From NCBI RefSeq assembly GCF_022984075.1, contig NZ_JALAAD010000001.1:2274455-2338454 (forward strand): a stretch of 64,000 nucleotides of DNA. The letters run 5' to 3'. The DNA is from Synechococcus sp. C9. GTDB lineage: Bacteria; Cyanobacteriota; Cyanobacteriia; Gloeomargaritales; Gloeomargaritaceae. Both the position numbers and the translations under genes were made by a program. The notes beneath the pieces are model-generated. The model was given only the letters and a program-made list of their open reading frames with translations. It had not been told where the DNA came from and did no database searches. The stretch's first letter is position 1. Every line of letters begins with the position of its first letter. This document shows, piece after piece, positions 1 to 64,000 of the stretch.

Positions 1-873
1 TTGGGTTGAGGGTACCACGCTCAGCGCATCCGTATTGTCCACCTGGGAACGGGGAGTGCCCCCGGTCAAGGGGTCGTCATCGTCGGTGGTGGGGGTGGAT
101 TGAAAACTAAATAAACCCGGTTCTGCCGCCGGTTCTACCCAATTGGCACTGCGCCCCGTCCGAGCCTCCAAATCCATCAAAAGGGTATCCCCCTGGTCAT
201 CCTCGTCCTGAGGTGAGCCAGCCTCGCCAAAATTATCGGCAAAGTTATCCGCAAAACTGTCGGTCTGCTGGGCAAAGGGTTGGGGCTGGGGGCGACTGGG
301 GAAGGGGGCATTCATAATCAGGGTGTGATCGCCGCTAGGTTCCGGTTCCTCCGGCATCTCCACATCGGTAAAAGGGTTGAAACCACCCATAGTCGGTTCC
401 TCATCCTCCAAGGCACTGCTCGCCGCAAACGGGTTCGCATCAGGGGTAAAAGGATGATCTGCCTCGGACTGTTCAGGCAAGACCCAGGTTTCCGATGGGG
501 AATTTTGCCCCGCCTCCAAATCCGCCACCGCAAAGGGATTGTCCCCCCCGTCCCCATTCATGTTCAGGGGTGCGGTGAAATCGTCCTGAGCGGGTTGGTG
601 CGCCAAATACTGATTCACATCATTAATACCATTGCGGGCGTATTCCACCAATTCCGGGTCGTCGGTCAACGCCATCACCCGTTGGTAATGCTCCCGTGCC
701 TGGGCATAATTCTGGGTACACAGATAAATATGTCCCCGCAGGAGGTGCAGGTTGGGCATTTCGTCATATTGTTTCAGCAGACTGTCGGCAATCGCCCCCG
801 CCTCCGCATAATCACCCGTGACATAGGCACTGGTCGCACGTTCATAATCACTAAGATAATTGCTGGTTGCCAT
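1..873 (-). CDS. pilJ: PilJ-like chemoreceptor, N-terminal part (runs off the window)
   Basis: The reading frame is open for 291 codons from ATG at 873 to the window edge, with a good ribosome site (AAGGAG) just upstream. The first ~110 residues are helical and TPR-like (ATSNYLSDYERA, then a YAQAREHYQRVM segment). After that comes a long acidic, Pro/Gly/Asn-rich stretch in which short NPF motifs recur (DNPFAVADL, ANPFAASS, FNPFTDVEM). No receptor signalling domain is visible inside the window. The assignment as a methyl-accepting chemotaxis receptor controlling type IV pili rests on its position just after pilH and pilI, the usual cyanobacterial order (tax/pil clusters). It could instead be a stand-alone TPR protein. 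Confidence 0.6.
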   Translation of the reverse strand, partial: MATSNYLSDYERATSAYVTGDYAEAGAIADSLLKQYDEMPNLHLLRGHIYLCTQNYAQAREHYQRVMALTDDPELVEYARNGINDVNQYLAHQPAQDDFTAPLNMNGDGGDNPFAVADLEAGQNSPSETWVLPEQSEADHPFTPDANPFAASSALEDEEPTMGGFNPFTDVEMPEEPEPSGDHTLIMNAPFPSRPQPQPFAQQTDSFADNFADNFGEAGSPQDEDDQGDTLLMDLEARTGRSANWVEPAAEPGLFSFQSTPTTDDDDPLTGGTPRSQVDNTDALSVVPSTQ

Positions 874-1052
874 TGACCCTGACTCCTTATTGGCTGTCCA
901 TGACGGCTAGTGGGGCGGTAACGCAGTGGATGGGATGACAGTTGAGTGAGCGGAGTTTTGGATTACCTACTTGACATCCATTTTAGTTATAACCTGTCAA
1001 CTCGAATTTCCTCAATCATTTACGGGCTTTTTTTCGACCTTTGTGATCCCCC

Positions 1053-1580
1053 TCACGCAACGGTATGCCACAGGTGCGGAGCGACTAAGGCTTGGGGTTC
1101 GAGCAACCGCACCACCGTCCCGTCGGCGAGGAGCCATTCCCCCTGGACCAGCAATTTGCCCTGGGGGCGGTCTTCTCCACTCAAGGGGGGGCGCAACTGC
1201 CGGGGGTCAAGGAACTCGGCTCCCACCACCCGGTCAATGGCTAACCCACAGGTCACCCCCTGATCCGTCACCACAATCACGGAAAGTTCCGGTCGGTTGG
1301 TATTCAAAGGGGGGAGCCCCAAAAATTGCCCCAAATCGCCTATCCAAATCACCTGCCCCCGCCAGTTGTAGGCACCCATCACCACCGGCGGCACATTCGG
1401 CACACTACTGATCCGGTCAGGACTCATCGCCGCCACCTCCTGCACCCCCATCGCCGGCAGGGCAAATTCTTCCCCAGAGGACAAGACAAACCGCAGGTAT
1501 AGCTCCCCCTGCACCCCGATGCCCTGGTCAGCGGCACGTTCCCCGGACCCATCCCAAAAACCAGCAACAGCATCCACCAT
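1053..1580 (-). CDS. pilI: CheW-like adaptor PilI
   Basis: This 175-residue protein has the CheW fold signature: a beta-rich region with VLSSGEEFALPAMGVQEV, then YNWRGQVIWIGDLGQFLG, then VIVVTDQGVTCGLAIDRV. CheW proteins couple chemoreceptors to the CheA-type kinase (PilL in this system), here presumably for pilus-dependent motility. The ATG at 1580 is chosen because it lies 4 nt after the pilH stop and is preceded by AAAGGAT. A longer frame would overlap pilH. Downstream (minus strand) comes the PilJ-like receptor, so pilH-pilI-pilJ look like one transcript. Confidence 0.88.
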   Translation of the reverse strand: MVDAVAGFWDGSGERAADQGIGVQGELYLRFVLSSGEEFALPAMGVQEVAAMSPDRISSVPNVPPVVMGAYNWRGQVIWIGDLGQFLGLPPLNTNRPELSVIVVTDQGVTCGLAIDRVVGAEFLDPRQLRPPLSGEDRPQGKLLVQGEWLLADGTVVRLLEPQALVAPHLWHTVA

Positions 1581-1584
1581 AGAC

Positions 1585-1962
1585 CTATCCTTTGGGGGTT
1601 CGTAAAAGATGGCGGACCGTACCCAAAAGGTCTTGCGGTTCAAAGGGTTTGACAATGTAGGCATCCGCCCCCTGTTTCAAACCCCAATGCTTATCAAAAG
1701 TTTCCCCCTTAGAGGAACACATCAACACCGGCACCTGTTTTGTTTGGGGATACTCCCGCAACTGCCGCACCAATTGGTAGCCATTCATGCGGGGCATGAC
1801 CACATCCATCACCACCACATCGGGAATTTGCCCCCCCTGTACCATCGCCAGGGCTTCATCCCCATCCCCGGCGGCGAGAACCTCCCAGCCATCCTGTTCC
1901 AGCAGGGAAACCATCATCTCCCGCTGTGCCTTTTGGTCTTCGACCACCAACACGGTTGCCAT
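1585..1962 (-). CDS. pilH: CheY-like response regulator PilH
   Basis: A 125-residue single receiver domain with no output domain. The acidic pocket (E8, D9), phospho-acceptor D53 in VVVMDVVMPRMNG, S83/S84 and K105 in YIVKPFEP are all present, so it should be phosphorylatable. It starts the pilH-pilI-pilJ set on the minus strand and is separated by only 49 nt from the end of ccmO upstream. In other cyanobacteria a PatA/PilG-type regulator precedes pilH, but here ccmO occupies that place. The partner kinase is outside the window. Confidence 0.92.
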   Translation of the reverse strand: MATVLVVEDQKAQREMMVSLLEQDGWEVLAAGDGDEALAMVQGGQIPDVVVMDVVMPRMNGYQLVRQLREYPQTKQVPVLMCSSKGETFDKHWGLKQGADAYIVKPFEPQDLLGTVRHLLRTPKG

Positions 1963-2011
1963 AGTACCACCACCCGTGAATGCCTCAATTGTACACGCTT
2001 ACCCGGAAATC

Positions 2012-2770
2012 TCAACCCTCCTGAGCCACCACCTCCACCAATTCCCCCACCCGTTGGGTCATGGCTAAGGGCAATTGCAGGGGTTGCAATTCCTGCAGGG
2101 GGCTGGCGGTCTGGGGCAAAGTATGCACCAAATCCTCCAGGGGACGCGGAATGACCATAATGGCGTGCAATTCCCCAATCCGACTCGCCGCCTCCATCCC
2201 CGCATCAATGGCAATCGTTACATCCGCCACCCGCCCCCGCAAAATAACGGTACACAGCCCCGCCCCAATCTGGTCATAGCCCACCAAATGCACATCGGCG
2301 GCTTTGAGCATGGCATCGGCGGCACCCACCAAAGCGGGAAAACCCCGGGTTTCCAACAACCCCACCGCCTGTCCTCCCTCTGGGTCAGGGGTTCCCAGCC
2401 GAGCCAAAACCGCCATACTGGGGCTGATGGGTAAAACCAGTTCTAAATTCGCCAAAGGCCGGGGCAATACCAAACTGGAAACGTACTGGCCAAAGGCTTC
2501 CGCCGTCTCCACCCCCGCCTGCACCGCCAAACGCACCGAGGCAATATCCCCCCGCACCACCGCCGTACAGTAGCCGCCGCCAGTTTTTTCGTAGCCCACC
2601 AGATGCACCCCGGCGGATTTGAGCATCATGTCCGCAGTCCCCACCAGGGCGGGGAAACTCTGGGTCGCCACCAACCCCAGCGCCATCGATTGATAGGGAT
2701 GGGCAGGCCGACTGGCACCCAAATTCATCTGGGTCAAGGGTTGGGTTACGGTCGGGGCAGAGGCTGGCAT
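2012..2770 (-). CDS. ccmO: Carboxysome shell protein CcmO (double BMC domain)
   Basis: This 252-residue protein carries two tandem bacterial-microcompartment domains, about residues 29-112 and 134-216. Both contain the pattern G-FPALVG-AD-MLK-A-VHLVGY and end with a VLPRPL or VIPRPL segment. CcmO is a structural component of the beta-carboxysome shell, needed for CO2 fixation. The ATG at 2770 is preferred; an upstream in-frame TTG would add 22 residues without family support. No clear Shine-Dalgarno is visible. It lies apart from any ccmKLMN genes, as in several cyanobacteria, and runs into the pil cluster on the same strand. Confidence 0.94.
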   Translation of the reverse strand: MPASAPTVTQPLTQMNLGASRPAHPYQSMALGLVATQSFPALVGTADMMLKSAGVHLVGYEKTGGGYCTAVVRGDIASVRLAVQAGVETAEAFGQYVSSLVLPRPLANLELVLPISPSMAVLARLGTPDPEGGQAVGLLETRGFPALVGAADAMLKAADVHLVGYDQIGAGLCTVILRGRVADVTIAIDAGMEAASRIGELHAIMVIPRPLEDLVHTLPQTASPLQELQPLQLPLAMTQRVGELVEVVAQEG

Positions 2771-2862
2771 AGACAACCGGCGGATAACTATTTCTTTCCA
2801 CTGTAGCGATAAACGGGGGAAATCGTCCCCAGGCAACCGGGCAATCAGGCGCAGACTTAAAA

Positions 2863-2964
2863 TATAGCCATCCTAAATGAACATGGCATAGGGATCGCAG
2901 GGGCACCGCCCCCGTCCTTGATCCTGCGGAATTTCCGTTCGTTAATCAAGTAGGATTGCTATAT
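2863..2964 (-). repeat. MITE-like intergenic repeat, TATAG-type ends
   Basis: Ends are TATAGCCATCCTA and TAGGATTGCTATA, an imperfect terminal inverted repeat. The GC-rich core (TCGCAGGGGCACCGCCCCCG) is in minus orientation relative to the copies at 43697 and 50040. It lies between ccmO and the low-GC region to its right. About 102 bp. Confidence 0.85.
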
Positions 2965-3172
2965 ATTTAAGGATATTAAGGGAAAATGACTACCGGGCAT
3001 TGGGGAATCAACGGTGACAGGAGCATGATCCCCAGCCTTGGTTTGGGGTTACAGAGTTCAGGATGCCAATGCGGCAACATTCGACATTACTATATATATT
3101 TATTAATTCATTTATTAATGTAATGGGAACCTGTATTTATTTATTGATTTTTGTACTTACATCGTAGAGGTG
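2965..3172. other. AT-rich spacer without recognisable gene
   Basis: There is no convincing coding frame between the repeat and the tandem duplication. The stretch from about 3085 to 3150 is very AT-rich (repeated TATATA and TTATTAAT). It may hold promoter elements for the surface-polysaccharide genes to the right, but no clean promoter can be assigned. Confidence 0.4.
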
Positions 3173-3328
3173 AAAGCCCCATTCTTTGGTTGGCAATTAT
3201 CAATAACCTAGGAGTTATTCGCAATAGTCGTGAATTATACAGGCTGTTAAAAAGCCCCATTCTTTGGTTGGCAATTATCAATAACCTAGGAGTTATTCGC
3301 AATAGTCGTGAATTATACAGGCTGTTAA
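3173..3328 (+). repeat. Perfect 78-bp tandem duplication
   Basis: Two head-to-tail copies (3173-3250 and 3251-3328), each starting AAAGCCCCATTCTTTGG and ending AGGCTGTTAA, are identical along their full length. The period is 26 codons, and the + frame reads through both without a stop (LWLAIINNLGVIRNSREL repeated). Identity implies a very recent duplication or ongoing copy-number change. Whether the frame is expressed is unknown: it has only a TTG start and no ribosome site. Confidence 0.97.
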
Positions 3329-3334
3329 TTATAG

Positions 3335-3475
3335 AAATTATCGGGAACGCTCTCCCCGGAGTGGATTACCCTAGACGTAAAATCTCAACCCCGACCAAAC
3401 CAACGGGAAGCCAAACAGCAAATGTCCCACATCCAGCGATGGAAACAGACCGATACGGTGCTCCGAGTATGTTAA
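3335..3475 (+). pseudogene. Possible C-terminal remnant of an unknown protein
   Basis: A 46-codon frame without a start codon, closed upstream by TAG at 3332 and ending with TAA at 3473. It has protein-like composition: SPEWITLDV, then QPRPNQREAKQQMSHIQRW and KQTDTVLRV. It directly follows the tandem duplication. I do not recognise the family. It could be the tail of a gene that was lost or rearranged here. Confidence 0.28.
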
Positions 3476-3580
3476 TTTTTGTTGCAGGAATTTATTGCCT
3501 TCCCCAGAAGTAATGACTTTACAAGTGATACATTTAGCACTATTATTGGTTACAATTTACGTCAGTTTCTTGAGTTTCGA

Positions 3581-4870
3581 ATGGCTGTGATGCCCAAAGT
3601 ATCTACAGAAAATTCTAATAAACCTCGTCGGATATTATTAGGTCATCTTGCTGCGAGAGGAGATTGTCTCTACGCAACTGCCATCGCTCGCCAGATTAAA
3701 GTAGATTACCCTGGCTGTATTTTAACTTGGGGAATTAGTTCGATGTGCCGTGATATTTTGAGAGGCAATCCTGACGTGGATGAAATATGGGAATTTCCCA
3801 TGCAAAATCATAGGGAAATGATTTCTGCTTGGCAAGCTTTTGAAATGGAAGCAGTAAATCGTTATCAGCAAGGCGATTTTGATGAAGTCTTCCTAACGCA
3901 AATATCCCCGAATAATTTTCACAACTTTGATGGTACGGTGAGGTCGTCCATTTTTAGAGCCTACCCGCGACCGATTACGGTGTCGATCACACCGGTCTTG
4001 AATCTATTTTCAGAAGAAATAGAGGAGGTTAATAAATTTGTTAAAACCCATCATTTATCGCATCGAAAGAATGTTATTTTATTTGAATGCTCTTCCAATA
4101 GTGGACAATCATTTGTCAATCCAGATTATGCTTTAGAAGTTGCTAAAAAATTATTGATTAAGTTGCCAGATAGTAGTGTAATTTTAGCTTCTCATATTCC
4201 TATTGAATCGAATGATGAGCGAATTATTAGTAGTAGTCGCCTTTCCTTTAGGTCCCACGCAGAACTGAGCAAGCACTGCCATCTCTTAGTAGGATGTTCC
4301 AGTGGGATTTCTTGGCTATGTACTTCCAATTGGGCGAAACCCCTGCCTAAAATTCAAGTATTATCAGCGTCCACATCTGTCTATGCCTCAATGGTTCATG
4401 ATTTTGACTACTGTGGACTACCAACAGACCATATCGTTGAAATGACAGATTGCTCGGTTGAACAACTAGCGGATTGCATCTATCTTGCCTTGGTTCAGGA
4501 TATTACAGCGGCTCGTCTGAAGTACCATCAAAAAATCGAATTAGAATTCACTTTTTATCTATCTCTAATTAGAGATTTTTTGCTGAAAACTGGCGAGTAT
4601 GAAAAAGTTTTTCTATCACTTCTTAATACAATTAATCGCTACGGTTGGCAAAGCCAATTAGAGGATTTTATGTTAACTGAAGTACTGCCAAATCTACGGG
4701 ATTCAGTGCGGACATCTTTATTTCATAAACAAGAGATTACACATCTGAGACAGCAGGTAAAGCATTTAAGTGATGAAATTGCTCTGATCAAGAAAAGTAA
4801 ATTCTGGAAGCTTAGGAATAGATGGATCAATCTGAAGAAGCGATTACTTAAAGGTGTTCTTGTCCCTTAA
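3581..4870 (+). CDS. GT9-like glycosyltransferase with C-terminal coiled coil
   Basis: A 429-residue protein. The N-terminal segment RRILLGHLAARGDCLYATAIAR (shown here in parts: RRILLGHLAARGD and LYATAIAR) resembles the first Rossmann unit of heptosyltransferase-type GT9 enzymes. A second Rossmann-like half follows, with VILFECSSNSG and later LLVGCSSGISWLC, placed like the GT9 donor-binding loop. Residues ~385-429 form a basic coiled coil. It probably adds a sugar during cell-surface polysaccharide synthesis. Start ATG 3581 (or 3590) is inferred; a TTG at 3479 would add 34 unsupported residues. It is 5 nt upstream of an FkbM methyltransferase, and the pair is AT-rich relative to flanks, suggesting transfer. 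Confidence 0.75.
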   Translation: MAVMPKVSTENSNKPRRILLGHLAARGDCLYATAIARQIKVDYPGCILTWGISSMCRDILRGNPDVDEIWEFPMQNHREMISAWQAFEMEAVNRYQQGDFDEVFLTQISPNNFHNFDGTVRSSIFRAYPRPITVSITPVLNLFSEEIEEVNKFVKTHHLSHRKNVILFECSSNSGQSFVNPDYALEVAKKLLIKLPDSSVILASHIPIESNDERIISSSRLSFRSHAELSKHCHLLVGCSSGISWLCTSNWAKPLPKIQVLSASTSVYASMVHDFDYCGLPTDHIVEMTDCSVEQLADCIYLALVQDITAARLKYHQKIELEFTFYLSLIRDFLLKTGEYEKVFLSLLNTINRYGWQSQLEDFMLTEVLPNLRDSVRTSLFHKQEITHLRQQVKHLSDEIALIKKSKFWKLRNRWINLKKRLLKGVLVP

Positions 4871-4875
4871 CCCAT

Positions 4876-5862
4876 ATGATCAACACATCCTTCCTTAAAA
4901 AAATTCTAACCTTTACCCCTCTGCTCGGTAATTTTGTTAGCAAATATAACACACTTCGGGAAAAATATAACAAACTGCGGGAGGAACATGACAACTTACG
5001 GGAGGAATATAAGAAACGTCAGGAAGAAATAAAACAATTGGTTGGGATAATGACTAAAGCTGATTCAATTCATTCTTACCTGTTATATCCGGGCTTTGAT
5101 CAGGCTCAACTTCTTGTCACCCTCACTGGTGAGCCTTATCAGTTGTCAGACTTTAATAATTGCTTAAAATTCCTAAAAAATAATCACTGGATTACTCCTG
5201 AAAAAAGTATCTTTTTAGATATTGGTGCCAATATTGGTTCCATGTCTATTTATGCGATTGCCAGTGGAGCTTTTACCCAAGCAATTGCTGTTGAACCTTC
5301 TTCCCTTAACTTTCAATTCCTGCAATGGAATATTAAAATTAACAATTTAGAGAATAAAATTCAGCCAATTCAGTGTGGATTAGCGGACTTCCTGGGAGTA
5401 AGAAATATAATATGTAGCCCCTACAATTGTGGGGATTTTCGGATGTCTTCAAGCTCTGATAAAAATTCAAACAATCTCTATCACGAAGAGCAATTTACTA
5501 CTGAGCAAGTTCCTTTTTCGACCCTAGATTGCTTATCCGATCAGTATAATATAGCACCTGAAAAAATTGGTTGGATTTGTATAGACTGCCAAGGTAGTGA
5601 AGGGTTGATTTTTAAGGGAGGTCAAGAGTTTTTGCAGAAAGCGAGTGCGCCCATTTACGTTGAATTTTGGCCCTATGGAATTAATCGTCTAGGTTGTTGT
5701 GAAGAGTATTTTGATTTTATTATTCAATACCCGGCAGAAATTTTTCGGTGGGTGGACAATCAACCGGAACTAATTACCCTAGATTTTCTCAAAAATTTTT
5801 ACGCAGAAAATGTACAAACGACTTTACACTTAGATATATTGCTATTACCAGCTAGAAATTAA
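4876..5862 (+). CDS. FkbM-family methyltransferase with N-terminal coiled coil
   Basis: A 328-residue protein. Residues ~23-58 form a highly charged coiled coil built of near-heptad units (EKYNKLR, EEHDNLR, EEYKKRQ). The SAM-binding motif LDIGANIGSMS lies at 114-124, and AVEPSSLN follows at 138-145, both typical of FkbM O-methyltransferases that modify sugars or glycan ends. It is co-directional with the GT9-like gene 5 nt upstream and likely acts on the same surface glycan. Its stop codon TAA lies in the left end (TTAA) of the repeat element at 5859. Confidence 0.88.
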   Translation: MINTSFLKKILTFTPLLGNFVSKYNTLREKYNKLREEHDNLREEYKKRQEEIKQLVGIMTKADSIHSYLLYPGFDQAQLLVTLTGEPYQLSDFNNCLKFLKNNHWITPEKSIFLDIGANIGSMSIYAIASGAFTQAIAVEPSSLNFQFLQWNIKINNLENKIQPIQCGLADFLGVRNIICSPYNCGDFRMSSSSDKNSNNLYHEEQFTTEQVPFSTLDCLSDQYNIAPEKIGWICIDCQGSEGLIFKGGQEFLQKASAPIYVEFWPYGINRLGCCEEYFDFIIQYPAEIFRWVDNQPELITLDFLKNFYAENVQTTLHLDILLLPARN

Positions 5863-5986
5863 GGGCACCTCTATTTATTTGCATTACCAGAAGGTTATGT
5901 TGCTACAATGCCCATATTAATGGTTACGCCACGCAGGCTATCCAGAACCAAGACGGGGGGTAACCCATTTTTAGAAGTGCCCTTAA
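5859..5986 (-). repeat. MITE-like intergenic repeat, TTAA/GGGCAC-type ends
   Basis: The ends TTAAGGGCACCTCTA and TAGAAGTGCCCTTAA form an inverted repeat differing at one position. Reverse-complemented, it matches the copy at 59842-59960 over its whole length (TGGGCACTTCTAAAAATGGG start, AATAGAGGTGCCC end). It contains a small palindromic insert around 5922-5943 (GGTTACGCCACGCAGGCTAT). TTAA borders both sides, so TTAA may be the target. Confidence 0.8.
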
Positions 5987-6027
5987 ATCAAATACTCATA
6001 TCTTCTTTATCCGAGTCCCTACTGCCT

Positions 6028-6354
6028 TTACGCCGCTAAGATCACAACGACGACCAGCACAATGATCACAGGAATCAGTATTCCCAGCCCTGTGGTCACG
6101 AAAGGAAGGATCAGAGCGGTCACAATTCCCTGCAGACCCGCCCAAATAAACCCGAAGACCAAGGAGAACAGGGACGCCAGCCATTGCACAATCAGAATCA
6201 GCCCCGACAAGGTGAACCCCAGCAGAAAAATCAACCCCTGCACTAAGCTGGCAATCAGGGAAATCAACGCCAGCCAGGACTCTTCCGGTGGGGAGTCAGG
6301 TGGATTTTGGGCTAGAAGAATTGGTGTTATAGACCAAAGAGCGAATAAATTCAC
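6028..6354 (-). CDS. Small hydrophobic membrane protein
   Basis: A 108-residue, very hydrophobic sequence with three likely membrane segments (about residues 27-55, 58-80 and 85-107, the last ending in a poly-Val/Ile run). A Pro/Glu-rich stretch (NPPDSPPEES) lies near the N terminus. The only early start is GTG at 6354, which sits inside the RHH gene (59-nt overlap, different frame), suggesting translational coupling. No family recognised. Confidence 0.55.
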   Translation of the reverse strand: MNLFALWSITPILLAQNPPDSPPEESWLALISLIASLVQGLIFLLGFTLSGLILIVQWLASLFSLVFGFIWAGLQGIVTALILPFVTTGLGILIPVIIVLVVVVILAA

Positions 6355-6460
6355 GGATCACTTCCGTTTTCGATTGGTTCGTCTGATGGCAATAATACTC
6401 GAGTGCTCGATTCTCATCATCGCTGAGACGGACACTTAGATGCTTAACTTTGTCAGCCAT
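6296..6460 (-). CDS. Ribbon-helix-helix (CopG-like) protein
   Basis: A 54-residue protein. HLSVRLSDDENRALEYYC followed by KTEVIREFIRSLV is the beta strand-helix-helix pattern of ribbon-helix-helix DNA-binding proteins, which usually act as dimeric repressors or antitoxins. The ATG at 6460 has a strong ribosome site (GGGAGGGG) directly upstream. It overlaps the downstream membrane-protein gene. No toxin of a known family follows, so an antitoxin role is only a possibility. Confidence 0.72.
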   Translation of the reverse strand: MADKVKHLSVRLSDDENRALEYYCHQTNQSKTEVIREFIRSLVYNTNSSSPKST

Positions 6461-6598
6461 GACCCCTCCCAGATCGGTAAATGTAATCGTACCAGAGCGA
6501 TTTCCAGACCAGTACAATTCGTTGCAATCCTCAATGAAATGAGACGAGATTTTGTAGTTTTGTGACAAAGACTGCTCATTCCAGGGCAGGTATTCTCA

Positions 6599-7591
6599 TC
6601 ATGCCATCGGGGGGAGGGTGACCCACCACTGGCGAAGGGATTGGTACTCTGCCTGGGTGGCCGCATCCATAGGTAGGAAAAATTCGTACTGTTTGAGCTG
6701 GGGGGCAAACGGGGACCAGGCGAACCCTTGGGCGGTCAAACTCTCAAGCTGTGGCGGTTCCCAGCTAAAATTCAACCAAGCCTTGACCGGTTCGGTCGGG
6801 GATTGCCCCTGGGGGAGCACCCACCCATCTGCCCAAATCACACCGCCTCCGGGTGGCACCACCACCTGAATCTGGGGGTAACGCTGGGCGACGGGAAGCA
6901 AGTCACTTGACCAGCCCACGGCCATGGCCACATCCCCCAGCACCAGGGGTTGAATGTAATGCTGGTCGCTATACAAACGTATCTGCCGATGCAGGGCTTG
7001 AATTTGGGCTTTCAGGTCAGCGATGGGCCAGGGTGCCGGGGTATTGATGGATAGCCCCAGGCGGATGAAACTAATGGCTAACAATTCTCGGAACTGGGCA
7101 ATGGCACTCACCCGTTGGTACAGGGCGGGTCGCTCCAGGTCGTCCCAGGTTTGGGGTTGCCAGTCCAATTGATCCCGGCGGTAGGCCAGCACCGTCGTCC
7201 CCCAGCGGTAGGGCACCCACCAGAGTTGTCCCTCGGACTGGCTCACCCCCTGCCATTGGGGCGGCAGTTCCCCCCAGCGGGTCAAGAGGTTGGGGTCAAG
7301 GGGGGCCAAACGTTGCGCTTTGCGAGCCAGGTCTAACCAAGCCAACCCCAGGGTCAGCAGGTTGGGCGGGTCGGGCTGGGCTAATTGGGCGTATAGGTCG
7401 GGGAGTTGGGGACGCATGTGCAGTTCCAAGGGATAACGGCGGCGAAACCGTCGCCACCACAGGGAGGGCAGGGAATTTTTCAACACCTCTATCCGCAGGG
7501 CAGAAGCCGGGTTGGTAGCGGTACAACCGACCAGCACACCCATTCCAGCCGCCAATATTGCCCGTCGTGACCAAGCCCGTTGCCCTACCAT
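6599..7591 (-). CDS. Periplasmic substrate-binding lipoprotein, PotD-like
   Basis: A 330-residue protein with an N-terminal SRRAIL motif, a hydrophobic stretch and a lipobox LVGC (Cys23), so probably a lipoprotein; the twin Arg hints at Tat export. The mature part resembles class I extracellular solute-binding proteins of the spermidine/putrescine type: LRIEVLKNSLPSLW, WWVPYRWGTTVLAYRRDQL, WDDL, and ADGWVLPQG near the end. Such proteins deliver substrate to an ABC importer. No permease or ATPase genes are adjacent, so it is an orphan here. The ligand is unknown. Confidence 0.82.
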   Translation of the reverse strand: MVGQRAWSRRAILAAGMGVLVGCTATNPASALRIEVLKNSLPSLWWRRFRRRYPLELHMRPQLPDLYAQLAQPDPPNLLTLGLAWLDLARKAQRLAPLDPNLLTRWGELPPQWQGVSQSEGQLWWVPYRWGTTVLAYRRDQLDWQPQTWDDLERPALYQRVSAIAQFRELLAISFIRLGLSINTPAPWPIADLKAQIQALHRQIRLYSDQHYIQPLVLGDVAMAVGWSSDLLPVAQRYPQIQVVVPPGGGVIWADGWVLPQGQSPTEPVKAWLNFSWEPPQLESLTAQGFAWSPFAPQLKQYEFFLPMDAATQAEYQSLRQWWVTLPPMA

Positions 7592-7825
7592 TCCATCTTT
7601 ATCCCTAAGTTTCTGAGATCATCATAAATTTCATGCGATGGGTCAAGGCAGATGCTCAGAAAATCAAGACAGGCTTGGTGTACCTGTGACCTGTTTTTAG
7701 ATTTGCCCCTAACCCTATTGAGGATTGTGTTGCAAATTGGCAAAAAATACCATCCTCGGCAGGCAGAAATTTGGGGGAAGTAAATGACGAAGCAATATCT
7801 CCACAGTTCATTTTTAGGGATGTCC

Positions 7826-7855
7826 TTGACAAATTTTGACCAGGAATGGCATGAT
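7826..7855 (+). promoter_or_regulatory. Possible sigma70-type promoter
   Basis: TTGACA at 7826-7831, an 18-nt spacer, and CATGAT at 7850-7855 (4 of 6 to TATAAT). It lies ~50 nt upstream of the DUF5132-like gene within the 314-bp gap 7592-7905, which otherwise holds nothing recognisable. Confidence 0.3.
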
Positions 7856-7905
7856 TAATTTCGTTTCTGATGCGATTAGTAAAACGTACCAAGGATGTGA
7901 TCAGC

Positions 7906-8226
7906 ATGGAATTAGAATTTCTATTGTTGGGATTAGAACCCATCGTTGCCCTGACAGTTGGTGCCGGTGCGATTGTGGTGGGAGGGGGTGCTCTGGCCCT
8001 GTCCCCCGCCTTTGGTACGGTTTTGGGTAAACCGGAATTGGCGAAAGAATTGCAAGAATCCGGTCGCTCGATGGTCAAAACCGGCATTGTCCTGAGCATG
8101 GATGCCTACGACAAGGTGCAAAGCGTCTGGACGGAAACCAGCAGTAGCGTCAGTCAGCTGGTGGAGGAGGCGAAGGCGGAGGCGAAAAATGCCCGCCTGC
8201 ACGAGGAAGTCCAATCCGCTAGTTAA
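7906..8226 (+). CDS. DUF5132-like small membrane-anchored protein
   Basis: A 106-residue protein. A Gly/Ala-rich hydrophobic N-terminal half (PIVALTVGAGAIVVGGGALA) is followed by an amphipathic charged tail (EEAKAEAKNARLHEEV). This layout resembles cyanobacterial DUF5132 proteins. The ATG at 7906 is preceded by AAGGA with 10-nt spacing. The DctP-like lipoprotein gene begins 9 nt after its stop, so the two are probably co-transcribed. Function unknown. Confidence 0.75.
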   Translation: MELEFLLLGLEPIVALTVGAGAIVVGGGALALSPAFGTVLGKPELAKELQESGRSMVKTGIVLSMDAYDKVQSVWTETSSSVSQLVEEAKAEAKNARLHEEVQSAS

Positions 8227-8235
8227 CTCGCCCGG

Positions 8236-9315
8236 ATGCGACGACGGGTTGGCCTCCTGGGATTGGGGGCACTAGGACTCACCGCCTGCAATCGCCCCCA
8301 GGCACCAGCGGTCATTACCCAGCCCCGGGTGCGTTGGCGTTTGGCGACCAGTTGGCCGACCGCCCTGGATACCCTGTTTGGGGGGGTGCGCGCCCTGGCG
8401 GAGCAGGTGAAACAACTGACGGATGGACGGTTTACCCTCACCCCCTTTGCCGCTGGGGAAATTGTGCCGGGTTTGCAGGTGTTGGATGCGGTGCGTTCCG
8501 GCACGGTGGAGGCAGGGCACACGGCCAGCTACTATTACCTGGGGCAAAATCCGGCTTTGGTGTTTGGAACTGGCTTACCCTTTGGTCTCACCGCCCAACA
8601 GCAAAATGCCTGGTGGTACGCCGGGGGGGGGTTGGCGGCGATGCAGTCCCTGTATCAGGATTTTGGCGTTATTAATTTCCCGGCGGGGAATACGGGTGCC
8701 CAGATGGGGGGGTGGTTTCGGCGGGAGGTGGTCAACCTCAGTGACCTGCAGGGCTTAAAAATGCGTTTGCCCGGTTTGGGGGGCAAGGTGATGGCGCAGA
8801 TGGGGGTGAATGTGCAGGTTTTGCCGGGGAGTGAATTGTTTTTAGCCTTGGAACGGGGTGCCCTGGATGCGGCGGAATGGGTCGGACCCTATGATGACCA
8901 GCGGTTGGGTTTGCCCCGGGCGGCGCGTTACTATTACTATCCCGGTTGGTGGGAGCCGGGACCAAGTGTGGAACTGCTGATCAACCGGCGGGCGTGGGAG
9001 CAACTGCCCAGGAGTTACCAAAATGCCCTGGAACAGGCGGCACAGTCTATGAATCTCGCCATGCTCTCCCAGTACGAAGCCCGCAACCAAACCGCCCTGC
9101 AAGCCCTTGTTGCCGGGGATACCCAACTGCGGCGGTACAGTGATGACATTCTCCAAACCGCTTGGCAGGTGACCCAAGACCTTCTCGCCGACCAGAGTCG
9201 CCAATCCCCCGCTTTCCAAAAAATCTACCAACCCTGGCAAAAATTTCAAAAAGATAGCCTGAACTGGGGCAAAACCGATGCCTTGAGTACGATTCAACGG
9301 TTTTTGGCTCCCTAA
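8236..9315 (+). CDS. TRAP transporter substrate-binding lipoprotein (DctP family)
   Basis: A 359-residue protein with a short basic start (MRRR), a hydrophobic segment and lipobox LTAC (Cys18). The mature domain matches DctP/TakP-type solute receptors: [21 protein letters not shown] with the conserved carboxylate-binding Arg (R177), and EWVGPYDD near 214. These receptors bind 2-oxo acids or other organic anions for TRAP transporters. No DctQ/DctM membrane genes are in the window, so its partner must lie elsewhere. It follows the DUF5132-like gene closely. Confidence 0.88.
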
Positions 9316-9369
9316 ACCGGGCACGGCTAAGCGATAATAAATTTTTAACCTGAAGCAGTCCCTAAGCCC

Positions 9370-10560
9370 GTGTTATCCGAACGTATCTTGCAGGTGCAAC
9401 CCTCCGCCACGCTGGAAATTACCGCCCGGGCGAGGGCGATGCGTGCCGCCGGTGAGGATGTGTGTAGTTTTGCCGCTGGGGAACCGGACTTTGATACCCC
9501 CGCATTTATTCGGGAAGCAGTCAAAACCGCTTTGGATCAGGGCAAAACCCGCTACGGGCCAGCGGCGGGGGAACTGGTATTGCGGCGGGCGATTGCTGAG
9601 AAATTTCGGCAAGACAATGGTCTGAGTTACACACCGGAGCAGATTTTGGTCACCAATGGGTGCAAACAAGCCCTGTACAACCTGATACAGGTGATGATCC
9701 AACCGGGGGATGAGGTGCTGATCCCCGCCCCCTACTGGGTGAGTTACCCGGAGATGGTGCGCTTGGCTGGGGGGCGACCGGTGGTGATCCCGACGGAGCG
9801 GGCAACCGGCTATAAACTCACCCCGGAGCAATTGGCAGAGGCGGTGACCCCCCGCAGTCGCTTGCTGATTCTCAATTCCCCCAACAATCCCACCGGGGCG
9901 GTGTACCAACGGGAGGAATTGCAGGCGTTAGCTGAGGCGATCCTGCGCCATGACCTGTGGGTGATCAGCGATGAAATTTACGAAAAATTGGTCTATGACG
10001 GGGCGGAACACCTGAGTATTGCCGCCCTTGGGGAGGAAATTTACGCCCGTACCCTGGTGTGCAATGGCTTTGCCAAAGCCTACGCCATGACCGGGTGGCG
10101 GGTGGGGTATGGAGCCGGATCGCCTGAAATTATCGCTGCCGCCGCCAATCTCCAGGGGCATAGTACATCGAATGTTTGTACATTTGCCCAGTATGGAGCC
10201 TTAGCCGCCCTGCAAGGTCCCCAGGCGGAATTGCACCGGATGCGGCAGGTGTTTGGCGAACGGCGGCGGTTGATGTGCGATGCACTGGCGCAGATGCCCG
10301 GTTTGGGGTTGGCACCACCGGCGGGGGCATTTTATATCTGGGTGGACATTCGGGCGACCGGGTTAAATTCCGTCCAATTTTGCCAGCAGGTGCTGGAGCA
10401 ATATCAGGTGGCACTGGTGCCGGGGCGAGCCTTTGGGGATGACCAACACGTGCGGTTATCCTACGCCACCGACCACACCACGATTGCCAAGGGCATGGCG
10501 CGGTTGGCACAGTACCTCGGTCATTTAGCCCCGCTGTCGGTGGGGGATGGGAAGCGGTAA
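9370..10560 (+). CDS. aspC: Class I aspartate/prephenate aminotransferase
   Basis: A 396-residue PLP enzyme. TRYGPAAGE at 60-68, NSPNNPTGAVY at 169-179, SDEIYE at 200-205 and the Schiff-base lysine K236 in NGFAKAYAMTGWRVGY are all in place, as is the substrate-carboxylate Arg in VRLSYAT near the C terminus. The pattern fits the Ib subgroup, whose members transaminate aspartate and in cyanobacteria often prephenate (arogenate route to Tyr/Phe). GTG start at 9370. psb29 begins within 35 nt of the end. Confidence 0.94.
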   Translation: MLSERILQVQPSATLEITARARAMRAAGEDVCSFAAGEPDFDTPAFIREAVKTALDQGKTRYGPAAGELVLRRAIAEKFRQDNGLSYTPEQILVTNGCKQALYNLIQVMIQPGDEVLIPAPYWVSYPEMVRLAGGRPVVIPTERATGYKLTPEQLAEAVTPRSRLLILNSPNNPTGAVYQREELQALAEAILRHDLWVISDEIYEKLVYDGAEHLSIAALGEEIYARTLVCNGFAKAYAMTGWRVGYGAGSPEIIAAAANLQGHSTSNVCTFAQYGALAALQGPQAELHRMRQVFGERRRLMCDALAQMPGLGLAPPAGAFYIWVDIRATGLNSVQFCQQVLEQYQVALVPGRAFGDDQHVRLSYATDHTTIAKGMARLAQYLGHLAPLSVGDGKR

Positions 10561-10594
10561 AATGAAATACGGTTTGTCCGAAGGAACTGCTCCC

Positions 10595-11269
10595 GTGCCC
10601 CCGATTCCCACTGTTGCTGATACAAAACGGGCTTTTTATCAATACCATCCCCGCCCGATCCACTCGGTGTACCAGCGGGTGGTGGAGGAATTGTTGGTGG
10701 AGATGCACCTGCTCCAGGTGAATGTGGGGTATCGCTATCATCCCCTGTACGCCCTGGGGGTGGTGACCAGTTTTGATACCCTGATGGCGCACTACACCCC
10801 GACGGCGCATCGGGACTCGATTTTTCAAGCCCTTTGTCGGGCGTTGAACCACGACCCGGAGACCCTGCGGGCGGATGCCCAGCGGTTAAAAAACCTGGCG
10901 CAAGGGGAGGGAGGGACTGCCCTGCGGGCTTGGTTGGCACAACCGGAGGCACCCTTGTCTGCCGATGACCCCCTGCAAAGGGAACTGCAAAGCTGGCTGA
11001 CCCCGCCCCCGCCCAAATACAGCCGGTTGGTGGGGATTGGTTTGCTGACCCTGGTGCAGTGCGTGTTGCCCCAGCAAGAGGAACAATGGCTGTCCGCCGT
11101 GCAAACCCTGGCGCGGGCCTTAAATTTGAATGGGGAAAAAGTGGAGCGGGATTTAGACCTCTACCGCAGTACCCTGGAACGACTCACCCAGGCGCAGGCG
11201 GTCTTAGCGGACATCCTCAAAGGCGGCAAGGCGAAAAACCCTGCCCTACCGGAAGTCCCTGCCTCGTGA
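10595..11269 (+). CDS. psb29: Photosystem II biogenesis protein Psb29/Thf1
   Basis: A 224-residue protein with the family N-terminal signature TVADTKRAFYQYHPRPIHSVYQR, quoted here in parts (TVADTKRAF, RPIHSVYQR), then VEELLVEMHLLQVN, ALGVVTSFD and the C-terminal VERDLDLYRS. Psb29/Thf1 is a thylakoid-associated factor for PSII assembly and FtsH-dependent repair. GTG at 10595 is preferred: AAGGA lies 10 nt upstream, and the start then matches the usual five residues before TV-DTKRAF. An ATG at 10562, one nt after the aspC stop, would add 11 residues. Confidence 0.9.
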   Translation: MPPIPTVADTKRAFYQYHPRPIHSVYQRVVEELLVEMHLLQVNVGYRYHPLYALGVVTSFDTLMAHYTPTAHRDSIFQALCRALNHDPETLRADAQRLKNLAQGEGGTALRAWLAQPEAPLSADDPLQRELQSWLTPPPPKYSRLVGIGLLTLVQCVLPQQEEQWLSAVQTLARALNLNGEKVERDLDLYRSTLERLTQAQAVLADILKGGKAKNPALPEVPAS

Positions 11270-11311
11270 GGTGAGGATCACTATGGCAATTTCTAGGAGG
11301 GGAACCAAATC

Positions 11312-11698
11312 ATGGCTACCAGTCGGCGGGTCGAACGGGTTGCAGAACTGATCAAGCGGGAAATCAGCCAGCTTTTGCTCAGCGGCATTAAAGATGACCG
11401 GGTGGGGCAGGGCTTGGTGAGTGTGACAGCGGTGGAGGTGTCCGGGGATTTGCAACACGCCCAGGTGTATGTCAGCATCTTTGGCTCCCCAGCCGTCCGG
11501 GCGCAAACCATGGCGGGGCTGGAATCCGCTACGGGCTATGTACGCACGGTTTTGGGGCAACGGGTGCGCCTGCGTCGTACGCCAGAGGTGGTGTTTCGGG
11601 AAGATACATCCCTGGAGCGGGGCAGTCGGGTGATTGCCCTGTTGAACCAAATCCGGCAAAATCAAACCCCCAAGGAAGGGGACTCCCTGCCCAGTTAA
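11312..11698 (+). CDS. rbfA: Ribosome-binding factor A
   Basis: A 128-residue KH-type fold protein: [18 protein letters not shown] at the start, then [19 protein letters not shown] and [19 protein letters not shown], all typical of RbfA. RbfA binds the 30S subunit and helps mature the 5' end of 16S rRNA. A strong ribosome site (AGGAGGGG) precedes the ATG by ~10 nt. It follows psb29 by 42 nt and may be its operon partner. Confidence 0.96.
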
Positions 11699-11777
11699 CA
11701 TTTAGTTTGATACAGTCTATTTATCAATTAAAGGATACAAAAAGCCTCCATCATTCTCAAGGCTCAGAATAATTGAC

Positions 11778-11891
11778 TCACGGCAAGTGGGGTTCAACTG
11801 TATCCCATAAGCGCTTAAAAGACTGTAGTTCGACGGTTTTAGGTCTGGGCTGAGGCAGTAGCTGAGACTTTTTCTGTTCGAGAACAACCGT
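11778..11891 (-). pseudogene. C-terminal protein remnant, possibly transposase
   Basis: A 37-codon minus-strand frame without a start, bounded upstream by TAA. It reads VVLEQKKSQLLPQPRPKT, then VELQSFKRLWDTVEPHLP and a stop. Composition and closure look like the genuine tail of a lost protein. I suspect a transposase, since the fragment abuts the horizontally acquired restriction-modification cassette, but I cannot name the family. The rest of the 11699-11986 gap shows nothing else. Confidence 0.35.
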
Positions 11892-11986
11892 TTAATCTTT
11901 GAGCAGTAAATCCAGGAACATCCCTGTGGCGTACAATTGTGGACATTTCTGTTGCATGATTTATAACTTCAAAGGAAACACATCAG

Positions 11987-12754
11987 ATGTCTATGAACTT
12001 CCATAGCCTTATCAGCACTTCTGATGAGGAAAACTTTTTACAGATTTTTAAGGATGCTTTCTCTGGACAGAATAAGCAGTTTCTGGAAGCGCACGACACT
12101 ATTCTCAGGGCTTGTTACAGAAATCCCCAACTTGCTCCAACCACAAAAAAGGCTAAAACTCCAGAAGAGTTAGCCAAGGTTTGGTTAGAGAAGTATGAAA
12201 ACGGCTATAAAAATAGAATTTCACGACGCATATCACAACTTCCCCACACAGTTGCTGATCCAATTGTCAATACAATCATCAATGCTCGATTAACAGGACT
12301 AACTACAGAGCATCTTGAACAAATCAAATATGCCCACAGGTTGTCAATGTCTGCCGAGAATATTTTGGGATTACTTTTAGAAGAATTTTTAGCTGATAAA
12401 TTGGCTAGATATGGCTGGTTTTGTTGTTGGGGAGAGTCAATTCGCCATGTGGATTTTTGTAATGTTGATGGTTCTCTCTTGCAGGTCAAAAACCGCAGTA
12501 ACTCGGAAAATAGTTCGTCTTCTCGGGTAAGAATTAACCAGCCCATTGAAAAGTGGTATCGGGTTGATGCTGTAAATGGTAACTATCAATGGTCTTATTG
12601 GCAACGTAAATATAATAACGATGATGACTTTTCTGAAGAAAAATTTATTGGTTTTATTCAGCAAGTTTTACAAAGAAATCCCTGTGCTTTAGCCGTTGAA
12701 GCAGACAACTATTGGAAAAGCATATCTGAACACTCAGAGCAAACTCAAAGTTAA
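11987..12754 (+). CDS. SinI-like type II restriction endonuclease
   Basis: A 255-residue protein. The core ENILGLLLEEFLADKLARYGW, followed by CCWGESIRHVDFCNVDGSLLQVKNR (quoted in part), fits a PD-(D/E)xK nuclease with D156 and Q166-V-K168, an acidic-to-Gln variant. Overall it resembles the SinI family, whose members cut GGWCC. The neighbour is a C5 methyltransferase, and the two genes converge and overlap by 21 nt at their 3' ends. ATG 11987 has AAAGGA 10 nt upstream; ATG 11993 is an alternative. AT-rich codon use suggests acquisition. Specificity is inferred. Confidence 0.75.
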   Translation: MSMNFHSLISTSDEENFLQIFKDAFSGQNKQFLEAHDTILRACYRNPQLAPTTKKAKTPEELAKVWLEKYENGYKNRISRRISQLPHTVADPIVNTIINARLTGLTTEHLEQIKYAHRLSMSAENILGLLLEEFLADKLARYGWFCCWGESIRHVDFCNVDGSLLQVKNRSNSENSSSSRVRINQPIEKWYRVDAVNGNYQWSYWQRKYNNDDDFSEEKFIGFIQQVLQRNPCALAVEADNYWKSISEHSEQTQS

Positions 12755-14161
12755 TTGTTTAGTTAATGCTTCATCTCTATAACCCATCTCCTTCAGCCAA
12801 CTGACATCATCAGTATTGTGGTAGCGGGAGTAGGGGAAATCGGGATATATTCTAGGCTCTTCACCCCTTAGATGGGTTAATAACATTCTCGCAATCGCTC
12901 TTCCTAGAGAGCAAGGAACGGCATTACCCACTTGCCGATATTGATCGAGTAAAGTACCTGCAATCATCCAATCATCTGGAAATTCTTGAATGCGCTTATA
13001 TTCCTCAATGCTAAGGGGTCTATCCTCTTCTGGGTGAGCTAAATCTGTGGCAGGCATAGCGGGATGAGTGACCAAGGTAGGGGCTGGTTTATCCCAAGCC
13101 AACCTGCGGTAAAAACCCGTTTTACCTCCTCCCGCATGATAGGAAGTTCCCAGTGCCTCTTGATGCAGCTCTTCTGGCAAGTCCCGCCAGTATTGCCCTG
13201 GTTTCAGTAATCTATAATACTTGAGCCGTTTTTCTGGAAACTTGACAAAATGATGTCCATCCTTAGGCAGACCTGCTAAAGCCTCTCGTAAAGTCTTCCA
13301 TTTGGGCAGACCATATAATTCTTTTTCGGAATGAGTGGGGGTGAGATAGGGCAGTTTTACACCATCACGACTACAAGCAATGATCAGTCTTTCTCTTTGC
13401 TGAGGTGCTCCAAAATTAGCTGAGTTATAGAGGTTGAAAGAAACGCCATATCCTGCATCTTGTAATTTTTGAATAATGAGAAGCAATGCACCGCCTCTTC
13501 GTTCATCTTGGGATAATGGTGGAAAATTTTTGCCTCTCATTTCATGGGGTCGATGTTTTAATGGCGCAGACAGTAATCCCCTGACATTCTCAATCACCGC
13601 AAATCTGGGTTTAAGTTCAATGATTAAGTCAACGAACCTTAAGAAAACATTGCCTCGTTCATCGTTGAATCCTTGGCGCTTGCCTGCACTGCTAAAGGCT
13701 TGACACGGTGGTCCGCCAACAATTACATCAATCTCATCAGTTGAACTCAGTCCTGCATACGCTCGAATTTCTGTGGCTGAGTAATCCCGAATATCCCCAA
13801 TCAATGCCATGTCTGGTCGATTGATCTCAATCGTTTGTCGAGCGGCGGGATCAATTTCACAAGCAAGGAGTACTTGGATGCCTTCTTTTTCTAGCCCCAA
13901 ATCCAGACCCATACAGCCAGAAAAAAAACTCAAGGCTTTTAGCTCAGGTTTGCTGAACGAGCGTCGCCCATGATCAGGGATTTTTAGGCTTCTATTCTCT
14001 CCTTTAACACGGTAGCTCTGCACAGATTCTGATGCTACAATCCACCGACTACTAATCCTTTCCCCGCTGATTTCGCCATACCGAAGTAGCTGGCGTACAT
14101 ATTGCTCTGAGCAGTTTAAGATTTCAGAGGTTTCTTTTACAGAGAGGTATTCGGTAACCAT
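12734..14161 (-). CDS. DNA (cytosine-5) methyltransferase with N-terminal HTH
   Basis: A 475-residue protein. Residues ~4-50 form an excisionase/MerR-like HTH (LSVKETSEILNCSEQYVRQLL). The catalytic part has motif I (ALSFFSGCMGLDLG, 77-90), motif IV with nucleophile C153 (GGPPCQAFS), motif VI (ENVRG, 191-195), QQRERL, and the motif X-like QVGNAVP. It should protect the host by methylating the cytosine recognised by the adjacent SinI-like nuclease. The HTH may also repress transcription of the cassette. ATG 14161 is chosen; an upstream TTG at 14236 would add 25 residues that do not look conserved. Confidence 0.94.
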   Translation of the reverse strand: MVTEYLSVKETSEILNCSEQYVRQLLRYGEISGERISSRWIVASESVQSYRVKGENRSLKIPDHGRRSFSKPELKALSFFSGCMGLDLGLEKEGIQVLLACEIDPAARQTIEINRPDMALIGDIRDYSATEIRAYAGLSSTDEIDVIVGGPPCQAFSSAGKRQGFNDERGNVFLRFVDLIIELKPRFAVIENVRGLLSAPLKHRPHEMRGKNFPPLSQDERRGGALLLIIQKLQDAGYGVSFNLYNSANFGAPQQRERLIIACSRDGVKLPYLTPTHSEKELYGLPKWKTLREALAGLPKDGHHFVKFPEKRLKYYRLLKPGQYWRDLPEELHQEALGTSYHAGGGKTGFYRRLAWDKPAPTLVTHPAMPATDLAHPEEDRPLSIEEYKRIQEFPDDWMIAGTLLDQYRQVGNAVPCSLGRAIARMLLTHLRGEEPRIYPDFPYSRYHNTDDVSWLKEMGYRDEALTKQLTLSLL

Positions 14162-14236
14162 GCTTTCGGTTGCGAAACTAAAACTAGGTACCCATCCTAC
14201 TGTCAAAGTATCATGCGTGCAAGTATTGTGAACCAA

Positions 14237-14409
14237 TGTTCTTGTCTCAGTGTCTTGCCTAAAGTTAGCGTCAGTCGTCGAACACAGTCTCCGGATGCAC
14301 CCCCCGGACGGAGGGTTTGGGAATTGTTGCCCGCCACTTCAGCGGGATTGCTATAGTATCAACAGGTATTTTGCGTACTTGAAACTAAAACCCTGGAAAC
14401 GTTTAGACT
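14237..14409. other. Spacer with repeat remnant
   Basis: No gene. Bases 14344-14356 (GGGATTGCTATAG) match the right terminal repeat of the TATAG-type elements, with no matching left end nearby, so this is a solo end. A GC-rich hairpin-like stretch (CTCCGGATGCACC...) lies at about 14289-14320. Confidence 0.4.
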
Positions 14410-15225
14410 GTGGGCGAAAAACGGCGTTTATTAGGTTTGCGGGCAGAGCAATTCCGCCACCCTTGGGACCGGGAAGCCACCCAAGCCTTGCAACAAGTTC
14501 CCGGACTGGATGGGTTACTGCGGTTGACCCTGGGGACAGCGGCACAGGAATGGTTTTACTTGGAAAATATGGCGACTGGGGTGCAGGTAGGATGGAATCA
14601 ACTGCCCTGGCTGTACGAATTACTACAGGAAGCCTGCCAAATTTTAGACATGGATGTGCCCTACCTGTACCTGCGGCAAAATCCCCAGCCCAATGCCTAC
14701 ACCCTCGCCATTCGGGGGGATAAACCCTTTATCGTTTTGCATACCAGCCTGATGGAACTGCTCACGCCTGCCGAAATCCAGGCGGTGATTGCCCACGAAT
14801 TGGGACATTTGAAGTGTGAACATGGGGTGTATTTGACCCTCGCTAACCTCTTGGTTTTAGGGGTCGCCCAGATTCCCACTTGGGGGATGTGGTTGGCGCA
14901 GGGACTACAGACATCGTTATTACAATGGTTGCGCTGTGCCGAGTTGAGTTGTGACCGCGCCGCCCTGTTGGTCGCCCAGGAACCCCAGGTGGTGGTGCAG
15001 GTATTGATGAAATTAGCCGGGGGTTCCCCCTCATTGGCGCACCAATTAGATGGGCAGGCATTTCTCGCCCAAGCCCGTGCCTACGACCAGCGGGGGTGGA
15101 GTTGGCTGAAAACCCCCCGCACCTTGCCCCTGACCCATCCCCTACCGGTATTGCGGGCACAGGAGATTGACCGCTGGAGCCAAAGCCCCGCCTATCAACG
15201 GTTGGTGGCAGGCAAAGAAAATTAG
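14410..15225 (+). CDS. M48-family zinc metallopeptidase
   Basis: A 271-residue protein. The zinc motif HELGH is at 129-133 and the third ligand is E178 in AELSCDRAA, the M48 (HtpX/Ste24-like) signature. Hydrophobic residues 143-172 between them may dip into the membrane. No obvious N-terminal signal. M48 enzymes degrade misfolded or membrane proteins. Start is GTG at 14410. It lies 47 nt upstream of hemH and may be co-transcribed. Confidence 0.87.
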   Translation: MGEKRRLLGLRAEQFRHPWDREATQALQQVPGLDGLLRLTLGTAAQEWFYLENMATGVQVGWNQLPWLYELLQEACQILDMDVPYLYLRQNPQPNAYTLAIRGDKPFIVLHTSLMELLTPAEIQAVIAHELGHLKCEHGVYLTLANLLVLGVAQIPTWGMWLAQGLQTSLLQWLRCAELSCDRAALLVAQEPQVVVQVLMKLAGGSPSLAHQLDGQAFLAQARAYDQRGWSWLKTPRTLPLTHPLPVLRAQEIDRWSQSPAYQRLVAGKEN

Positions 15226-15272
15226 GCTAAACTTAAATAAATGTAAAAATTGTCAGGACTGGGGAAGGGGTC

Positions 15273-16439
15273 GTGAGCCAACGCCTAGGGGTGCTGTTAT
15301 TGAATTTGGGGGGACCCGAGCGGTTGGAGGATGTGCGACCGTTCCTTTACAATCTGTTTGCCGACCCGGAGATTATCCGCTTGCCCCTGCCCTGGTTGCA
15401 AAAACCCTTGGCTTGGTTGATTGCCACCATGCGTCACCGCCGTTCCCGAGAAAATTACCGGCAAATTGGGGGCGGCTCTCCCATCCGGCAGATTACCGAA
15501 CAGCAGGCGCAGGCTCTAGCGCAACAACTCCAGCAGATGGGGCAGTCGGTGCGGATTTATGTGGGTATGCGCTATTGGCATCCCTTTACCGAGGAAGCCA
15601 TTGCCCAAATTGAACGGGATGGGGTGGAAAAACTGGTGATTTTACCCCTCTATCCCCAGTACTCTATTAGTACGAGCGGTTCCAGTTTGCGCCTATTGGA
15701 ACGGTTGCGGCAGGCGGGAACCTATCTGGCGCAGATTGAGCATACGGTGATTCCCTACTGGTATCAACGCCCGGGTTACATCGAGGCGATGGTGGATTTG
15801 ATCCGCCAAACCCTGGACAATCTGCCCGCCCCCGACCACGTGCATTTACTGTTTAGTGCCCACGGGGTACCCCGCAGTTATGTGGAAAAGGATGGCGACC
15901 CCTACCAGGAACAGATTGAAACCGGGGTGGCGCTGATTATCAAAGCCCTCAATCGTCCCAACGCCCATACCCTCGCCTACCAAAGCCGGGTGGGTCCGGT
16001 GGAATGGTTGCAACCCTACACGGAGGATGTGATCCCCGAGTTGGGGGCGCGAGGGGTGCGGGATTTGCTGGTGATTCCCATCAGTTTTGTTTCGGAACAC
16101 ATCGAAACCTTGCAAGAAATTGACATGGAATACCGGGAACTCGCCCATCAGAGCGGGATTATCAATTTCCATCGGGTACCGGCTTTGAACGTCCACCCCC
16201 GGTTTATTCAGGATTTGGCTGAAGCGGTGGTTCAAGCCAGTACATCCCCACCCGTGCCGCTCAATCAGGTGATCAACATTCAAAAACCGGTGAAAATTTA
16301 TCCCCAGGAGCGTTGGGAATGGGGTTTAACGCCCACCGCCGAAGTTTGGAATGGTCGGTTAGCAATGTTGGGTTTTATATTTTTGTTAGTCGAAATGATT
16401 ACCGGCTGGGGACCTTTGCATTTAGTGGGTTTGATGTAA
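15273..16439 (+). CDS. hemH: Ferrochelatase with C-terminal CAB-like helix
   Basis: A 388-residue protein. [12 protein letters not shown] opens the ferrochelatase domain; [19 protein letters not shown] contains the active-site histidine, and [16 protein letters not shown] follows. After a linker, the C terminus carries a membrane helix with [10 protein letters not shown], a chlorophyll a/b-binding-like motif found in cyanobacterial and plastid type II ferrochelatases. It inserts Fe2+ into protoporphyrin IX, and the CAB tail is thought to link it to pigment supply and the thylakoid. GTG start at 15273 with AAGGGG upstream. Confidence 0.96.
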
Positions 16440-16510
16440 TCGCTAGGTAATGGTGAAGGGATGGGCAAGTGGGGTTACGTTAAGATAGACAACATACCCC
16501 AAGCAAACCC

Positions 16511-16981
16511 ATGAGCAATCCGGTTACGTTAGAAAGCATTGCCGAAAGTGTTGCCCAAAATGCCCAGCGCATTGAGCAGGTAGCGGAAAACGTTGCCCAA
16601 AACACCCAGCGCATTGAACAACTTGCAGAAAATGTTGCCCAAAACACCCAAAGCCTTACCCAGACCAACCAACGGGTGGAGGACATTGCCCACAGCCTTA
16701 CCCAGACCAACCAGCGGGTGGAGGACATTGCCCACAGCCTTACCCAGACCAACCAGCGGGTGGAGGACATTGCCCAGAGCCTTGTCCAGACCAACCAACG
16801 GGTGGAAGCGATTGGTCATGATTTATCCCAGTTGCGGATTGAAGTCACCAAATTTAACGACCGCATGGAAACCTATCAACGGGCGAATGACCGTTTGGTG
16901 AATTTAGCACTTTCGATCATTACTGGGGGGACAGTAGCGTTGATTGTGGGGATGATTTTACTAATCGTGCGGGAAGTTTAG
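16511..16981 (+). CDS. Tandem-repeat coiled-coil protein with C-terminal membrane anchor
   Basis: A 156-residue protein. The N-terminal ~100 residues are repetitive coiled coil: two AENVAQNTQRIEQ-type units, then near-identical 14-residue units SLTQTNQRVEDIAH. A non-repetitive coiled coil (LRIEVTKFNDRMETYQRA) leads to a single membrane helix (LSIITGGTVALIVGMILLIV) at the C terminus. Predicted to be a tail-anchored or membrane-tethered rod. No catalytic motif. The DNA repeats suggest the length can change by slippage in steps of 14 residues. Confidence 0.78.
   Translation: MSNPVTLESIAESVAQNAQRIEQVAENVAQNTQRIEQLAENVAQNTQSLTQTNQRVEDIAHSLTQTNQRVEDIAHSLTQTNQRVEDIAQSLVQTNQRVEAIGHDLSQLRIEVTKFNDRMETYQRANDRLVNLALSIITGGTVALIVGMILLIVREV
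16652..16819 (+). repeat. Four 42-bp in-frame tandem repeats
   Basis: Units begin with AGCCTTACCCAGACCAACCA at 16652, 16694 and 16736, and AGCCTTGTCC at 16778. The first three are nearly identical; the fourth diverges at its end. Each encodes 14 residues, so copy changes keep the frame. Confidence 0.92.
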
Positions 16982-17024
16982 GGGATGACCGCCCTAAAAT
17001 AAAAATCCCTGCCCTTTGCGAGCT

Positions 17025-20000
17025 ATGGTCTGCGCTTCCCTGTGCCAATATCTGGCGCACCTGCCCCTGGTGCAACAGTGGGCACAAAAAATTCACCCCA
17101 GTCATCCCCTGGTGCTGTCCGGTCTGCCCCGATTTGGTAAGGTACTGCTGGTGAATGCCCTGGCGCAAATACGGGCACAACCCCTCCTGGTGATCACCCC
17201 CAATTTGGAAGAAGCGGCGCAATGGACGGCTTTAACCGAACAGATGGGCTGGTCGCAAGTAGCTTGTTATCCCACCGCCGAAGCCTCCCCCTACGAACCC
17301 TTTGACCCGGAACCGGAAACCCTCTGGGCGCAGTGGCAGGTACTCACCGACTTACAAAGTCCTAACCCGCCCAATGTCATCATTACGACCGACCGGGCAT
17401 TGCAACCCCACCTGCCCCCGCCAGAAGCCTTTGCGGAACTATGTATCACCATCAATCTCCAAGACAGCCCAACCCTGGCGACGCTGGTGCCAACCTTAAC
17501 CGCCCTGGGTTACAAACGGGTGGAACAGGTGAACGCCGAAGCCGAATTTAGCCAGCGGGGGGACATTTTGGATGTGTACCCGGTTGCCCATGAATTGCCG
17601 GTGCGCCTGGAGTGGTTTGGGGATACCCTGGAATCCCTGCGGGAACTCGACCCCCTCACCCAACGGGCGTTGGAACCCCTGACCGAAGTGCGCCTCACGC
17701 CGGTGGATTACCGAGCCTTGGTACTGCCCCGAATGCCTGATTTGGCACCCCATTTCACCGGCTACCGGCGGTTTCTCCCCCAAGCCTTTCCCCAGGTAGC
17801 GTCCCTGCTGGACTATCTACCCAGCCACACCTTATGCGTCATTGATGAACCCCAGCAATGTCGCCTGCACCATCAACGCTGGTGGGAACACGCCCAGGAA
17901 CAATGGGAACGTTCGGCGCAATCCGAGGGGATTTCCCCCATCCATGCCTCCTGGGAAACGATACAAAATCAGTTGGTGAACCAGCCGCAAATTCACTGCC
18001 ACGAGTGGAGTAGCGGAGAAGGCATTAACCTCAATCCCCGCCCAATTCCCAACACCCCCCACCAGTTTGCCCCCCTCGCCGAACTGATCCGCCAACATCG
18101 CTCCCAGTGCCGCACCTGGATTTTTTCGGCGCAACCCTCCCGCTGTGTCGCCGTACTCCAAGAGCATGACTGTCCCGCCCAGTTTGTCCCCAACGCCCAA
18201 GACCTGAATGCCATCCAACGGCTGGGGCAGGAACATACCCCCATCGCCCTCAAATACACGGGTTTGGGGGAATTGCAGGGGCTGTGGTTGCCCGCCTTGA
18301 GCCTGCTGGTACTCACGGATCGGGAACTATTCGGTCAACACCATCTGGGCACCCCCACAGCGAACCGCCGCCGCCGCCAAGCCCAATCGCTTCAAGTTGA
18401 CCCCAACCGCCTGCAACCGGGGGATTATGTCATCCATCGGCATCACGGGTGCGGGCAGTTTTTACGCCTGGATAAATTGGAAATTGACGGGCAAATTCGG
18501 GAATATCTGGTTTTACAATATGCGGACGGTTTACTGCAAGTGGCGGTGGATCAGGTGGGTAGCCTGTCCCGGTATCGGGGGGGCGGAACCCAGAAACCCG
18601 AACTCCATCGGTTGGCGAATAAAACCTGGGAAAAAACCCGGGAAAAAGTCCGCAAAAGTCTAAAAAAATTAGCCGTTAATTTACTAGAATTATACGCCAA
18701 ACGGGCGGAACAGACCCGGACTCCCTATTCCCCAGATAGCCCTTGGCAGAAGGAATTAGAGGATTCTTTTCCCTATGCCCTCACCCCGGATCAAGCCAAA
18801 GCCATTCAAGCGGTGAAAGCGGATTTAGAAGCCCCCCGTCCTATGGACCGTTTGGTGTGCGGGGATGTGGGTTTTGGCAAAACCGAAGTGGCAATTCGAG
18901 CCATTTTCAAAGTATTACTTGCAGGCAGACAGGTGGCTTTACTCGCCCCCACAACCGTCTTGGCACAACAGCATTATCACACCCTTAAAGAGCGATTTGC
19001 CCCCTACCCCATTCAGATTGCTTTGCTCAACCGGTTTCGCAGTCCCCAGGAGCGCAAACAGATTCTTGCCAAACTCAAAACCGGGGAATTGGACTGTGTG
19101 GTAGGCACCCATCAATTATTAAGTAATACGGTGACATTCCGGGATTTAGGATTATTAGTCGTGGATGAGGAACAGCGGTTTGGGGTCAATCATAAGGAAA
19201 AAATCAAAGCCTTAAAAACCACCGTAGATGTATTAACCTTAACCGCCACCCCCATCCCCCGTACTTTGTCGATGGCTCTATCGGGATTGCGGGAAATGAG
19301 CCTGATTACCACGCCACCCCCCTCCCGTCGCCCCATTAAAACCCATTTGATTCCCTACCAACCGGAGACCATTCGTGCCGCCATTGCCCAGGAGTTGGAT
19401 CGGGGGGGACAGGTGTTTTATGTTTTACCCAAAATTGCGGGGATGGAAGCCGCCATTGCTCAAATTCAACAGATGATCCCCACTGCCAAAATTATGTTGG
19501 CGCACGGACAATTAGCCCCAGAGGAATTAGAAGTCGCCATGCTGGCATTTAGTAACGGCGAAGCCGATATTTTGGTTTGCACAACCATTGTGGAATCCGG
19601 GTTAGATATTCCCCGGGTGAATACGATTATTATCGAAGATGCCCATCGGTTTGGTCTGGCGCAACTCTATCAACTGCGGGGGCGGGTGGGGCGAGCGGGG
19701 GTACAGGCGTATGCTTGGCTGACCTACCCGAGCGAGGAATTGCTCACGGAGGAAGCCAAAGCCCGTCTGCGTGCCATTCAGGAGTTTACGCATCTCGGTT
19801 CCGGTTACCAACTGGCACTGCGGGATTTGGACATTCGGGGGGCGGGGGATATTTTGGGAGCGGAGCAGTCGGGGCAGGTCGCCGCCGTCGGGTTTGACCT
19901 GTATTTAGAAATGTTACAGGAGGCGATTCAAGAGGTACGGGGGCAGGAAATTCCCAGCGTGGATGACACCCAAATTGACCTGAATTTAACCGCCTTTATT

Positions 20001-20411
20001 CCTGCGAATTATATGCCCAATTTAGAGCAAAAATTAAGTGCCTATCGTACCCTGGCGACCGCAGAAACTCCCCAGGAATTAACCAAAATTGCCCAGGAAT
20101 GGGTGAATTCTTACGGTGAGTTGCCAGTGCCAGTAGTGCAGTTGATCTTAGTCATGCGGGTGAAATTACTCGCCAAACAATTGGGCATCAGCCGTATTCG
20201 CCCCGATAAACCCCACGTCATTTTAGAAACGGCGATGGCGGCACCCGCTTGGCAACAATTGCTGACAGGATTATCCCCAAAACTCCATTCCCGGTTTGTC
20301 CACACCCCCGGCAAAATCACGGTGCGGGGACTGGCGACCCTACCCCCGGCGCAGCAGTTGGAACAATTGCTGAACTGGTTTCAGGCAATGGTGCAACGGC
20401 GGTCGGAGTGA
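17025..20411 (+). CDS. mfd: Transcription-repair coupling factor Mfd
   Basis: A 1128-residue protein. Domains in order: a UvrB-homologous N-terminal module (FEEAAQWTAL-like region, YKRVEQVNAEAEFSQRGDILDVYP), the RNA-polymerase-interacting CarD-like domain near residue 460 (LQPGDYVIHRHHGCGQFLRL), then SF2 helicase motifs (CGDVGFGKTEVA near 615, VVDEEQRFG near 713, GRVGRAG) and the C-terminal TRCF domain. Mfd removes stalled RNA polymerase at lesions and recruits UvrA. ATG 17025 is taken; a TTG three codons upstream is possible. Length is normal for the family. Confidence 0.97.
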   Translation: MVCASLCQYLAHLPLVQQWAQKIHPSHPLVLSGLPRFGKVLLVNALAQIRAQPLLVITPNLEEAAQWTALTEQMGWSQVACYPTAEASPYEPFDPEPETLWAQWQVLTDLQSPNPPNVIITTDRALQPHLPPPEAFAELCITINLQDSPTLATLVPTLTALGYKRVEQVNAEAEFSQRGDILDVYPVAHELPVRLEWFGDTLESLRELDPLTQRALEPLTEVRLTPVDYRALVLPRMPDLAPHFTGYRRFLPQAFPQVASLLDYLPSHTLCVIDEPQQCRLHHQRWWEHAQEQWERSAQSEGISPIHASWETIQNQLVNQPQIHCHEWSSGEGINLNPRPIPNTPHQFAPLAELIRQHRSQCRTWIFSAQPSRCVAVLQEHDCPAQFVPNAQDLNAIQRLGQEHTPIALKYTGLGELQGLWLPALSLLVLTDRELFGQHHLGTPTANRRRRQAQSLQVDPNRLQPGDYVIHRHHGCGQFLRLDKLEIDGQIREYLVLQYADGLLQVAVDQVGSLSRYRGGGTQKPELHRLANKTWEKTREKVRKSLKKLAVNLLELYAKRAEQTRTPYSPDSPWQKELEDSFPYALTPDQAKAIQAVKADLEAPRPMDRLVCGDVGFGKTEVAIRAIFKVLLAGRQVALLAPTTVLAQQHYHTLKERFAPYPIQIALLNRFRSPQERKQILAKLKTGELDCVVGTHQLLSNTVTFRDLGLLVVDEEQRFGVNHKEKIKALKTTVDVLTLTATPIPRTLSMALSGLREMSLITTPPPSRRPIKTHLIPYQPETIRAAIAQELDRGGQVFYVLPKIAGMEAAIAQIQQMIPTAKIMLAHGQLAPEELEVAMLAFSNGEADILVCTTIVESGLDIPRVNTIIIEDAHRFGLAQLYQLRGRVGRAGVQAYAWLTYPSEELLTEEAKARLRAIQEFTHLGSGYQLALRDLDIRGAGDILGAEQSGQVAAVGFDLYLEMLQEAIQEVRGQEIPSVDDTQIDLNLTAFIPANYMPNLEQKLSAYRTLATAETPQELTKIAQEWVNSYGELPVPVVQLILVMRVKLLAKQLGISRIRPDKPHVILETAMAAPAWQQLLTGLSPKLHSRFVHTPGKITVRGLATLPPAQQLEQLLNWFQAMVQRRSE

Positions 20412-20538
20412 CCACTCCAGTTGGTGCGGGTACAGCCATATCCCCCGGCAAAAAGGAACGGGCGGTGACAGCAACCAAAGCCACCCCAAAGGTAAGTACC
20501 AGCAAAAATGGCAAAATGAAACGGGTAAACCACGTCAT
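20317..20538 (-). CDS. Possible small membrane-anchored Pro/Ala/Thr-rich protein
   Basis: A 73-residue frame: an N-terminal membrane helix (FILPFLLVLTFGVALVAVTA) followed by a low-complexity Pro/Ala/Thr/Val tail. ATG 20538 has AGGAG 9 nt upstream. The 3' end overlaps the mfd C terminus by 95 nt in convergent orientation. The tail could be an artefact of GC-rich antisense sequence, so reality is uncertain. No homologue recognised. Confidence 0.42.
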   Translation of the reverse strand: MTWFTRFILPFLLVLTFGVALVAVTARSFLPGDMAVPAPTGVVTPTAVAPLPETSSAIVPTAAPGVGSPVPAP

Positions 20539-20605
20539 CGCAATCCACTCCTGAAGGGGGATAAAAACACTGTTTTCAAAATTTTAACAAATCTTAAATC
20601 GTAGG

Positions 20606-20724
20606 TATAGAGGCATTCTACTTGATTTACAAACAGAAATTCCCCAGAACCATACACCGCAGGTGCTTCTTTTACGGGGGCGATGCCCTGCGACCCTTAT
20701 TCTAAACTGAGTTGAGATGACTAT
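20606..20724 (+). repeat. MITE-like intergenic repeat, degenerate
   Basis: Contains TATAGAGGCATTCTACTTGATT, the middle CAGAAATTCCCCAGAACCA and the core ACGGGGGCGATGCCCTGCGACCC (quoted in part), ending near GATGACTATG. It carries about 20 extra bases in the core relative to the 50040 copy. Confidence 0.7.
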
Positions 20725-20739
20725 GTCTGTGAATACCAA

Positions 20740-20800
20740 GGTTACTAAAAACCAGCACGGGGCGGTGCCCTGCGACCCTTGATTTTGTCAGGATATTTGC
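20740..20800 (+). repeat. MITE-like repeat fragment (core only)
   Basis: Core ACCAGCACGGGGCGGTGCCC followed by TGCGACCCTTG and AGGATATTTGC; ends are degraded. Together with the copy at 20606 it fills most of the 20539-20961 spacer, which contains no other recognisable gene. Confidence 0.6.
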
Positions 20801-20961
20801 AAGTATAAAACTTTTGCTCATAATTCATAATTTGAATGATATTGCTATAGCATTGGCGATAGATTCAACCCTACCCATTTTCACAGCCAGCCAGCCCCAC
20901 GTATGCAACACATTTGCGATACATTCACGAGATCAATCCGTCACCCACACTACCTTTTACC

Positions 20962-23900
20962 ATGAACGTCAAACCAGGGTATGTCCTGAAATTTTCGCCC
21001 CCAACCGCACGGGCACTGGTCGCTGGTATCCAAGATTGGCAGGAGCGGGGATTACTCCAGGGGGCAACGGTGGCACTCCAAATCCAACAACACCAGGGGG
21101 AAACGGATTTAATCTTAAACGCTACGACTTCCACACAAATCTCTGAACTGGCACAGGGATTAGCGGCTTGGGCGGAACTGAATCTCATTACTTCGCCCAT
21201 CCAATGTAAAGTCATTTTACCCCAGTTGTCTGAATCTTTACTCATGGGTTTAGACCATTGGTTAAGCAGTGGATTGGTTGCCGATCAAGTCGTGCGGCAG
21301 TTTTGTCAAACCTATTGGTGGCAACCCTTGACCGGGGTAGGAACTCCGGCGGCTGGAGGGGGGAAACCCCTTTCAATGGTCAGAGCTTATGCCTTGTGGG
21401 CGTTGGGATTTTTGGGGGTGTGTGGTTTACATCGTCTGTACTTGGGACAGGTAGTGCCGGGGTTGTTGTGGCTGTTTACCCTGGGGTTGTGCGGTTTCGG
21501 GCAGGTAATTGATGTATTTTTGATCCCCAATTTGACCCAATCGGCTAACCGGCGGCGGGGTTTGGTTCCGGCTACGGTTACTCCTACTTCTGAGCGAGCG
21601 CCCCAACCCCAATTGTTGCGGTCATTTCGGGCGGAATTAAGCGTCCTCTGGCTGGCGCTGGTGGGGGTATTTTTGGTACTGCTTTCTTCGGTGGTATTGG
21701 CGGCGAGTGTGTGGGATAGCTTGGGAACCCTGGGGCAATATGGGCTTTTGTGGTTCTATACCCTGGGATTTGGCGGTATGGCATTGTGGTTACGTTCTAA
21801 GGACAATGTGCCATTAACTGCCCTCATGCTCCAGGTGGCAACCGTACTGCTGATTCCCGTTAATTTTTGGACAATTGACCAGTTGGGGTTATGGTCGCAG
21901 GGCTTGCCAATTGTGCCGTTGGGGGCGGGCTTGGTGTTGACCGGGCTGGGGTTTTGGTTGCAGGGGCGGACGGCGATGCCCTGGGGGTTAGGACTGGTCT
22001 TGCTCCTGCCCTGGTTGCAATCTGGCTGGCAAAGTCCTGGCATCATTTACAGTACAGTGTATGGCGGAAGTTTACTAACAACTGCTGTACTTTGGCGGGG
22101 TCGCCATGCCCCTTGGTCGAGTCTGACTTGGGTGGGCATTTTTGGTGGGCTGGGTTTGCTGATTGTCCGAGCCATTGATACGCTTGAGCCGCCGTATTAT
22201 AACCTGGCATTGGCGATTGGTCTCAACGGTTGGTTAATTGTTTGGTTAACCCGTTCTCAATCATTACAAATGTGGGGGTTGGTGGGGTGGATTTTAACGT
22301 TTTTGGGTTGGTTTTTGGCGATCCCCACTGGTTTTTTGCCTGATGGTCGTTGGTCATGGCAGGCTTTGGTGATGGTCATTTTGCTGGGTGAATTGCTCTA
22401 CTATCGCCTGCGTTCACGGCAAGAATTTTCCGCACTGTTGGGCTTGTTTGGTCTGCAACTGCAAGCCCTCTGGTTACTCTGGGGAGCAATTCCTAGCCCG
22501 GGACGGGCGCAGATTTTGACCTGGGCGGAACAGGTGGGGGGAACCCTGGGGATGCCTACCGTATTGCTCAGTATTTTGTGGTTACCGGCGGTGGGGTCAA
22601 CCATGCTGGCAAGACAATTATTTGAGAGTTGGTCAGCCCCAAAGTTAACCAAATTGACTGGCATTTTCGCCCTGGCTTTGGGCAGTAGCTTGTCCATACT
22701 TAGTTTGAGCAATCCCACCTGGCGGATTTTGGTTTGGGGGGGCTGTGGGTGTTATTTGGTGTTCTGGTTACGCCGTCAATTGCAGGTGCAACTGGGGTGG
22801 ATTTACCTTCTGCAAACCCTGTTTTTAAGTACGCTTTTATTTGCAGTGGATCGGCTGGCACCAAATTTGCCAACGGCGATTTGGGTACTGCTTTTGTTTG
22901 CACTGGCGGCGGGGCAATGGTGCTGGAGTTGTACCGATCACCCCTGGGGGCGCACCGGTTGGCTGGTGGGGCTGGTACTGATGGGGTTGGGGTATAGGGA
23001 ATGGTTGCCCTGGGTATGGGGGGGGACTGCCGTCAATGGCTGGGTGTTGAGTGCGTTTATCCCTGGAATTTTTCTCAGTATTTTGTCCTGGCAGTCGCAG
23101 TGCATAGCTCCCCGCTGGTGGGTGGGAATTTCCCTGGTGAGCGTGGTGGGGAGTGCCATGTTTCTACCCCCTGGATGGGAAATGCCGGGACTTTGGCTGG
23201 CGACGGGGGTGGCGGCGCTGGGGGCTTGGCGGTGGCGGCATGGATTTCCCGGCGTGGTGGCACTGAGTCTGGGGTTCGCCCTATGGGCTAAACTGGTTGC
23301 CCAATTTTTGCCCCAGGGCAGTTGGTCGGCGGGGGTCGTCTGGGCTTATGTGCTGTGGGTCTGGGCGTGGCGGCATTACCTCACCCAGCGGTTGCGCTCT
23401 GTCAATTCTATCAATAACGTTTATGCCCAAATTTGTGACGCTTGGGCAGGGGTTGTCACGGGAATAATGTTAGTATTTTTTACATATGAAATTTATACAG
23501 ATTACCGGTATTATTTGGCGGATATGTCCCCGCCATCGGTGTGGTCGCTGTGGGTGGTGGGGGTGCTGACCCTGGGCTTGGGGTATCGCCTCTATCAGCA
23601 GGTGCATCCCTGGGTGGGGTATGGGTTGGTGTGGAGTTTGGAAGTGGGGCTGGCTTTGAGTGCATTATTCACCCCCAATCCTTGGCTGATTTTGGGCTTG
23701 GGTAATGCGACTTTAGGTACACTTGCACTACTGCTGTTGGTATGGCGGCAGGCTTGGGGTACGGCGTTGGTTGGCGTTCCCCTCTTTTATGGGGTCATCG
23801 GTGCGTTGGTGGGGTTGGGGACGAGTTTGACGGCGTTCACCGGTTGGATGTCGGTGGCGTTGGGGGGGATGAGTCTGGGGGTGGGGTGCAGGCGGGAGCG

Positions 23901-25089
23901 GTGGCAACCGTTGACCTATGTGGGTATGGGCATCATTACCCTGGGCTTGTACCAATTTTTGGTGTACCAATTACTGCAATTACCAGCGGGGAAACCGGGG
24001 GATGGGTGGATGATTTTGGCTGGCTTGGGGGTGATTTTGAGCTATGCCTATATGGGCTTGAGGGTGGGGTTAAGCCATTGGTTGGTGCGGTGGAATGTGC
24101 CGGTTTTAGCGGTGACACGCATGGGGCATGGGCATTGGGGGCTGGCGGTTGGGTTGGCGGCGATCCGTTTTGGCTTTCCCACCAGTACCAATGGGGTGAT
24201 TGGTAATGCAATTGTATTGGTTTTATGTGGCGTTTATGCGCTAGGATATGGTCGGCAGTCAGGGCGGTGGGTGTGGGGCGGTTTGGCGACCCTATTGGCA
24301 ACGTGGGGGGATATTTTGGTGTTGGTGGTGCCGGAACATACCTTGGTAAATTGGGCGGGGACAGGGGCGAGTTTACTGGGTGTACTGCTGATGTCTGCAC
24401 CCTGGGTTCGTTGGGGTTGGTCGGATGTCCGCCCTTGGCAACAGGTGGGTCTGCTGATTCCGGGGGTGAATGTATTGTTACTCGCTGGGATTGCTGGCGG
24501 GGAGATGGTCACTTGGGCAAACCTTTGGGTAACGGCGGCGTTTTATGCCTGGTCTGCCAAGCGGGATGTGCGCCGGAGTTATGTGAGTTTGCTGTTGTTG
24601 GATTGGGGGTTGCTGAAATTTTTGCGGGAGCAGGGTTGGCGGACGTTTTTAATTTATGGGCTGATTGTGGGGGTGTCTTTACTTTATATTGCCCAGATTG
24701 ATCCCTATTGGCGCAGGGATGACACCCGAGAACGGCGGCATTTTCTCCGCTGTGTGGCGACGGGTTTGCTTGGGCTAACGGCGATTTGGGAATCCCAGGG
24801 GGCTTGGGTGCCGGGGTTCTTGACGATGGGTTTGGGGTTGGGCTTGGCGGGGTTGGGCTTAGGACTGCGGGTGCGGGCTTATTTGTTTAGCGGTACTTTG
24901 ATTTTTGCCCTACAAGCCTTAATTCAAGTTTGGATTTTTATCACAACGTACAGTATTTTGCTCTGGGCACTGGGGCTGGGGTTGGGTATGGCAATGCTCT
25001 GGGTGGCGGCTACCTTTGAAACCCGACGTACCCAGGTCATGGCACTGATGCAGACCTTTTTTCAGAGGGAATTGGCAAGGTGGGAGTGA
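20962..25089 (+). CDS. Giant polytopic membrane protein with N-terminal TM2 domain
   Basis: A 1375-residue protein. Residues ~1-125 are soluble. About residues 145-200 are a TM2 domain (WALGFLGVCGLHRLYLGQ, LGLCGFGQVIDVFLIPNL). From residue ~225 to the end the chain is an almost unbroken series of hydrophobic helices, several tens by eye, rich in Trp, Leu and Gly. No transporter signature, catalytic motif or ATPase is visible. TM2-plus-polytopic proteins occur in cyanobacteria without assigned function. ATG 20962 is preferred over the in-frame upstream start at 20914. It is flanked by intergenic repeats and the DUF760 gene. Confidence 0.87.
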   Translation: MNVKPGYVLKFSPPTARALVAGIQDWQERGLLQGATVALQIQQHQGETDLILNATTSTQISELAQGLAAWAELNLITSPIQCKVILPQLSESLLMGLDHWLSSGLVADQVVRQFCQTYWWQPLTGVGTPAAGGGKPLSMVRAYALWALGFLGVCGLHRLYLGQVVPGLLWLFTLGLCGFGQVIDVFLIPNLTQSANRRRGLVPATVTPTSERAPQPQLLRSFRAELSVLWLALVGVFLVLLSSVVLAASVWDSLGTLGQYGLLWFYTLGFGGMALWLRSKDNVPLTALMLQVATVLLIPVNFWTIDQLGLWSQGLPIVPLGAGLVLTGLGFWLQGRTAMPWGLGLVLLLPWLQSGWQSPGIIYSTVYGGSLLTTAVLWRGRHAPWSSLTWVGIFGGLGLLIVRAIDTLEPPYYNLALAIGLNGWLIVWLTRSQSLQMWGLVGWILTFLGWFLAIPTGFLPDGRWSWQALVMVILLGELLYYRLRSRQEFSALLGLFGLQLQALWLLWGAIPSPGRAQILTWAEQVGGTLGMPTVLLSILWLPAVGSTMLARQLFESWSAPKLTKLTGIFALALGSSLSILSLSNPTWRILVWGGCGCYLVFWLRRQLQVQLGWIYLLQTLFLSTLLFAVDRLAPNLPTAIWVLLLFALAAGQWCWSCTDHPWGRTGWLVGLVLMGLGYREWLPWVWGGTAVNGWVLSAFIPGIFLSILSWQSQCIAPRWWVGISLVSVVGSAMFLPPGWEMPGLWLATGVAALGAWRWRHGFPGVVALSLGFALWAKLVAQFLPQGSWSAGVVWAYVLWVWAWRHYLTQRLRSVNSINNVYAQICDAWAGVVTGIMLVFFTYEIYTDYRYYLADMSPPSVWSLWVVGVLTLGLGYRLYQQVHPWVGYGLVWSLEVGLALSALFTPNPWLILGLGNATLGTLALLLLVWRQAWGTALVGVPLFYGVIGALVGLGTSLTAFTGWMSVALGGMSLGVGCRRERWQPLTYVGMGIITLGLYQFLVYQLLQLPAGKPGDGWMILAGLGVILSYAYMGLRVGLSHWLVRWNVPVLAVTRMGHGHWGLAVGLAAIRFGFPTSTNGVIGNAIVLVLCGVYALGYGRQSGRWVWGGLATLLATWGDILVLVVPEHTLVNWAGTGASLLGVLLMSAPWVRWGWSDVRPWQQVGLLIPGVNVLLLAGIAGGEMVTWANLWVTAAFYAWSAKRDVRRSYVSLLLLDWGLLKFLREQGWRTFLIYGLIVGVSLLYIAQIDPYWRRDDTRERRHFLRCVATGLLGLTAIWESQGAWVPGFLTMGLGLGLAGLGLGLRVRAYLFSGTLIFALQALIQVWIFITTYSILLWALGLGLGMAMLWVAATFETRRTQVMALMQTFFQRELARWE

Positions 25090-25246
25090 TCGGGGTAATC
25101 GGGATGTCCATTGTAACCATTACCAGGATAGTATTCTCCTAGAATTAATTAAAATGAACCAAGCTAAACAAAGTTCGGTTTCTCCCACTGTAGTTGATGC
25201 TGGGGTTTGTTAACGTGATCTTAGGTTGTTATTCATACTTTTGCCT

Positions 25247-25555
25247 ATGCTTGGAGCAAATGAACTAGAGACCAACCATCTTTGGGAATATGTTCAATCC
25301 CTGTCCCCGGAGGTCGTGGAACAATTGTCCCTGCCCACCAGCCCGGAAGCCCGTCAGGTGATGGAACGGAACATTTTGGGGCTATTGGGGCATCTGCCTG
25401 CGGAACATTTCCGGGTGCAAATTACCGTAGATCGGGAGCATTTGGGGCGGTTGCTGGCTTCAGCGATGGTGAGTGGTTATTTCCTGCGGAACGTGGAACA
25501 GCGCTATGCCCTCGACAACTATTATCGTTCCCTTCAGGATTCCAACCCCTCCTGA
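25247..25555 (+). CDS. DUF760-family protein
   Basis: A 102-residue protein with LWEYVQSLSPEVVEQLSLP, MERNILGLLGHLP and RLLASAMVSGYFLRNVEQRY, the pattern of DUF760 proteins shared by cyanobacteria and chloroplasts. Function unknown. ATG 25247 is used, since upstream extension would add only a Leu/Ile-rich heptapeptide. Its last 22 nt overlap the convergent HTH gene. Confidence 0.82.
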   Translation: MLGANELETNHLWEYVQSLSPEVVEQLSLPTSPEARQVMERNILGLLGHLPAEHFRVQITVDREHLGRLLASAMVSGYFLRNVEQRYALDNYYRSLQDSNPS

Positions 25556-26124
25556 CCAAATTCCTGTAGTGCCCGCACCAATTCCCCGTAGGCATCCGGT
25601 GACATCCGTTCTGCCAGCAGGGTGAGCAGAGGTCGAAAAGCGGGTTGGGGTGGAGCCAGAGCCTTGCGCCCCAACTCACTAATCAGTTGTACCAGCTGGG
25701 TGACATCCCCCAGACTCCAATTCATCGGTTCAATAATGACGGTCTTGCCATCCCTAACCGTGCGTTGGCGGGTGACAGGCAGGCTCAAAATGGTATCCAC
25801 TTTTCTTTGTAATGCCCGCACGTAGTCCCACTCGGTTTCCCGCCACTGTTCCTGCCGTTGCCGCCAAACGTCCTGCTGGTGCTGTTGCTGGTTATTGTAA
25901 TGCTGTTGCCATAACATCGCTAAATACTGATCCCAGGCGGCGGCACGTTCGACCCACTGCCAGCGGTTGAGCCATTTGGACAACTGTGCGAGGGGATAAT
26001 TCTGACACAGGGGTTCCAAGCGGCGCTGGGCACCCATTTCCCGATAGCGGCAAAACATTTGGTATGCCCGTTGGGGTTCCCGGGGTTGCCGCTCCCAAGC
26101 CGGTTCGTGCAGGAGTAACACCAT
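25534..26124 (-). CDS. Terminase-small-subunit-like HTH protein, function unknown
   Basis: A 196-residue protein. The N-terminal part WERQPREPQRAYQMFCRYRE, then LAQLSKWLNRWQWVERAAAWDQYL, resembles the helix-turn-helix of phage small terminase-like proteins common in cyanobacterial chromosomes. A Gln-rich helix (QQHYNNQQQHQQDVWRQRQEQ) and a C-terminal helical region (LTLLAERMSPDAYGELVRAL) follow. No large terminase or phage genes are near, so a phage role is not supported. ATG 26124 is chosen over an upstream start at 26160. Confidence 0.77.
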   Translation of the reverse strand: MVLLLHEPAWERQPREPQRAYQMFCRYREMGAQRRLEPLCQNYPLAQLSKWLNRWQWVERAAAWDQYLAMLWQQHYNNQQQHQQDVWRQRQEQWRETEWDYVRALQRKVDTILSLPVTRQRTVRDGKTVIIEPMNWSLGDVTQLVQLISELGRKALAPPQPAFRPLLTLLAERMSPDAYGELVRALQEFGQEGLES

Positions 26125-26168
26125 AGCTCTAGTGTAAACCAGAACTTTTCTCCGTTCCAATGGTACTT

Positions 26169-26966
26169 TTACTCAGGGGTGGGAAGGGTTTGTAGAAATT
26201 GCACAACAGCTTGGGCTTCGGAGGCTGTCAATTGGTAGCGGGATTCTTTAGAAAATTGGGTTTGTAAATAACTCCGTCCTTCGGTAATGGTCCATCCTAC
26301 CCGTTGCATTTCCTGTCCAATGATTTCAATTTCGGGGAGTAGTTCAATGACTCCAGCAACCAAGCGATAACACATCGGTTCTGGATCATTTTCCCCTTGC
26401 CAAGGTTGACCAAAACTCATAGATAACAAGCAATGATTACTAATCGATTGCCCCTGGTTTAATTTATTAATCGTGATTGGGTCGGTAACGCTAAAACCTA
26501 TTTTTTCGGAATCATAAATATCATCTAAAATAAATACTTTACACTTACCATATTGATTCCGTTCCCATCGTAATTGTTTGGCTTCAATAAGTTGCAACGT
26601 CTGAGCGGGTTTAATTTTATTCAAATAAGCAGAAGGAATTTTGCGACCAAATTCTGGATAAAGTAATTGCTGTTCACGGTAACGTAGAATCTGAATAACC
26701 TCTGCTTTTCCTACAATGTTCCAGTCCTGACTTTTATAGAGGCGATTTTCTCTTTCATACCCAGAACTTCGTTCGTTGGTAAGCGGTATATCTACAATGT
26801 CTAATAGGTTAATTTGCTCCGATGGTATCGTACTGTCATTCGTAGGAATTCGTCCATCATCTAACTCGGATACAGGGCGCACCCATTCACCAGAATCAAC
26901 AGTAATGCCAGCAATACATCGCCCTTGATGTTTATAGGAATTCGCCAAACAAATGACCCGCCGCAT
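26169..26966 (-). CDS. Dual-OB-domain protein, third gene of a DUF488 operon
   Basis: A 265-residue protein. It begins RRVICLANSYKHQGRCIAGI and continues GEWVRPVSELDDGRI, LLDIVDIPL and the second half RWERNQYGKCKVFILDD, with two beta-rich halves consistent with the dual OB-fold family seen in bacterial accessory operons. OB folds usually bind nucleic acid or small ligands. ATG 26966 is preceded by TAGGAG, which overlaps the stop of the DUF488 gene upstream, so translation is coupled. Its biochemical role is unknown. AT-rich relative to neighbours. Confidence 0.8.
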   Translation of the reverse strand: MRRVICLANSYKHQGRCIAGITVDSGEWVRPVSELDDGRIPTNDSTIPSEQINLLDIVDIPLTNERSSGYERENRLYKSQDWNIVGKAEVIQILRYREQQLLYPEFGRKIPSAYLNKIKPAQTLQLIEAKQLRWERNQYGKCKVFILDDIYDSEKIGFSVTDPITINKLNQGQSISNHCLLSMSFGQPWQGENDPEPMCYRLVAGVIELLPEIEIIGQEMQRVGWTITEGRSYLQTQFSKESRYQLTASEAQAVVQFLQTLPTPE

Positions 26967-26974
26967 AACCACTC

Positions 26975-27412
26975 CTAAAGATGAATGATTTGGAGATTAT
27001 TTAACCGAGATTGCAGATATTCTGCCGCTAAACGCCGATGGCAGTAATGGGGTTTATCTTCGCTACACAAAAAGCAAGCCTGGTCTAAATCTTCTGGTTT
27101 TAACAAGGATTCTATCTGCCGTTTTTGAATCAGTTCTAAATAGGCTTTTTCGTACTCATTCCAAGAAATTTTTTTCTTTTTATATCCATCTAAAACATCT
27201 TGGGTTGGAGCCAATGGTAAACAATGTTCATATCTGATTTGCCCAATTTTATCTAGGAAATACTCCAGGTCAGATTGTTTAGCAAACCCTGATAATTGGG
27301 AGGTATTATTTAACCGAGTATCAATTAGTTTTTTCACCCCAGCTTGTTTTAATCCCTCAAAAAATTGAGCGGCAGATTTACGGGTGAATCCAATCGTAAA
27401 TAATTTAATCAT
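26975..27412 (-). CDS. DUF488-family protein, second gene of operon
   Basis: A 145-residue protein. KLFTIGFTRKSAAQFFEGL, LIDTRLNNTSQLSGF and the C-terminal CFLCSEDKPHYCHRRLAAEYL match DUF488. The family-conserved C-x-E...CHR cluster looks like a catalytic or metal site, but no enzyme activity is established. ATG 27412 overlaps the 3' end of the preceding DUF488 gene by 8 nt. This copy lacks the C-terminal extension of its neighbour. Confidence 0.88.
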   Translation of the reverse strand: MIKLFTIGFTRKSAAQFFEGLKQAGVKKLIDTRLNNTSQLSGFAKQSDLEYFLDKIGQIRYEHCLPLAPTQDVLDGYKKKKISWNEYEKAYLELIQKRQIESLLKPEDLDQACFLCSEDKPHYCHRRLAAEYLQSRLNNLQIIHL

Positions 27413-28046
27413 CGTGGTTCTCACCTTGTTCTTTTTCTACATAAGCAATCTTTAACCCTTGGCGGCGGTAGGCTTCCTTTAATCGTTCTTCTTGGGTTAA
27501 TTTGGGCGTGGGATCATCCGCAAATAAAGAAAGTTGGTCTCCCAATTTTTCCTCCTGTAAGTGGTGTAGTTTTAACATTCGTTCCTCTAAATCCTCGTGA
27601 TATTCTAAAGAACCATCATGGAGAATATGACCGATTTCTAAGTTAAAGGGCATTAAATGTTGACAAACTAAAATCGCCCGATGGCAGGTGATCGGGTCTT
27701 TTTCGGCACACATTAGCGCAATCCGATGGCTTTGCACCCCTTTCAAAATCCGTTTAATTCCCTGGGAAAATTCTGGGGTAGCGGCGATATGTTCATATAG
27801 GGCTTTTCCATCCACATAGCAACTGGGATTTTCAGGACGGGCACCTAGTTCTTTCCCCAAAAATACATAACGAATTTCCGCTTGGGGTAAATGTTTTTCT
27901 AAAACTTGGCGATTAAATTGCGGCAACCGTCGGCTGTAGGGCATGGAACGCACATCCGCCAAAGCCGTTACATTATGTTGTTGAAGCAGGGCAATAAAAT
28001 TCTCCAGCGAATGATGAGAATGCCCAATGGTAAACAACGGTTGCAT
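27405..28046 (-). CDS. DUF488-family protein, first gene of operon
   Basis: A 213-residue protein: TIGHSHHSLENFIALL, ADVRSMPYSRRLPQFN, YVFLGKELGARP and ALMCAEKDPITCHRAI, all DUF488 hallmarks. A C-terminal extension of ~70 residues (HHLQEEKLGDQLSLFADD and on) is rich in charged residues. It leads the operon 28046-26169. No clear ribosome site upstream. The two DUF488 proteins differ strongly, so they are probably not redundant. Confidence 0.88.
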   Translation of the reverse strand: MQPLFTIGHSHHSLENFIALLQQHNVTALADVRSMPYSRRLPQFNRQVLEKHLPQAEIRYVFLGKELGARPENPSCYVDGKALYEHIAATPEFSQGIKRILKGVQSHRIALMCAEKDPITCHRAILVCQHLMPFNLEIGHILHDGSLEYHEDLEERMLKLHHLQEEKLGDQLSLFADDPTPKLTQEERLKEAYRRQGLKIAYVEKEQGENHDD

Positions 28047-28098
28047 GACCCGTTAAGAATTAATTAAATTCATACCAACTAATAACTCTAGTATAGGG

Positions 28099-29256
28099 TT
28101 ACTCCAGACCGTCCTGGGACAAAAATGCCCGGTCCATCGGCAGGGGCGCAATTGGTTCATTCAAGGTAAATTCCCCCCGCTCAATCCAGGATTTGAGAAT
28201 TTCCGCCACCTCCAGAGACCAGGAAATGCTGGCGAGGGGGGCAGTACGGACTTGTGTCCCGTTAATCGTAATTCGCCCGGACTTGAGTTGGGCATAACTC
28301 ACCAGTCCAAAGCTGGGACGCACTCGGCGGGGAATGGCAAAATCCATCACCGGCACGACAATATCCTCATCCTGTACTGCACAAGCGACAATCACCTGCT
28401 CATCCAGAACCGGGAAGGGTACCCCCACCCCCAGGTACAGCGAGGAACCGTAATGTTTGAAAAAACAGCCCCGCACCCACCGGGATTGCATCTGCTGGGC
28501 ATCCCCAATCAGTGCCACCGTCGCCGCTGGTCCAATGGGCACCCGATTCGGGAGCCGTTTTTGCAAAGGGAAATGTTGCGTCCCTTCCCAGGCGATGTAC
28601 CCCACCCCGCCCCCCAGAAATACCTTGGTGCCAATCCCCACACACCGCAAGTCCGGGTCGTTCAACAGGGGAGAAAGGGCACCCGTGCAGGCATACACTG
28701 CATTCCCCAATTGCGGCAGGAGGGGTCCCAGATAGGTGTAAAGCGTCCGGTCTCCCCCATTCACCCCCACGATAAAATTTTGGTACAAATTACGGGGATT
28801 GTACAGATAAAATTGGTTGATCGTATCTTTGCTAATCCGGGTTTCTAAGGTTGGGCGGGGATAACAATCTGTACTTTGCCCCACCGCCTTGAGGGCAACC
28901 GTGTTCCCGGCAATCAAATCGGCAATCACATGACCGCCCCCCCGCTCCGCTCCCTCGTCTTCTCCCAGTTGGGACGCCCCAATCACCACATCCACCGCCC
29001 CAAACCCGGTGTAGCACGGTACCCCATCCAACCAACATTGGCGCAGTTTAATCGGCGGGTCCGTCTGCCCCAGATTCAGCACCGCCCCGGAAGCCTCCAT
29101 CGGCTCGAAGGTTCCCGTAGTAATCACATCCACGGTACGGGCACAGCGGGCGACCCCCCATTCCTTGACCCGGGCTTTGAGTTCTGCCGCCGTCCACACC
29201 ACCGCTTGTTTCGCCTGGATTTTGGCGTTGATCTCTGCCCAGGTACGCAGGGTCAT
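28099..29256 (-). CDS. DUF39 homocysteine biosynthesis protein
   Basis: A 385-residue protein matching DUF39 from the start (TWAEINAKIQAKQAVVWTA) through GTFEPMEASGAVLNLGQTDP, GGDRTLYTYLGPL and GIGTKVFLGGGVGYIAWEGT. In methanogens and some bacteria this family converts aspartate semialdehyde plus a sulfide source to homocysteine. This copy ends after the catalytic region (DYAIPRR-like VMDFAIPRRVRPSFG), without visible CBS or ferredoxin domains. Cys85-type residues (GVPCYTGF) and C196 (VYACTGALSP) are candidates for catalysis. Substrate use here is inferred from family only. Confidence 0.86.
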   Translation of the reverse strand: MTLRTWAEINAKIQAKQAVVWTAAELKARVKEWGVARCARTVDVITTGTFEPMEASGAVLNLGQTDPPIKLRQCWLDGVPCYTGFGAVDVVIGASQLGEDEGAERGGGHVIADLIAGNTVALKAVGQSTDCYPRPTLETRISKDTINQFYLYNPRNLYQNFIVGVNGGDRTLYTYLGPLLPQLGNAVYACTGALSPLLNDPDLRCVGIGTKVFLGGGVGYIAWEGTQHFPLQKRLPNRVPIGPAATVALIGDAQQMQSRWVRGCFFKHYGSSLYLGVGVPFPVLDEQVIVACAVQDEDIVVPVMDFAIPRRVRPSFGLVSYAQLKSGRITINGTQVRTAPLASISWSLEVAEILKSWIERGEFTLNEPIAPLPMDRAFLSQDGLE

Positions 29257-29274
29257 CGTTAGGAATAATGGGGA

Positions 29275-29991
29275 TTATTCGGTGGCAGGTGCCAACTCCG
29301 TACTGCCCTTTTGCCGTCCCCTGACGATGGAGTTGTAGAGCATAATTCCGATGGCTTTGACCAGATTTCCCTCTAGTTCCTGGAACATTTTCATATTCAA
29401 GCCAAAGGCGGCGTTGGCTTCCTCCACAATCGCTTGAACCGTGCCCGCATCCACAGGCAGGGTATCCAAAATCTGGCGGTACTGGGCTTTGAAGGCTTTT
29501 TCGTCGGGAATTTGCTCAAAGTGGTAAAAAGCCACCCCTTCGTCCCCCAAATTCATGGCGTTTTGGGCAATTTTTTTGAGAATTTGTCCGCCCGATAAAT
29601 CCCCCAAGTAGCGGGTGTAGGCGTGCGCCACCAACAATTCCGGCTGGGTGCGTGCCAATTCCTCAATGCGATGCACATAGGTCTGACCGGCTGGGGAAAG
29701 CCGAATTTCCTCCCGCCATTGGGCACCGTAGTAAAAGGCTAAATCCCGCTCCAGAGCCGGTTGACGCACCAATTCGGGGAAATACAATGGACCAACAACC
29801 GGATGTTCCCGGTGCTGTGCCATCGCCGCTTCCAACGCCCCATAGACGAAATAGAAATTCGCCACCAATTTGCGGTAGGACTGCTTTTCGACCACCCCTT
29901 TGAGGAAACAGCGGACAAAACCGACGTTTTCCGCCATCGTGTGGGCTTTTTTGGTGCCTTCCCGTAGTGCTAATGCCAATTGACTACTCAT
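29275..29991 (-). CDS. ho1: Heme oxygenase
   Basis: A 238-residue protein with the proximal heme ligand H17 in REGTKKAHTMAENV and the distal helix YLGDLSGGQILKKIAQ. It opens heme to biliverdin IX-alpha with release of Fe and CO, the first step to phycobilins. Length is standard for cyanobacterial HO1. It lies 18 nt upstream of the DUF39 gene on the same strand and may share its transcript. Confidence 0.96.
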   Translation of the reverse strand: MSSQLALALREGTKKAHTMAENVGFVRCFLKGVVEKQSYRKLVANFYFVYGALEAAMAQHREHPVVGPLYFPELVRQPALERDLAFYYGAQWREEIRLSPAGQTYVHRIEELARTQPELLVAHAYTRYLGDLSGGQILKKIAQNAMNLGDEGVAFYHFEQIPDEKAFKAQYRQILDTLPVDAGTVQAIVEEANAAFGLNMKMFQELEGNLVKAIGIMLYNSIVRGRQKGSTELAPATE

Positions 29992-30113
29992 GTTAAGAAT
30001 CCGTTATGATAATGTGAACAGGAACCAAAGCGTGGATACGTGCCTTCGTTCTCCCCCATTAATTAAAAATAAAGCCTGGACTCCCCCAATACTATTAAAA
30101 ATCGTTAAGCATT

Positions 30114-30653
30114 ATGACGCACACCATTCTGCAACTGGGGCATCCCACCCTCCACCACCCAGCGTCACCCGTTGAGCATTTCGCTGACCCTACCGTCCAG
30201 CAACTGATGGGGGATTTGGTGCGGGTATGTCAGGAAGCAAATGGCGTGGGCTTGGCGGCTCCCCAGGTGGGTGTGTCATTACAAATGCTGGTAGTGGCTT
30301 CCCGTCCCAATCCCCGTTATCCCCATGCACCCCTGATGCAACCCCTGGTGATGGTCAACCCGGAACTGGTGGCAATGGCTGGGGAACCCATCTGGGACTG
30401 GGAAGGATGCCTGAGTGTGCCCAACCAACGGGGGTTAGTCGCCCGGTCGCCCTGGGTGCGGGTGCGGTTTGTGAATGACCAGGGGGAGGTAGTGACCCAA
30501 GAGTTTGAGGATTTTGTGGCACGGATTGTCCAACATGAGTACGACCATCTCCAGGGAACCTTGTTCGTCGAACGGCAACCGCAACGATTGCTCACGGAAG
30601 CGGCGTACCGGACGGAAATCTTGGGTCAATGTATGGGCAATTGCTCCCCATGA
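30114..30653 (+). CDS. def: Peptide deformylase
   Basis: A 179-residue protein with all three deformylase motifs: GVGLAAPQ (44-51), EGCLSVP (97-103, metal ligand C99) and QHEYDHL (140-146, H141, E142, H145). It removes the N-formyl group from nascent proteins. It lies divergent to ho1 and 81 nt upstream of pntA2. Confidence 0.96.
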   Translation: MTHTILQLGHPTLHHPASPVEHFADPTVQQLMGDLVRVCQEANGVGLAAPQVGVSLQMLVVASRPNPRYPHAPLMQPLVMVNPELVAMAGEPIWDWEGCLSVPNQRGLVARSPWVRVRFVNDQGEVVTQEFEDFVARIVQHEYDHLQGTLFVERQPQRLLTEAAYRTEILGQCMGNCSP

Positions 30654-30734
30654 TCCCAAAGAATTTCTGTGGTTTGGGTAGGGCAGGGATTTCCTATGCC
30701 ATATTGAGCTTTAATCTATGCAAATTCGCAATTT

Positions 30735-31013
30735 ATGAACACCGCCTTAATCTCCGCCCTATTTGTGTTTGTACTGGCTTCCTTTGCCGGATTTGAGGTG
30801 ATTAATAAAGTACCCCCGACCTTGCACACACCGTTAATGTCCGGTTCCAATGCCATTTCGGGGATTGCAGTAGTGGGAGCCATTTTGCTGGCTGGAACTG
30901 CCCAGGATACCTTGAGTGAAATTCTGGGAATTACGGCGATTGCCCTGGCGATGGTGAATGTGGTGGGTGGTTTTTTGGTCACTGACCGAATGTTGCAAAT
31001 GTTCAAAAAATAG
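30735..31013 (+). CDS. pntA2: Transhydrogenase subunit alpha, membrane part
   Basis: A 92-residue membrane protein with three or four helices and the sequence LASFAGFEVINKVPPTLHTPLMSGSNAISG (quoted in parts), typical of the split PntA membrane segment. With PntB and the NAD-binding alpha-1 subunit it forms the proton-translocating NAD(P) transhydrogenase. The alpha-1 gene, often just upstream, is not in the window; def occupies that position. Confidence 0.92.
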   Translation: MNTALISALFVFVLASFAGFEVINKVPPTLHTPLMSGSNAISGIAVVGAILLAGTAQDTLSEILGITAIALAMVNVVGGFLVTDRMLQMFKK

Positions 31014-31075
31014 TTACTTAATAATAATTCCTTAAAAAAACTGTTCTACCCCTACGGATTTAGGAGCCAAACCCG

Positions 31076-32485
31076 ATGAATTTAGCGAACCTTCTCCCCA
31101 CCGGCATTGAACTCACCTATTTGGTTGCCATTTCCCTATTTATCATTGGCATTAAAAAATTGGGTTCCCCCGCTACGGCTCGGATGGGCAATGTCTGGGC
31201 GGCGGTGGGGATGTTGCTGGCTGTGGTGGCAACGTTATTACAACAACAGGTCTTGAATTACGGTCAAGTTCTCCTGGGTTTGGTGATTGGCTCGGTGGTG
31301 GGGGCGTGGATGGCGTACCGGGTGGAAATGACCGCCATGCCCCAGATGGTGGGTTTGTTGAATGGTTTGGGGGGGGCGGCTTCGGTGTTGATCGCCGGGG
31401 GAGAATTTTGGCGCAGTACCTTGTCCGGTATGCCCTTGGCAACATCGGCTTTAATTTCCACCCTGTTGGGGGTGTTGATTGGGGGCGTGACGTTTACGGG
31501 GAGTTTGCTCGCCTTTGGGAAATTGCAGGGCTGGGTGACGGGGAATCCGGTAATTTTGCCCCTGCAACGCTGGCTGACGGCGGGCTTGGCGGCGGGTACC
31601 CTGGCGGCGAGTGGGGTTTTACTGCTTTCCCCCCTGAATCTACCGGCTTTTGCGGCGGTATTGGTTCTCTCACTCATCTTTGGCGTGCTGTTTGTCCTGC
31701 CGATTGGGGGGGCGGATATGCCGGTGGTGATTTCCCTGTTGAACTCGTTTTCGGGTTTGGCGGCGGCGGCGACCGGGTTTATCCTGCTGAACGATGCCCT
31801 GGTGGTGTCCGGGGCGTTGGTGGGGGCATCCGGGCTGATTTTGACCCAGATCATGTGTAAGGCGATGAACCGTTCCCTGAGTAATGTCCTATTTGGGGCA
31901 TTCACGGCGACCCAGGGGGGTACTGCTGGGGCGGGGGCAACGGTGGCGGGGACGATTCGGCGCACGGACGAGGAGGAAACGGCGATGATGCTTGCCTATG
32001 CCCGGTCGGTGGTGATTGTGCCGGGGTATGGGATGGCGGTGGCGCAGGCGCAACACACTCTGCGGGAATTGGCGGATGCCCTGGAACAGCGGGGGGTGTC
32101 GGTCAAGTATGCGATTCATCCGGTGGCGGGGCGGATGCCGGGGCACATGAATGTCCTGTTGGCGGAGGCGAACGTGCCCTACACCCAGTTGTACGACATG
32201 GAGGCGATCAACCCGGAATTTGAGCGTACGGATGTGGCGTTGGTGGTGGGTGCCAATGATGTGGTAAATCCGGCGGCACGCCATGATAAAAATAGTCCCA
32301 TTTACGGAATGCCGATCTTAGAAGTGGATAAAGCCCAACGGACGGTGGTGATCAAACGGGGCATGAGCCGGGGTTATGCGGGGGTAGAAAATGAATTGTT
32401 CTACAAAGAACGCACCGCCATGTTATTTGGAAGTGCCCGGGAAGTGATTGCCCAATTGCTCAATGAGGTCAGACAGTTGGGATAA
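31076..32485 (+). CDS. pntB: NAD(P) transhydrogenase subunit beta
   Basis: A 469-residue protein. The first ~270 residues hold about nine membrane helices, and the C-terminal NADPH-binding dIII domain contains VVIVPGYGMAVAQAQHTLRE, HPVAGRMPGHMNVLLAEANVPY and VGANDVVNPAARHDKNSPIYGMPIL (quoted in parts). It uses the proton gradient to reduce NADP+ from NADH. It follows pntA2 by 62 nt. Full length. Confidence 0.96.
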   Translation: MNLANLLPTGIELTYLVAISLFIIGIKKLGSPATARMGNVWAAVGMLLAVVATLLQQQVLNYGQVLLGLVIGSVVGAWMAYRVEMTAMPQMVGLLNGLGGAASVLIAGGEFWRSTLSGMPLATSALISTLLGVLIGGVTFTGSLLAFGKLQGWVTGNPVILPLQRWLTAGLAAGTLAASGVLLLSPLNLPAFAAVLVLSLIFGVLFVLPIGGADMPVVISLLNSFSGLAAAATGFILLNDALVVSGALVGASGLILTQIMCKAMNRSLSNVLFGAFTATQGGTAGAGATVAGTIRRTDEEETAMMLAYARSVVIVPGYGMAVAQAQHTLRELADALEQRGVSVKYAIHPVAGRMPGHMNVLLAEANVPYTQLYDMEAINPEFERTDVALVVGANDVVNPAARHDKNSPIYGMPILEVDKAQRTVVIKRGMSRGYAGVENELFYKERTAMLFGSAREVIAQLLNEVRQLG

Positions 32486-32492
32486 TCCCTGA

Positions 32493-32631
32493 TTAGGACA
32501 CTTCTAAAAATAGGTCGCAGGGGCATTAAAATTGCTTCTTAGAGATTAACCTAGAGCATAGGGATTCGATAGAACCAAGTGCGGGGGCGGTGTCCCTGAA
32601 ACCCCTGTTTTCGTAGGATTAGCGTAGCCAT
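32493..32631 (+). repeat. Composite MITE-like repeat
   Basis: The left part TTAGGACACTTCTAAAAATAG resembles the GGGCAC-type end. The right part has AGAACCAAGTGCGGGGGCGG, TGTCCCTGAAACCCC and TAGGATTAGCGTAGCC, a mixture of the TATAG-type core and end with a GCGTAGCC palindrome fragment. Both element classes appear fused here. Confidence 0.6.
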
Positions 32632-32732
32632 ACTCAATTACCGTTGTTATACAATAGCTTTAAGAAATTTGGCATCTTAGCATAACCTAGATACGATAGG
32701 GCTAGTTCAATCCAAACTCCCAGGGGCTATTT

Positions 32733-33389
32733 ATGGTTCAAATGCCGATCAAACCCCAACTTCTGTATCCTGATTCGGATGGTCAACCGATGGCTGACAA
32801 TACGGTGCAATATCGTTGGATTGTCCGTCTAGTTGCCAATCTCAAGCATCTTTTTAAGGGGCAACCTGCTTTTGTGGCAGGGAATTTGCTCTGGTATCCG
32901 CAACCAGTGGTAATGCCACCTGTTCCTGTCCAAGCTCCCGATGTAATGGTGGTTTTAGGGCGGCCTGAGGGTGATCGCGGTAGCTATAAGCAGTGGGAAG
33001 AAGACAATATTGCTCCCCAGGTTGTATTTGAGATTTTGTCGCCGAGCAACAGTGCCAGAGAAATGCTGAATAAGCAGTTATTTTATCGAGAGCATGGGGT
33101 TTTAGAGATGTTTTTTTATGACCCGGAATCCTATGATTTTTGGGGAATGGTTCGACCTGATTTAGACCACGATTTTGCACCGATTACGGCATTGAATTTT
33201 CCCTGGACTTCGCCGACGCTAGGGGTTCGGTTTGAAATGTTTGATGATGGGCTGGCGGTCTTTCATCCCAATGGGGAGCCGTTTCAAGACCCGGATGCGA
33301 TTTTTGAGGAACGGGATCAGGCACGGCAAGAACGAGATCGCGCCTTTGCCAAGTTGAGGGAACTGGGAATTGACCCAGCACAATTATGA
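32733..33389 (+). CDS. Uma2-family (DUF820) putative nuclease
   Basis: A 218-residue protein with the PD-(D/E)xK core APDVMVV (D70) and VVFEILSPSN (E100), as in cyanobacterial Uma2 proteins, and a C-terminal charged coiled coil (FEERDQARQERDRAFAKL). Large paralogous sets of these exist in cyanobacteria; their role is unproven. Conserved start at the ATG 32733. Confidence 0.92.
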   Translation: MVQMPIKPQLLYPDSDGQPMADNTVQYRWIVRLVANLKHLFKGQPAFVAGNLLWYPQPVVMPPVPVQAPDVMVVLGRPEGDRGSYKQWEEDNIAPQVVFEILSPSNSAREMLNKQLFYREHGVLEMFFYDPESYDFWGMVRPDLDHDFAPITALNFPWTSPTLGVRFEMFDDGLAVFHPNGEPFQDPDAIFEERDQARQERDRAFAKLRELGIDPAQL

Positions 33390-33616
33390 GGCGTTGCAGA
33401 TATGAATTGAAGTTTATGGTTAATTTAACCCTAGGATGGGAGCGAGGTTGTTCCTGTACTGGTTTTGCGATTGTTATACCCATATTCAGCAACACCTGTT
33501 TATCAATCCTGTCATAGGGTTCACCCTGGGGTAATGGCTGGAGCGGGAATAGACCGCCTTGCAAGAATCGCACCAGAAAATGACACAATAATTAGACGAG
33601 TTCATTCCCCGGCCCC

Positions 33617-35227
33617 ATGCTCAAAAAATGGGTTAATTACCTGCGCCAACCTGACCAGCCCTACCTGGTAGCCGCTGTTTTTTTCGTGGTGATTTTCAGC
33701 CTTTTACTCCTGCGTTACGGCACATTTTTTGCCACCTACGACCAGGGCATTTTTAACCAACTGTACTGGAATAGTCTGCACGGACGTTTTTTTGAAAGTT
33801 CCCTTTCGTCTGGGTTATCCGTTGCCGTGCGTTTGGATGGGGATGTTGCCAGTGTGTTTTATCACCGCCTGGGTCAGCATTTCACCCCTGCCCTGATGCT
33901 TTGGCTCCCGGTCTATGCCCTGGCTCCCTCACCGGTTACATTAATTTTACTGCAATCGTTATTACTTACTGTTGGGGGAATGGTTCTCTATTTTTTAGCC
34001 CGTCATTGGCTGGAAGCCCCCTTAGCTTGGTGGATCAGCACCGGTTATTACACAGCGGGGGCGGTGATTGGACCAGCCTTGGGCAATTTCCATGATGCGG
34101 TGCAATTACCCCTATTTTTATTTGCCGCTATCTTAAGTTTAGAACGCCGGTGTTGGTGGCTGTTTTGGGCGCTGATTTTACTTACATTAATGATTCGTGA
34201 AGATACGGGAATTGTGGTGTTTGGGTTGGGGGTTTATTGGTTACTTAGCCGCCGATTTCCCTGGGTGGGTTTAACTGTTTGTTGTGTGAGTTTTTTGTAT
34301 GTGGTATTGGTGACCAATGTTTGGATGCCAGCCTTTTCCGAAGATTTAAGCCGCCGCTTTTTGCCGGGATATTTTGGGCAGGTAACGGGTGATGAAGCCG
34401 AAGCGACCAATACCCTGGAAATCCTCAAAGGTATCTTGACCAATCCGATGCAACTCCTGCTCATTTTGGGTCGCCGTCCCCTACGCATTGTACTATATTT
34501 GTTAGGACAATGGTTGCCCTTAGCCTTGGTTCCTGCCGTTGCTTGGCCCGCCTGGGTGATGGTGATCTTTCCCCTGGGGCAGAGAATCTTACAAAATTCC
34601 CACATTGCCCTGCTGTTGAATGTACGTTATGCAATTAACTTGGTACCTGCACTTTTTTATGGCGCAATTCTGTGGTGGGCACAGCATCGGGAGTGGTTTC
34701 AGCGGCGATGGCAGACATTTTGGGGCTGGTGTATGGGGGTTTCAGTGGTGCTGATCATTCTCGCTAATCCCAACAATAGCTTCTCCTGGGTACTGCCAGA
34801 TTCTGTACAGCCGTGGGTTTGGGTTCCCCTGCATCAACGCTGGCACCATCGGGGAGAAATTCAGCAACTACTGACGCAAATTCCCGCACAGTCAACCGTA
34901 GCCGCTACGAACCAATTGATTCCTCCCCTATCCAATCGGCGGGGCATTCTGCGGTTCCCCCAGTACCAACTACGTCTGGACAACAACCAAGTACAATCGG
35001 TGGACTATATCATTACGGATTTGTGGTATTGGCGGCGATTTAGTCTGCCTTGGAAAAATGCCTGGGATATTCGGGAATTGCACCAACGGATCACCCAGGG
35101 AGAATATGGGATCATTGGTCTGCGGGATGAGGTCGTTTTACTGCAAAAAGGGGCGGTTACATCCCCAGAATTGCAACAACAATGGCAGACTTTGTACCAA
35201 GAATTGCTGTCCCTGTGGCAACCATGA
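33617..35227 (+). CDS. DUF2079 polytopic membrane protein
   Basis: A 536-residue protein with ~10-11 hydrophobic helices over its first two thirds. The N-terminal loop has FATYDQGIFNQLYWNSLHGRFFESS (quoted in part), a DUF2079 hallmark resembling GT-C glycosyltransferases with an acidic residue in the first lumenal loop. The C-terminal ~150 residues are soluble. Substrate unknown. Its stop overlaps the rsmA start (ATGA), so the two are translationally coupled. Confidence 0.87.
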   Translation: MLKKWVNYLRQPDQPYLVAAVFFVVIFSLLLLRYGTFFATYDQGIFNQLYWNSLHGRFFESSLSSGLSVAVRLDGDVASVFYHRLGQHFTPALMLWLPVYALAPSPVTLILLQSLLLTVGGMVLYFLARHWLEAPLAWWISTGYYTAGAVIGPALGNFHDAVQLPLFLFAAILSLERRCWWLFWALILLTLMIREDTGIVVFGLGVYWLLSRRFPWVGLTVCCVSFLYVVLVTNVWMPAFSEDLSRRFLPGYFGQVTGDEAEATNTLEILKGILTNPMQLLLILGRRPLRIVLYLLGQWLPLALVPAVAWPAWVMVIFPLGQRILQNSHIALLLNVRYAINLVPALFYGAILWWAQHREWFQRRWQTFWGWCMGVSVVLIILANPNNSFSWVLPDSVQPWVWVPLHQRWHHRGEIQQLLTQIPAQSTVAATNQLIPPLSNRRGILRFPQYQLRLDNNQVQSVDYIITDLWYWRRFSLPWKNAWDIRELHQRITQGEYGIIGLRDEVVLLQKGAVTSPELQQQWQTLYQELLSLWQP

Positions 35228-36051
35228 CCCCCCGCCCCCGCAAATCCCTGGCACAATACTGGCTTAAACGGGAAGATATTCTGCAAAAAATTATAGAGGC
35301 GGCTGAACTAAAAACCACCGACAGTGTTTTAGAAATTGGCCCAGGGGCTGGCAATTTAACCCGCTATTTACTGCCCCAAGTACAGGGATTGTTGGCGGTA
35401 GAATTAGACCAGGAATTGATCCCATTTTTGCACAAAAAGTATGGGCATCATCCCCATTTTTGGTTAATTCAAAAGGATATTTTAACCTTAGATTTACCAG
35501 CGGAATTACGCCAAAATCCCCCATTTCCACCGCCCAATAAAGTCGTTGCCAACATTCCCTACCACATCACTGGCCCGCTGTTGCATTATCTGCTGGGTTC
35601 TCCGAGCCGTCCCTGGCCTTCGCCCTTTGAGCGGGTGGTATTGCTGGTGCAAAAAGAAGTTGCCCAACGGTTGACCGCCCAGCCTGGAAGTAAAATTTTT
35701 GGGGCATTGTCAGTACGAATACAGTATATTGCCCACTGTGCTTGGGTGTGTGATGTGCCTGCTAGTGCGTTTTATCCCCGCCCGCAAGTGGATTCAGCCG
35801 TTATTTGTTTAACCCCTCGGAGTTCTGACCCGATTGTGCGGGAACCCCAACGGTTTGAGCGGTGGGTACAACAGGGGTTTAGCCAGCGGCGCAAAATGTT
35901 GCGGAATACCTTGCCGGTGGCGCCAGAGATTTTAACCCCCCTGCTGGCCCAGTTAGGCTATCCCGAAACCGTCCGTGCCGAAGCCATCACCGCCCCAGAT
36001 TGGGTACGTTTATGTAATTATTTAAGCGAACAATTGCCGGATAAACCGTAA
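35224..36051 (+). CDS. rsmA: 16S rRNA dimethyladenosine transferase RsmA/KsgA
   Basis: A 275-residue protein: RKSLAQYWLKRED at the start, VLEIGPGAGNLT (35-46) for SAM binding, and NIPYHIT (110-116) for adenine. It dimethylates the two adjacent adenosines near the 3' end of 16S rRNA. ATG 35224 overlaps the previous stop. The last 30 nt overlap the convergent hypothetical gene. Confidence 0.96.
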   Translation: MTPRPRKSLAQYWLKREDILQKIIEAAELKTTDSVLEIGPGAGNLTRYLLPQVQGLLAVELDQELIPFLHKKYGHHPHFWLIQKDILTLDLPAELRQNPPFPPPNKVVANIPYHITGPLLHYLLGSPSRPWPSPFERVVLLVQKEVAQRLTAQPGSKIFGALSVRIQYIAHCAWVCDVPASAFYPRPQVDSAVICLTPRSSDPIVREPQRFERWVQQGFSQRRKMLRNTLPVAPEILTPLLAQLGYPETVRAEAITAPDWVRLCNYLSEQLPDKP

Positions 36052-37272
36052 ATCAACGATTCCAAAATGCAGACTAAACGCTAATTTCAAGTTTTCTAAT
36101 ACTTTAATCAGCCAGCGCACCTGCCCCTGGGCTTGGTCGGCATAGCGGTTGAATAATAAACAGATCAGCCGTTCCAAATAGCCCTTGACTTTTTTGCAGA
36201 TTAAAACAATTTTTAATAAAAGTCCTACCATTTTGGTTGGCCCCAACTGGCAAATCAGGTCAATAAAGTTTTTGTGATTGGCATCTTTGTTATTCTCAAT
36301 TACCAAAAAATTCAGCAAGCGGCTACAGGTACGGGTGATCAGAAAATCATTCACCCCTTGGGTATCAAATTGGGGGAAGAGTTCATCCATGAATTGATAC
36401 AATTTTCGCTCAAAAATATCCCGGTCTTTGCTAGGAGGAATGGCGGCGATCAGATAGGCGGCTAAATTGTATTTATATCGGCGGTAGTTTTGCCCTTCGG
36501 GATTTTCCCGCAAAAATTGCTCCGCCCGCTCCTGATAGGTCAGCCCATTGTCCACCTTTGTCCCAAACAATTTGAACGCCACAAATAGCTCCTGATTGGT
36601 GAGCATGGTGGGATTTTTCACCGGCTCTAAATTTTTGGTCGCACCCAAGGCCCGCCGGTACTCGTAGGTCACATAACGACCTAATTGATGTTCAAATTGC
36701 TGTTGCACCTGGGTTTGCAACTTATGCACAATGTCCAACTGCTCCTGGAACTGTTGCCGGTCTTCCGCCCCCGCCAACTGCGCTTCGTAGAGATAGGGAT
36801 ACCGACGCAACAAACAGGCCAAGGGCTGGTTCTCGGCGGGTTCATCGGTGGCTTCGAGCAGGGCAATGGTTTGGCACAGCCGTAGGTATAGGTCCGTTCC
36901 CTGAAATGCCTGGAATAACCGGCGCAGGGTGCCTACCGTTTTCCCCCGGTCACCGCCTCGCAGAGGGGTAGGGGTCGCCAAAATATCCACCAACTGGCGG
37001 ATCGCCCAGCGATGTTGGGACTGGTTTTGCCAATGGTTGATGAGAATGTAACAACTGCGGTTGAGGATAAACCGGAACCGCTGGCTGGCCTCCGGGCGCA
37101 AAATTAACTGCTCCAGGGTCGCCACCACCGACGGATTGCCACACTTTAACTCGGTGAATAATGCCCGAAACCGCTCCAGTACCGACGTGGGCGCTTCCCG
37201 CTGTACCCACTGGTAAATGCAGGTGTAAATCACCTCTTCATCGGCACTTCTAAGCATATCCACAGCGGCCAT
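36022..37272 (-). CDS. Conserved cyanobacterial protein of unknown function
   Basis: A 416-residue, mostly alpha-helical soluble protein. It contains FRFILNRSCYILINHW, LRRYPYLYEAQLAG, and a C-terminal region with GLLLKIVLICKKVKGYLERL. No catalytic motif, signal peptide or clear membrane helix is visible. ATG 37272 is chosen; the upstream extension to 37377 looks non-coding. Its 3' end overlaps rsmA by 30 nt. Confidence 0.82.
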   Translation of the reverse strand: MAAVDMLRSADEEVIYTCIYQWVQREAPTSVLERFRALFTELKCGNPSVVATLEQLILRPEASQRFRFILNRSCYILINHWQNQSQHRWAIRQLVDILATPTPLRGGDRGKTVGTLRRLFQAFQGTDLYLRLCQTIALLEATDEPAENQPLACLLRRYPYLYEAQLAGAEDRQQFQEQLDIVHKLQTQVQQQFEHQLGRYVTYEYRRALGATKNLEPVKNPTMLTNQELFVAFKLFGTKVDNGLTYQERAEQFLRENPEGQNYRRYKYNLAAYLIAAIPPSKDRDIFERKLYQFMDELFPQFDTQGVNDFLITRTCSRLLNFLVIENNKDANHKNFIDLICQLGPTKMVGLLLKIVLICKKVKGYLERLICLLFNRYADQAQGQVRWLIKVLENLKLAFSLHFGIVDLRFIRQLFA

Positions 37273-37443
37273 TACCCCACCTCCTGTGCAAGGAACCCAA
37301 CCACGGTTATCAGTAATAATACGGACAGGCTGTATGACATTGTTTGTACGTTTAGGTGGAAATACGGAAGGTGCCAATTCCCGATTGGGCGCACGTTTCC
37401 CCTAGTTCTTATTAGAAGGGATAAATGTGTTTTGCTGTGTAAG

Positions 37444-38124
37444 TTAGATCACAAGGGGCTGGCGATCTGGGTTACGGGTCGAGGGTTGGGGCTGGAGCCG
37501 TTGCTGGAACCACCAAATACCGCCCATGAGCAGTAATCCCACGGCAATGCCTGCCAAGAGCCACAGCCAAGGTATGCGGGCAGGGGGAGGGGTTGGGGTG
37601 GCGGGTGCGGGAGCCAAATGCTGGGTGACTGCTTCGGGGATTGGGTTCGGGGCTGGTTCGACCATCAACCCGGCCACTTCGGTCAGGGATTGTTCCACCA
37701 CCGGTGCCTTGATACTGCGAAATTCGGCGGCGTGGAGATACTTGCTGATCTGGGGATCCAGCGCAGTGCCGTGGTAATAGATGGCGTGGGCATCGGGGGC
37801 AAATTCCACCACGTCCCCGTCGGTCAAGGTATGGTGGGATACGTGGATGCCGTTGACTTTGATCCCGTTGGTGCTGGTTTTGCCCGCCGCATTGCCGTCC
37901 TGAATTTGGTAGTGGTACTCGTGGGAGCCGGGGATGGGCACCCGCAGGAGCAGGGCGTGTTGCCGGGAAACCGAGTCCGCATGGAAGACAATGGCACTGG
38001 TGGCGTCCCGCCCAATGGAATAGGTGGCCGCTTCCAATGCCAAAACCTGTTGCCCTTGGGGGTCTTCAACGACCAAAATGTGCAAACGTTGGCTGGTATC
38101 GTCTGCTGTCAAGGGGGCTGGCAT
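37444..38124 (-). CDS. FHA-domain protein with C-terminal membrane helix
   Basis: A 226-residue protein. The FHA domain spans ~15-115: YSIGRD (35-40), SVSRQH (51-56), TNGIKVNG (85-92), the phosphothreonine-binding signature residues. A Pro-rich linker leads to a membrane helix (LWLLAGIAVGLLLMGGIWW) and a short tail. It likely recruits phosphorylated partners at the membrane. No kinase is adjacent. Confidence 0.92.
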   Translation of the reverse strand: MPAPLTADDTSQRLHILVVEDPQGQQVLALEAATYSIGRDATSAIVFHADSVSRQHALLLRVPIPGSHEYHYQIQDGNAAGKTSTNGIKVNGIHVSHHTLTDGDVVEFAPDAHAIYYHGTALDPQISKYLHAAEFRSIKAPVVEQSLTEVAGLMVEPAPNPIPEAVTQHLAPAPATPTPPPARIPWLWLLAGIAVGLLLMGGIWWFQQRLQPQPSTRNPDRQPLVI

Positions 38125-38263
38125 GGCAGGTCACTTTAGGATTTCTACCTAGTCCTATTTTACCCGCCTTAGCGACATCCCAGTCATTTCCCAGGCATGG
38201 CTGGCACCACTGCTTCTCGACCTTTACAATGGGGGATGTAACGAAACGTAAAGGCATGAACCC

Positions 38264-39163
38264 ATGACGGCGACTCGGGTGGACAGCCAACATCAGTACC
38301 GGATGTGGCAGGGGTGGCGTACCCATTGGGTGCAGGCGGGGAATCAAGGGCCGGCCATGCTACTGATTCATGGGTTTGGGGCTTCGACGGCCCATTGGCG
38401 GTACAATCTCCCGGATTTGGCGCAGGACCATCGGGTGTGGGCGGTGGATTTGTTGGGGTTTGGCCGCTCGGAGAAACCGCCGGTGCTGTACACGGGGGAG
38501 TTGTGGCGGGAACAACTGCGGGATTTTGTCACCCAGGTGATTGGGGAGCCGGTGGTGCTGGTGGGCAATTCTCTGGGGGGCTATGCGGCCTTGTGTTTTG
38601 GGGTGGATTGTCCTCAATGGACGCATGGGGTGGCTCTGTTGAATTGCGCCGGGCCGGTGGGGGAAGATAGCATCCGTCCTAACCCAGTCCAGCGGTTGTT
38701 GTTCCAAATTCCGGGGGTGGTGGAACTGGCGAGTGCCGGTCTATTTTTCTATATGCGGAATCCCCTGGTGATTCGGCGGATTTTACAACAGGTGTACAAA
38801 GACCATACGCACATTGATGAAGAATTGATCCAAAGTATTTACGAACCAGCCTGGGATGCGGGGGCATTGGGGGTGTTTCGGGCGGTGTTTAAGTCGCCCC
38901 CCGGTCGTCGTTTGGACCAGTTACTGCAGGGGTTAACGTCGCCGCTGCTGCTGATGTGGGGTACATCGGATCCGTGGATGACTGTGGCCCGGGCGGAAAA
39001 GTGTAATGCCTTGGTGCCTACAGCCCAGGTGGCATGGCTGGATGCGGGGCATTGTCCCCACGATGAACGCCCGGATTTGGTTAATCCGCTGTTGCGTCGC
39101 TGGGTGCAAACCGTCGTAGAATCACGCTTGAACGGGGATTTGCCAGGTATTGGGGCGTGGTGA
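38264..39163 (+). CDS. Alpha/beta-hydrolase
   Basis: A 299-residue alpha/beta hydrolase: HGFGAS (36-41) for the oxyanion loop, nucleophile S103 in GNSLGG, and the acid and His in WGTSDPW and DAGHCPHDERPD. Cyanobacterial relatives are annotated as hydrolases or pheophytinase-like; the substrate is not deducible. It starts with ATG 38264 and converges on glgX with an 83-nt overlap. Confidence 0.92.
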   Translation: MTATRVDSQHQYRMWQGWRTHWVQAGNQGPAMLLIHGFGASTAHWRYNLPDLAQDHRVWAVDLLGFGRSEKPPVLYTGELWREQLRDFVTQVIGEPVVLVGNSLGGYAALCFGVDCPQWTHGVALLNCAGPVGEDSIRPNPVQRLLFQIPGVVELASAGLFFYMRNPLVIRRILQQVYKDHTHIDEELIQSIYEPAWDAGALGVFRAVFKSPPGRRLDQLLQGLTSPLLLMWGTSDPWMTVARAEKCNALVPTAQVAWLDAGHCPHDERPDLVNPLLRRWVQTVVESRLNGDLPGIGAW

Positions 39164-41153
39164 CGGGGGGGCCGGCGGAGTCAATGGCACCGGGGAGATG
39201 GGTGTCCAAGAGTCGCTGCCAGGGGTGGGGCGGCAGGGTGAAGGGCAAGCCTTCCCAGTAGCTATTGAGAATCACATACAGATGTTCTCCGGCTTTGGGC
39301 ATGACCATTTCCAGGGCGAGGGCATGGCCGTCCGGGTGCCAGCCTTGTTGTCCCAATTCGGTGCCGTGCCAGACCACGTAGGGATAGGGGACAGGTTCTA
39401 CCACTGGATAGGTTTCCACCCGCAGGCGGTTTTCCTCTTCAAACAGGCGCAGGGATTGCATCCAGTGCAGGAGTTTTTGCCAAAAGTGGAGCATATCCCG
39501 ATGCCGATGTACCAAATCCCAGTCAAACCAACTGATTTCGTTGTCCTGCCCGTAGGCGTTGTTGTTTCCCCGTTGGGTGCGGCGCACTTCGTCCCCCATC
39601 AGGATCATGGGCGTGCCCTGGGCGAGGGTGAGAATGACCAGAAAGTTTTTGATTTGTTTGATGCGGAGGGCTTCGATCTGGGGGTCGTCGCTGGGCCCTT
39701 CCTGCCCACAGTTCCAACTGTAGTTGTCGTTGGCTCCGTCCCGGTTGTCCTCCCCGTTGGCCTCGTTGTGTTTTTGGTTATAGGAAACCAGGTCATTCAG
39801 CGTAAAACCGTCGTGGCAGGTGATGAAATTGATGGTGCGGTTGGGGATTTGGTGGGGGTCCCGGTACAGGTCGGGGCTACCCAACAGGCGGGCGGCCAAC
39901 CAGCCCAGCATCCCCCGGTCGCCCTTAACGAAGCGGCGCACATCATCCCGAAAGGGGCCATTCCACTCGGCAAACCGTTCCCCAATAAAGGAACCCACCT
40001 GGTACAATCCGGCGGCATCCCAAGCTTCGGCAATGATTTTGGTGCCCGCCAACACCGGGTCGGATTCGATCAGCCAGGGCAGGGGCGGGTCCGCCAGGGG
40101 AAAGCCGGTTTTACTGCGGGATAAAATGGAAGCCAAATCAAACCGAAACCCATCCACGTGCATCACATCCACCCAGTAGCGCAGGGAATCCAGGATCAAG
40201 CGCCCGACAATTTCGTGGTTGGCCTTGACCGTATTGCCGCAACCGCTATAGTTGGCATAAAAAGCCGGGTTATGGGACTCCAAAATGTAATAGGCTTGGT
40301 TTTCGATCCCCCGAAACGATAGGGTTGGGCCTTCATGGTTGCCCTCGGCGGTGTGATTAAAAACCACATCCAGAATGACTTCGATCCCGGCTCTATGCAG
40401 GGCTTTGACCATATCCCGAAATTCGTCTAATGGCCCCAGTAAGGATTGGTCAGAACTATAGGCCCGGTGGGGGGCGAAAAAGGCCAGGGTACTGTAGCCC
40501 CAATAGTTGACCAAACCGGGGGGGGCATCCTGGGGGTCAAACTGATGGACGGGCAGTAATTCCACCGCCGTAATTCCCAAGGATTGCAGGTAGGGGATTT
40601 TCTCAATCAGCCCCGCATAGGTGCCCCGTTTGCCCTCGCTCACCCCGGAATTGGGATGCGCCGTAAAGCCTTTGACGTGCATTTCATAAATAATGGTGCG
40701 GGCGTAGGGAATTTCCAGGGGCACATCCCCTTCCCAGTCGTAGTGAGAGGGGTCAACCACCACCCCCCGCAGGGCGGTCGCACAGTTATCCCCCGCACGG
40801 GTGGCCGCTCCCCGGTCATAGCGTTCCCAGCCCACCACGGCCCGGGCGTAGGGGTCAAGTAGCACCTTACTGCCGTCAAATCGATGGCCTAACTCCGGGG
40901 CAAAAGGGCCATACACCCGGTAGGCGTACACCTGTCCATGCCCAATCCCAGCGACAAAAATATGCCAATAGTTGGCTGTGCGATGGAGGGGGGCGGTGAG
41001 GGAGAGCACATGGGCGGGTTTGGGGTCATCGGCGTGCTCAAAGAGCAATAGCTCCACCCGTTCGGCGTGTTTGGAAAATAGGCAAAAATTCACCCCCCCG
41101 GCGGTAACGGTCGCCCCCAGGGGAAAACTGCGTCCCCGTTGTATGCTCAGCAT
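39081..41153 (-). CDS. glgX: Glycogen debranching enzyme GlgX/TreX
   Basis: A 690-residue protein: an N-terminal CBM48-type domain (PLGATVTAGGVNFCLFSKHAE), then a GH13 barrel with VDGFRFDLASIL (nucleophile Asp), IIAEAWDAAGLYQVG (acid Glu) and INFITCHDGFTLNDLVSY. It hydrolyses alpha-1,6 branches during glycogen breakdown. Start ATG at 41153 fits the family. The 3' 83 nt lie antisense to the hydrolase gene, giving one of the longest coding overlaps in the window. Confidence 0.94.
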   Translation of the reverse strand: MLSIQRGRSFPLGATVTAGGVNFCLFSKHAERVELLLFEHADDPKPAHVLSLTAPLHRTANYWHIFVAGIGHGQVYAYRVYGPFAPELGHRFDGSKVLLDPYARAVVGWERYDRGAATRAGDNCATALRGVVVDPSHYDWEGDVPLEIPYARTIIYEMHVKGFTAHPNSGVSEGKRGTYAGLIEKIPYLQSLGITAVELLPVHQFDPQDAPPGLVNYWGYSTLAFFAPHRAYSSDQSLLGPLDEFRDMVKALHRAGIEVILDVVFNHTAEGNHEGPTLSFRGIENQAYYILESHNPAFYANYSGCGNTVKANHEIVGRLILDSLRYWVDVMHVDGFRFDLASILSRSKTGFPLADPPLPWLIESDPVLAGTKIIAEAWDAAGLYQVGSFIGERFAEWNGPFRDDVRRFVKGDRGMLGWLAARLLGSPDLYRDPHQIPNRTINFITCHDGFTLNDLVSYNQKHNEANGEDNRDGANDNYSWNCGQEGPSDDPQIEALRIKQIKNFLVILTLAQGTPMILMGDEVRRTQRGNNNAYGQDNEISWFDWDLVHRHRDMLHFWQKLLHWMQSLRLFEEENRLRVETYPVVEPVPYPYVVWHGTELGQQGWHPDGHALALEMVMPKAGEHLYVILNSYWEGLPFTLPPHPWQRLLDTHLPGAIDSAGPPVTTPQYLANPRSSVILRRFAPSDATAD

Positions 41154-41397
41154 GGTCGGTTTTCTGAAAATCCTACTTGAAATTATGGAGGATCGAGGAA
41201 AAGATAGCTGGGATTATGCTAAAAAGATTAATGAATAGATGGGGGTGAGAACCTACAGTCTTTTTTGTTATTATTAGGATACAATCCATAGAAATGAGAG
41301 GACAAAGAGATGCCTACCCATTCCTTAGATTTACGGCAAAGAATTGTAGTTGCATACCAAGTGGGAGAACAATCAGGGAAGTAGCTAAGCGGTTTAT

Positions 41398-41419
41398 AGC
41401 GAAGCGTGGCGAAGCCATT
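41398..41419 (+). repeat. 22-nt palindromic insert in the IS630 transposase
   Basis: AGCGAAGCGTGGCGAAGCCATT with its two arms (GCGAAGC and GCGAAGCC, plus GTGGC) interrupts the phase TTTAT|GGTAACT. Removing it restores RF-VTKRTVHR. The motif resembles the small dispersed repeats known from Nostoc and other cyanobacteria. Confidence 0.75.
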
Positions 41420-41503
41420 GGTAACTAAAAGGACAGTACATCGCCTCGTACAACAGTATAAACAGACTCAAGACTTAACACCTAAGAAAGTAGGGACATT
41501 AGG

Positions 41504-41527
41504 CTGTGCCGTGCCGGAGGCATAGCA
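41504..41527 (+). repeat. 24-nt palindromic insert in the IS630 transposase
   Basis: CTGTGCCGTGCCGGAGGCATAGCA (given in parts: CTGTGCCGTGCC and GGAGGCATAGCA) splits ATTAGG|AGTTGG. Removing it restores T-L-G-V-G-I-L. It introduces an in-frame TAG. The core GTGCCGGAGGCATA differs by one base from the insert in the intergenic repeats at 42349 and 52799. Confidence 0.75.
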
Positions 41528-42324
41528 AGTTGGAATTTTAGAACAAAATCAAGTTGAGATTTTAGCCATTGTTGAAGAGTATCCAGATAACTGTTTGTGG
41601 CAATATCTCGAAATAATTGGAGAAAGGCTAGGAATCCATGTGAGCATTAGCACATTGCATTCTTTCTTGAAAAAGCATAAAATCACTCTAAAAAAAAGAC
41701 ATTTCGCAGTGAAAAAGTCAAGAGTGAAGTTGTGCAGAACGCTTAGAATACTGGCATAAGATTGGAAGTGTTCCAGCCGAAGATATAGTTGCCGTAGATG
41801 AAACAGAAGGGAGGGCATGGAGAGGCAAGTTGCACGGAGTTTACAAGGGAAAAAAGTTTATAGTTATCGCCAGAAAAACAAGGGTCAAAAATACACGTTA
41901 ATTGGTGCTATATCTGTGGATGGCATTGTTTGTCATAAAATCATCAAAGGCTCCATGAAGAAACAGGATTTTTTAGAATTTGTGAAAACAGAATTATGCC
42001 CAAAATTAAATGAGAAGAAGGTGGTAATTATGGACAACTTGAATAGTCATAAAGCCATAGAAGTACAACAGATGATTAGCCAGACTGGTGCTCGTTTATT
42101 GTATCTCCCTGTGTATTCACCAGAATTTAATCCAATTGAAATGATGTGGTCAGTCCTAAAGAATTTTATTCGACAGTTTCATGATTCACCAGTAAAAAAT
42201 ATACAGTCAATTATCCAAGCATCTTTGTTATTGATTAATCCTTCTTCTTTTGCAAATTGGTTTGCCAAATGTTGCTACTGTACCCCATAATAAAAGAAAA
42301 GGCTGTATCCAAGGACAGTGATTA

Positions 42325-42446
42325 TATAGCAGTCCTATTCAATTAGCGTTAGCTTGCGTGCCGTAGGCATACAGAAATTTTCCAGAACCAAGAACGGCGG
42401 CGGTGCCCCTGCGACCTCTGTGCCATTCTTATTTAGGATTGCTATA
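42325..42446 (+). repeat. MITE-like intergenic repeat with nested insert
   Basis: Ends TATAGCAGTCCTATT and TTAGGATTGCTATA. Core CGGCGGCGGTGCCCCTGCGA. A 24-nt palindrome (TTAGCTTGCGTGCCGTAGGC then ATAC) sits at 42349-42372; without it the copy would match the ~100-bp simple form. It lies 18 bp right of the IS630 remnant. Confidence 0.88.
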
Positions 42447-42521
42447 TATCTTTACAACCACATATTTTGAATCATTGATGCGCCGGAACGGTCACAGGAG
42501 AAAATCTTATGTTTGAAACTC

Positions 42522-43610
42522 TTAATGGGATTCGCCTTTTCCCATTGTATCTCCGTAATTTTTTACTACCCAATCATCGTAGTTTTGAGATTTGCATTGT
42601 CTTAACCATTCGAGATTATCTAAATACCAGCGTATTGTTTTTCTCAAGCCACTGTCAAGGGTTTCCGTTGGCTCCCAACCTAGCGTTTGTTTGATTTTAC
42701 TAAAATTCACACAGTAACGATAGTCATGCCCAGGTCTATCTTTCACGAAAGTTATTAGGGATTGATAACTGAAATTTGACCTCGGCAAAACTTCATCTAA
42801 AATTGTACATATTTGTGTAACTAATTCTAGGTTGGTTGGTTGATTACCGCCGCCAATATTATAGGTATCTCCCACTTTGCCTTTCAGTAGGACAAGAGAA
42901 ATAGCTCGACAGTGGTCTTCGACATAGAGCCAATCCCTAATATTTTCTCCACTGCCATAAATAGGTAATGGTTTTTGATTGATAGCATTAAAAATCATTA
43001 AGGGAATGAGCTTCTCTGGGAATTGCCGAGGACCATAATTATTCGAGCAATTGATGGTCAATGTGGGCAAACCATAGGTATGATGATATGCTCTCACCAA
43101 ATGATCTGAGCTGGCTTTGGATGCGGCATAGGGGCTGTTAGGAGCATAGGGTGTATTTTCTGAAAAAGCAGGTTCACCGGCTTGCAGAGAACCATATACT
43201 TCATCGGTAGAAATATGTAAAAACCTAAAATTTTCTTTTTGATCTGGCAATAATTCCTGGTAAAAAGCTCTCACCGCTTCGAGTAATTGGAACGTACCTA
43301 CCACATTGGTTTGGATAAACTCTTGAGGACTAAATATGGAGCGATCAACGTGACTCTCCGCCGCAAAATTAACAACATATTGGGGCTGGTGTTGTCTGAG
43401 GAGTGATAGCACTAATGTACTATTCCCTATATCCCCTTGTTGAAATATGTAGCCAGTATCGTTTTTGAGTTGCTCAAGACTTTTAGGGTTACTGGCGTAG
43501 GTCAATTTATCTAAGTTAATAATTTCTGCCATTTCCTGGGAGCGGGCGTAAAGGATGAAGTTCGATCCAATAAACCCACTACCGCCTGTCACCAAAATCT
43601 TTCCCATCAT
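42522..43610 (-). CDS. rfbB: dTDP-glucose 4,6-dehydratase
   Basis: A 362-residue extended SDR: NAD-binding TGGSGFIGSNF (8-18), STDEVYG with catalytic Asp-Glu, and YAASKASSDH with Tyr and Lys. NIGGGNQPTN and RPGHDYRYCVNFSKI complete the RmlB pattern. It makes dTDP-4-keto-6-deoxyglucose for rhamnose and other deoxysugars of surface glycans. The gene is AT-rich relative to flanks and lies next to the IS630 remnant. rfbA, C and D are not in the window. Confidence 0.96.
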   Translation of the reverse strand: MMGKILVTGGSGFIGSNFILYARSQEMAEIINLDKLTYASNPKSLEQLKNDTGYIFQQGDIGNSTLVLSLLRQHQPQYVVNFAAESHVDRSIFSPQEFIQTNVVGTFQLLEAVRAFYQELLPDQKENFRFLHISTDEVYGSLQAGEPAFSENTPYAPNSPYAASKASSDHLVRAYHHTYGLPTLTINCSNNYGPRQFPEKLIPLMIFNAINQKPLPIYGSGENIRDWLYVEDHCRAISLVLLKGKVGDTYNIGGGNQPTNLELVTQICTILDEVLPRSNFSYQSLITFVKDRPGHDYRYCVNFSKIKQTLGWEPTETLDSGLRKTIRWYLDNLEWLRQCKSQNYDDWVVKNYGDTMGKGESH

Positions 43611-43696
43611 GGACTCGCTGACCAGAAATTAAAATACTACAAAAGAATCATAGTTCAAAATTGGCAAAATGGGATAAAAAATTAAGATTGCCAATA

Positions 43697-43797
43697 TATA
43701 GCAGTTCTATTTGATTTGCAAACAAAAATTTTTCAGAACCAAATACGGGGGCGGTGCCCCTGCGACCCCTGTTCTAAACTCAGTGAGGATGACTATA
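43697..43797 (+). repeat. MITE-like intergenic repeat, simple form
   Basis: TATAGCAGTTCTATTTGATT at the left, CAGAACCAAATACGGGGGCG and GTGCCCCTGCGACCCCTG in the core, GATGACTATA at the right. The final TATA is shared with the start of the next copy at 43794. Confidence 0.85.
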
Positions 43798-43868
43798 GCA
43801 GTCCCACTTGATTAGCGAACCAAAATTCTCCAGAACCAAGGACGGAGCATTGCCCTGCGACCTTAGAA
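43794..43868 (+). repeat. MITE-like repeat, right end missing
   Basis: Starts TATAGCAGTCCCACTTGATT, contains CAGAACCAAGGACGGAGC and ATTGCCCTGCGACCTTA, then stops resembling the family. It lies head-to-tail against the preceding copy, sharing TATA. Together they fill most of the 43611-43946 spacer. Confidence 0.75.
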
Positions 43869-43946
43869 TCTTTAATTAAATTATTCCGAAATTTTGGTGC
43901 ATAGATTGCCTTATAATCAAGCGTAATTCGTTGCTGAAGTATCCCG

Positions 43947-44284
43947 GTGCGGAAACTACTTCCGGCATTCTGCGCTTTTGCCTTGGGTTGGGGTTGGATG
44001 GGGCGTGCCTGGGCACAACCGCCAGTGATTTTCACCTGGAATGGGATTTTGGACATCACTGAGGAGGAATGCGTCCGCCGCTCCCAGCAAATGTTACGCC
44101 AGCAGGGTTTGTTCAATGTGCAAATTCAGGACATTCACATTACATTGATGGGGAAACCAACCGGGTGAGCGTTAGCATTGCCTGTTTCGGAGGGAGCCAG
44201 TCCACCCTAGTCTTTATCATCGTTGCCGCCCCTACCCCCGAGGAGGCCCGAGTGATGCGGGATGCCCTGAGCCGGAATTTTTAA
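43947..44284 (+). pseudogene. Frameshifted gene for a small secreted protein
   Basis: The first frame (GTG 43947) encodes a signal peptide (MRKLLPAFCAFALGWGWMGR, cleavage near AWAQP) and ITEEECVRRSQQMLRQQGLF, ending at 44168. The second frame, -1 relative, continues DGETNRVSVSIACFGGSQ and TPEEARVMRDALSRNF to 44284. A one-base loss near 44142-44155 would join them into a ~112-residue protein. Either a recent pseudogene or a sequencing error. Family not recognised. Confidence 0.58.
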
Positions 44285-44353
44285 CCGCCGAGGTAAGCAG
44301 GGGAATGTTACAGTAATTTAATAGTTAGTTACAACATTGAATAAGTGGAATCC

Positions 44354-45028
44354 ATGCGGGCATTAGTGGCGGGGGCGACTGGGGCAACCGGGCGGAGGAT
44401 TGTGGAAGAATTGGTGCGGCGGGATATGCCGGTGCGGGCGGGGGTGCGGGACGTAGAACGGGGTCGCCGGATGTTACCCCCCCAGGTGGAGGTGGTTTAC
44501 GCCGATGTCACCCAACCCCGTACCCTAGGGGCGGCGATGGCAGGCTGTACGGTCGTGCTTTGTGCCACGGGTGCCCGTCCTTCCTTTAATGTCACGGAAC
44601 CTTGGGCGGTGGACTGTTGCGGGACGCAAAACCTGGTGGATGTGGCCAAAATCCAGGGCGTAGCGCATTTCGTGCTGGTGTCTTCCCTATGCGTGTCCCA
44701 GTTTTTTCACCCCTTGAATTTGTTTTGGTTTATTTTGTACTGGAAAAAGCAAGCAGAATTGTATTTACAAAATAGTGGTTTGACCTATACGATTGTGCGC
44801 CCCGGGGGACTCCTGAATGAGAATATCCCCGGTGGCTTGGTGATCCAGGGTGCTGATACGCTTTTTGAGGGGCGGATTCCCCGACAGAGGGTGGCGCAGG
44901 TGTGTGTGGAGGCGTTGCACCAACCGGCGGCTCGGCAAAAAATTGTGGAGGTGATCACCCGCCCGGAACAACCGGAATCTCCGCCGGAGTCCTGGTTTTC
45001 ACAGGTTGCCGTTGCGGGCCACCAGTAG
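44354..45028 (+). CDS. NAD(P)-binding NmrA/SDR-like protein
   Basis: A 224-residue atypical SDR. The nucleotide-binding loop VAGATGATGRRIVEEL is followed by VVLCATGARPSF, FVLVSSLCVSQFFHP and YTIVRPGGLLNE. Relatives in cyanobacteria and plastids include Ycf39-like assembly factors and reductases; which this is cannot be said. ATG 44354 is preferred over GTG 44345. Its last 30 nt overlap psb30 on the other strand. Confidence 0.86.
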   Translation: MRALVAGATGATGRRIVEELVRRDMPVRAGVRDVERGRRMLPPQVEVVYADVTQPRTLGAAMAGCTVVLCATGARPSFNVTEPWAVDCCGTQNLVDVAKIQGVAHFVLVSSLCVSQFFHPLNLFWFILYWKKQAELYLQNSGLTYTIVRPGGLLNENIPGGLVIQGADTLFEGRIPRQRVAQVCVEALHQPAARQKIVEVITRPEQPESPPESWFSQVAVAGHQ

Positions 45029-45115
45029 AAAAATCACCGCTGGCCCGGCCAGTACCACCAACGCAATCAAGACTAACTGCACCAACAATTCCCAGTTATC
45101 CAGCAGTGCGGACAT
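44999..45115 (-). CDS. psb30: Photosystem II subunit Psb30/Ycf12
   Basis: A 38-residue protein with one membrane helix: LVQLVLIALVVLAGPAVIFL, then LVARNGNL. The LIVLAGP-type core and the short polar tail match Psb30/Ycf12, a small PSII subunit at the edge of the complex. ATG 45115 has GGGAGAA 7-8 nt upstream. It is below typical gene-finder size limits and converges on the NmrA-like gene with a 30-nt overlap. Confidence 0.86.
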   Translation of the reverse strand: MSALLDNWELLVQLVLIALVVLAGPAVIFLLVARNGNL

Positions 45116-45231
45116 AGGACATTCTCCCAGATGAACATCAGCCATTTTAGGAGAAGCGGGTTACAGCCGGGGTAAACGCTACAAAATGTTATAAAAAAGT
45201 TAGCCCAATGGGACGGGTGTGAGGAATTGGC

Positions 45232-46098
45232 ATGGTACGGGTCGGGCGATGGCTGGTCTGCATCCTCCTGGCTGTGGTCGCTTTGGTGGCAACTCAGGCG
45301 GTGGGCTGGTGGCAACCATCACTGACACCCACCCTAGTGAGCCAACTTTCGCCCCTGCCTGCTGGGCCGGGGTTATGCCCCCCGAATTTATCCCCCGCCA
45401 AGTCCTGGCCGGCGTATCATCCCCCCGAAGAGGTGGCTCCTGCCCATCCCAGTAATTACGGTCTGCGGCATCGGTTGGACGTGTGGGGGCAACCGGCGGA
45501 GTACCCCCCCTTGATCGTTTTGCATGAAACCGCTGGCTCGGCGGACGGGGCGATTGCTATGTTTCAAAAAGACCATACGGGGCGGGATGACCGGCAGGTG
45601 AGTTACCATGTCCTGATTCGCCGGGATGGTACGGTGGTCTGGGTTGTGCCGCCGGAATTGCGGGCCTATGGGGCGGCTCCTTCCGCTTTTCGGGGGCAGG
45701 CGGTGAAAACCAACCCGAAAGGGGTGTTTTCGGTGAATAATTTTGCCTACCACATTTCCTTTGAGTCCCCGGTGGATGGCTATTATCGCCCGCCGGATGT
45801 CCCCCAACCTACCCCGACCCCCAGTGCGAGTCCCAAGGCGACCACAGCCACCCCGACCCCTGCGCCCACGCCGGTGAATCCCCTGGTCCACAGCGGTTAC
45901 ACGGATGCCCAGTACCAGTCCTTGGCTTGGGTGATTGCCAAAACCTGCGTGCCCTGGGAACGGATCACGACCCACAAGGCGGTGGACACTTCCGGTTCGC
46001 GCGCTGACCCCCGCAGTTTTGATTGGCAGAAATTTCGCCGCTATTTGCACCAGTATCCCCGACGGCGGGAAATCTTTTTTGGGTTTAATAATGAGTGA
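45232..46098 (+). CDS. N-acetylmuramoyl-L-alanine amidase
   Basis: A 288-residue protein with an N-terminal membrane helix or signal (WLVCILLAVVALVATQAVGWW). The Amidase_2 domain has IVLHETAGSADGAIAMF (first Zn His), VSYHVLIRRDGTVVWVVPP and ITTHKAVDTSGSRADP (second His and catalytic region). A Pro/Thr/Ala-rich insertion (PTPTPSASPKATTATPTPAP) is flexible. It probably cleaves peptidoglycan stem peptides in the periplasm. Confidence 0.9.
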   Translation: MVRVGRWLVCILLAVVALVATQAVGWWQPSLTPTLVSQLSPLPAGPGLCPPNLSPAKSWPAYHPPEEVAPAHPSNYGLRHRLDVWGQPAEYPPLIVLHETAGSADGAIAMFQKDHTGRDDRQVSYHVLIRRDGTVVWVVPPELRAYGAAPSAFRGQAVKTNPKGVFSVNNFAYHISFESPVDGYYRPPDVPQPTPTPSASPKATTATPTPAPTPVNPLVHSGYTDAQYQSLAWVIAKTCVPWERITTHKAVDTSGSRADPRSFDWQKFRRYLHQYPRRREIFFGFNNE

Positions 46099-46106
46099 AT
46101 CGGTGG

Positions 46107-47297
46107 CTAACTCCGGCGCAGGTCATCCCGCATTTCCCTCAGACCGGCGGAAAAATCATCAAACCAGCCCCGGCGTTTGAAAAAGATCACTAAGGCTATG
46201 GCAATCACCAGCATCAACCCCAGGGCAAAGGGATACCCCCAATACCAATCTAATTCCGGCATATTCCAAGGGGATTTGTCCGGGTCAAAATTCATCCCAT
46301 ACACCCCAGCAATAAACGTTAAAGGGATAAAAATAGTGGAAATGACGGTGAGAAATTTCATAATTTCATTCATTTTATTGCCAATCGCCGACAGATACAC
46401 ATCCATCAAACTTGAGGCCACTTCCCGATAGGTTTCCACAATGTCCATCACCTGCACCGTGTGGTCATAACAATCCCGCAAATACACCCGCACGTCCGCC
46501 CCAAAAAAATCCCCCGCATCCCGGATCAAACTGTTCATCGCATCCCGCAGGGGCCAAATCAACCGCCGCAAACTGAGCAAATCCCGTTTCAGTTGGTGAA
46601 TCTCCGCCAAGGTCGCCCGGGTGGGCTGGAGCACCACCTCGTCTTCTAATTCTTCCAATCGCTCCCCGTACAGTTCTAAAACCGGAAAAAAACCATCCAC
46701 AATCGTATCCAAAAGGGCGTAGGTGAGGTAGTCCACCCCATAGTTGCGAATCATGCCTTTGCCAGTGCGAATCCGTTCCCGTACCGAATGAAAGGTATCC
46801 CGTTCTCCCTCCTCTTGGACGGTTACTAAATAACCCCGCAGACCCACAATAAAACTCACCTGTTCCGTTTCAAAACCATAGCCGGATTCTTTTGGGGTAA
46901 CCATACGGGTAATGAGCAACAAATGATCCGGATATTGTTCCACTTTGGGGCGTTGGGGGACGTTGACCACATCTTCCAAGGTCAAGGGATGCAAACCAAA
47001 CACCTGCCCCAATTCCCGAAAAATCTCCTCCGCACCCAAGCCCCGCACATCCAACCAGGAAACGGACGGGCTATCCAGGTAGGGCACGCATTCCCGGGGA
47101 CGGGTCAGGAGTTGCCGGGTGGCCTGTTGCGAGGTGTAATCAATTAAAACCAATTCCGGCGGGGGAGCCTCCGGGTCAATGGTGAGCGTGCCGGGGGCAT
47201 CACCGGGGTCATCGTAGTAATAATCAATGTACGATTCATCCCCCCAGGCGGACTCCTGACTCCGGGGAGCATGGGTGGGGTTAACCTGGGGACTCAT
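46107..47297 (-). CDS. corA: CorA-type Mg2+/Co2+ transporter
   Basis: A 396-residue protein. Long helical cytosolic domain (LEDEVVLQPTRATLAEIHQLKRDL), then two C-terminal membrane helices with the pore signature YGMNFDPDKSPW between them. It forms a pentameric magnesium channel. The N-terminal ~40 residues are acidic and variable. It converges with the amidase gene with an 8-bp gap. Confidence 0.95.
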   Translation of the reverse strand: MSPQVNPTHAPRSQESAWGDESYIDYYYDDPGDAPGTLTIDPEAPPPELVLIDYTSQQATRQLLTRPRECVPYLDSPSVSWLDVRGLGAEEIFRELGQVFGLHPLTLEDVVNVPQRPKVEQYPDHLLLITRMVTPKESGYGFETEQVSFIVGLRGYLVTVQEEGERDTFHSVRERIRTGKGMIRNYGVDYLTYALLDTIVDGFFPVLELYGERLEELEDEVVLQPTRATLAEIHQLKRDLLSLRRLIWPLRDAMNSLIRDAGDFFGADVRVYLRDCYDHTVQVMDIVETYREVASSLMDVYLSAIGNKMNEIMKFLTVISTIFIPLTFIAGVYGMNFDPDKSPWNMPELDWYWGYPFALGLMLVIAIALVIFFKRRGWFDDFSAGLREMRDDLRRS

Positions 47298-47324
47298 GGC
47301 AAATGGCTAAGATATGCCCCTGTA

Positions 47325-48707
47325 CTATAACGGTTTCGGCGCATCGGCCCAACCCCGCACCAATTTTGCCACAAAAAACCCATCCATATCATGCCGTTGC
47401 GGCCAAAAGGTGACGGTGTGGGTGTGGGGGTCAAGGGCAGAGCTTAGCTCCGCAGGCAGTACGGGGGGCACTACCGCCCAACCTGGATGTCGTGCCAAAA
47501 AGGTTTGCATCTGCTGTAGGTTCTCCTGGGGGTTGAGGGTGCAGGTGGCATAGACCAAAATTCCCCCCGGTTTGACCCAAGTCGCCGCCGCTTGGAGTAA
47601 TTCCTGTTGCGTTTGTACTAAAGGGGTTACATCCTGGGTTGCCCACCGCCAACGGGCTTCGGGATGACGGTGCAGGGTTCCCCAGCCACTACAGGGCACA
47701 TCCAACAATACCCGGTCAGCCAACCCCTGCCAATCCCCAAAGGAGCGAGCATCCCCCAGGCGATAGCGCACACAGGTCAGCCCCAACCGCTGGACATTCT
47801 CCTGCACCTGGGCTAACCGTTGGGCACGGATGTCCGCCGCCCAGACCACCCCCCGATCTCCCATCAATTCAGCGATATGGGTGGTTTTGCCCCCAGGCGC
47901 GGCACAGGCATCCATCACCGTTTCCCCCGGTTGCGGGTCGAGGATCAGGCTCACCCATTGCGCCGCCGCATCCTGCACCAGCCAATGCCCTTCCCGGAAC
48001 CCCGGCCAGTCCGTCACTCGCCCGCCATCGGTCACCTTGATCCCTTGGGGTAGATGGGGCACCGCCGCCGCTTTGATCCCCACCTGCTGGAATTGTATTA
48101 ATAAAGTATGTATATCCGTCCGCAGGGGATTCACCCGCAGATACATCTCTGGGGCTTGGTTGAACCATTGGCACAACTGCGCCGTTTCCGTTGCTCCCAC
48201 CTGGGTTAGCCAGGTTGCCACCAGCCGCACTGGATAACTGTATTGCCGTGCCAGCGCTCGGACGGGTTCTGCCGGTAACTTGAGGGGAAATTGCCGGGGA
48301 TGATGACCCGCCAGGCGGAGATAATTTCGCAAAACCGCATTCACCAAACCCACCCAGCGGCGACCCACCGTTTGCCCCACCCATTCCACAGTGGTATCCA
48401 CAGCGGCAAAATCGGGAATCTGCTGGCAAAAGTGCAACTGGTACAGCCCCACCTGCAACCACCACCGCACGGGGGTAGGCGGCGACCGGGGCACCAACTG
48501 GTCAATCACCGCATTCAAAAAACCCCGCTGGCGGGTCACCCCACAGACCAATTCCATTAACAAGCGCCGGTCAGGTAAGGCCAGGTCATCCGTTAAATAT
48601 TTAGCCAAGACCTGGTCCGTACATTGTCCTGTGGCAATATCCCCTAGGGCTAGCCAAGCGAGATAGCGGGGGTCAGCGGGAATAGACCGGGCGGACAATT
48701 TCCGCAT
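47325..48707 (-). CDS. rsmB: 16S rRNA m5C967 methyltransferase RsmB
   Basis: A 460-residue protein: NusB-like N-terminal domain (YLAWLALGDIATGQCTDQVL), then a methyltransferase with ACAAPGGKTTHIAEL for SAM, LDVPCSGWGTLHRHPEARW (catalytic Cys) and VYATCTLNPQENLQQ (second Cys). Methylates cytidine 967 of 16S rRNA. ATG 48707 lies inside the 3' end of the GT4 gene upstream (35-nt overlap). Confidence 0.95.
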   Translation of the reverse strand: MRKLSARSIPADPRYLAWLALGDIATGQCTDQVLAKYLTDDLALPDRRLLMELVCGVTRQRGFLNAVIDQLVPRSPPTPVRWWLQVGLYQLHFCQQIPDFAAVDTTVEWVGQTVGRRWVGLVNAVLRNYLRLAGHHPRQFPLKLPAEPVRALARQYSYPVRLVATWLTQVGATETAQLCQWFNQAPEMYLRVNPLRTDIHTLLIQFQQVGIKAAAVPHLPQGIKVTDGGRVTDWPGFREGHWLVQDAAAQWVSLILDPQPGETVMDACAAPGGKTTHIAELMGDRGVVWAADIRAQRLAQVQENVQRLGLTCVRYRLGDARSFGDWQGLADRVLLDVPCSGWGTLHRHPEARWRWATQDVTPLVQTQQELLQAAATWVKPGGILVYATCTLNPQENLQQMQTFLARHPGWAVVPPVLPAELSSALDPHTHTVTFWPQRHDMDGFFVAKLVRGWADAPKPL

Positions 48708-49806
48708 AGAGGGCTTCCAGGAGGGCTAAATTGCGGCTCAGGGTATAACGTTCCAGCACCCGTTGGCGGGCTTTGGTACCCAAAATCCGACGAAATTCCG
48801 GTTGTTCCGCCAGCATCGGCAGTAGCGTGCGTAACTGGGTCGCCACCCCCTGCGCCGCCAGGACAATCCCCGCCCCCTGTTCCAGCACTTCCCCATCCGC
48901 CCCAGCATCCGTTGCCACACAGGCCAACCCGCAGGCCATCGCCTCCAACAGCGACAGGGACAAACCTTCCACCAGCGAGGGCAGGACAAACACATCCGCC
49001 CCCTGCAACAGGCGAATCCGCTCCTGTTCCTGCGCCACAAACCCCAGCCACAGCACCCCCTGCTCCGGGCCATAGTGGGTCATCAAATTCGCCGCCAAAG
49101 GCCCATTCCCCACCATCAGCAGTTTGGCACGACTGCCCATTTCCGCCCGTTTCCAGGCTTGCAGGAGGGCTTCCACATTTTTCTCCAAAGCGATCCGCCC
49201 CTGGTAAATAAACAGGCAATCCGCATTAAATTCCTGCTTGAGCGTACTCCAGCCGGGCGTGTACCGCTCCGTATCCACCCCATTGGGAATGATACACAGC
49301 CGCTCCCCCGGCACCCCCAACCGCACCAGCAAATCCTGTTGCAAACGGGAAAACACAATCACCCGGTCGTAGTTGCTCAGGCAGGGGGCGTAGAGTTGAT
49401 AGGTCAAAAATTGGGTGCTGGAGGCAAAATTCAACCCCCGGGCGGCAAAGGGCGGGTGGAACGTCGCCACCAACGGCAGACCCAACTCCCCGCAGATTTC
49501 CGGCAGACTGAAATCCAAAGGCGACAGGGTTAGGGAAGCGTGTACCACATCCGGGCGCAGTTTCCGCAGAGTCCGCAGGAGGGTCTGGCTAGCACCGGGG
49601 CTGGGCAGGGTGTAGATTTGGGATTTGTACAGACAGGGTAGGGAAAATTCCTGATCCGATGGGACATCCGCATCTTTTTCTGGCTGGGCGGCAAAATGCA
49701 AGAAACTCACCTGATACCCCCGATCCCGCAGGGCATTGGTGACCTCCCGACTGTAAGTGACATTCCCACAAAAAGGGGATTTTTTCCCTAACCAGGCAAT
49801 GTGCAT
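48673..49806 (-). CDS. GT4-family glycosyltransferase
   Basis: A 377-residue GT-B enzyme: N-terminal HIAWLGKKSPFCGNVTYSRE, then IPNGVDTERYTPG, FIYQGRIALEKNVEALL and the donor-site EGLSLSLLEAMACGL (E-x7-E). Transfers a sugar from a nucleotide donor. Substrate unknown. It precedes rsmB on the same strand with overlap. Confidence 0.92.
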   Translation of the reverse strand: MHIAWLGKKSPFCGNVTYSREVTNALRDRGYQVSFLHFAAQPEKDADVPSDQEFSLPCLYKSQIYTLPSPGASQTLLRTLRKLRPDVVHASLTLSPLDFSLPEICGELGLPLVATFHPPFAARGLNFASSTQFLTYQLYAPCLSNYDRVIVFSRLQQDLLVRLGVPGERLCIIPNGVDTERYTPGWSTLKQEFNADCLFIYQGRIALEKNVEALLQAWKRAEMGSRAKLLMVGNGPLAANLMTHYGPEQGVLWLGFVAQEQERIRLLQGADVFVLPSLVEGLSLSLLEAMACGLACVATDAGADGEVLEQGAGIVLAAQGVATQLRTLLPMLAEQPEFRRILGTKARQRVLERYTLSRNLALLEALYAEIVRPVYSR

Positions 49807-49945
49807 CCCCTCACCCCACCATTCGCTTGGAATTATCTTGGCATCATAAACCCATCATAAGGGGTATCTCTCTCGACTGGCACCATCAGAACCTTATTGC
49901 CTTAACATACCCTATGAATAACAAAATAATAACAAGATTACTTAA

Positions 49946-49980
49946 AACCAGAACGGGGTGATTCCCGGCGACCCTTTGGT
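49946..49980 (+). repeat. MITE-like repeat core fragment
   Basis: AACCAGAACGGGGTGATTCC then CGGCGACCC recalls the family core, without terminal repeats. The spacer 49807-50143 holds this fragment and the complete copy at 50040, and nothing else. Confidence 0.45.
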
Positions 49981-50039
49981 TTCATAAATATAAAAATAAA
50001 TATAAAATTTTCATTCATGATTCAAATGGGATTTCTAAA

Positions 50040-50139
50040 TATAGCAATCCTACTTGATTGATGAACAGAAATTCCCCAGAACCAAGTACGGGGGCGGTGC
50101 CCCTGCGACTCCTGTTCCATTTTTTTTAGGATTGCTATA
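50040..50139 (+). repeat. MITE-like intergenic repeat, reference copy
   Basis: 100 bp with perfect 13-bp terminal inverted repeats: TATAGCAATCCTA and TAGGATTGCTATA (allowing a T run before the latter). Middle CAGAAATTCCCCAGAACCA, core ACGGGGGCGGTGCCCCTGCG. Its right end lies 4 bp from the stop of the VWA gene, so it could act as a transcript end. Confidence 0.92.
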
Positions 50140-50143
50140 GATT

Positions 50144-51841
50144 CTAAAACTCTAACTGTAAGTCAGCCATCACATTGGCAATGGTTTCCGGTTTCCCCAG
50201 TTTGTAATACCCGCCACTGACTGTGGCAATGCGTTGCAACGCTTGGGGATTAAACTCTCCTTCTTCGCCGTAACCGATGGTGAAAAAGCTGATGCGTTCA
50301 TCCGTATTCAGTCCACTTTGGCGCAGTTTCTGTTCCAGTTGGGGCAGGGTGATGCGGGAGCCGTTGTCTTCCCCGTCGGTCAATACCACCACCGCATTGA
50401 TGGCACCAGGGCGGAGATTTTTGCGTAACCAGTTCTGGGCAACCAACACGGCATCGTAGAGTACCGTAGCTCCCTTTGCCTGCAGACTGTTCACAAAAGC
50501 CAAACCCTGCTGTTTCCCGGCGGCATCCCCGCGGATGAAGATGGGGGGATCCACCTGGGAGCTAAAGCGAATCAAAGCGAGGTCGTCCTGGGGGCCAAGA
50601 TTATTAATGTAGGTGTAAAGGGACTGTTGTACGGCAGCCAGCCTTTGCCCCCGCATTGATCCCGAATCATCCACCACCACCACCACCCGGGAGGGCTTTT
50701 TCGCCACCTGTTCCCAACCACGCAACATGGCGGCTACCACTTCTGGGCTGGGGGGGCGCAGGGAATTGTAGTTGGGTTGGGGCTGTACACCGTTGGCAGG
50801 GGTAAATTGGGCACCCAAGCCAACACCGGGGACACCAGGGCGCAGTCCTAAGCGAGCCGCCAACTCCTGGGTCGGTTGAGAGCGCATAAACTGGATCACC
50901 TGCTGGGCGGCTTCCCGTTCCTGGGGGCTGACCCAGGGGGCGTTGGGCAGGATGGCACGCATATTAGAGGTAAACGTGGCTTTGGGGTAAATGGCGACGT
51001 AGCGGGTCTGACCGGGGCTGGCTTTTTGGTTCGCCTCAATCACCGCCGATTCATAGACCGAGCCGATGGATGCCCAAAAGGGTCCGTATCTGACCATGTC
51101 CCGTGCCAAACTGCCGGTGGAAATGCCGTAGCGGGTCACTTTCGCCTGGATGGTTTTCACCTGGGGAAGATAGGTTTCTACGTCTTTCACGGTCAGTTGT
51201 TCCGGGGGTTTGCCGGAGACTTCCGCAAATTGGGTCACCAGGGTTTGTAGCCCGGAATTGGAACGGGTGGGGGCGGTCTGGACAAAGAAAATTTTCAGGG
51301 CGGGGGCTTTGGGGTCAATGTCTTGAAAGGTGGTAGCAGGCAGAATTTTGCGATAAACCGAATCCACATTTTTCAAACTATCCGCCACCTGGCTTGGCAC
51401 CATAAACACCATCGGGCTAAAGGCAATCAGGGGCGTTTCAGTGATGGGAGGGATATAATTTTTACCGGGAAATAACTGTTCGATACGGGCAATTAACTGA
51501 CTGTGGTAAATATCCCCATCCAAAGAAATTAACGTAGGGAATTGGGGGTTATCTTCCTTAATTTGTCCCTGTTGCCACTGTTGGGCGAGATTCACCACCT
51601 GGGTAACCACATCGCCAGTGCCAAGAGTGGTACAACTAATTCGGAAACGGGTGCCATCAGCCAATTTGGGGTTTTGCTGGTTGAATTGGGGTACGGCTTG
51701 CTCACAAAATTCCTTCAGGGCACTGCCAAATAACAGCTTGATTTCCAATCCCGGAGCTTGGGTTGTCGGATTGCTCGCAAAACCACACCCACCCGCCAGC
51801 AGTGCCAGCCCCAGACTCCAACCCCACCGGTGATGTTTCAT
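50144..51841 (-). CDS. Lipoprotein with solute-binding and VWA domains
   Basis: A 565-residue protein. The signal peptide ends in lipobox LAGGC (Cys19). Residues ~30-340 resemble a periplasmic solute-binding protein (LEIKLLFGSALKEFCEQAVP, FPTLISLDGDIYHSQL, RYGISTGSLARDMVRYGPFW). Residues ~385-560 are a von Willebrand A domain with MIDAS DDSGSMRG and VVVLTDGEDNGSR. The fusion suggests a surface or periplasmic binding or adhesion role. ATG 51841 fits a GGGGGAA ribosome site; ATG 51847 is also possible. Confidence 0.9.
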   Translation of the reverse strand: MKHHRWGWSLGLALLAGGCGFASNPTTQAPGLEIKLLFGSALKEFCEQAVPQFNQQNPKLADGTRFRISCTTLGTGDVVTQVVNLAQQWQQGQIKEDNPQFPTLISLDGDIYHSQLIARIEQLFPGKNYIPPITETPLIAFSPMVFMVPSQVADSLKNVDSVYRKILPATTFQDIDPKAPALKIFFVQTAPTRSNSGLQTLVTQFAEVSGKPPEQLTVKDVETYLPQVKTIQAKVTRYGISTGSLARDMVRYGPFWASIGSVYESAVIEANQKASPGQTRYVAIYPKATFTSNMRAILPNAPWVSPQEREAAQQVIQFMRSQPTQELAARLGLRPGVPGVGLGAQFTPANGVQPQPNYNSLRPPSPEVVAAMLRGWEQVAKKPSRVVVVVDDSGSMRGQRLAAVQQSLYTYINNLGPQDDLALIRFSSQVDPPIFIRGDAAGKQQGLAFVNSLQAKGATVLYDAVLVAQNWLRKNLRPGAINAVVVLTDGEDNGSRITLPQLEQKLRQSGLNTDERISFFTIGYGEEGEFNPQALQRIATVSGGYYKLGKPETIANVMADLQLEF

Positions 51842-51885
51842 AATCATTTCCCCCGATGCAGACGCTCCCCTGCATACTGTATATC

Positions 51886-52731
51886 ATGCGTTATCGGATT
51901 CACCACCAGCTTGTTTACACCTATCCAGAGCCGGTGCAGTTGTCGCCCCAAATTCTCCGGCTGTATCCCCGCTGTGACTGTACCCAAACGGTGCAGGCAT
52001 GGCAGTTGACCCTTGACCCGCCGCCCCTACGTCGTTATCACAATATCGCCCTCGATGGCAGTACCGAGGTGCAGGTGATCTACAACCAAACCATTCGCCA
52101 CTGGCGGATTCAGATGGCAACGGAGGTGGTGACGCACCGGCAGAACCCGTTTGATTTTTTACTAGACCCCTGGGCGGTGCATTTACCGATTGATTATCCC
52201 CAGCGTTTGGCGCAGGAGTTGCATCCTTACTGGGAAGTTCCCCCCGACCCGGTGGCGACGACCCTGGCGCAGGAATTGATCATGGCGACGGATGGGCAAG
52301 TCCTGGCGTTTTTGAGTGAATTAAACCAAACCCTGTACCGCGAATGTACCCATTTTATCCGTCCGGCGGGTACCCCTTGGCCTGCGGGGGTGACCTGGCA
52401 ACAGCGGCGGGGTGCCTGTCGGGATTTGACGGTTCTGTTTATGGCGGTTTGTCGGGCGGTGGGGTTGGCGGCTCGGTTTGTGAGTGGGTATCACGAGGGC
52501 GACCCGGATTGGCAACACCGGCATTTGCACGCTTGGGCGGAGGTGTACCTACCGGGGGGAGGCTGGCGGGGCTATGACCCAACCCACGGTTTGGCGGTGA
52601 ATGACCGGTATGTGGCGTTGACGGCGCGACCCCAGCCCCAGGACACCCTGCCTGTTACGGGCTATATCCTCACGCCGGGGGTAAACAGCCATCTGGAATA
52701 TGAGATCAAAATTCAGGGCTTGGATGAATAA
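51886..52731 (+). CDS. Transglutaminase-like protein
   Basis: A 281-residue protein. An N-terminal beta domain (YRIHHQLVYTYPEPVQLSPQ) precedes the transglutaminase core with Cys178 (RRGACRDLT), His215 (HLHAWAEV) and Asp231 (GYDPTHG), the complete catalytic triad. Bacterial members often act as proteases or amidases. No signal peptide. Divergent from the VWA lipoprotein with 44 nt between starts. Confidence 0.9.
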   Translation: MRYRIHHQLVYTYPEPVQLSPQILRLYPRCDCTQTVQAWQLTLDPPPLRRYHNIALDGSTEVQVIYNQTIRHWRIQMATEVVTHRQNPFDFLLDPWAVHLPIDYPQRLAQELHPYWEVPPDPVATTLAQELIMATDGQVLAFLSELNQTLYRECTHFIRPAGTPWPAGVTWQQRRGACRDLTVLFMAVCRAVGLAARFVSGYHEGDPDWQHRHLHAWAEVYLPGGGWRGYDPTHGLAVNDRYVALTARPQPQDTLPVTGYILTPGVNSHLEYEIKIQGLDE

Positions 52732-52761
52732 ATCGGGCTATTTTCATTGAGTAATTCTAAT

Positions 52762-52897
52762 TTAAGGGCATCTCTATAGCAATCCTACTTGATTTACATT
52801 AGCTTGCGTGCCGTAGGCATACAAAAATTTTCCAGAACCAAGGGCGGGGGGTGCCCCCCTGCGACCGCTAACGTTGAATTTATAGAGGTGTCCTTAA
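52762..52897 (+). repeat. Composite MITE-like repeat with TTAA ends
   Basis: Outer ends TTAAGGGCATCTCTATAGCA and TATAGAGGTGTCCTTAA form a long inverted repeat. Inside lies TATAGCAATCCTACTTGATT from the other class, a nested 24-nt palindrome (52799-52822), and core GGGCGGGGGGTGCCCCCCTG. The copy shows the TATAG-type left end embedded in a TTAA-type element. It fills the 52732-52944 spacer. Confidence 0.88.
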
Positions 52898-52944
52898 GAA
52901 TGTTACTGTACAATAGTTACACTACTCCCACTAATTCCTAACCC

Positions 52945-54666
52945 ATGTCCCGCCACATTTATTATCAAATTTCTGCGCCCCAGCCAGCGACCCACTATCT
53001 GGAAGTTACCATGCAGATTCATTTTTGGGATCAGGATGTCCTTGATCTGAAATTGCCCGTATGGACACCCGGTTCCTATCTGGTTCGGGAATATGCTCGA
53101 CACCTAGAACAATTCCAAGTCGGTGGGGGATTGACGTGGCAAAAACTCAGTAAAAATCATTGGCAGATGCAAACCCCAGGCGTAGATAAAATTACGGTTC
53201 AATACCAACTTTATGCAAATGAATTATCTGTGCGTACCAATCATGTGGATGAATACCATATTTACATCAATGGAGCGGCTACATTTTTATATATTCCCCA
53301 GTGGCGACATTTACCGAGTGAAGTCGAGATCATTCCACCCTACAGCCATTGGCAGGTCACGACCGCCTTGGCACCCTGCGGAAATAACCGTTTTCTCGCC
53401 TTAGATTATGATACATTGGTGGATAGTCCAATAGAGGTGGGTTGCCACTCGGTTTATGAATTTACGGTGCAAGATATTCCACATCGGTTAGCAGTTTGGG
53501 GCAAGTTAAATTGTGATGTGGAAAAATTACAGCATGATATAATCAAAATCATTGAAACAGAAGCGCAATTATTTGGTGGTTTACCCTATGAACATTATTT
53601 ATTTCTGCTCCATTTAACGACCCAGGGTTACGGAGGCTTGGAACATAAAAACTGTTGCTCTCTCATTTATAGCGAACAGGGGATGGGTTTGCCCTCAAAA
53701 TATCAACGATTTTTGAATTTGGTTGCCCATGAATTTTTCCATCTTTGGAATGTGAAACGTTTGAAACCGGCGGAATTTATCCCTTTTGATTACGACCAGG
53801 AAAATTACACCCCATCCCTTTGGTTTTGTGAAGGGACAACCAGTTATTACGATTTGGTCATCCCTTGGCGGGCGGGCATTTATGATGCAAAACAGTTCCT
53901 CAAACTATTGGGAGAAGAGATTACCCGTTATTATCAAACTCCGGGGCGGGAGGTACAGAGTTTAACCGAAGCCAGTTTCGATGCTTGGATTAAATACTAT
54001 CGGCGGGATGGAAATAGCCCCAACAGTCAAATTTCCTATTATCTGAAAGGGGCATTGGTAACGTTACTATTGGATTTGCAGATTCGCAAAAAGTATGAAA
54101 ATCAACGCTCATTTGATGACGTGATGCAAAAAATGTGGCAAAAATTCGGTCAAGCAGAAGTGGGATTTACCCCTGCCCAACTTTATGAAACCATTCAGGC
54201 GGTTTTGGATGAAGATTTAACCCTGTTTTGGCAAAATTATATCACGGGTTTGACCCCTTTGCCCCTAGCGGAAACCCTGGCGGATTTTGGTTTAGAATTG
54301 CGCCCCATTCCCGGAAAAACCCCCTTTTTAGGCATCATTTTAGAAGCCAATCGCCATGTGGTGAAACAGGTTTTGCGCCATTCTCCCGCTTGGTGGGTGG
54401 GGATTGACCCGGGGGATGAAATAGTCGCCTTGGGGGGACGGCGGGTGAAGCGGGAACAATGGTCGGAGCAATTGCAGGAATTTGCGGTGGGGGAAACGGT
54501 GGAATTGTCCGTATTTCGGCGGGATGAGTTACGCTCCTATCTGGTGACGTTGGGGGCACCCCAGCCGGAGGGGTATCAGATAGAACCGCTGGCGCACCCC
54601 AGCCCAACCCAGCGGGCACTTGGAACGGGTTGGTTGGGAACCTTGGCGTTTTGTCCCCAAACGTAA
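52945..54666 (+). CDS. M61-family metallopeptidase with PDZ domain
   Basis: A 573-residue protein. An N-terminal beta domain (ISAPQPATHYLEVTMQIHFW) precedes the zinc site HEFFH (262-266) with third ligand E296 in FCEGTTSYY, and a PDZ domain near the C terminus (LGIILEANRHVVKQVL, DPGDEIVALGG). M61 enzymes are glycyl aminopeptidases. No signal peptide is evident. Confidence 0.93.
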   Translation: MSRHIYYQISAPQPATHYLEVTMQIHFWDQDVLDLKLPVWTPGSYLVREYARHLEQFQVGGGLTWQKLSKNHWQMQTPGVDKITVQYQLYANELSVRTNHVDEYHIYINGAATFLYIPQWRHLPSEVEIIPPYSHWQVTTALAPCGNNRFLALDYDTLVDSPIEVGCHSVYEFTVQDIPHRLAVWGKLNCDVEKLQHDIIKIIETEAQLFGGLPYEHYLFLLHLTTQGYGGLEHKNCCSLIYSEQGMGLPSKYQRFLNLVAHEFFHLWNVKRLKPAEFIPFDYDQENYTPSLWFCEGTTSYYDLVIPWRAGIYDAKQFLKLLGEEITRYYQTPGREVQSLTEASFDAWIKYYRRDGNSPNSQISYYLKGALVTLLLDLQIRKKYENQRSFDDVMQKMWQKFGQAEVGFTPAQLYETIQAVLDEDLTLFWQNYITGLTPLPLAETLADFGLELRPIPGKTPFLGIILEANRHVVKQVLRHSPAWWVGIDPGDEIVALGGRRVKREQWSEQLQEFAVGETVELSVFRRDELRSYLVTLGAPQPEGYQIEPLAHPSPTQRALGTGWLGTLAFCPQT

Positions 54667-54726
54667 AGATAAAATTCAGTACAATAAGGATTACGGGGAA
54701 TTGATGCGGTTGCAAGGAGGGCGGCA

Positions 54727-54951
54727 ATGTTGCAGGACACGAGGGCGATTCGTTTTTATCAGCGGTTGACGGATGCTTTGGTGGAATTGCGCCAGCGTGG
54801 CTATTCCCTCGATGAACTGCGATTGTACTTAGATGGCTATTTGGCGGCTCTCCGTCATGGAAGTGAGTTGGAACCCTACTTGGTGCATCGTTTGGAAGAG
54901 GAGACGGTGCGGTTTATGTATGACCCGGCGAATTTGACGGGGGTGTCCTAG
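54727..54951 (+). CDS. DUF6761-like small cyanobacterial protein
   Basis: A 74-residue helical protein: MLQDTRAIRFYQRLTDALVE, LRQRGYSLDELRLYLDGYL, EPYLVHRLEEETVRFMYDP. This matches a short family conserved in cyanobacteria (DUF6761) of unknown function. Ribosome site GGAGGG precedes the ATG. The stop TAG shares a base with the GTG of glcD, so the two are translationally coupled. Confidence 0.86.
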   Translation: MLQDTRAIRFYQRLTDALVELRQRGYSLDELRLYLDGYLAALRHGSELEPYLVHRLEEETVRFMYDPANLTGVS

Positions 54952-56396
54952 TGGTGGACTGGGGGCAGGTGGCGGAGGAATTTGCCCGTTGTCTGGAACC
55001 CCGGCGGGTGGTGCGGCGGCGGGAGGAATTGTTGGTTTATGAATGCGACGGGCTGACCAGCTATCGCCAGCGACCGGCGTTGGTGGTTTTGCCGAAAACG
55101 ACGGCGGAAGTGCAACATGCCATCAACATTTGCCGTAAGTACCATATCCCCTTTGTGCCCCGGGGGGCGGGAACGGGCTTGTCGGGGGGGGCACTGCCGG
55201 AGGAGGAGGCGGTGCTGATTGTCACGGCGATGATGCGGCAAATCCTGGCGGTGGATGTGCCCAACCGGCGGGTGGTGGTGCAACCGGGGGTGATTAACAC
55301 TTGGGTGACCCAGGCGGTGAGTGGCAAGGGTTTTTACTATGCCCCTGACCCGTCGAGCCAGACCGTGTGTTCCGTCGGGGGGAATGTGGCGGAAAATTCC
55401 GGCGGGGTGCATTGCCTGAAGTACGGGGTGACCACGAACCATGTGCTGGGCTTGACCATGGTGACGGCTCTGGGGGAGGTGGTGGAACTGGGGGGCATGG
55501 TGCCGGAACTGCCCGGTTATGACCTGACCGGCGTGGTGGTGGGTTCGGAAGGCACCCTGGGGATTGTCACCGAAGTCACCCTGAATATCCTCAAAACCCC
55601 AGAAGTGGTGCAGGTATTGTGTGCGGATTTTGCTACGGTGGCGCAGGCGGGGGCGGCGGTGTCAGCGATTATTGCGGCGGGCATCATTCCCGGCGGTATG
55701 GAAATTATGGACAATTTAAGTATCAATGCGGTGGAAAATGTCGTCGCTACGGGCTGTTATCCCCGGGATGCGGGGGCAATTTTGCTGGTGGAGGTGGATG
55801 GCTTACCGGGGGAAGTAGCGGAGGCGATGGGGCAGGTGCAGGCGATATGTAAAACCCAGGGGGCACGGGGGATTCAGGTGGCGACCGACCCCCAGGAGCG
55901 GTACAAACTCTGGCAGGGGCGCAAGGCGGCTTTTGCGGCGATGGGCAAGATCAGCCGGGATTATTATGTGCAGGATGGGGTGGTGCCCCGCAGTCAACTG
56001 CCCCGGATTTTGCAGGAAATTGAGCGGTTGAGCCAGGCATCGGGCTATCGGATTGCCAATGTCTTTCATGCGGGGGATGGAAATTTGCATCCTTTGATTT
56101 TGTTTGATGAATCCGTGCCGGGAGCCTTGGAAGAAGTGGAGCATTTGGGGGGGGAAATTCTCAAACTTTGCATTCAGGCGGGGGGTAGCATTTCCGGGGA
56201 ACATGGGGTGGGGGCGGAAAAACGTTGTTACATGAGTGATTTATTTTCCCCTACGGATTTGGAAACCATGCAGTTACTCCGGCGGGCATTTGACCCCGAC
56301 CATTTAGCCAATCCCAGTAAAATATTTCCTACCCCCCGCACCTGTGGCGAACGGGCAGAGGCGGCGCAAAAATTCCCGCAATTGCAGGTCTATTAG
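54951..56396 (+). CDS. glcD: Glycolate dehydrogenase subunit GlcD
   Basis: A 481-residue FAD-linked oxidase: FVPRGAGTGLSGGALPEEEA (FAD-binding), CSVGGNVAENSGGVHCLKYG, VGSEGTLGIVTEVTL, and C-terminal HAGDGNLHPLILFD and SGEHGVGAEK. Oxidises glycolate to glyoxylate in photorespiration. GTG 54951 overlaps the previous stop by one base. Confidence 0.95.
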   Translation: MVDWGQVAEEFARCLEPRRVVRRREELLVYECDGLTSYRQRPALVVLPKTTAEVQHAINICRKYHIPFVPRGAGTGLSGGALPEEEAVLIVTAMMRQILAVDVPNRRVVVQPGVINTWVTQAVSGKGFYYAPDPSSQTVCSVGGNVAENSGGVHCLKYGVTTNHVLGLTMVTALGEVVELGGMVPELPGYDLTGVVVGSEGTLGIVTEVTLNILKTPEVVQVLCADFATVAQAGAAVSAIIAAGIIPGGMEIMDNLSINAVENVVATGCYPRDAGAILLVEVDGLPGEVAEAMGQVQAICKTQGARGIQVATDPQERYKLWQGRKAAFAAMGKISRDYYVQDGVVPRSQLPRILQEIERLSQASGYRIANVFHAGDGNLHPLILFDESVPGALEEVEHLGGEILKLCIQAGGSISGEHGVGAEKRCYMSDLFSPTDLETMQLLRRAFDPDHLANPSKIFPTPRTCGERAEAAQKFPQLQVY

Positions 56397-56435
56397 GGTG
56401 GGTTAATCATGCTGATGGTTTCGTTGTGATTGAAT

Positions 56436-56536
56436 TTTGAATAGCGGTCGCAGGGGGGCACCCCCGCCCTTGGTTCTGGAGGATTTCTGGATGCCTACGA
56501 CACGCAAGCTGACGCTAATCCAATAGGACTGCTATA
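56436..56536 (-). repeat. MITE-like repeat, minus orientation, with nested insert
   Basis: Core GGTCGCAGGGGGGCACCCCC, GGTTCTGGAGGATTTCTGG, a nested palindrome (GATGCCTACGACACGCAAGC) at ~56491-56514, and the end CCAATAGGACTGCTATA. The left terminal repeat is lost. Confidence 0.82.
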
Positions 56537-56689
56537 TAAAATTCTTATTCACAATTCAGGTGAGATGACCATAACGCCCAATCGTGGCAGGTCATGACCA
56601 ACCTACTGCCCCACCAGGGTTTTGCGGATCATTATTCACCAATCGAGTAAAATTTAGGATGTTTCCCCATACACGAAGCTCCTACTCCT

Positions 56690-56726
56690 CCCCACCGGCA
56701 GTGCAAGCGTCTCCAAGCTGGTGGGG
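56690..56726 (+). other. Strong hairpin upstream of the GT2 gene
   Basis: CCCCACCGGC (56690-56699) pairs with GCTGGTGGGG (56717-56726), 10 bp with one G-T wobble and a 17-nt loop. No T run follows, so it is not a simple terminator. It lies ~110 nt before the GTG of the GT2 gene, in the 56397-56837 spacer, and could be part of a leader or small RNA. Confidence 0.4.
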
Positions 56727-56837
56727 GTCAAGAACTTGAACCAATCTGTTAATGTAAATACGGATGTGAGGAAGGAACGTTGTGGCGTGTCTCATCAAGG
56801 TCTGGGGCAAAGTAGTTGAGCCGCTGGGAGGGTCATC

Positions 56838-58109
56838 GTGTCTGGCCTAGCGTGGGTGACAACGATTTTGTTCGTTTTGTCCGCCCTGCTGGGAATTGTC
56901 GAGGCCACCGCCACCTGGTTGGGCTACCGTACCATCACCCGCCAACGCCTACGCCGCCAAGTCCAGGGTCGGGATAGCCAACTCCCCCGTTATTCGGTGA
57001 TTGTGGTCGCCTATCTTCCCAATGAACAGGGAATTATTCTCGATACCCTCACCCATTTGTTGCAAACATTGCCCCGTCCCCAGGCGGGTTTGGAAATCAT
57101 CCTGGCCTACAATCGCCCCCAGCCCTTGCCCATTGAGGGACAACTCCAGCATTTGGCCGCCCATTACCCGGAACTGAAACTGCTCCACGTGGAAGGCAGT
57201 CACTCCAAAGCCGAAAATCTGAATGCGGCTATTCATCTGGTGACCGGGGTGATGACCTTGATTTTGGATGCGGATTTGAAACCCGCTCCGGAGAGTATTC
57301 GCCGTGCCTGGCGCTGGTTAGCTGGGGGACAGTACGATGTCGTGCAAGGTCGGAATGTGATCCGCAACGCCCAAGATAATTTTTTGACCCGGGTGGTGGC
57401 GGTGGAATTTGAACATCTCTACGGGGTCAGCCATCCAGCTCGTTCCCTGTTGGCGGATTTGGGGATTTTTGGTGGCTCCAATGGCTACTGGCGCACCCAC
57501 GTCCTGCAGGGCATCCGGTTTAACCCCCAAATGCTCACGGAAGATATTGATGCGACCTTGAAATTGCTCCTGCGGGGGTATCGCATCATTCACGACCGGG
57601 ATGTGATTGCCACCGAATTGGCACCGGTAGATGGCGGGGCACTCTGGTCCCAACGCCGTCGCTGGGCACAGGGCTGGTTTCAGGTGGGGTTGAAATACAC
57701 CTGGCCGATTATCCGCTCGGAACATCTGGGTTGGGGGCAAAAAATCTATTTACTTTGTATGTTCGTTTGCGGTATTGCTCTGCACTTTACCATTATCTAT
57801 TACCCGGTCATTCTCTGCCATGAACTCGCCAGCCTCGATTCCCTGCCCGCCCCGGCACTCCAATGGTTTGGCTGGGTTACGGCTTTACTACTGGTCAGCG
57901 GCCCTTACCAAGTATTCGTGGCTCATCGGGGGCGCAGTCATGCTTCTCCTTGGACGGGCTGGGATTCCCTATTGTATTGCTTTGTCCTGCCAGCGTACTC
58001 GTTTTTCAAAAACATCGTCTGCTTGGTGGCTGTGTACTACCAACTGATTGGCCGCCGGGATTGGGTCGTCACCCGCCGGGGTTCCCTGTACAGCCATCTA
58101 AGCCGTTAA
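56838..58109 (+). CDS. GT2-family processive glycosyltransferase
   Basis: A 423-residue protein with an N-terminal membrane helix, a GT-A domain (VIVVAYLPNEQGIILDTL, LILDADLKPAPESI, LTEDIDATLKLLLRGYR, QRRRWAQGWFQ) and three or four C-terminal membrane helices. The D, DxD, ED and QxxRW motifs of cellulose-synthase-like enzymes are all present, so it probably makes a beta-glycan or transfers sugars at the membrane. GTG start at 56838. Confidence 0.9.
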   Translation: MSGLAWVTTILFVLSALLGIVEATATWLGYRTITRQRLRRQVQGRDSQLPRYSVIVVAYLPNEQGIILDTLTHLLQTLPRPQAGLEIILAYNRPQPLPIEGQLQHLAAHYPELKLLHVEGSHSKAENLNAAIHLVTGVMTLILDADLKPAPESIRRAWRWLAGGQYDVVQGRNVIRNAQDNFLTRVVAVEFEHLYGVSHPARSLLADLGIFGGSNGYWRTHVLQGIRFNPQMLTEDIDATLKLLLRGYRIIHDRDVIATELAPVDGGALWSQRRRWAQGWFQVGLKYTWPIIRSEHLGWGQKIYLLCMFVCGIALHFTIIYYPVILCHELASLDSLPAPALQWFGWVTALLLVSGPYQVFVAHRGRSHASPWTGWDSLLYCFVLPAYSFFKNIVCLVAVYYQLIGRRDWVVTRRGSLYSHLSR

Positions 58110-58149
58110 GAATCGTTACAATTAAACATAGATTCATGAGGCAGAGCCA

Positions 58150-59667
58150 ATGGCACGGGATTTGCGGGGGTTTATCCAATTATTAGAAAAACGGGGGCAG
58201 TTGCGGCGGATTAAGGCGTTGGTTGACCCGGATTTAGAGTTAGCCGAAATTACCCAGCGGGTGTTGCAAAGTGGGGGGCCGGCGCTCTTATTTGAAAATG
58301 TCAAGGGTGCTACCATGCCGGTGGTGGTCAATCTGTTGGGAACTTTGGAGCGGGTCTGTTGGGCTCTGCACCTGGAGCACCCCCAGGAATTGGAAGCTTT
58401 AGGGCAAAAATTGGGGCAATTGCAACAGCCCAAACCCCCCAAAAGTCCAGGGGAATTGATTGAATTTGGCAAGTTACTCTTGGATGTGGTCAAAGCCAAA
58501 CCGGGGATGAGTTTTTTCCCAGTCTGTCAGCAGGTGATTTATCAAAATGAACAGGTGGATTTAACCCAAATTCCCATGATTCGTCCCTATCCGGGGGATG
58601 CGGGGCGGGTGATTACCTTGGGATTAGTGATTACCAAAGATTGCGAAACCGGTACTCCCAATGTGGGCATTTATCGCCTGCAATTGCAGTCCCAAAATAC
58701 CATGTCCGTGCATTGGTTATCGGTGCGGGGGGGTGCCAGACATTTACGCAAGTGTGCCCAGCGGGGGAAAAAGTTAGAAATTGCCATTGTTTTAGGGGTT
58801 GATCCCCTGTTAATTTTAGCGGCGGCTACGCCGATTCCGGTGGAATTATCCGAATGGTTATTTGCGGGTTTATATGGGGGAACAGGGGTAAATTTATCCC
58901 GCTGTAAAACCTTAGATTTAGAGGTTCCTGATAACGCCGAATTGGTTTTAGAAGGGACGATTACGCCGGGGGAAATGGTGCCGGATGGTCCGTTTGGCGA
59001 CCACATGGGCTATTACGGGGCGGTGGAGGATTCCCCCTTAATTCGCTTTCACTGTGTAACCCATCGGAAAAACCCAATTTATGCCACCACCTTTAGCGGT
59101 CGTCCCCCCAAAGAAGAAGCGTTGATTGCCATTGCCTTGAATCGCATTTACACGCCCATTTTACGCAAACAAATCCCGGAAATTGTGGATTTTTTCCTAC
59201 CGATGGAAGCCCTGAGTTATAAGGCGGCAATTATTGCCATTGATAAAGCCTATCCCGGTCAGGCACGGCGGGCGGCGTTAGCATTTTGGAGTGCATTACC
59301 CCAATTTACCTACACCAAATTTGTGATTGTGGTGGACAAGGAGATTAATATCCGTGACCCCCGCCAGGTGGTGTGGGCAATCAGTTCCAAAGTGGACCCA
59401 CAACGGGATGTGTTTATCCTGCCGGATACCCCTTTTGATAGTTTGGATTTTGCCTGTCCCAAGGTGGGTTTGGGGAGTCGCATGGGGATTGATGCCACCA
59501 CGAAAATGCCGCCGGAAACGGAGCAAATTTGGGGGGAACCCCTGACTTCTGACCCGGATGTAGCCGCCTTGGTGACCCGCCGCTGGGCAGAATATGGTTT
59601 GGCGGATTTGGCGTTGGGTACGGTTGATCCCCGCCTGTTTGGCTATGAGATTGACGGGGCACTGTAA
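58150..59667 (+). CDS. ubiD: UbiD-family decarboxylase
   Basis: A 505-residue protein: MARDLRGFIQLLEKRGQLRR, IYRLQLQSQNTMSVHW, the conserved EGTITPGEMVPDGPFGDHMGYY (quoted in parts) with the catalytic E and metal ligands, and GSRMGIDATTK. In cyanobacteria it decarboxylates 4-hydroxy-3-solanesylbenzoate in plastoquinone synthesis, using prenylated FMN from UbiX. Full length. Confidence 0.95.
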   Translation: MARDLRGFIQLLEKRGQLRRIKALVDPDLELAEITQRVLQSGGPALLFENVKGATMPVVVNLLGTLERVCWALHLEHPQELEALGQKLGQLQQPKPPKSPGELIEFGKLLLDVVKAKPGMSFFPVCQQVIYQNEQVDLTQIPMIRPYPGDAGRVITLGLVITKDCETGTPNVGIYRLQLQSQNTMSVHWLSVRGGARHLRKCAQRGKKLEIAIVLGVDPLLILAAATPIPVELSEWLFAGLYGGTGVNLSRCKTLDLEVPDNAELVLEGTITPGEMVPDGPFGDHMGYYGAVEDSPLIRFHCVTHRKNPIYATTFSGRPPKEEALIAIALNRIYTPILRKQIPEIVDFFLPMEALSYKAAIIAIDKAYPGQARRAALAFWSALPQFTYTKFVIVVDKEINIRDPRQVVWAISSKVDPQRDVFILPDTPFDSLDFACPKVGLGSRMGIDATTKMPPETEQIWGEPLTSDPDVAALVTRRWAEYGLADLALGTVDPRLFGYEIDGAL

Positions 59668-59696
59668 ATAAGGGATAATAGTAAGTTGCTGGTTAA

Positions 59697-59778
59697 GCGG
59701 AACTGGCGGAATTGGTAGACGCGCATGATTCAGGTTCATGTGCCGCAAGGCTTCCGAGTTCGAGTCTCGGGTTCCGCA
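59697..59778 (+). tRNA. trnL-CAG: tRNA-Leu (anticodon CAG)
   Basis: Acceptor GCGGAAC pairs with GTTCCGC. Anticodon stem CATGA/TCATG encloses loop TTCAGGT, giving CAG. A variable arm (TGCCGCAAGGCT) and T stem CCGAG/CTCGG follow. Discriminator A; CCA is not encoded. Confidence 0.98.
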
Positions 59779-59841
59779 TCAATCTGATGATGTAATTCCT
59801 GGCACACAGGGGTTATCGGTGTGGCTTTGGTAGGTAATGTT

Positions 59842-59960
59842 TTAATGGGCACTTCTAAAAATGGGTCGCAGGGGCGTAGCCCCCGTATTTGGTTCTCAAT
59901 AGTATGGGCATTCTAGCGACATAACCTTCAATGGGTACAAATAAATAGAGGTGCCCTAAT
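59842..59960 (+). repeat. MITE-like intergenic repeat, TTAA/GGGCAC-type ends
   Basis: Starts TTAATGGGCACTTCTAAAAA and ends AATAGAGGTGCCCTAAT. It has the same order of features as the copy at 5859-5986 in reverse, including GGGCATTCTAGCGACATAAC. Core GGTCGCAGGGGCGTAGCCCC. It lies between the tRNA and the pseudogene. Confidence 0.85.
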
Positions 59961-60008
59961 GAGGGATAGAATTGCATAAGGATTTAGTAGCTTTCTAATT
60001 AATTAGCC

Positions 60009-60235
60009 ATGAGTACCCCCGTTACCAGTGAAGACATTTACAAATTGTTTCAGAAATCGCAAGCAGAAGCTGACCGACGTTTTGCCAAAACTACACCACC
60101 TATGGGGCAGTAGCAGGGATTGAAATCAACGATGGCGTGGATACCTATGCCTACCGCCAGGGTTTGTTTGTGATTCGACCGTCCGGGGATACGGTGGCGA
60201 TGGTCAATGATGCGAATTTCCAACCCACCGCTTGA
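60009..60235 (+). pseudogene. DUF3782-like gene with internal deletion
   Basis: MSTPVTSEDIYKLFQKSQAE opens like cyanobacterial DUF3782-type proteins. After ADRRFAKTT the frame hits TAG, while another frame continues GAVAGIEINDGVDTYAYRQG and LFVIRPSGDTVAMVNDA, the family C terminus. The centre of the protein (usually well over 100 residues) is missing, joined near 60098-60105. A clear deletion pseudogene. Confidence 0.65.
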
Positions 60236-60412
60236 CAGCCAATCAACACATCCCCAATCATACCCCGCATACCCCCGGAATTTTTAACCTTCTGTTAACC
60301 TCAGTACAAATTGGTCTTAAAATTGAGGGGGTAGAGTCACAAACGTGAACGAAGCGTGTATAGTAGAGATATGGGTTCACCAAACTCAGTAGTTCAGGTG
60401 TGAGGTGTTGTG

Positions 60413-62368
60413 ATGCGTAGTACATTGCTGAAAATTTTTCAAGTTGCCCCCGCCGCCTTCGGTGCAGTGGTGGCGTTTGGGGGAGTCGCCAGTGCCCAAG
60501 CGGTACCTGCCGCTGAGCCGGTCAATCCCACTCTCCAACGGTCGGAACAGTATTATGTCGGTCCTTCGATGATCAATCAGGCTCAGGTGACTTCGGTTTC
60601 TGAGTTTGTGGATGTGAAGCCGACGGACTGGGCGTTTTTGGCTCTGCAATCTTTGGTGGAGCGGTATGGCTGTATCGTCGGTTTGCCCACCAATCCCCCG
60701 ACCTACCAGGGGCGCAGGGCGACCACCCGGTTTGAGTTTGCCGCCGGTTTGAATGCCTGTTTGGATCGGATTAATGAATTGATTGCCGCCGCTGTGGAAC
60801 CCTTGGCGACCAAGGAAGATTTGCTGGTTTTGCAAAAACTGCAAGAGGAGTTCGCCGCTGAATTGTCCATCATCCGGGGGCGGGTGGATGCGCTGGAAGC
60901 CCGCACGGCTTTGTTGGAGCAACAGCAGTTCTCCACGGTGACGAAGCTCCGCAGTGAGGTGATTTTTGCGCCCTATGGGGTGGCGGATACGGGGGTGGCC
61001 TACAACCGGATTGAGAATGCTCTGTTGAGCGGGAACCGGCCTTTTACGGGTGCGTTGACTGCGTTTCCTCCGCCTCCGCCGGTTCGGGGTCGGGGTGATG
61101 TTGTGGCTTCTGGTGCTAACCCACGGGGACTCAAGGCAAGCACTGCGGATAAGCTGGCGTTTAGCTACCGGGCACGGTTGAACTTTGACACCAGCTTCAC
61201 CGGCAATGACTTCCTGCGGGTGCGGTTGCAGGCGGCGGATATTGCCAACTTAGCGACGACGGCAACGGGTGCCAACGAGGCTCGTTTGAGTTTTGATACG
61301 TTTACTGGCGGCAATGTCACGTTGGATGAATTGTTTTACCGCTTCTCTTTTGATAAAGGTCGGGGAACGATTCAGATCAGTCCAGCCAGTCCTGGTATTG
61401 ATGCTCAGTTTTTTAGTTACGCTCCTTTGGCTTCGGATGGCACGGCGGCCATTTCCCGCTTTGGTCGGTTCAATCCCCTGTTTTATCGGCCAGGAAATCC
61501 CGGCGGTTCATCCTTCTTTGTGAATTATCAATTCAATCCCATTTTTGCCGTTGGTGCCAGCTATCAAGCCACCAACCCCAATTCCGTAGCAGTAACAGGT
61601 GCGAAATCCAGTGCCTGGAACCCAGATTTGGGGTTATTCGGTTCCAATTACACCGCCAACTTTTTATTGGATGTGCAACCCCGGCGTGACTTCCGATTTG
61701 GGGTGGGTTTTGCTCAGGTGTACAACGAGCATGTGAATCGTGTTGGTGGCACTGACGCCGCTCGCATCAACCTAACTGGTAGTACGGGGACGGATTTTGC
61801 CGTGAACCCCTTCAACCCGGCGGGTACACCAACACCCCCGTTGGCTGGTATTACTCGCACTGCGGTGAATATGCAGACCGTGAACCTGATGTTCCAGTGG
61901 CGGGCGATTCCCCAGTTCACGCTGGCTGGTTGGTTCGGTTATGGCTGGGTACGGGGTGAATCGGATACTGAAGCACCACCGGGGTTCAAACAAGGCACCC
62001 GCAGGGCCAACCTGTTAACGGCCGCTCTACAATTCGCTTTCCCGGATGTATTTGGTCGTCGTGGGGATTTGGGAGGGGTGATTGTCGGGATTCCGCCTTA
62101 TGTGACAGCGAGTGAGTGGAATGGGAATACTTTGGCAAGTGGTAACAACATTCCTGCAGGGGTTGCTGGTGCTCCGAATACGCAAGGACCTCGTAAGTTG
62201 AACCTGCGGGATACTTCGGTGCCAGTGCATTTGGAAGCCTTTTATCGTTTCCAGGTGAACAAATTCCTTTCTGTTACCCCCGGTGCCTTTGTGGTGTTCA
62301 ACCCCAATGGTCAGTCCGAGAATGACCCCTTGGTAGTTTATACGATTCGGACGACATTTGCGTTCTAA
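60413..62368 (+). CDS. Iron-uptake-type porin (SLH-OprB)
   Basis: A 651-residue outer-membrane protein. A signal peptide (FGAVVAFGGVASAQA) is followed by an SLH domain (~residues 55-115: SEFVDVKPTDWAFLALQSLV, CIVGLPTNPPTYQGRRATTR), a coiled-coil region with ALEARTALLEQQQF and a beta barrel ending in VVYTIRTTFAF with the terminal aromatic. This is the SomA/SomB-type cyanobacterial porin. ATG 60413 is used; GTG 60410 is adjacent. A TATAGT -10-like box lies at 60359. Confidence 0.93.
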   Translation: MRSTLLKIFQVAPAAFGAVVAFGGVASAQAVPAAEPVNPTLQRSEQYYVGPSMINQAQVTSVSEFVDVKPTDWAFLALQSLVERYGCIVGLPTNPPTYQGRRATTRFEFAAGLNACLDRINELIAAAVEPLATKEDLLVLQKLQEEFAAELSIIRGRVDALEARTALLEQQQFSTVTKLRSEVIFAPYGVADTGVAYNRIENALLSGNRPFTGALTAFPPPPPVRGRGDVVASGANPRGLKASTADKLAFSYRARLNFDTSFTGNDFLRVRLQAADIANLATTATGANEARLSFDTFTGGNVTLDELFYRFSFDKGRGTIQISPASPGIDAQFFSYAPLASDGTAAISRFGRFNPLFYRPGNPGGSSFFVNYQFNPIFAVGASYQATNPNSVAVTGAKSSAWNPDLGLFGSNYTANFLLDVQPRRDFRFGVGFAQVYNEHVNRVGGTDAARINLTGSTGTDFAVNPFNPAGTPTPPLAGITRTAVNMQTVNLMFQWRAIPQFTLAGWFGYGWVRGESDTEAPPGFKQGTRRANLLTAALQFAFPDVFGRRGDLGGVIVGIPPYVTASEWNGNTLASGNNIPAGVAGAPNTQGPRKLNLRDTSVPVHLEAFYRFQVNKFLSVTPGAFVVFNPNGQSENDPLVVYTIRTTFAF

Positions 62369-62417
62369 ACCCTCACCCCCTGCCCTGCTTCTGGGATAGG
62401 GAAGTAACCATGCAAAG

Positions 62418-62450
62418 CGGCTGGCTCTTAGGGGCTGGCCGTTTTGGTTT
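62418..62450 (+). terminator. Likely rho-independent terminator of the porin gene
   Basis: CGGCTGGCTC and GGGGCTGGCCG can pair (with several G-T wobbles) around a short loop, followed by TTTTGGTTTT. It lies ~50 nt after the porin stop. Confidence 0.42.
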
Positions 62451-62533
62451 TGGGATTGTCATCCTGGAGATAATTGGTTTATGCCTACAGCGATCAGGCA
62501 ATGCCCAAAGTCTCGGTAAATGACTACATTTTT

Positions 62534-62633
62534 TATAGCAGTCCGATTCGATTAACGTTAGCTTGCGTGCCGTAGGCATAAGGGCGGGGGTGCCCCCCTG
62601 CGACCGCTAACTTTGAATTGATAGAGGTACCCT
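62534..62633 (+). repeat. Composite MITE-like repeat with nested insert
   Basis: Left TATAGCAGTCCGATTCGATT, nested palindrome (TAGCTTGCGTGCCGTAGGCA) at 62559-62580, core GGGCGGGGGTGCCCCCCTGC, right GATAGAGGTACCCT of the GGGCAC class. The middle CAGAACCAAG segment present in other copies has been lost. Confidence 0.78.
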
Positions 62634-62737
62634 TCCCACCGGACAGGGTCGGTGAAACTTATATATCTATTGCAAAGTCGGGTCAAAACCCAGTTAAAGT
62701 CTTACAATGGTAAAGCAAAAATCTGGGAGACACGGGG

Positions 62738-63220
62738 ATGGAACGGCGGCAACGCCCACAGGCACCCAAAAAAGCCAAAATTATGATCACCTACTACGCC
62801 CTGAGCAGTGCCCCAGTGGAACAAATTTGGCAAAAACTCGCCAATCTAGCGGATTTGTCCTGGCATCCCTTGGTGACCCGTCCCCACGTTCCTTGGGGGT
62901 TACTGCCCAAACCCGGACTCCTGTACGATGCGGTGTCCCGGTTATTTCCCTTGCGGGTGCGGATTTTTGTCGAGCGGGTGCAACAGCAACAACTGCTGAG
63001 CGTGCGGGTATTCGCCCTGCCGGGGTTGGAGGAACGGGTGACCTACCAGGTGCAATCTACGGTCTGTGGCACCCAGATTTCCTATTCCATTACCCTCAAG
63101 GGCTGGCTGTCGCCCCTGGTGTGGTCAGTGATTCGCCCCCGTGCCGCCCAGGTTGCCCGCCAACTGGCTCAGGCCGCTGAGGGTCGCCTGGTCAACATGG
63201 ATGGTATCTCGGTGATTTAA
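62738..63220 (+). CDS. SRPBCC (START-like) family protein
   Basis: A 160-residue protein with a basic N terminus and a polyketide-cyclase/SRPBCC-like domain: ITYYALSSAPVEQIWQKLAN, DLSWHPLV, and a long C-terminal helix (PRAAQVARQLAQAAEGRLV) that would close the hydrophobic pocket. Ligand unknown. Overlaps the next gene's stop by 4 nt in convergent orientation. Confidence 0.72.
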   Translation: MERRQRPQAPKKAKIMITYYALSSAPVEQIWQKLANLADLSWHPLVTRPHVPWGLLPKPGLLYDAVSRLFPLRVRIFVERVQQQQLLSVRVFALPGLEERVTYQVQSTVCGTQISYSITLKGWLSPLVWSVIRPRAAQVARQLAQAAEGRLVNMDGISVI

Positions 63221-63396
63221 GTTAACGTACCGGGAAACACCTGGGCAAATTCCGCCAGCAAATCGTCCATCTCCTCCAGGGCTTGGGTCACATCAATCCG
63301 CAGGGTGCCCAACTCCGGCTGGGAAAGCAATTGCACCAGCACCTCCCGTTTGCTTTGAATGGCTTTGACCTTCTGTTGTAATTCCTGCTTGTCCAT
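63217..63396 (-). CDS. Small conserved coiled-coil protein
   Basis: A 59-residue helical protein: MDKQELQQKVKAIQSKREVL, QLLSQPELGTLRIDVTQALE, EMDDLLAEFAQVFPG. Resembles a short conserved cyanobacterial family without function. ATG 63396 has GGAGG 5 nt upstream; a longer frame to 63444 is less likely. Confidence 0.78.
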   Translation of the reverse strand: MDKQELQQKVKAIQSKREVLVQLLSQPELGTLRIDVTQALEEMDDLLAEFAQVFPGTLT

Positions 63397-63453
63397 AATT
63401 CCTCCAGAACCGCCGCTTTCTGACTCTAGGGAATTTTCCGGCAATTGTCCAGA

Positions 63454-64000
63454 TCACCCCTCGGTCAACCGAGCCGCCGTCGCCAAAATCGCCTCCCGAT
63501 TAGCTAGTAATTGGGCGCAGGCATCCCAGGTGCCTTGGCAAAGGGCCTGTTGTACCCCCGTTTCCATCCGCACCGGCCAGGTTTGGTCAGCGGCTCTGAG
63601 GGTCAACTGGGCAATATCCAGGGTCAATTCCTCGGTCGGGTTCGCCGTCAGCCGGTCTTGTAACTGCGCCACCACCGCCGCCTCTGCTGTGACCACCGGC
63701 AATCCCAGGGCTAGGCAATTTCCAGCAAAAATTTCTGCAAAACTTTCGCCGATGATGGCACGGATGCCCCAACGGTAGATGGCTTGGGGAGCGTGTTCCC
63801 GACTGGAGCCACAGCCAAAATTGGCATTCACCACCAAAATTTTTGCCCCTTGGTACTGGGGTTGGTCAAAGGGATGCCCTCCCTGCGCCCGGTCATCGGC
63901 AAATACATGGGCACCCAAACCCTCAAAGGTCACACAGCGCAGAAATCGGGCTGGAATAATCCGATCTGTATCAATATCATTTCCCCGCAGGGGCAAACCC
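63454..64000 (-). CDS. leuD: Isopropylmalate isomerase small subunit (5' end outside)
   Basis: 180 visible residues: GNDIDTDRIIPARFLRCVTF, FGCGSSREHAPQAIYRWGIR, GESFAEIFAGNCLALGLP. This is the LeuD swivel domain; with LeuC it isomerises 2- to 3-isopropylmalate in leucine synthesis. The start codon lies beyond the window edge, since the family has ~10 residues before L-GNDIDTD. Confidence 0.96.
   Translation of the reverse strand, partial: GLPLRGNDIDTDRIIPARFLRCVTFEGLGAHVFADDRAQGGHPFDQPQYQGAKILVVNANFGCGSSREHAPQAIYRWGIRAIIGESFAEIFAGNCLALGLPVVTAEAAVVAQLQDRLTANPTEELTLDIAQLTLRAADQTWPVRMETGVQQALCQGTWDACAQLLANREAILATAARLTEG

Follow-up and report, generated by a model that had tools for sequence, protein, structure and literature searches.

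PDC-M45 is catalogued in PADLOC as a candidate phage-defence system with three subunit models. The PDC entries of PADLOC originate from a guilt-by-association screen. We know of no antiviral test of PDC-M45 and, to our knowledge, no member of this system has an established activity. The papers searched contain no mention of PDC-M45, and none names DUF488 together with a dual OB protein. The survey of the rhodanese-phosphatase clade by Burroughs and Aravind in 2023 reportedly predicted that some members of that clade process DNA ends in conflicts between viruses and their hosts, and the Pfam entries DUF488-N3a and DuOB are presumably derived from it.

We analysed a stretch of 64,000 nucleotides from the genome of Synechococcus sp. 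C9 (the window). Three adjacent and codirectional genes occupy its minus strand between positions 26169 and 28046, in the order B-C-D. Gene B (27405..28046), recognized as an open reading frame and through profile matches, encodes a DUF488 protein of 213 aa. Gene C (26975..27412) encodes a second DUF488 protein, of the N3a type, with 145 aa counted from the ATG at 27412, while gene D (26169..26966) encodes the dual OB-fold protein DuOB, with 265 aa from the ATG at 26966. In Pfam, B matches PF04343 (1.8e-27), C matches PF04343 (3.6e-20) as well as PF22751 DUF488-N3a (3e-8), and D matches PF22557 DuOB (2.4e-40). PADLOC models match one to one: PDC-M45B for B (1.1e-77), PDC-M45C for C (5.9e-65) and PDC-M45A for D (1.2e-29). 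Because the trio matches all three PADLOC models and the Pfam DuOB and DUF488-N3a families, the combination is already catalogued and therefore not new. Judged by these profile matches, the locus is a new member of PDC-M45. Sequence searches for solved relatives of B, C and D retrieved none that was credible.

The trio had been characterized in a preliminary description as a packed, AT-rich DUF488-DUF488-dual-OB operon, and both attributes hold. The probable starts of C and D are slightly internal to the listed open reading frames. With C starting at the ATG at 27412, the end of B and the start of C overlap by exactly 8 nt (27405..27412, minus strand), an overlap also present in a sister genome (L068; G239). 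The TAG stop of C lies within the ribosome site of D, TTTAGGAGTGGTTATG, where it overlaps the Shine-Dalgarno motif AGGAG (26972..26979, minus strand). In comparison with the sister genome G387, dN/dS is 0.087 for B, 0.086 for C and 0.217 for D, so all three genes are kept by selection, D least strictly. These low values, together with a B/C spacing of -4 being the commonest across unrelated phyla, place the packing beyond chance, and the B-C-D locus is a genuine operon. The further suggestion that coupling implies stoichiometry is plausible in view of the DuOB fusions described below. The GC content of the trio is 40.5% versus 52.0% for the window (35.6% for C alone); 5.5% of equal-length windows are as low and further AT-rich islands are found nearby. 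One separate island (11987-14236) holds a type II restriction-modification pair, in which the gene of a SinI-type endonuclease (Pfam RE_SinI, 2.4e-34) overlaps that of a C5-cytosine methylase tail to tail. Another (3151-5862) carries an FkbM-type methyltransferase and two open reading frames without Pfam or PADLOC matches, and an AT-rich stretch at 41817-42287 contains a fragment of a DDE_3 transposase.

Co-occurrence of the three genes across genomes, which the preliminary description had proposed as a check, is clear. DuOB was detected in 43 of 386 cyanobacterial genomes (~11%), and B, C and D occur together in 35 of the 40 cyanobacterial DuOB loci that were fetched; the five exceptions consist of fragments, decayed copies or a truncated contig. 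Searching GTDB genomes with C yielded at least 557 relatives; 80 loci from ~10 phyla were kept, and 59 of them have the complete set. The remainder comprises contig ends, a D-B fusion, solitary C genes and loci in which D was not detected. The complete trio was also present in three of six plasmid loci. Outside cyanobacteria the order is D-B-C, mostly with 4-nt overlaps, and in most cyanobacteria it is B-C-D. In a tree of C in which many forks are not resolved, the C protein of the window falls into one cyanobacterial cluster, and a second cyanobacterial lineage (L033 and L071) clusters with Chlorobi and Proteobacteria, an indication of transfer. In nine loci (L097, L117, L123, L124, L128, L095, L144, L146 and L147) a DUF488-N3a gene stands alone, unaccompanied by D or B; in the six that were read (L095, L097, L123, L144, L146 and L147) it lies among housekeeping genes (Caldilineaceae and others). 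Two very divergent DuOB-like proteins (L179, 7177-7977; L204, 6678-7325), with the signature VTDLTxFxxP, were missed by the DuOB profile.

The trio is an accessory, horizontally mobile module. In this genus it is flanked by a gene for a 208-aa protein and by the homocysteine biosynthesis gene HcyBio (28099-29256). Genome G388 has both flanking genes with ~123 bp between the aligned flanks, versus 1,988 bp in the window, and so represents an empty site. On one contig of G386, B alone is kept at the site; D is broken in G239. Both G387 and G239 show a chromosomal rearrangement at the trio locus; the break in G387 corresponds to position 28083 of the window, and in G239 fragments of B and of the D end are duplicated. 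These comparisons also bear on a sulfur-transfer role, in which the DUF488 proteins, placed in the rhodanese-related superfamily, would act as partners of the adjacent and codirectional HcyBio gene. HcyBio is apart from the trio in G387 and G239 and is not a recurring neighbour of it elsewhere; the empty site in G388, where HcyBio stands without the trio, contradicts the partnership, and we rule it out as extremely improbable.

Mobile elements carry the cassette as well. A 4.2-kb mobilizable Klebsiella plasmid carries D, C and a DUF4326-like open reading frame and no other recognizable cargo. With the C alignment we detected 37 viral contigs; single-protein tblastn found no DuOB in phage records, and the DuOB of the window as sole query found none in viral contigs. 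Cassettes on plasmids lie near viperin, CBASS with HORMA and Csm6/Csx16. In other phyla, PglX, type IIG enzymes, Csx1, DrmMI, GmrSD and BrxL are among the neighbours, along with housekeeping genes, in a tally made without a matched control. The cyanobacterial copies have mostly ordinary neighbours, and the frequency of PADLOC matches beside the trio did not clearly exceed that at 36 positions chosen arbitrarily in these genomes, as counted in per-family tallies with crude gene calls in GC-rich contigs. No fourth conserved gene recurs beside the trio beyond clade synteny. The defence context is therefore real in some hosts but was not clearly seen in cyanobacteria. As to the enrichment in defence islands that the preliminary description proposed to examine, copies on plasmids and in other phyla adjoin viperin, CBASS, BREX, Csx1/Csm6 and GmrSD genes, and cyanobacterial copies show no clear excess over the control positions. 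A location mainly next to housekeeping metabolism, named there as counting against the proposal, holds in part: it suits the cyanobacterial copies, that of the window included, and does not suit the copies that adjoin defence genes on plasmids and in other phyla.

Both DUF488 proteins retain the C-x-E and CHR residues, as had been noted from the sequence at the outset. The predicted active-site motif of B, CAEKDPITCHR (27678..27710, minus strand), includes C113, E115, D117, C121, H122 and R123, all invariant in 26 aligned sequences. In C, the C-x-E and CHR residues of the predicted active-site loop CSEDKPHYCHR (27035..27067, minus strand) are invariant in an alignment of 27 sequences, and of a further 123 C proteins 120 contain CSExxPxxCHR. 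The structural model of C (pLDDT 90) weakly resembles PTP phosphatases (SsoPTP, Z 7.5) and methylases acting on diphthine (diphthine synthase, Z 7.2) or tetrapyrroles (CbiL, Z 8.8), with a best Foldseek E of 3e-3. Its secondary structure suggests that strand 116-120 and helix 129-140 enclose the conserved CSE...CHRR loop, at the position of the catalytic loop in PTPs. Retention of all catalytic residues in both proteins argues against a locus of the toxin-antitoxin or abortive-pair kind, with one DUF488 protein toxic and the others restraining it. The small coupled genes, the carriage on plasmids and the RelE/ParE modules sometimes found alongside favour such a locus. However, a short labile antitoxin-like gene is lacking, C genes persist on their own and an orphan B occurs, and we regard this reading as very improbable.

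The variable-length tail of B contains a candidate sliding-clamp-binding motif, QLSLF (27522..27536, minus strand), at residues 171-175 between stretches of variable length. The alignment gaps suggest that this segment is flexible. QLSLF or a close variant is present in 52 of 54 cyanobacterial B proteins, and QL[SDN]LF in 50 of 118 B proteins overall, where shuffled sequences would give 0.14; the consensus for clamp binding is QL[S/D]LF (PMC12309361). In other phyla, xx[SDNE][LMI][FIT], mostly as xxD[LM]F, occupies the motif position in 57 of 64 B proteins (12.9 in shuffles). The Q is kept in only 10 of these 64, and the full-strength QLSLF is restricted to cyanobacteria. The motif is kept in an orphan B, is absent from four DUF488 proteins outside the trio and was not found in DUF4326 proteins. 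On this pattern of residues, QLSLF is likely a docking tag for the replication clamp DnaN. The clamp-type motif of B is new here.

For the model of DuOB (pLDDT 95), the closest structural counterparts are tandem OB proteins such as HIN DNA sensors and ssDNA-binding proteins, although the resemblance is weak (best Foldseek E 5e-4, TM 0.25). At its C-terminus, D has a three-helix module (26172..26342, minus strand; residues 211-267) whose modelled fold fits the Red-beta C-terminal domain (Z 7.5, rmsd 1.9 Å over 57 residues), a domain that binds SSB and lambda exonuclease (PMC8303780). Neither a PDB profile search nor hhalign gave significant sequence homology of the module to Red-beta, and sequence comparison did not rise above shuffles. 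The helical module is present in some cyanobacterial DuOBs only, and most DuOBs lack it. A protein of 192 aa without a Pfam match, encoded elsewhere in the same genome (L074, 1084-1662; C1 near 334134), also ends in this module, and its N-terminal part is perhaps Rad52- or annealase-like, a guess from its sequence. In locus L100 (4467-7361), a complete RecQ helicase (DEAD, RQC, HRDC and HTH_40) is fused to DuOB directly before B and C, and L159 encodes a DuOB-DUF488 fusion. The RecQ-DuOB and DuOB-DUF488 fusions are new here.

Several of these features are also what would be expected of a module for repair or replication maintenance, processing ends at stalled forks and not serving immunity, which mobile elements would use for their own replication. 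The clamp-type motif, the RecQ-DuOB fusion, the Red-beta-like module common to D and one other protein of this genome, the ordinary cyanobacterial neighbours and the breadth of the trio over phyla all agree with it. A maintenance function fits less well with DuOB being in only ~11% of cyanobacterial genomes, with absence or decay of the trio in sister species and with the replacement of B by a DUF4326 partner on mobile elements, and we consider it possible but rather unlikely.

This replacement is strict. In 26 of the 37 viral contigs and three of the six plasmid loci, B is absent and a DUF4326 protein, in the member scanned an mSLOG-DUF4326 fusion, stands in its place. Among 123 loci, 80 have B, 29 have DUF4326 and none has both, so that D and C form a constant core with which B and the DUF4326 protein combine in a mutually exclusive manner. 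The strict swap on mobile elements is new here. Published predictions have DUF4326 processing the terminal phosphates of ADP-ribose products (PMC9503650) and linking NAD signalling to DNA modification (PMC7824862). These predictions, the mSLOG-DUF4326 partner and the frequency of the cassette on viral contigs would suit a system that processes nucleotides or ADP-ribose derivatives instead of DNA, as counter-defence for phages and plasmids and as immunity for hosts. The constant DuOB partner, the RecQ fusion and the clamp-type motif argue for DNA, however, and the DUF4326 partner was found in none of the 80 sampled genome loci; we consider a non-DNA substrate unlikely.

The explanation we prefer, with about even confidence, is that this PDC-M45 copy is an accessory, mobile three-protein module acting against invading DNA. 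A DNA-directed function is suggested by the tandem OB fold, the RecQ-DuOB and DuOB-DUF488 fusions and QLSLF. D would bind the nucleic-acid target through its tandem OB folds. C, the constant enzyme, and B would be Cys-loop enzymes of the rhodanese-phosphatase fold that act jointly on a phosphate, sugar or nucleotide group, with DNA ends or nicks as plausible sites. The QLSLF tail of B would dock the complex on the DnaN clamp and direct its action to replicating DNA, and on plasmids and viruses the mSLOG-DUF4326 protein in place of B would couple the D+C core to a nucleotide signal. A more specific version, which we offer as speculative, is that M45 is a clamp-tethered DNA-processing immune complex: with B held on DnaN by QLSLF, D might read exposed DNA and the DUF488 pair might modify or block the ends of invader DNA, while the mobile-element version would exchange clamp docking for a SLOG nucleotide sensor fused to DUF4326. 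Solitary C genes beside housekeeping genes, the weak fold matches and the rarity of the motif Q outside cyanobacteria count against the preferred explanation, as do the lack of a clear excess of defence genes beside cyanobacterial copies and the failure to find the motif in DUF4326 proteins. The nucleic-acid-directed accessory or defence module first proposed for the trio consequently stands in part: the locus is accessory and mobile, is a PADLOC candidate and has a tandem OB protein, a RecQ fusion among its relatives and a clamp-type motif, but its cyanobacterial neighbourhood is not clearly enriched in defence genes.

Common across bacteria, the trio is also found on plasmids and in viruses. 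Through the clamp-type motif, the strict B/DUF4326 swap and the RecQ fusion, a gene set without an assigned function becomes open to specific and cheap tests. The questions they raise are whether the trio restricts phages, whether B binds DnaN, and whether its conserved cysteines target DNA ends or nucleotide signals.

In comparison with PDC-M45 as catalogued, the locus shares the three subunit models, matched by B, C and D, and their adjacent, codirectional genes. It differs in the cyanobacterial order B-C-D instead of D-B-C, in the full-strength QLSLF of cyanobacterial B and in the extra C-terminal helical module of D. That module shares its predicted fold with the Red-beta C-terminal domain, from which it differs in lacking significant sequence similarity. 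Like the proteins of the rhodanese-phosphatase survey, the two DUF488 domains have a conserved Cys-Glu-CHR loop, C matches the active DUF488-N3a of Pfam, and the DUF4326 swap fits the proposed kinship. The DUF4326/DuOB/DUF488 cassettes of plasmids and viral contigs have a D+C core identical in kind to that of the window, whereas their DUF4326 protein replaces B and never accompanies it.
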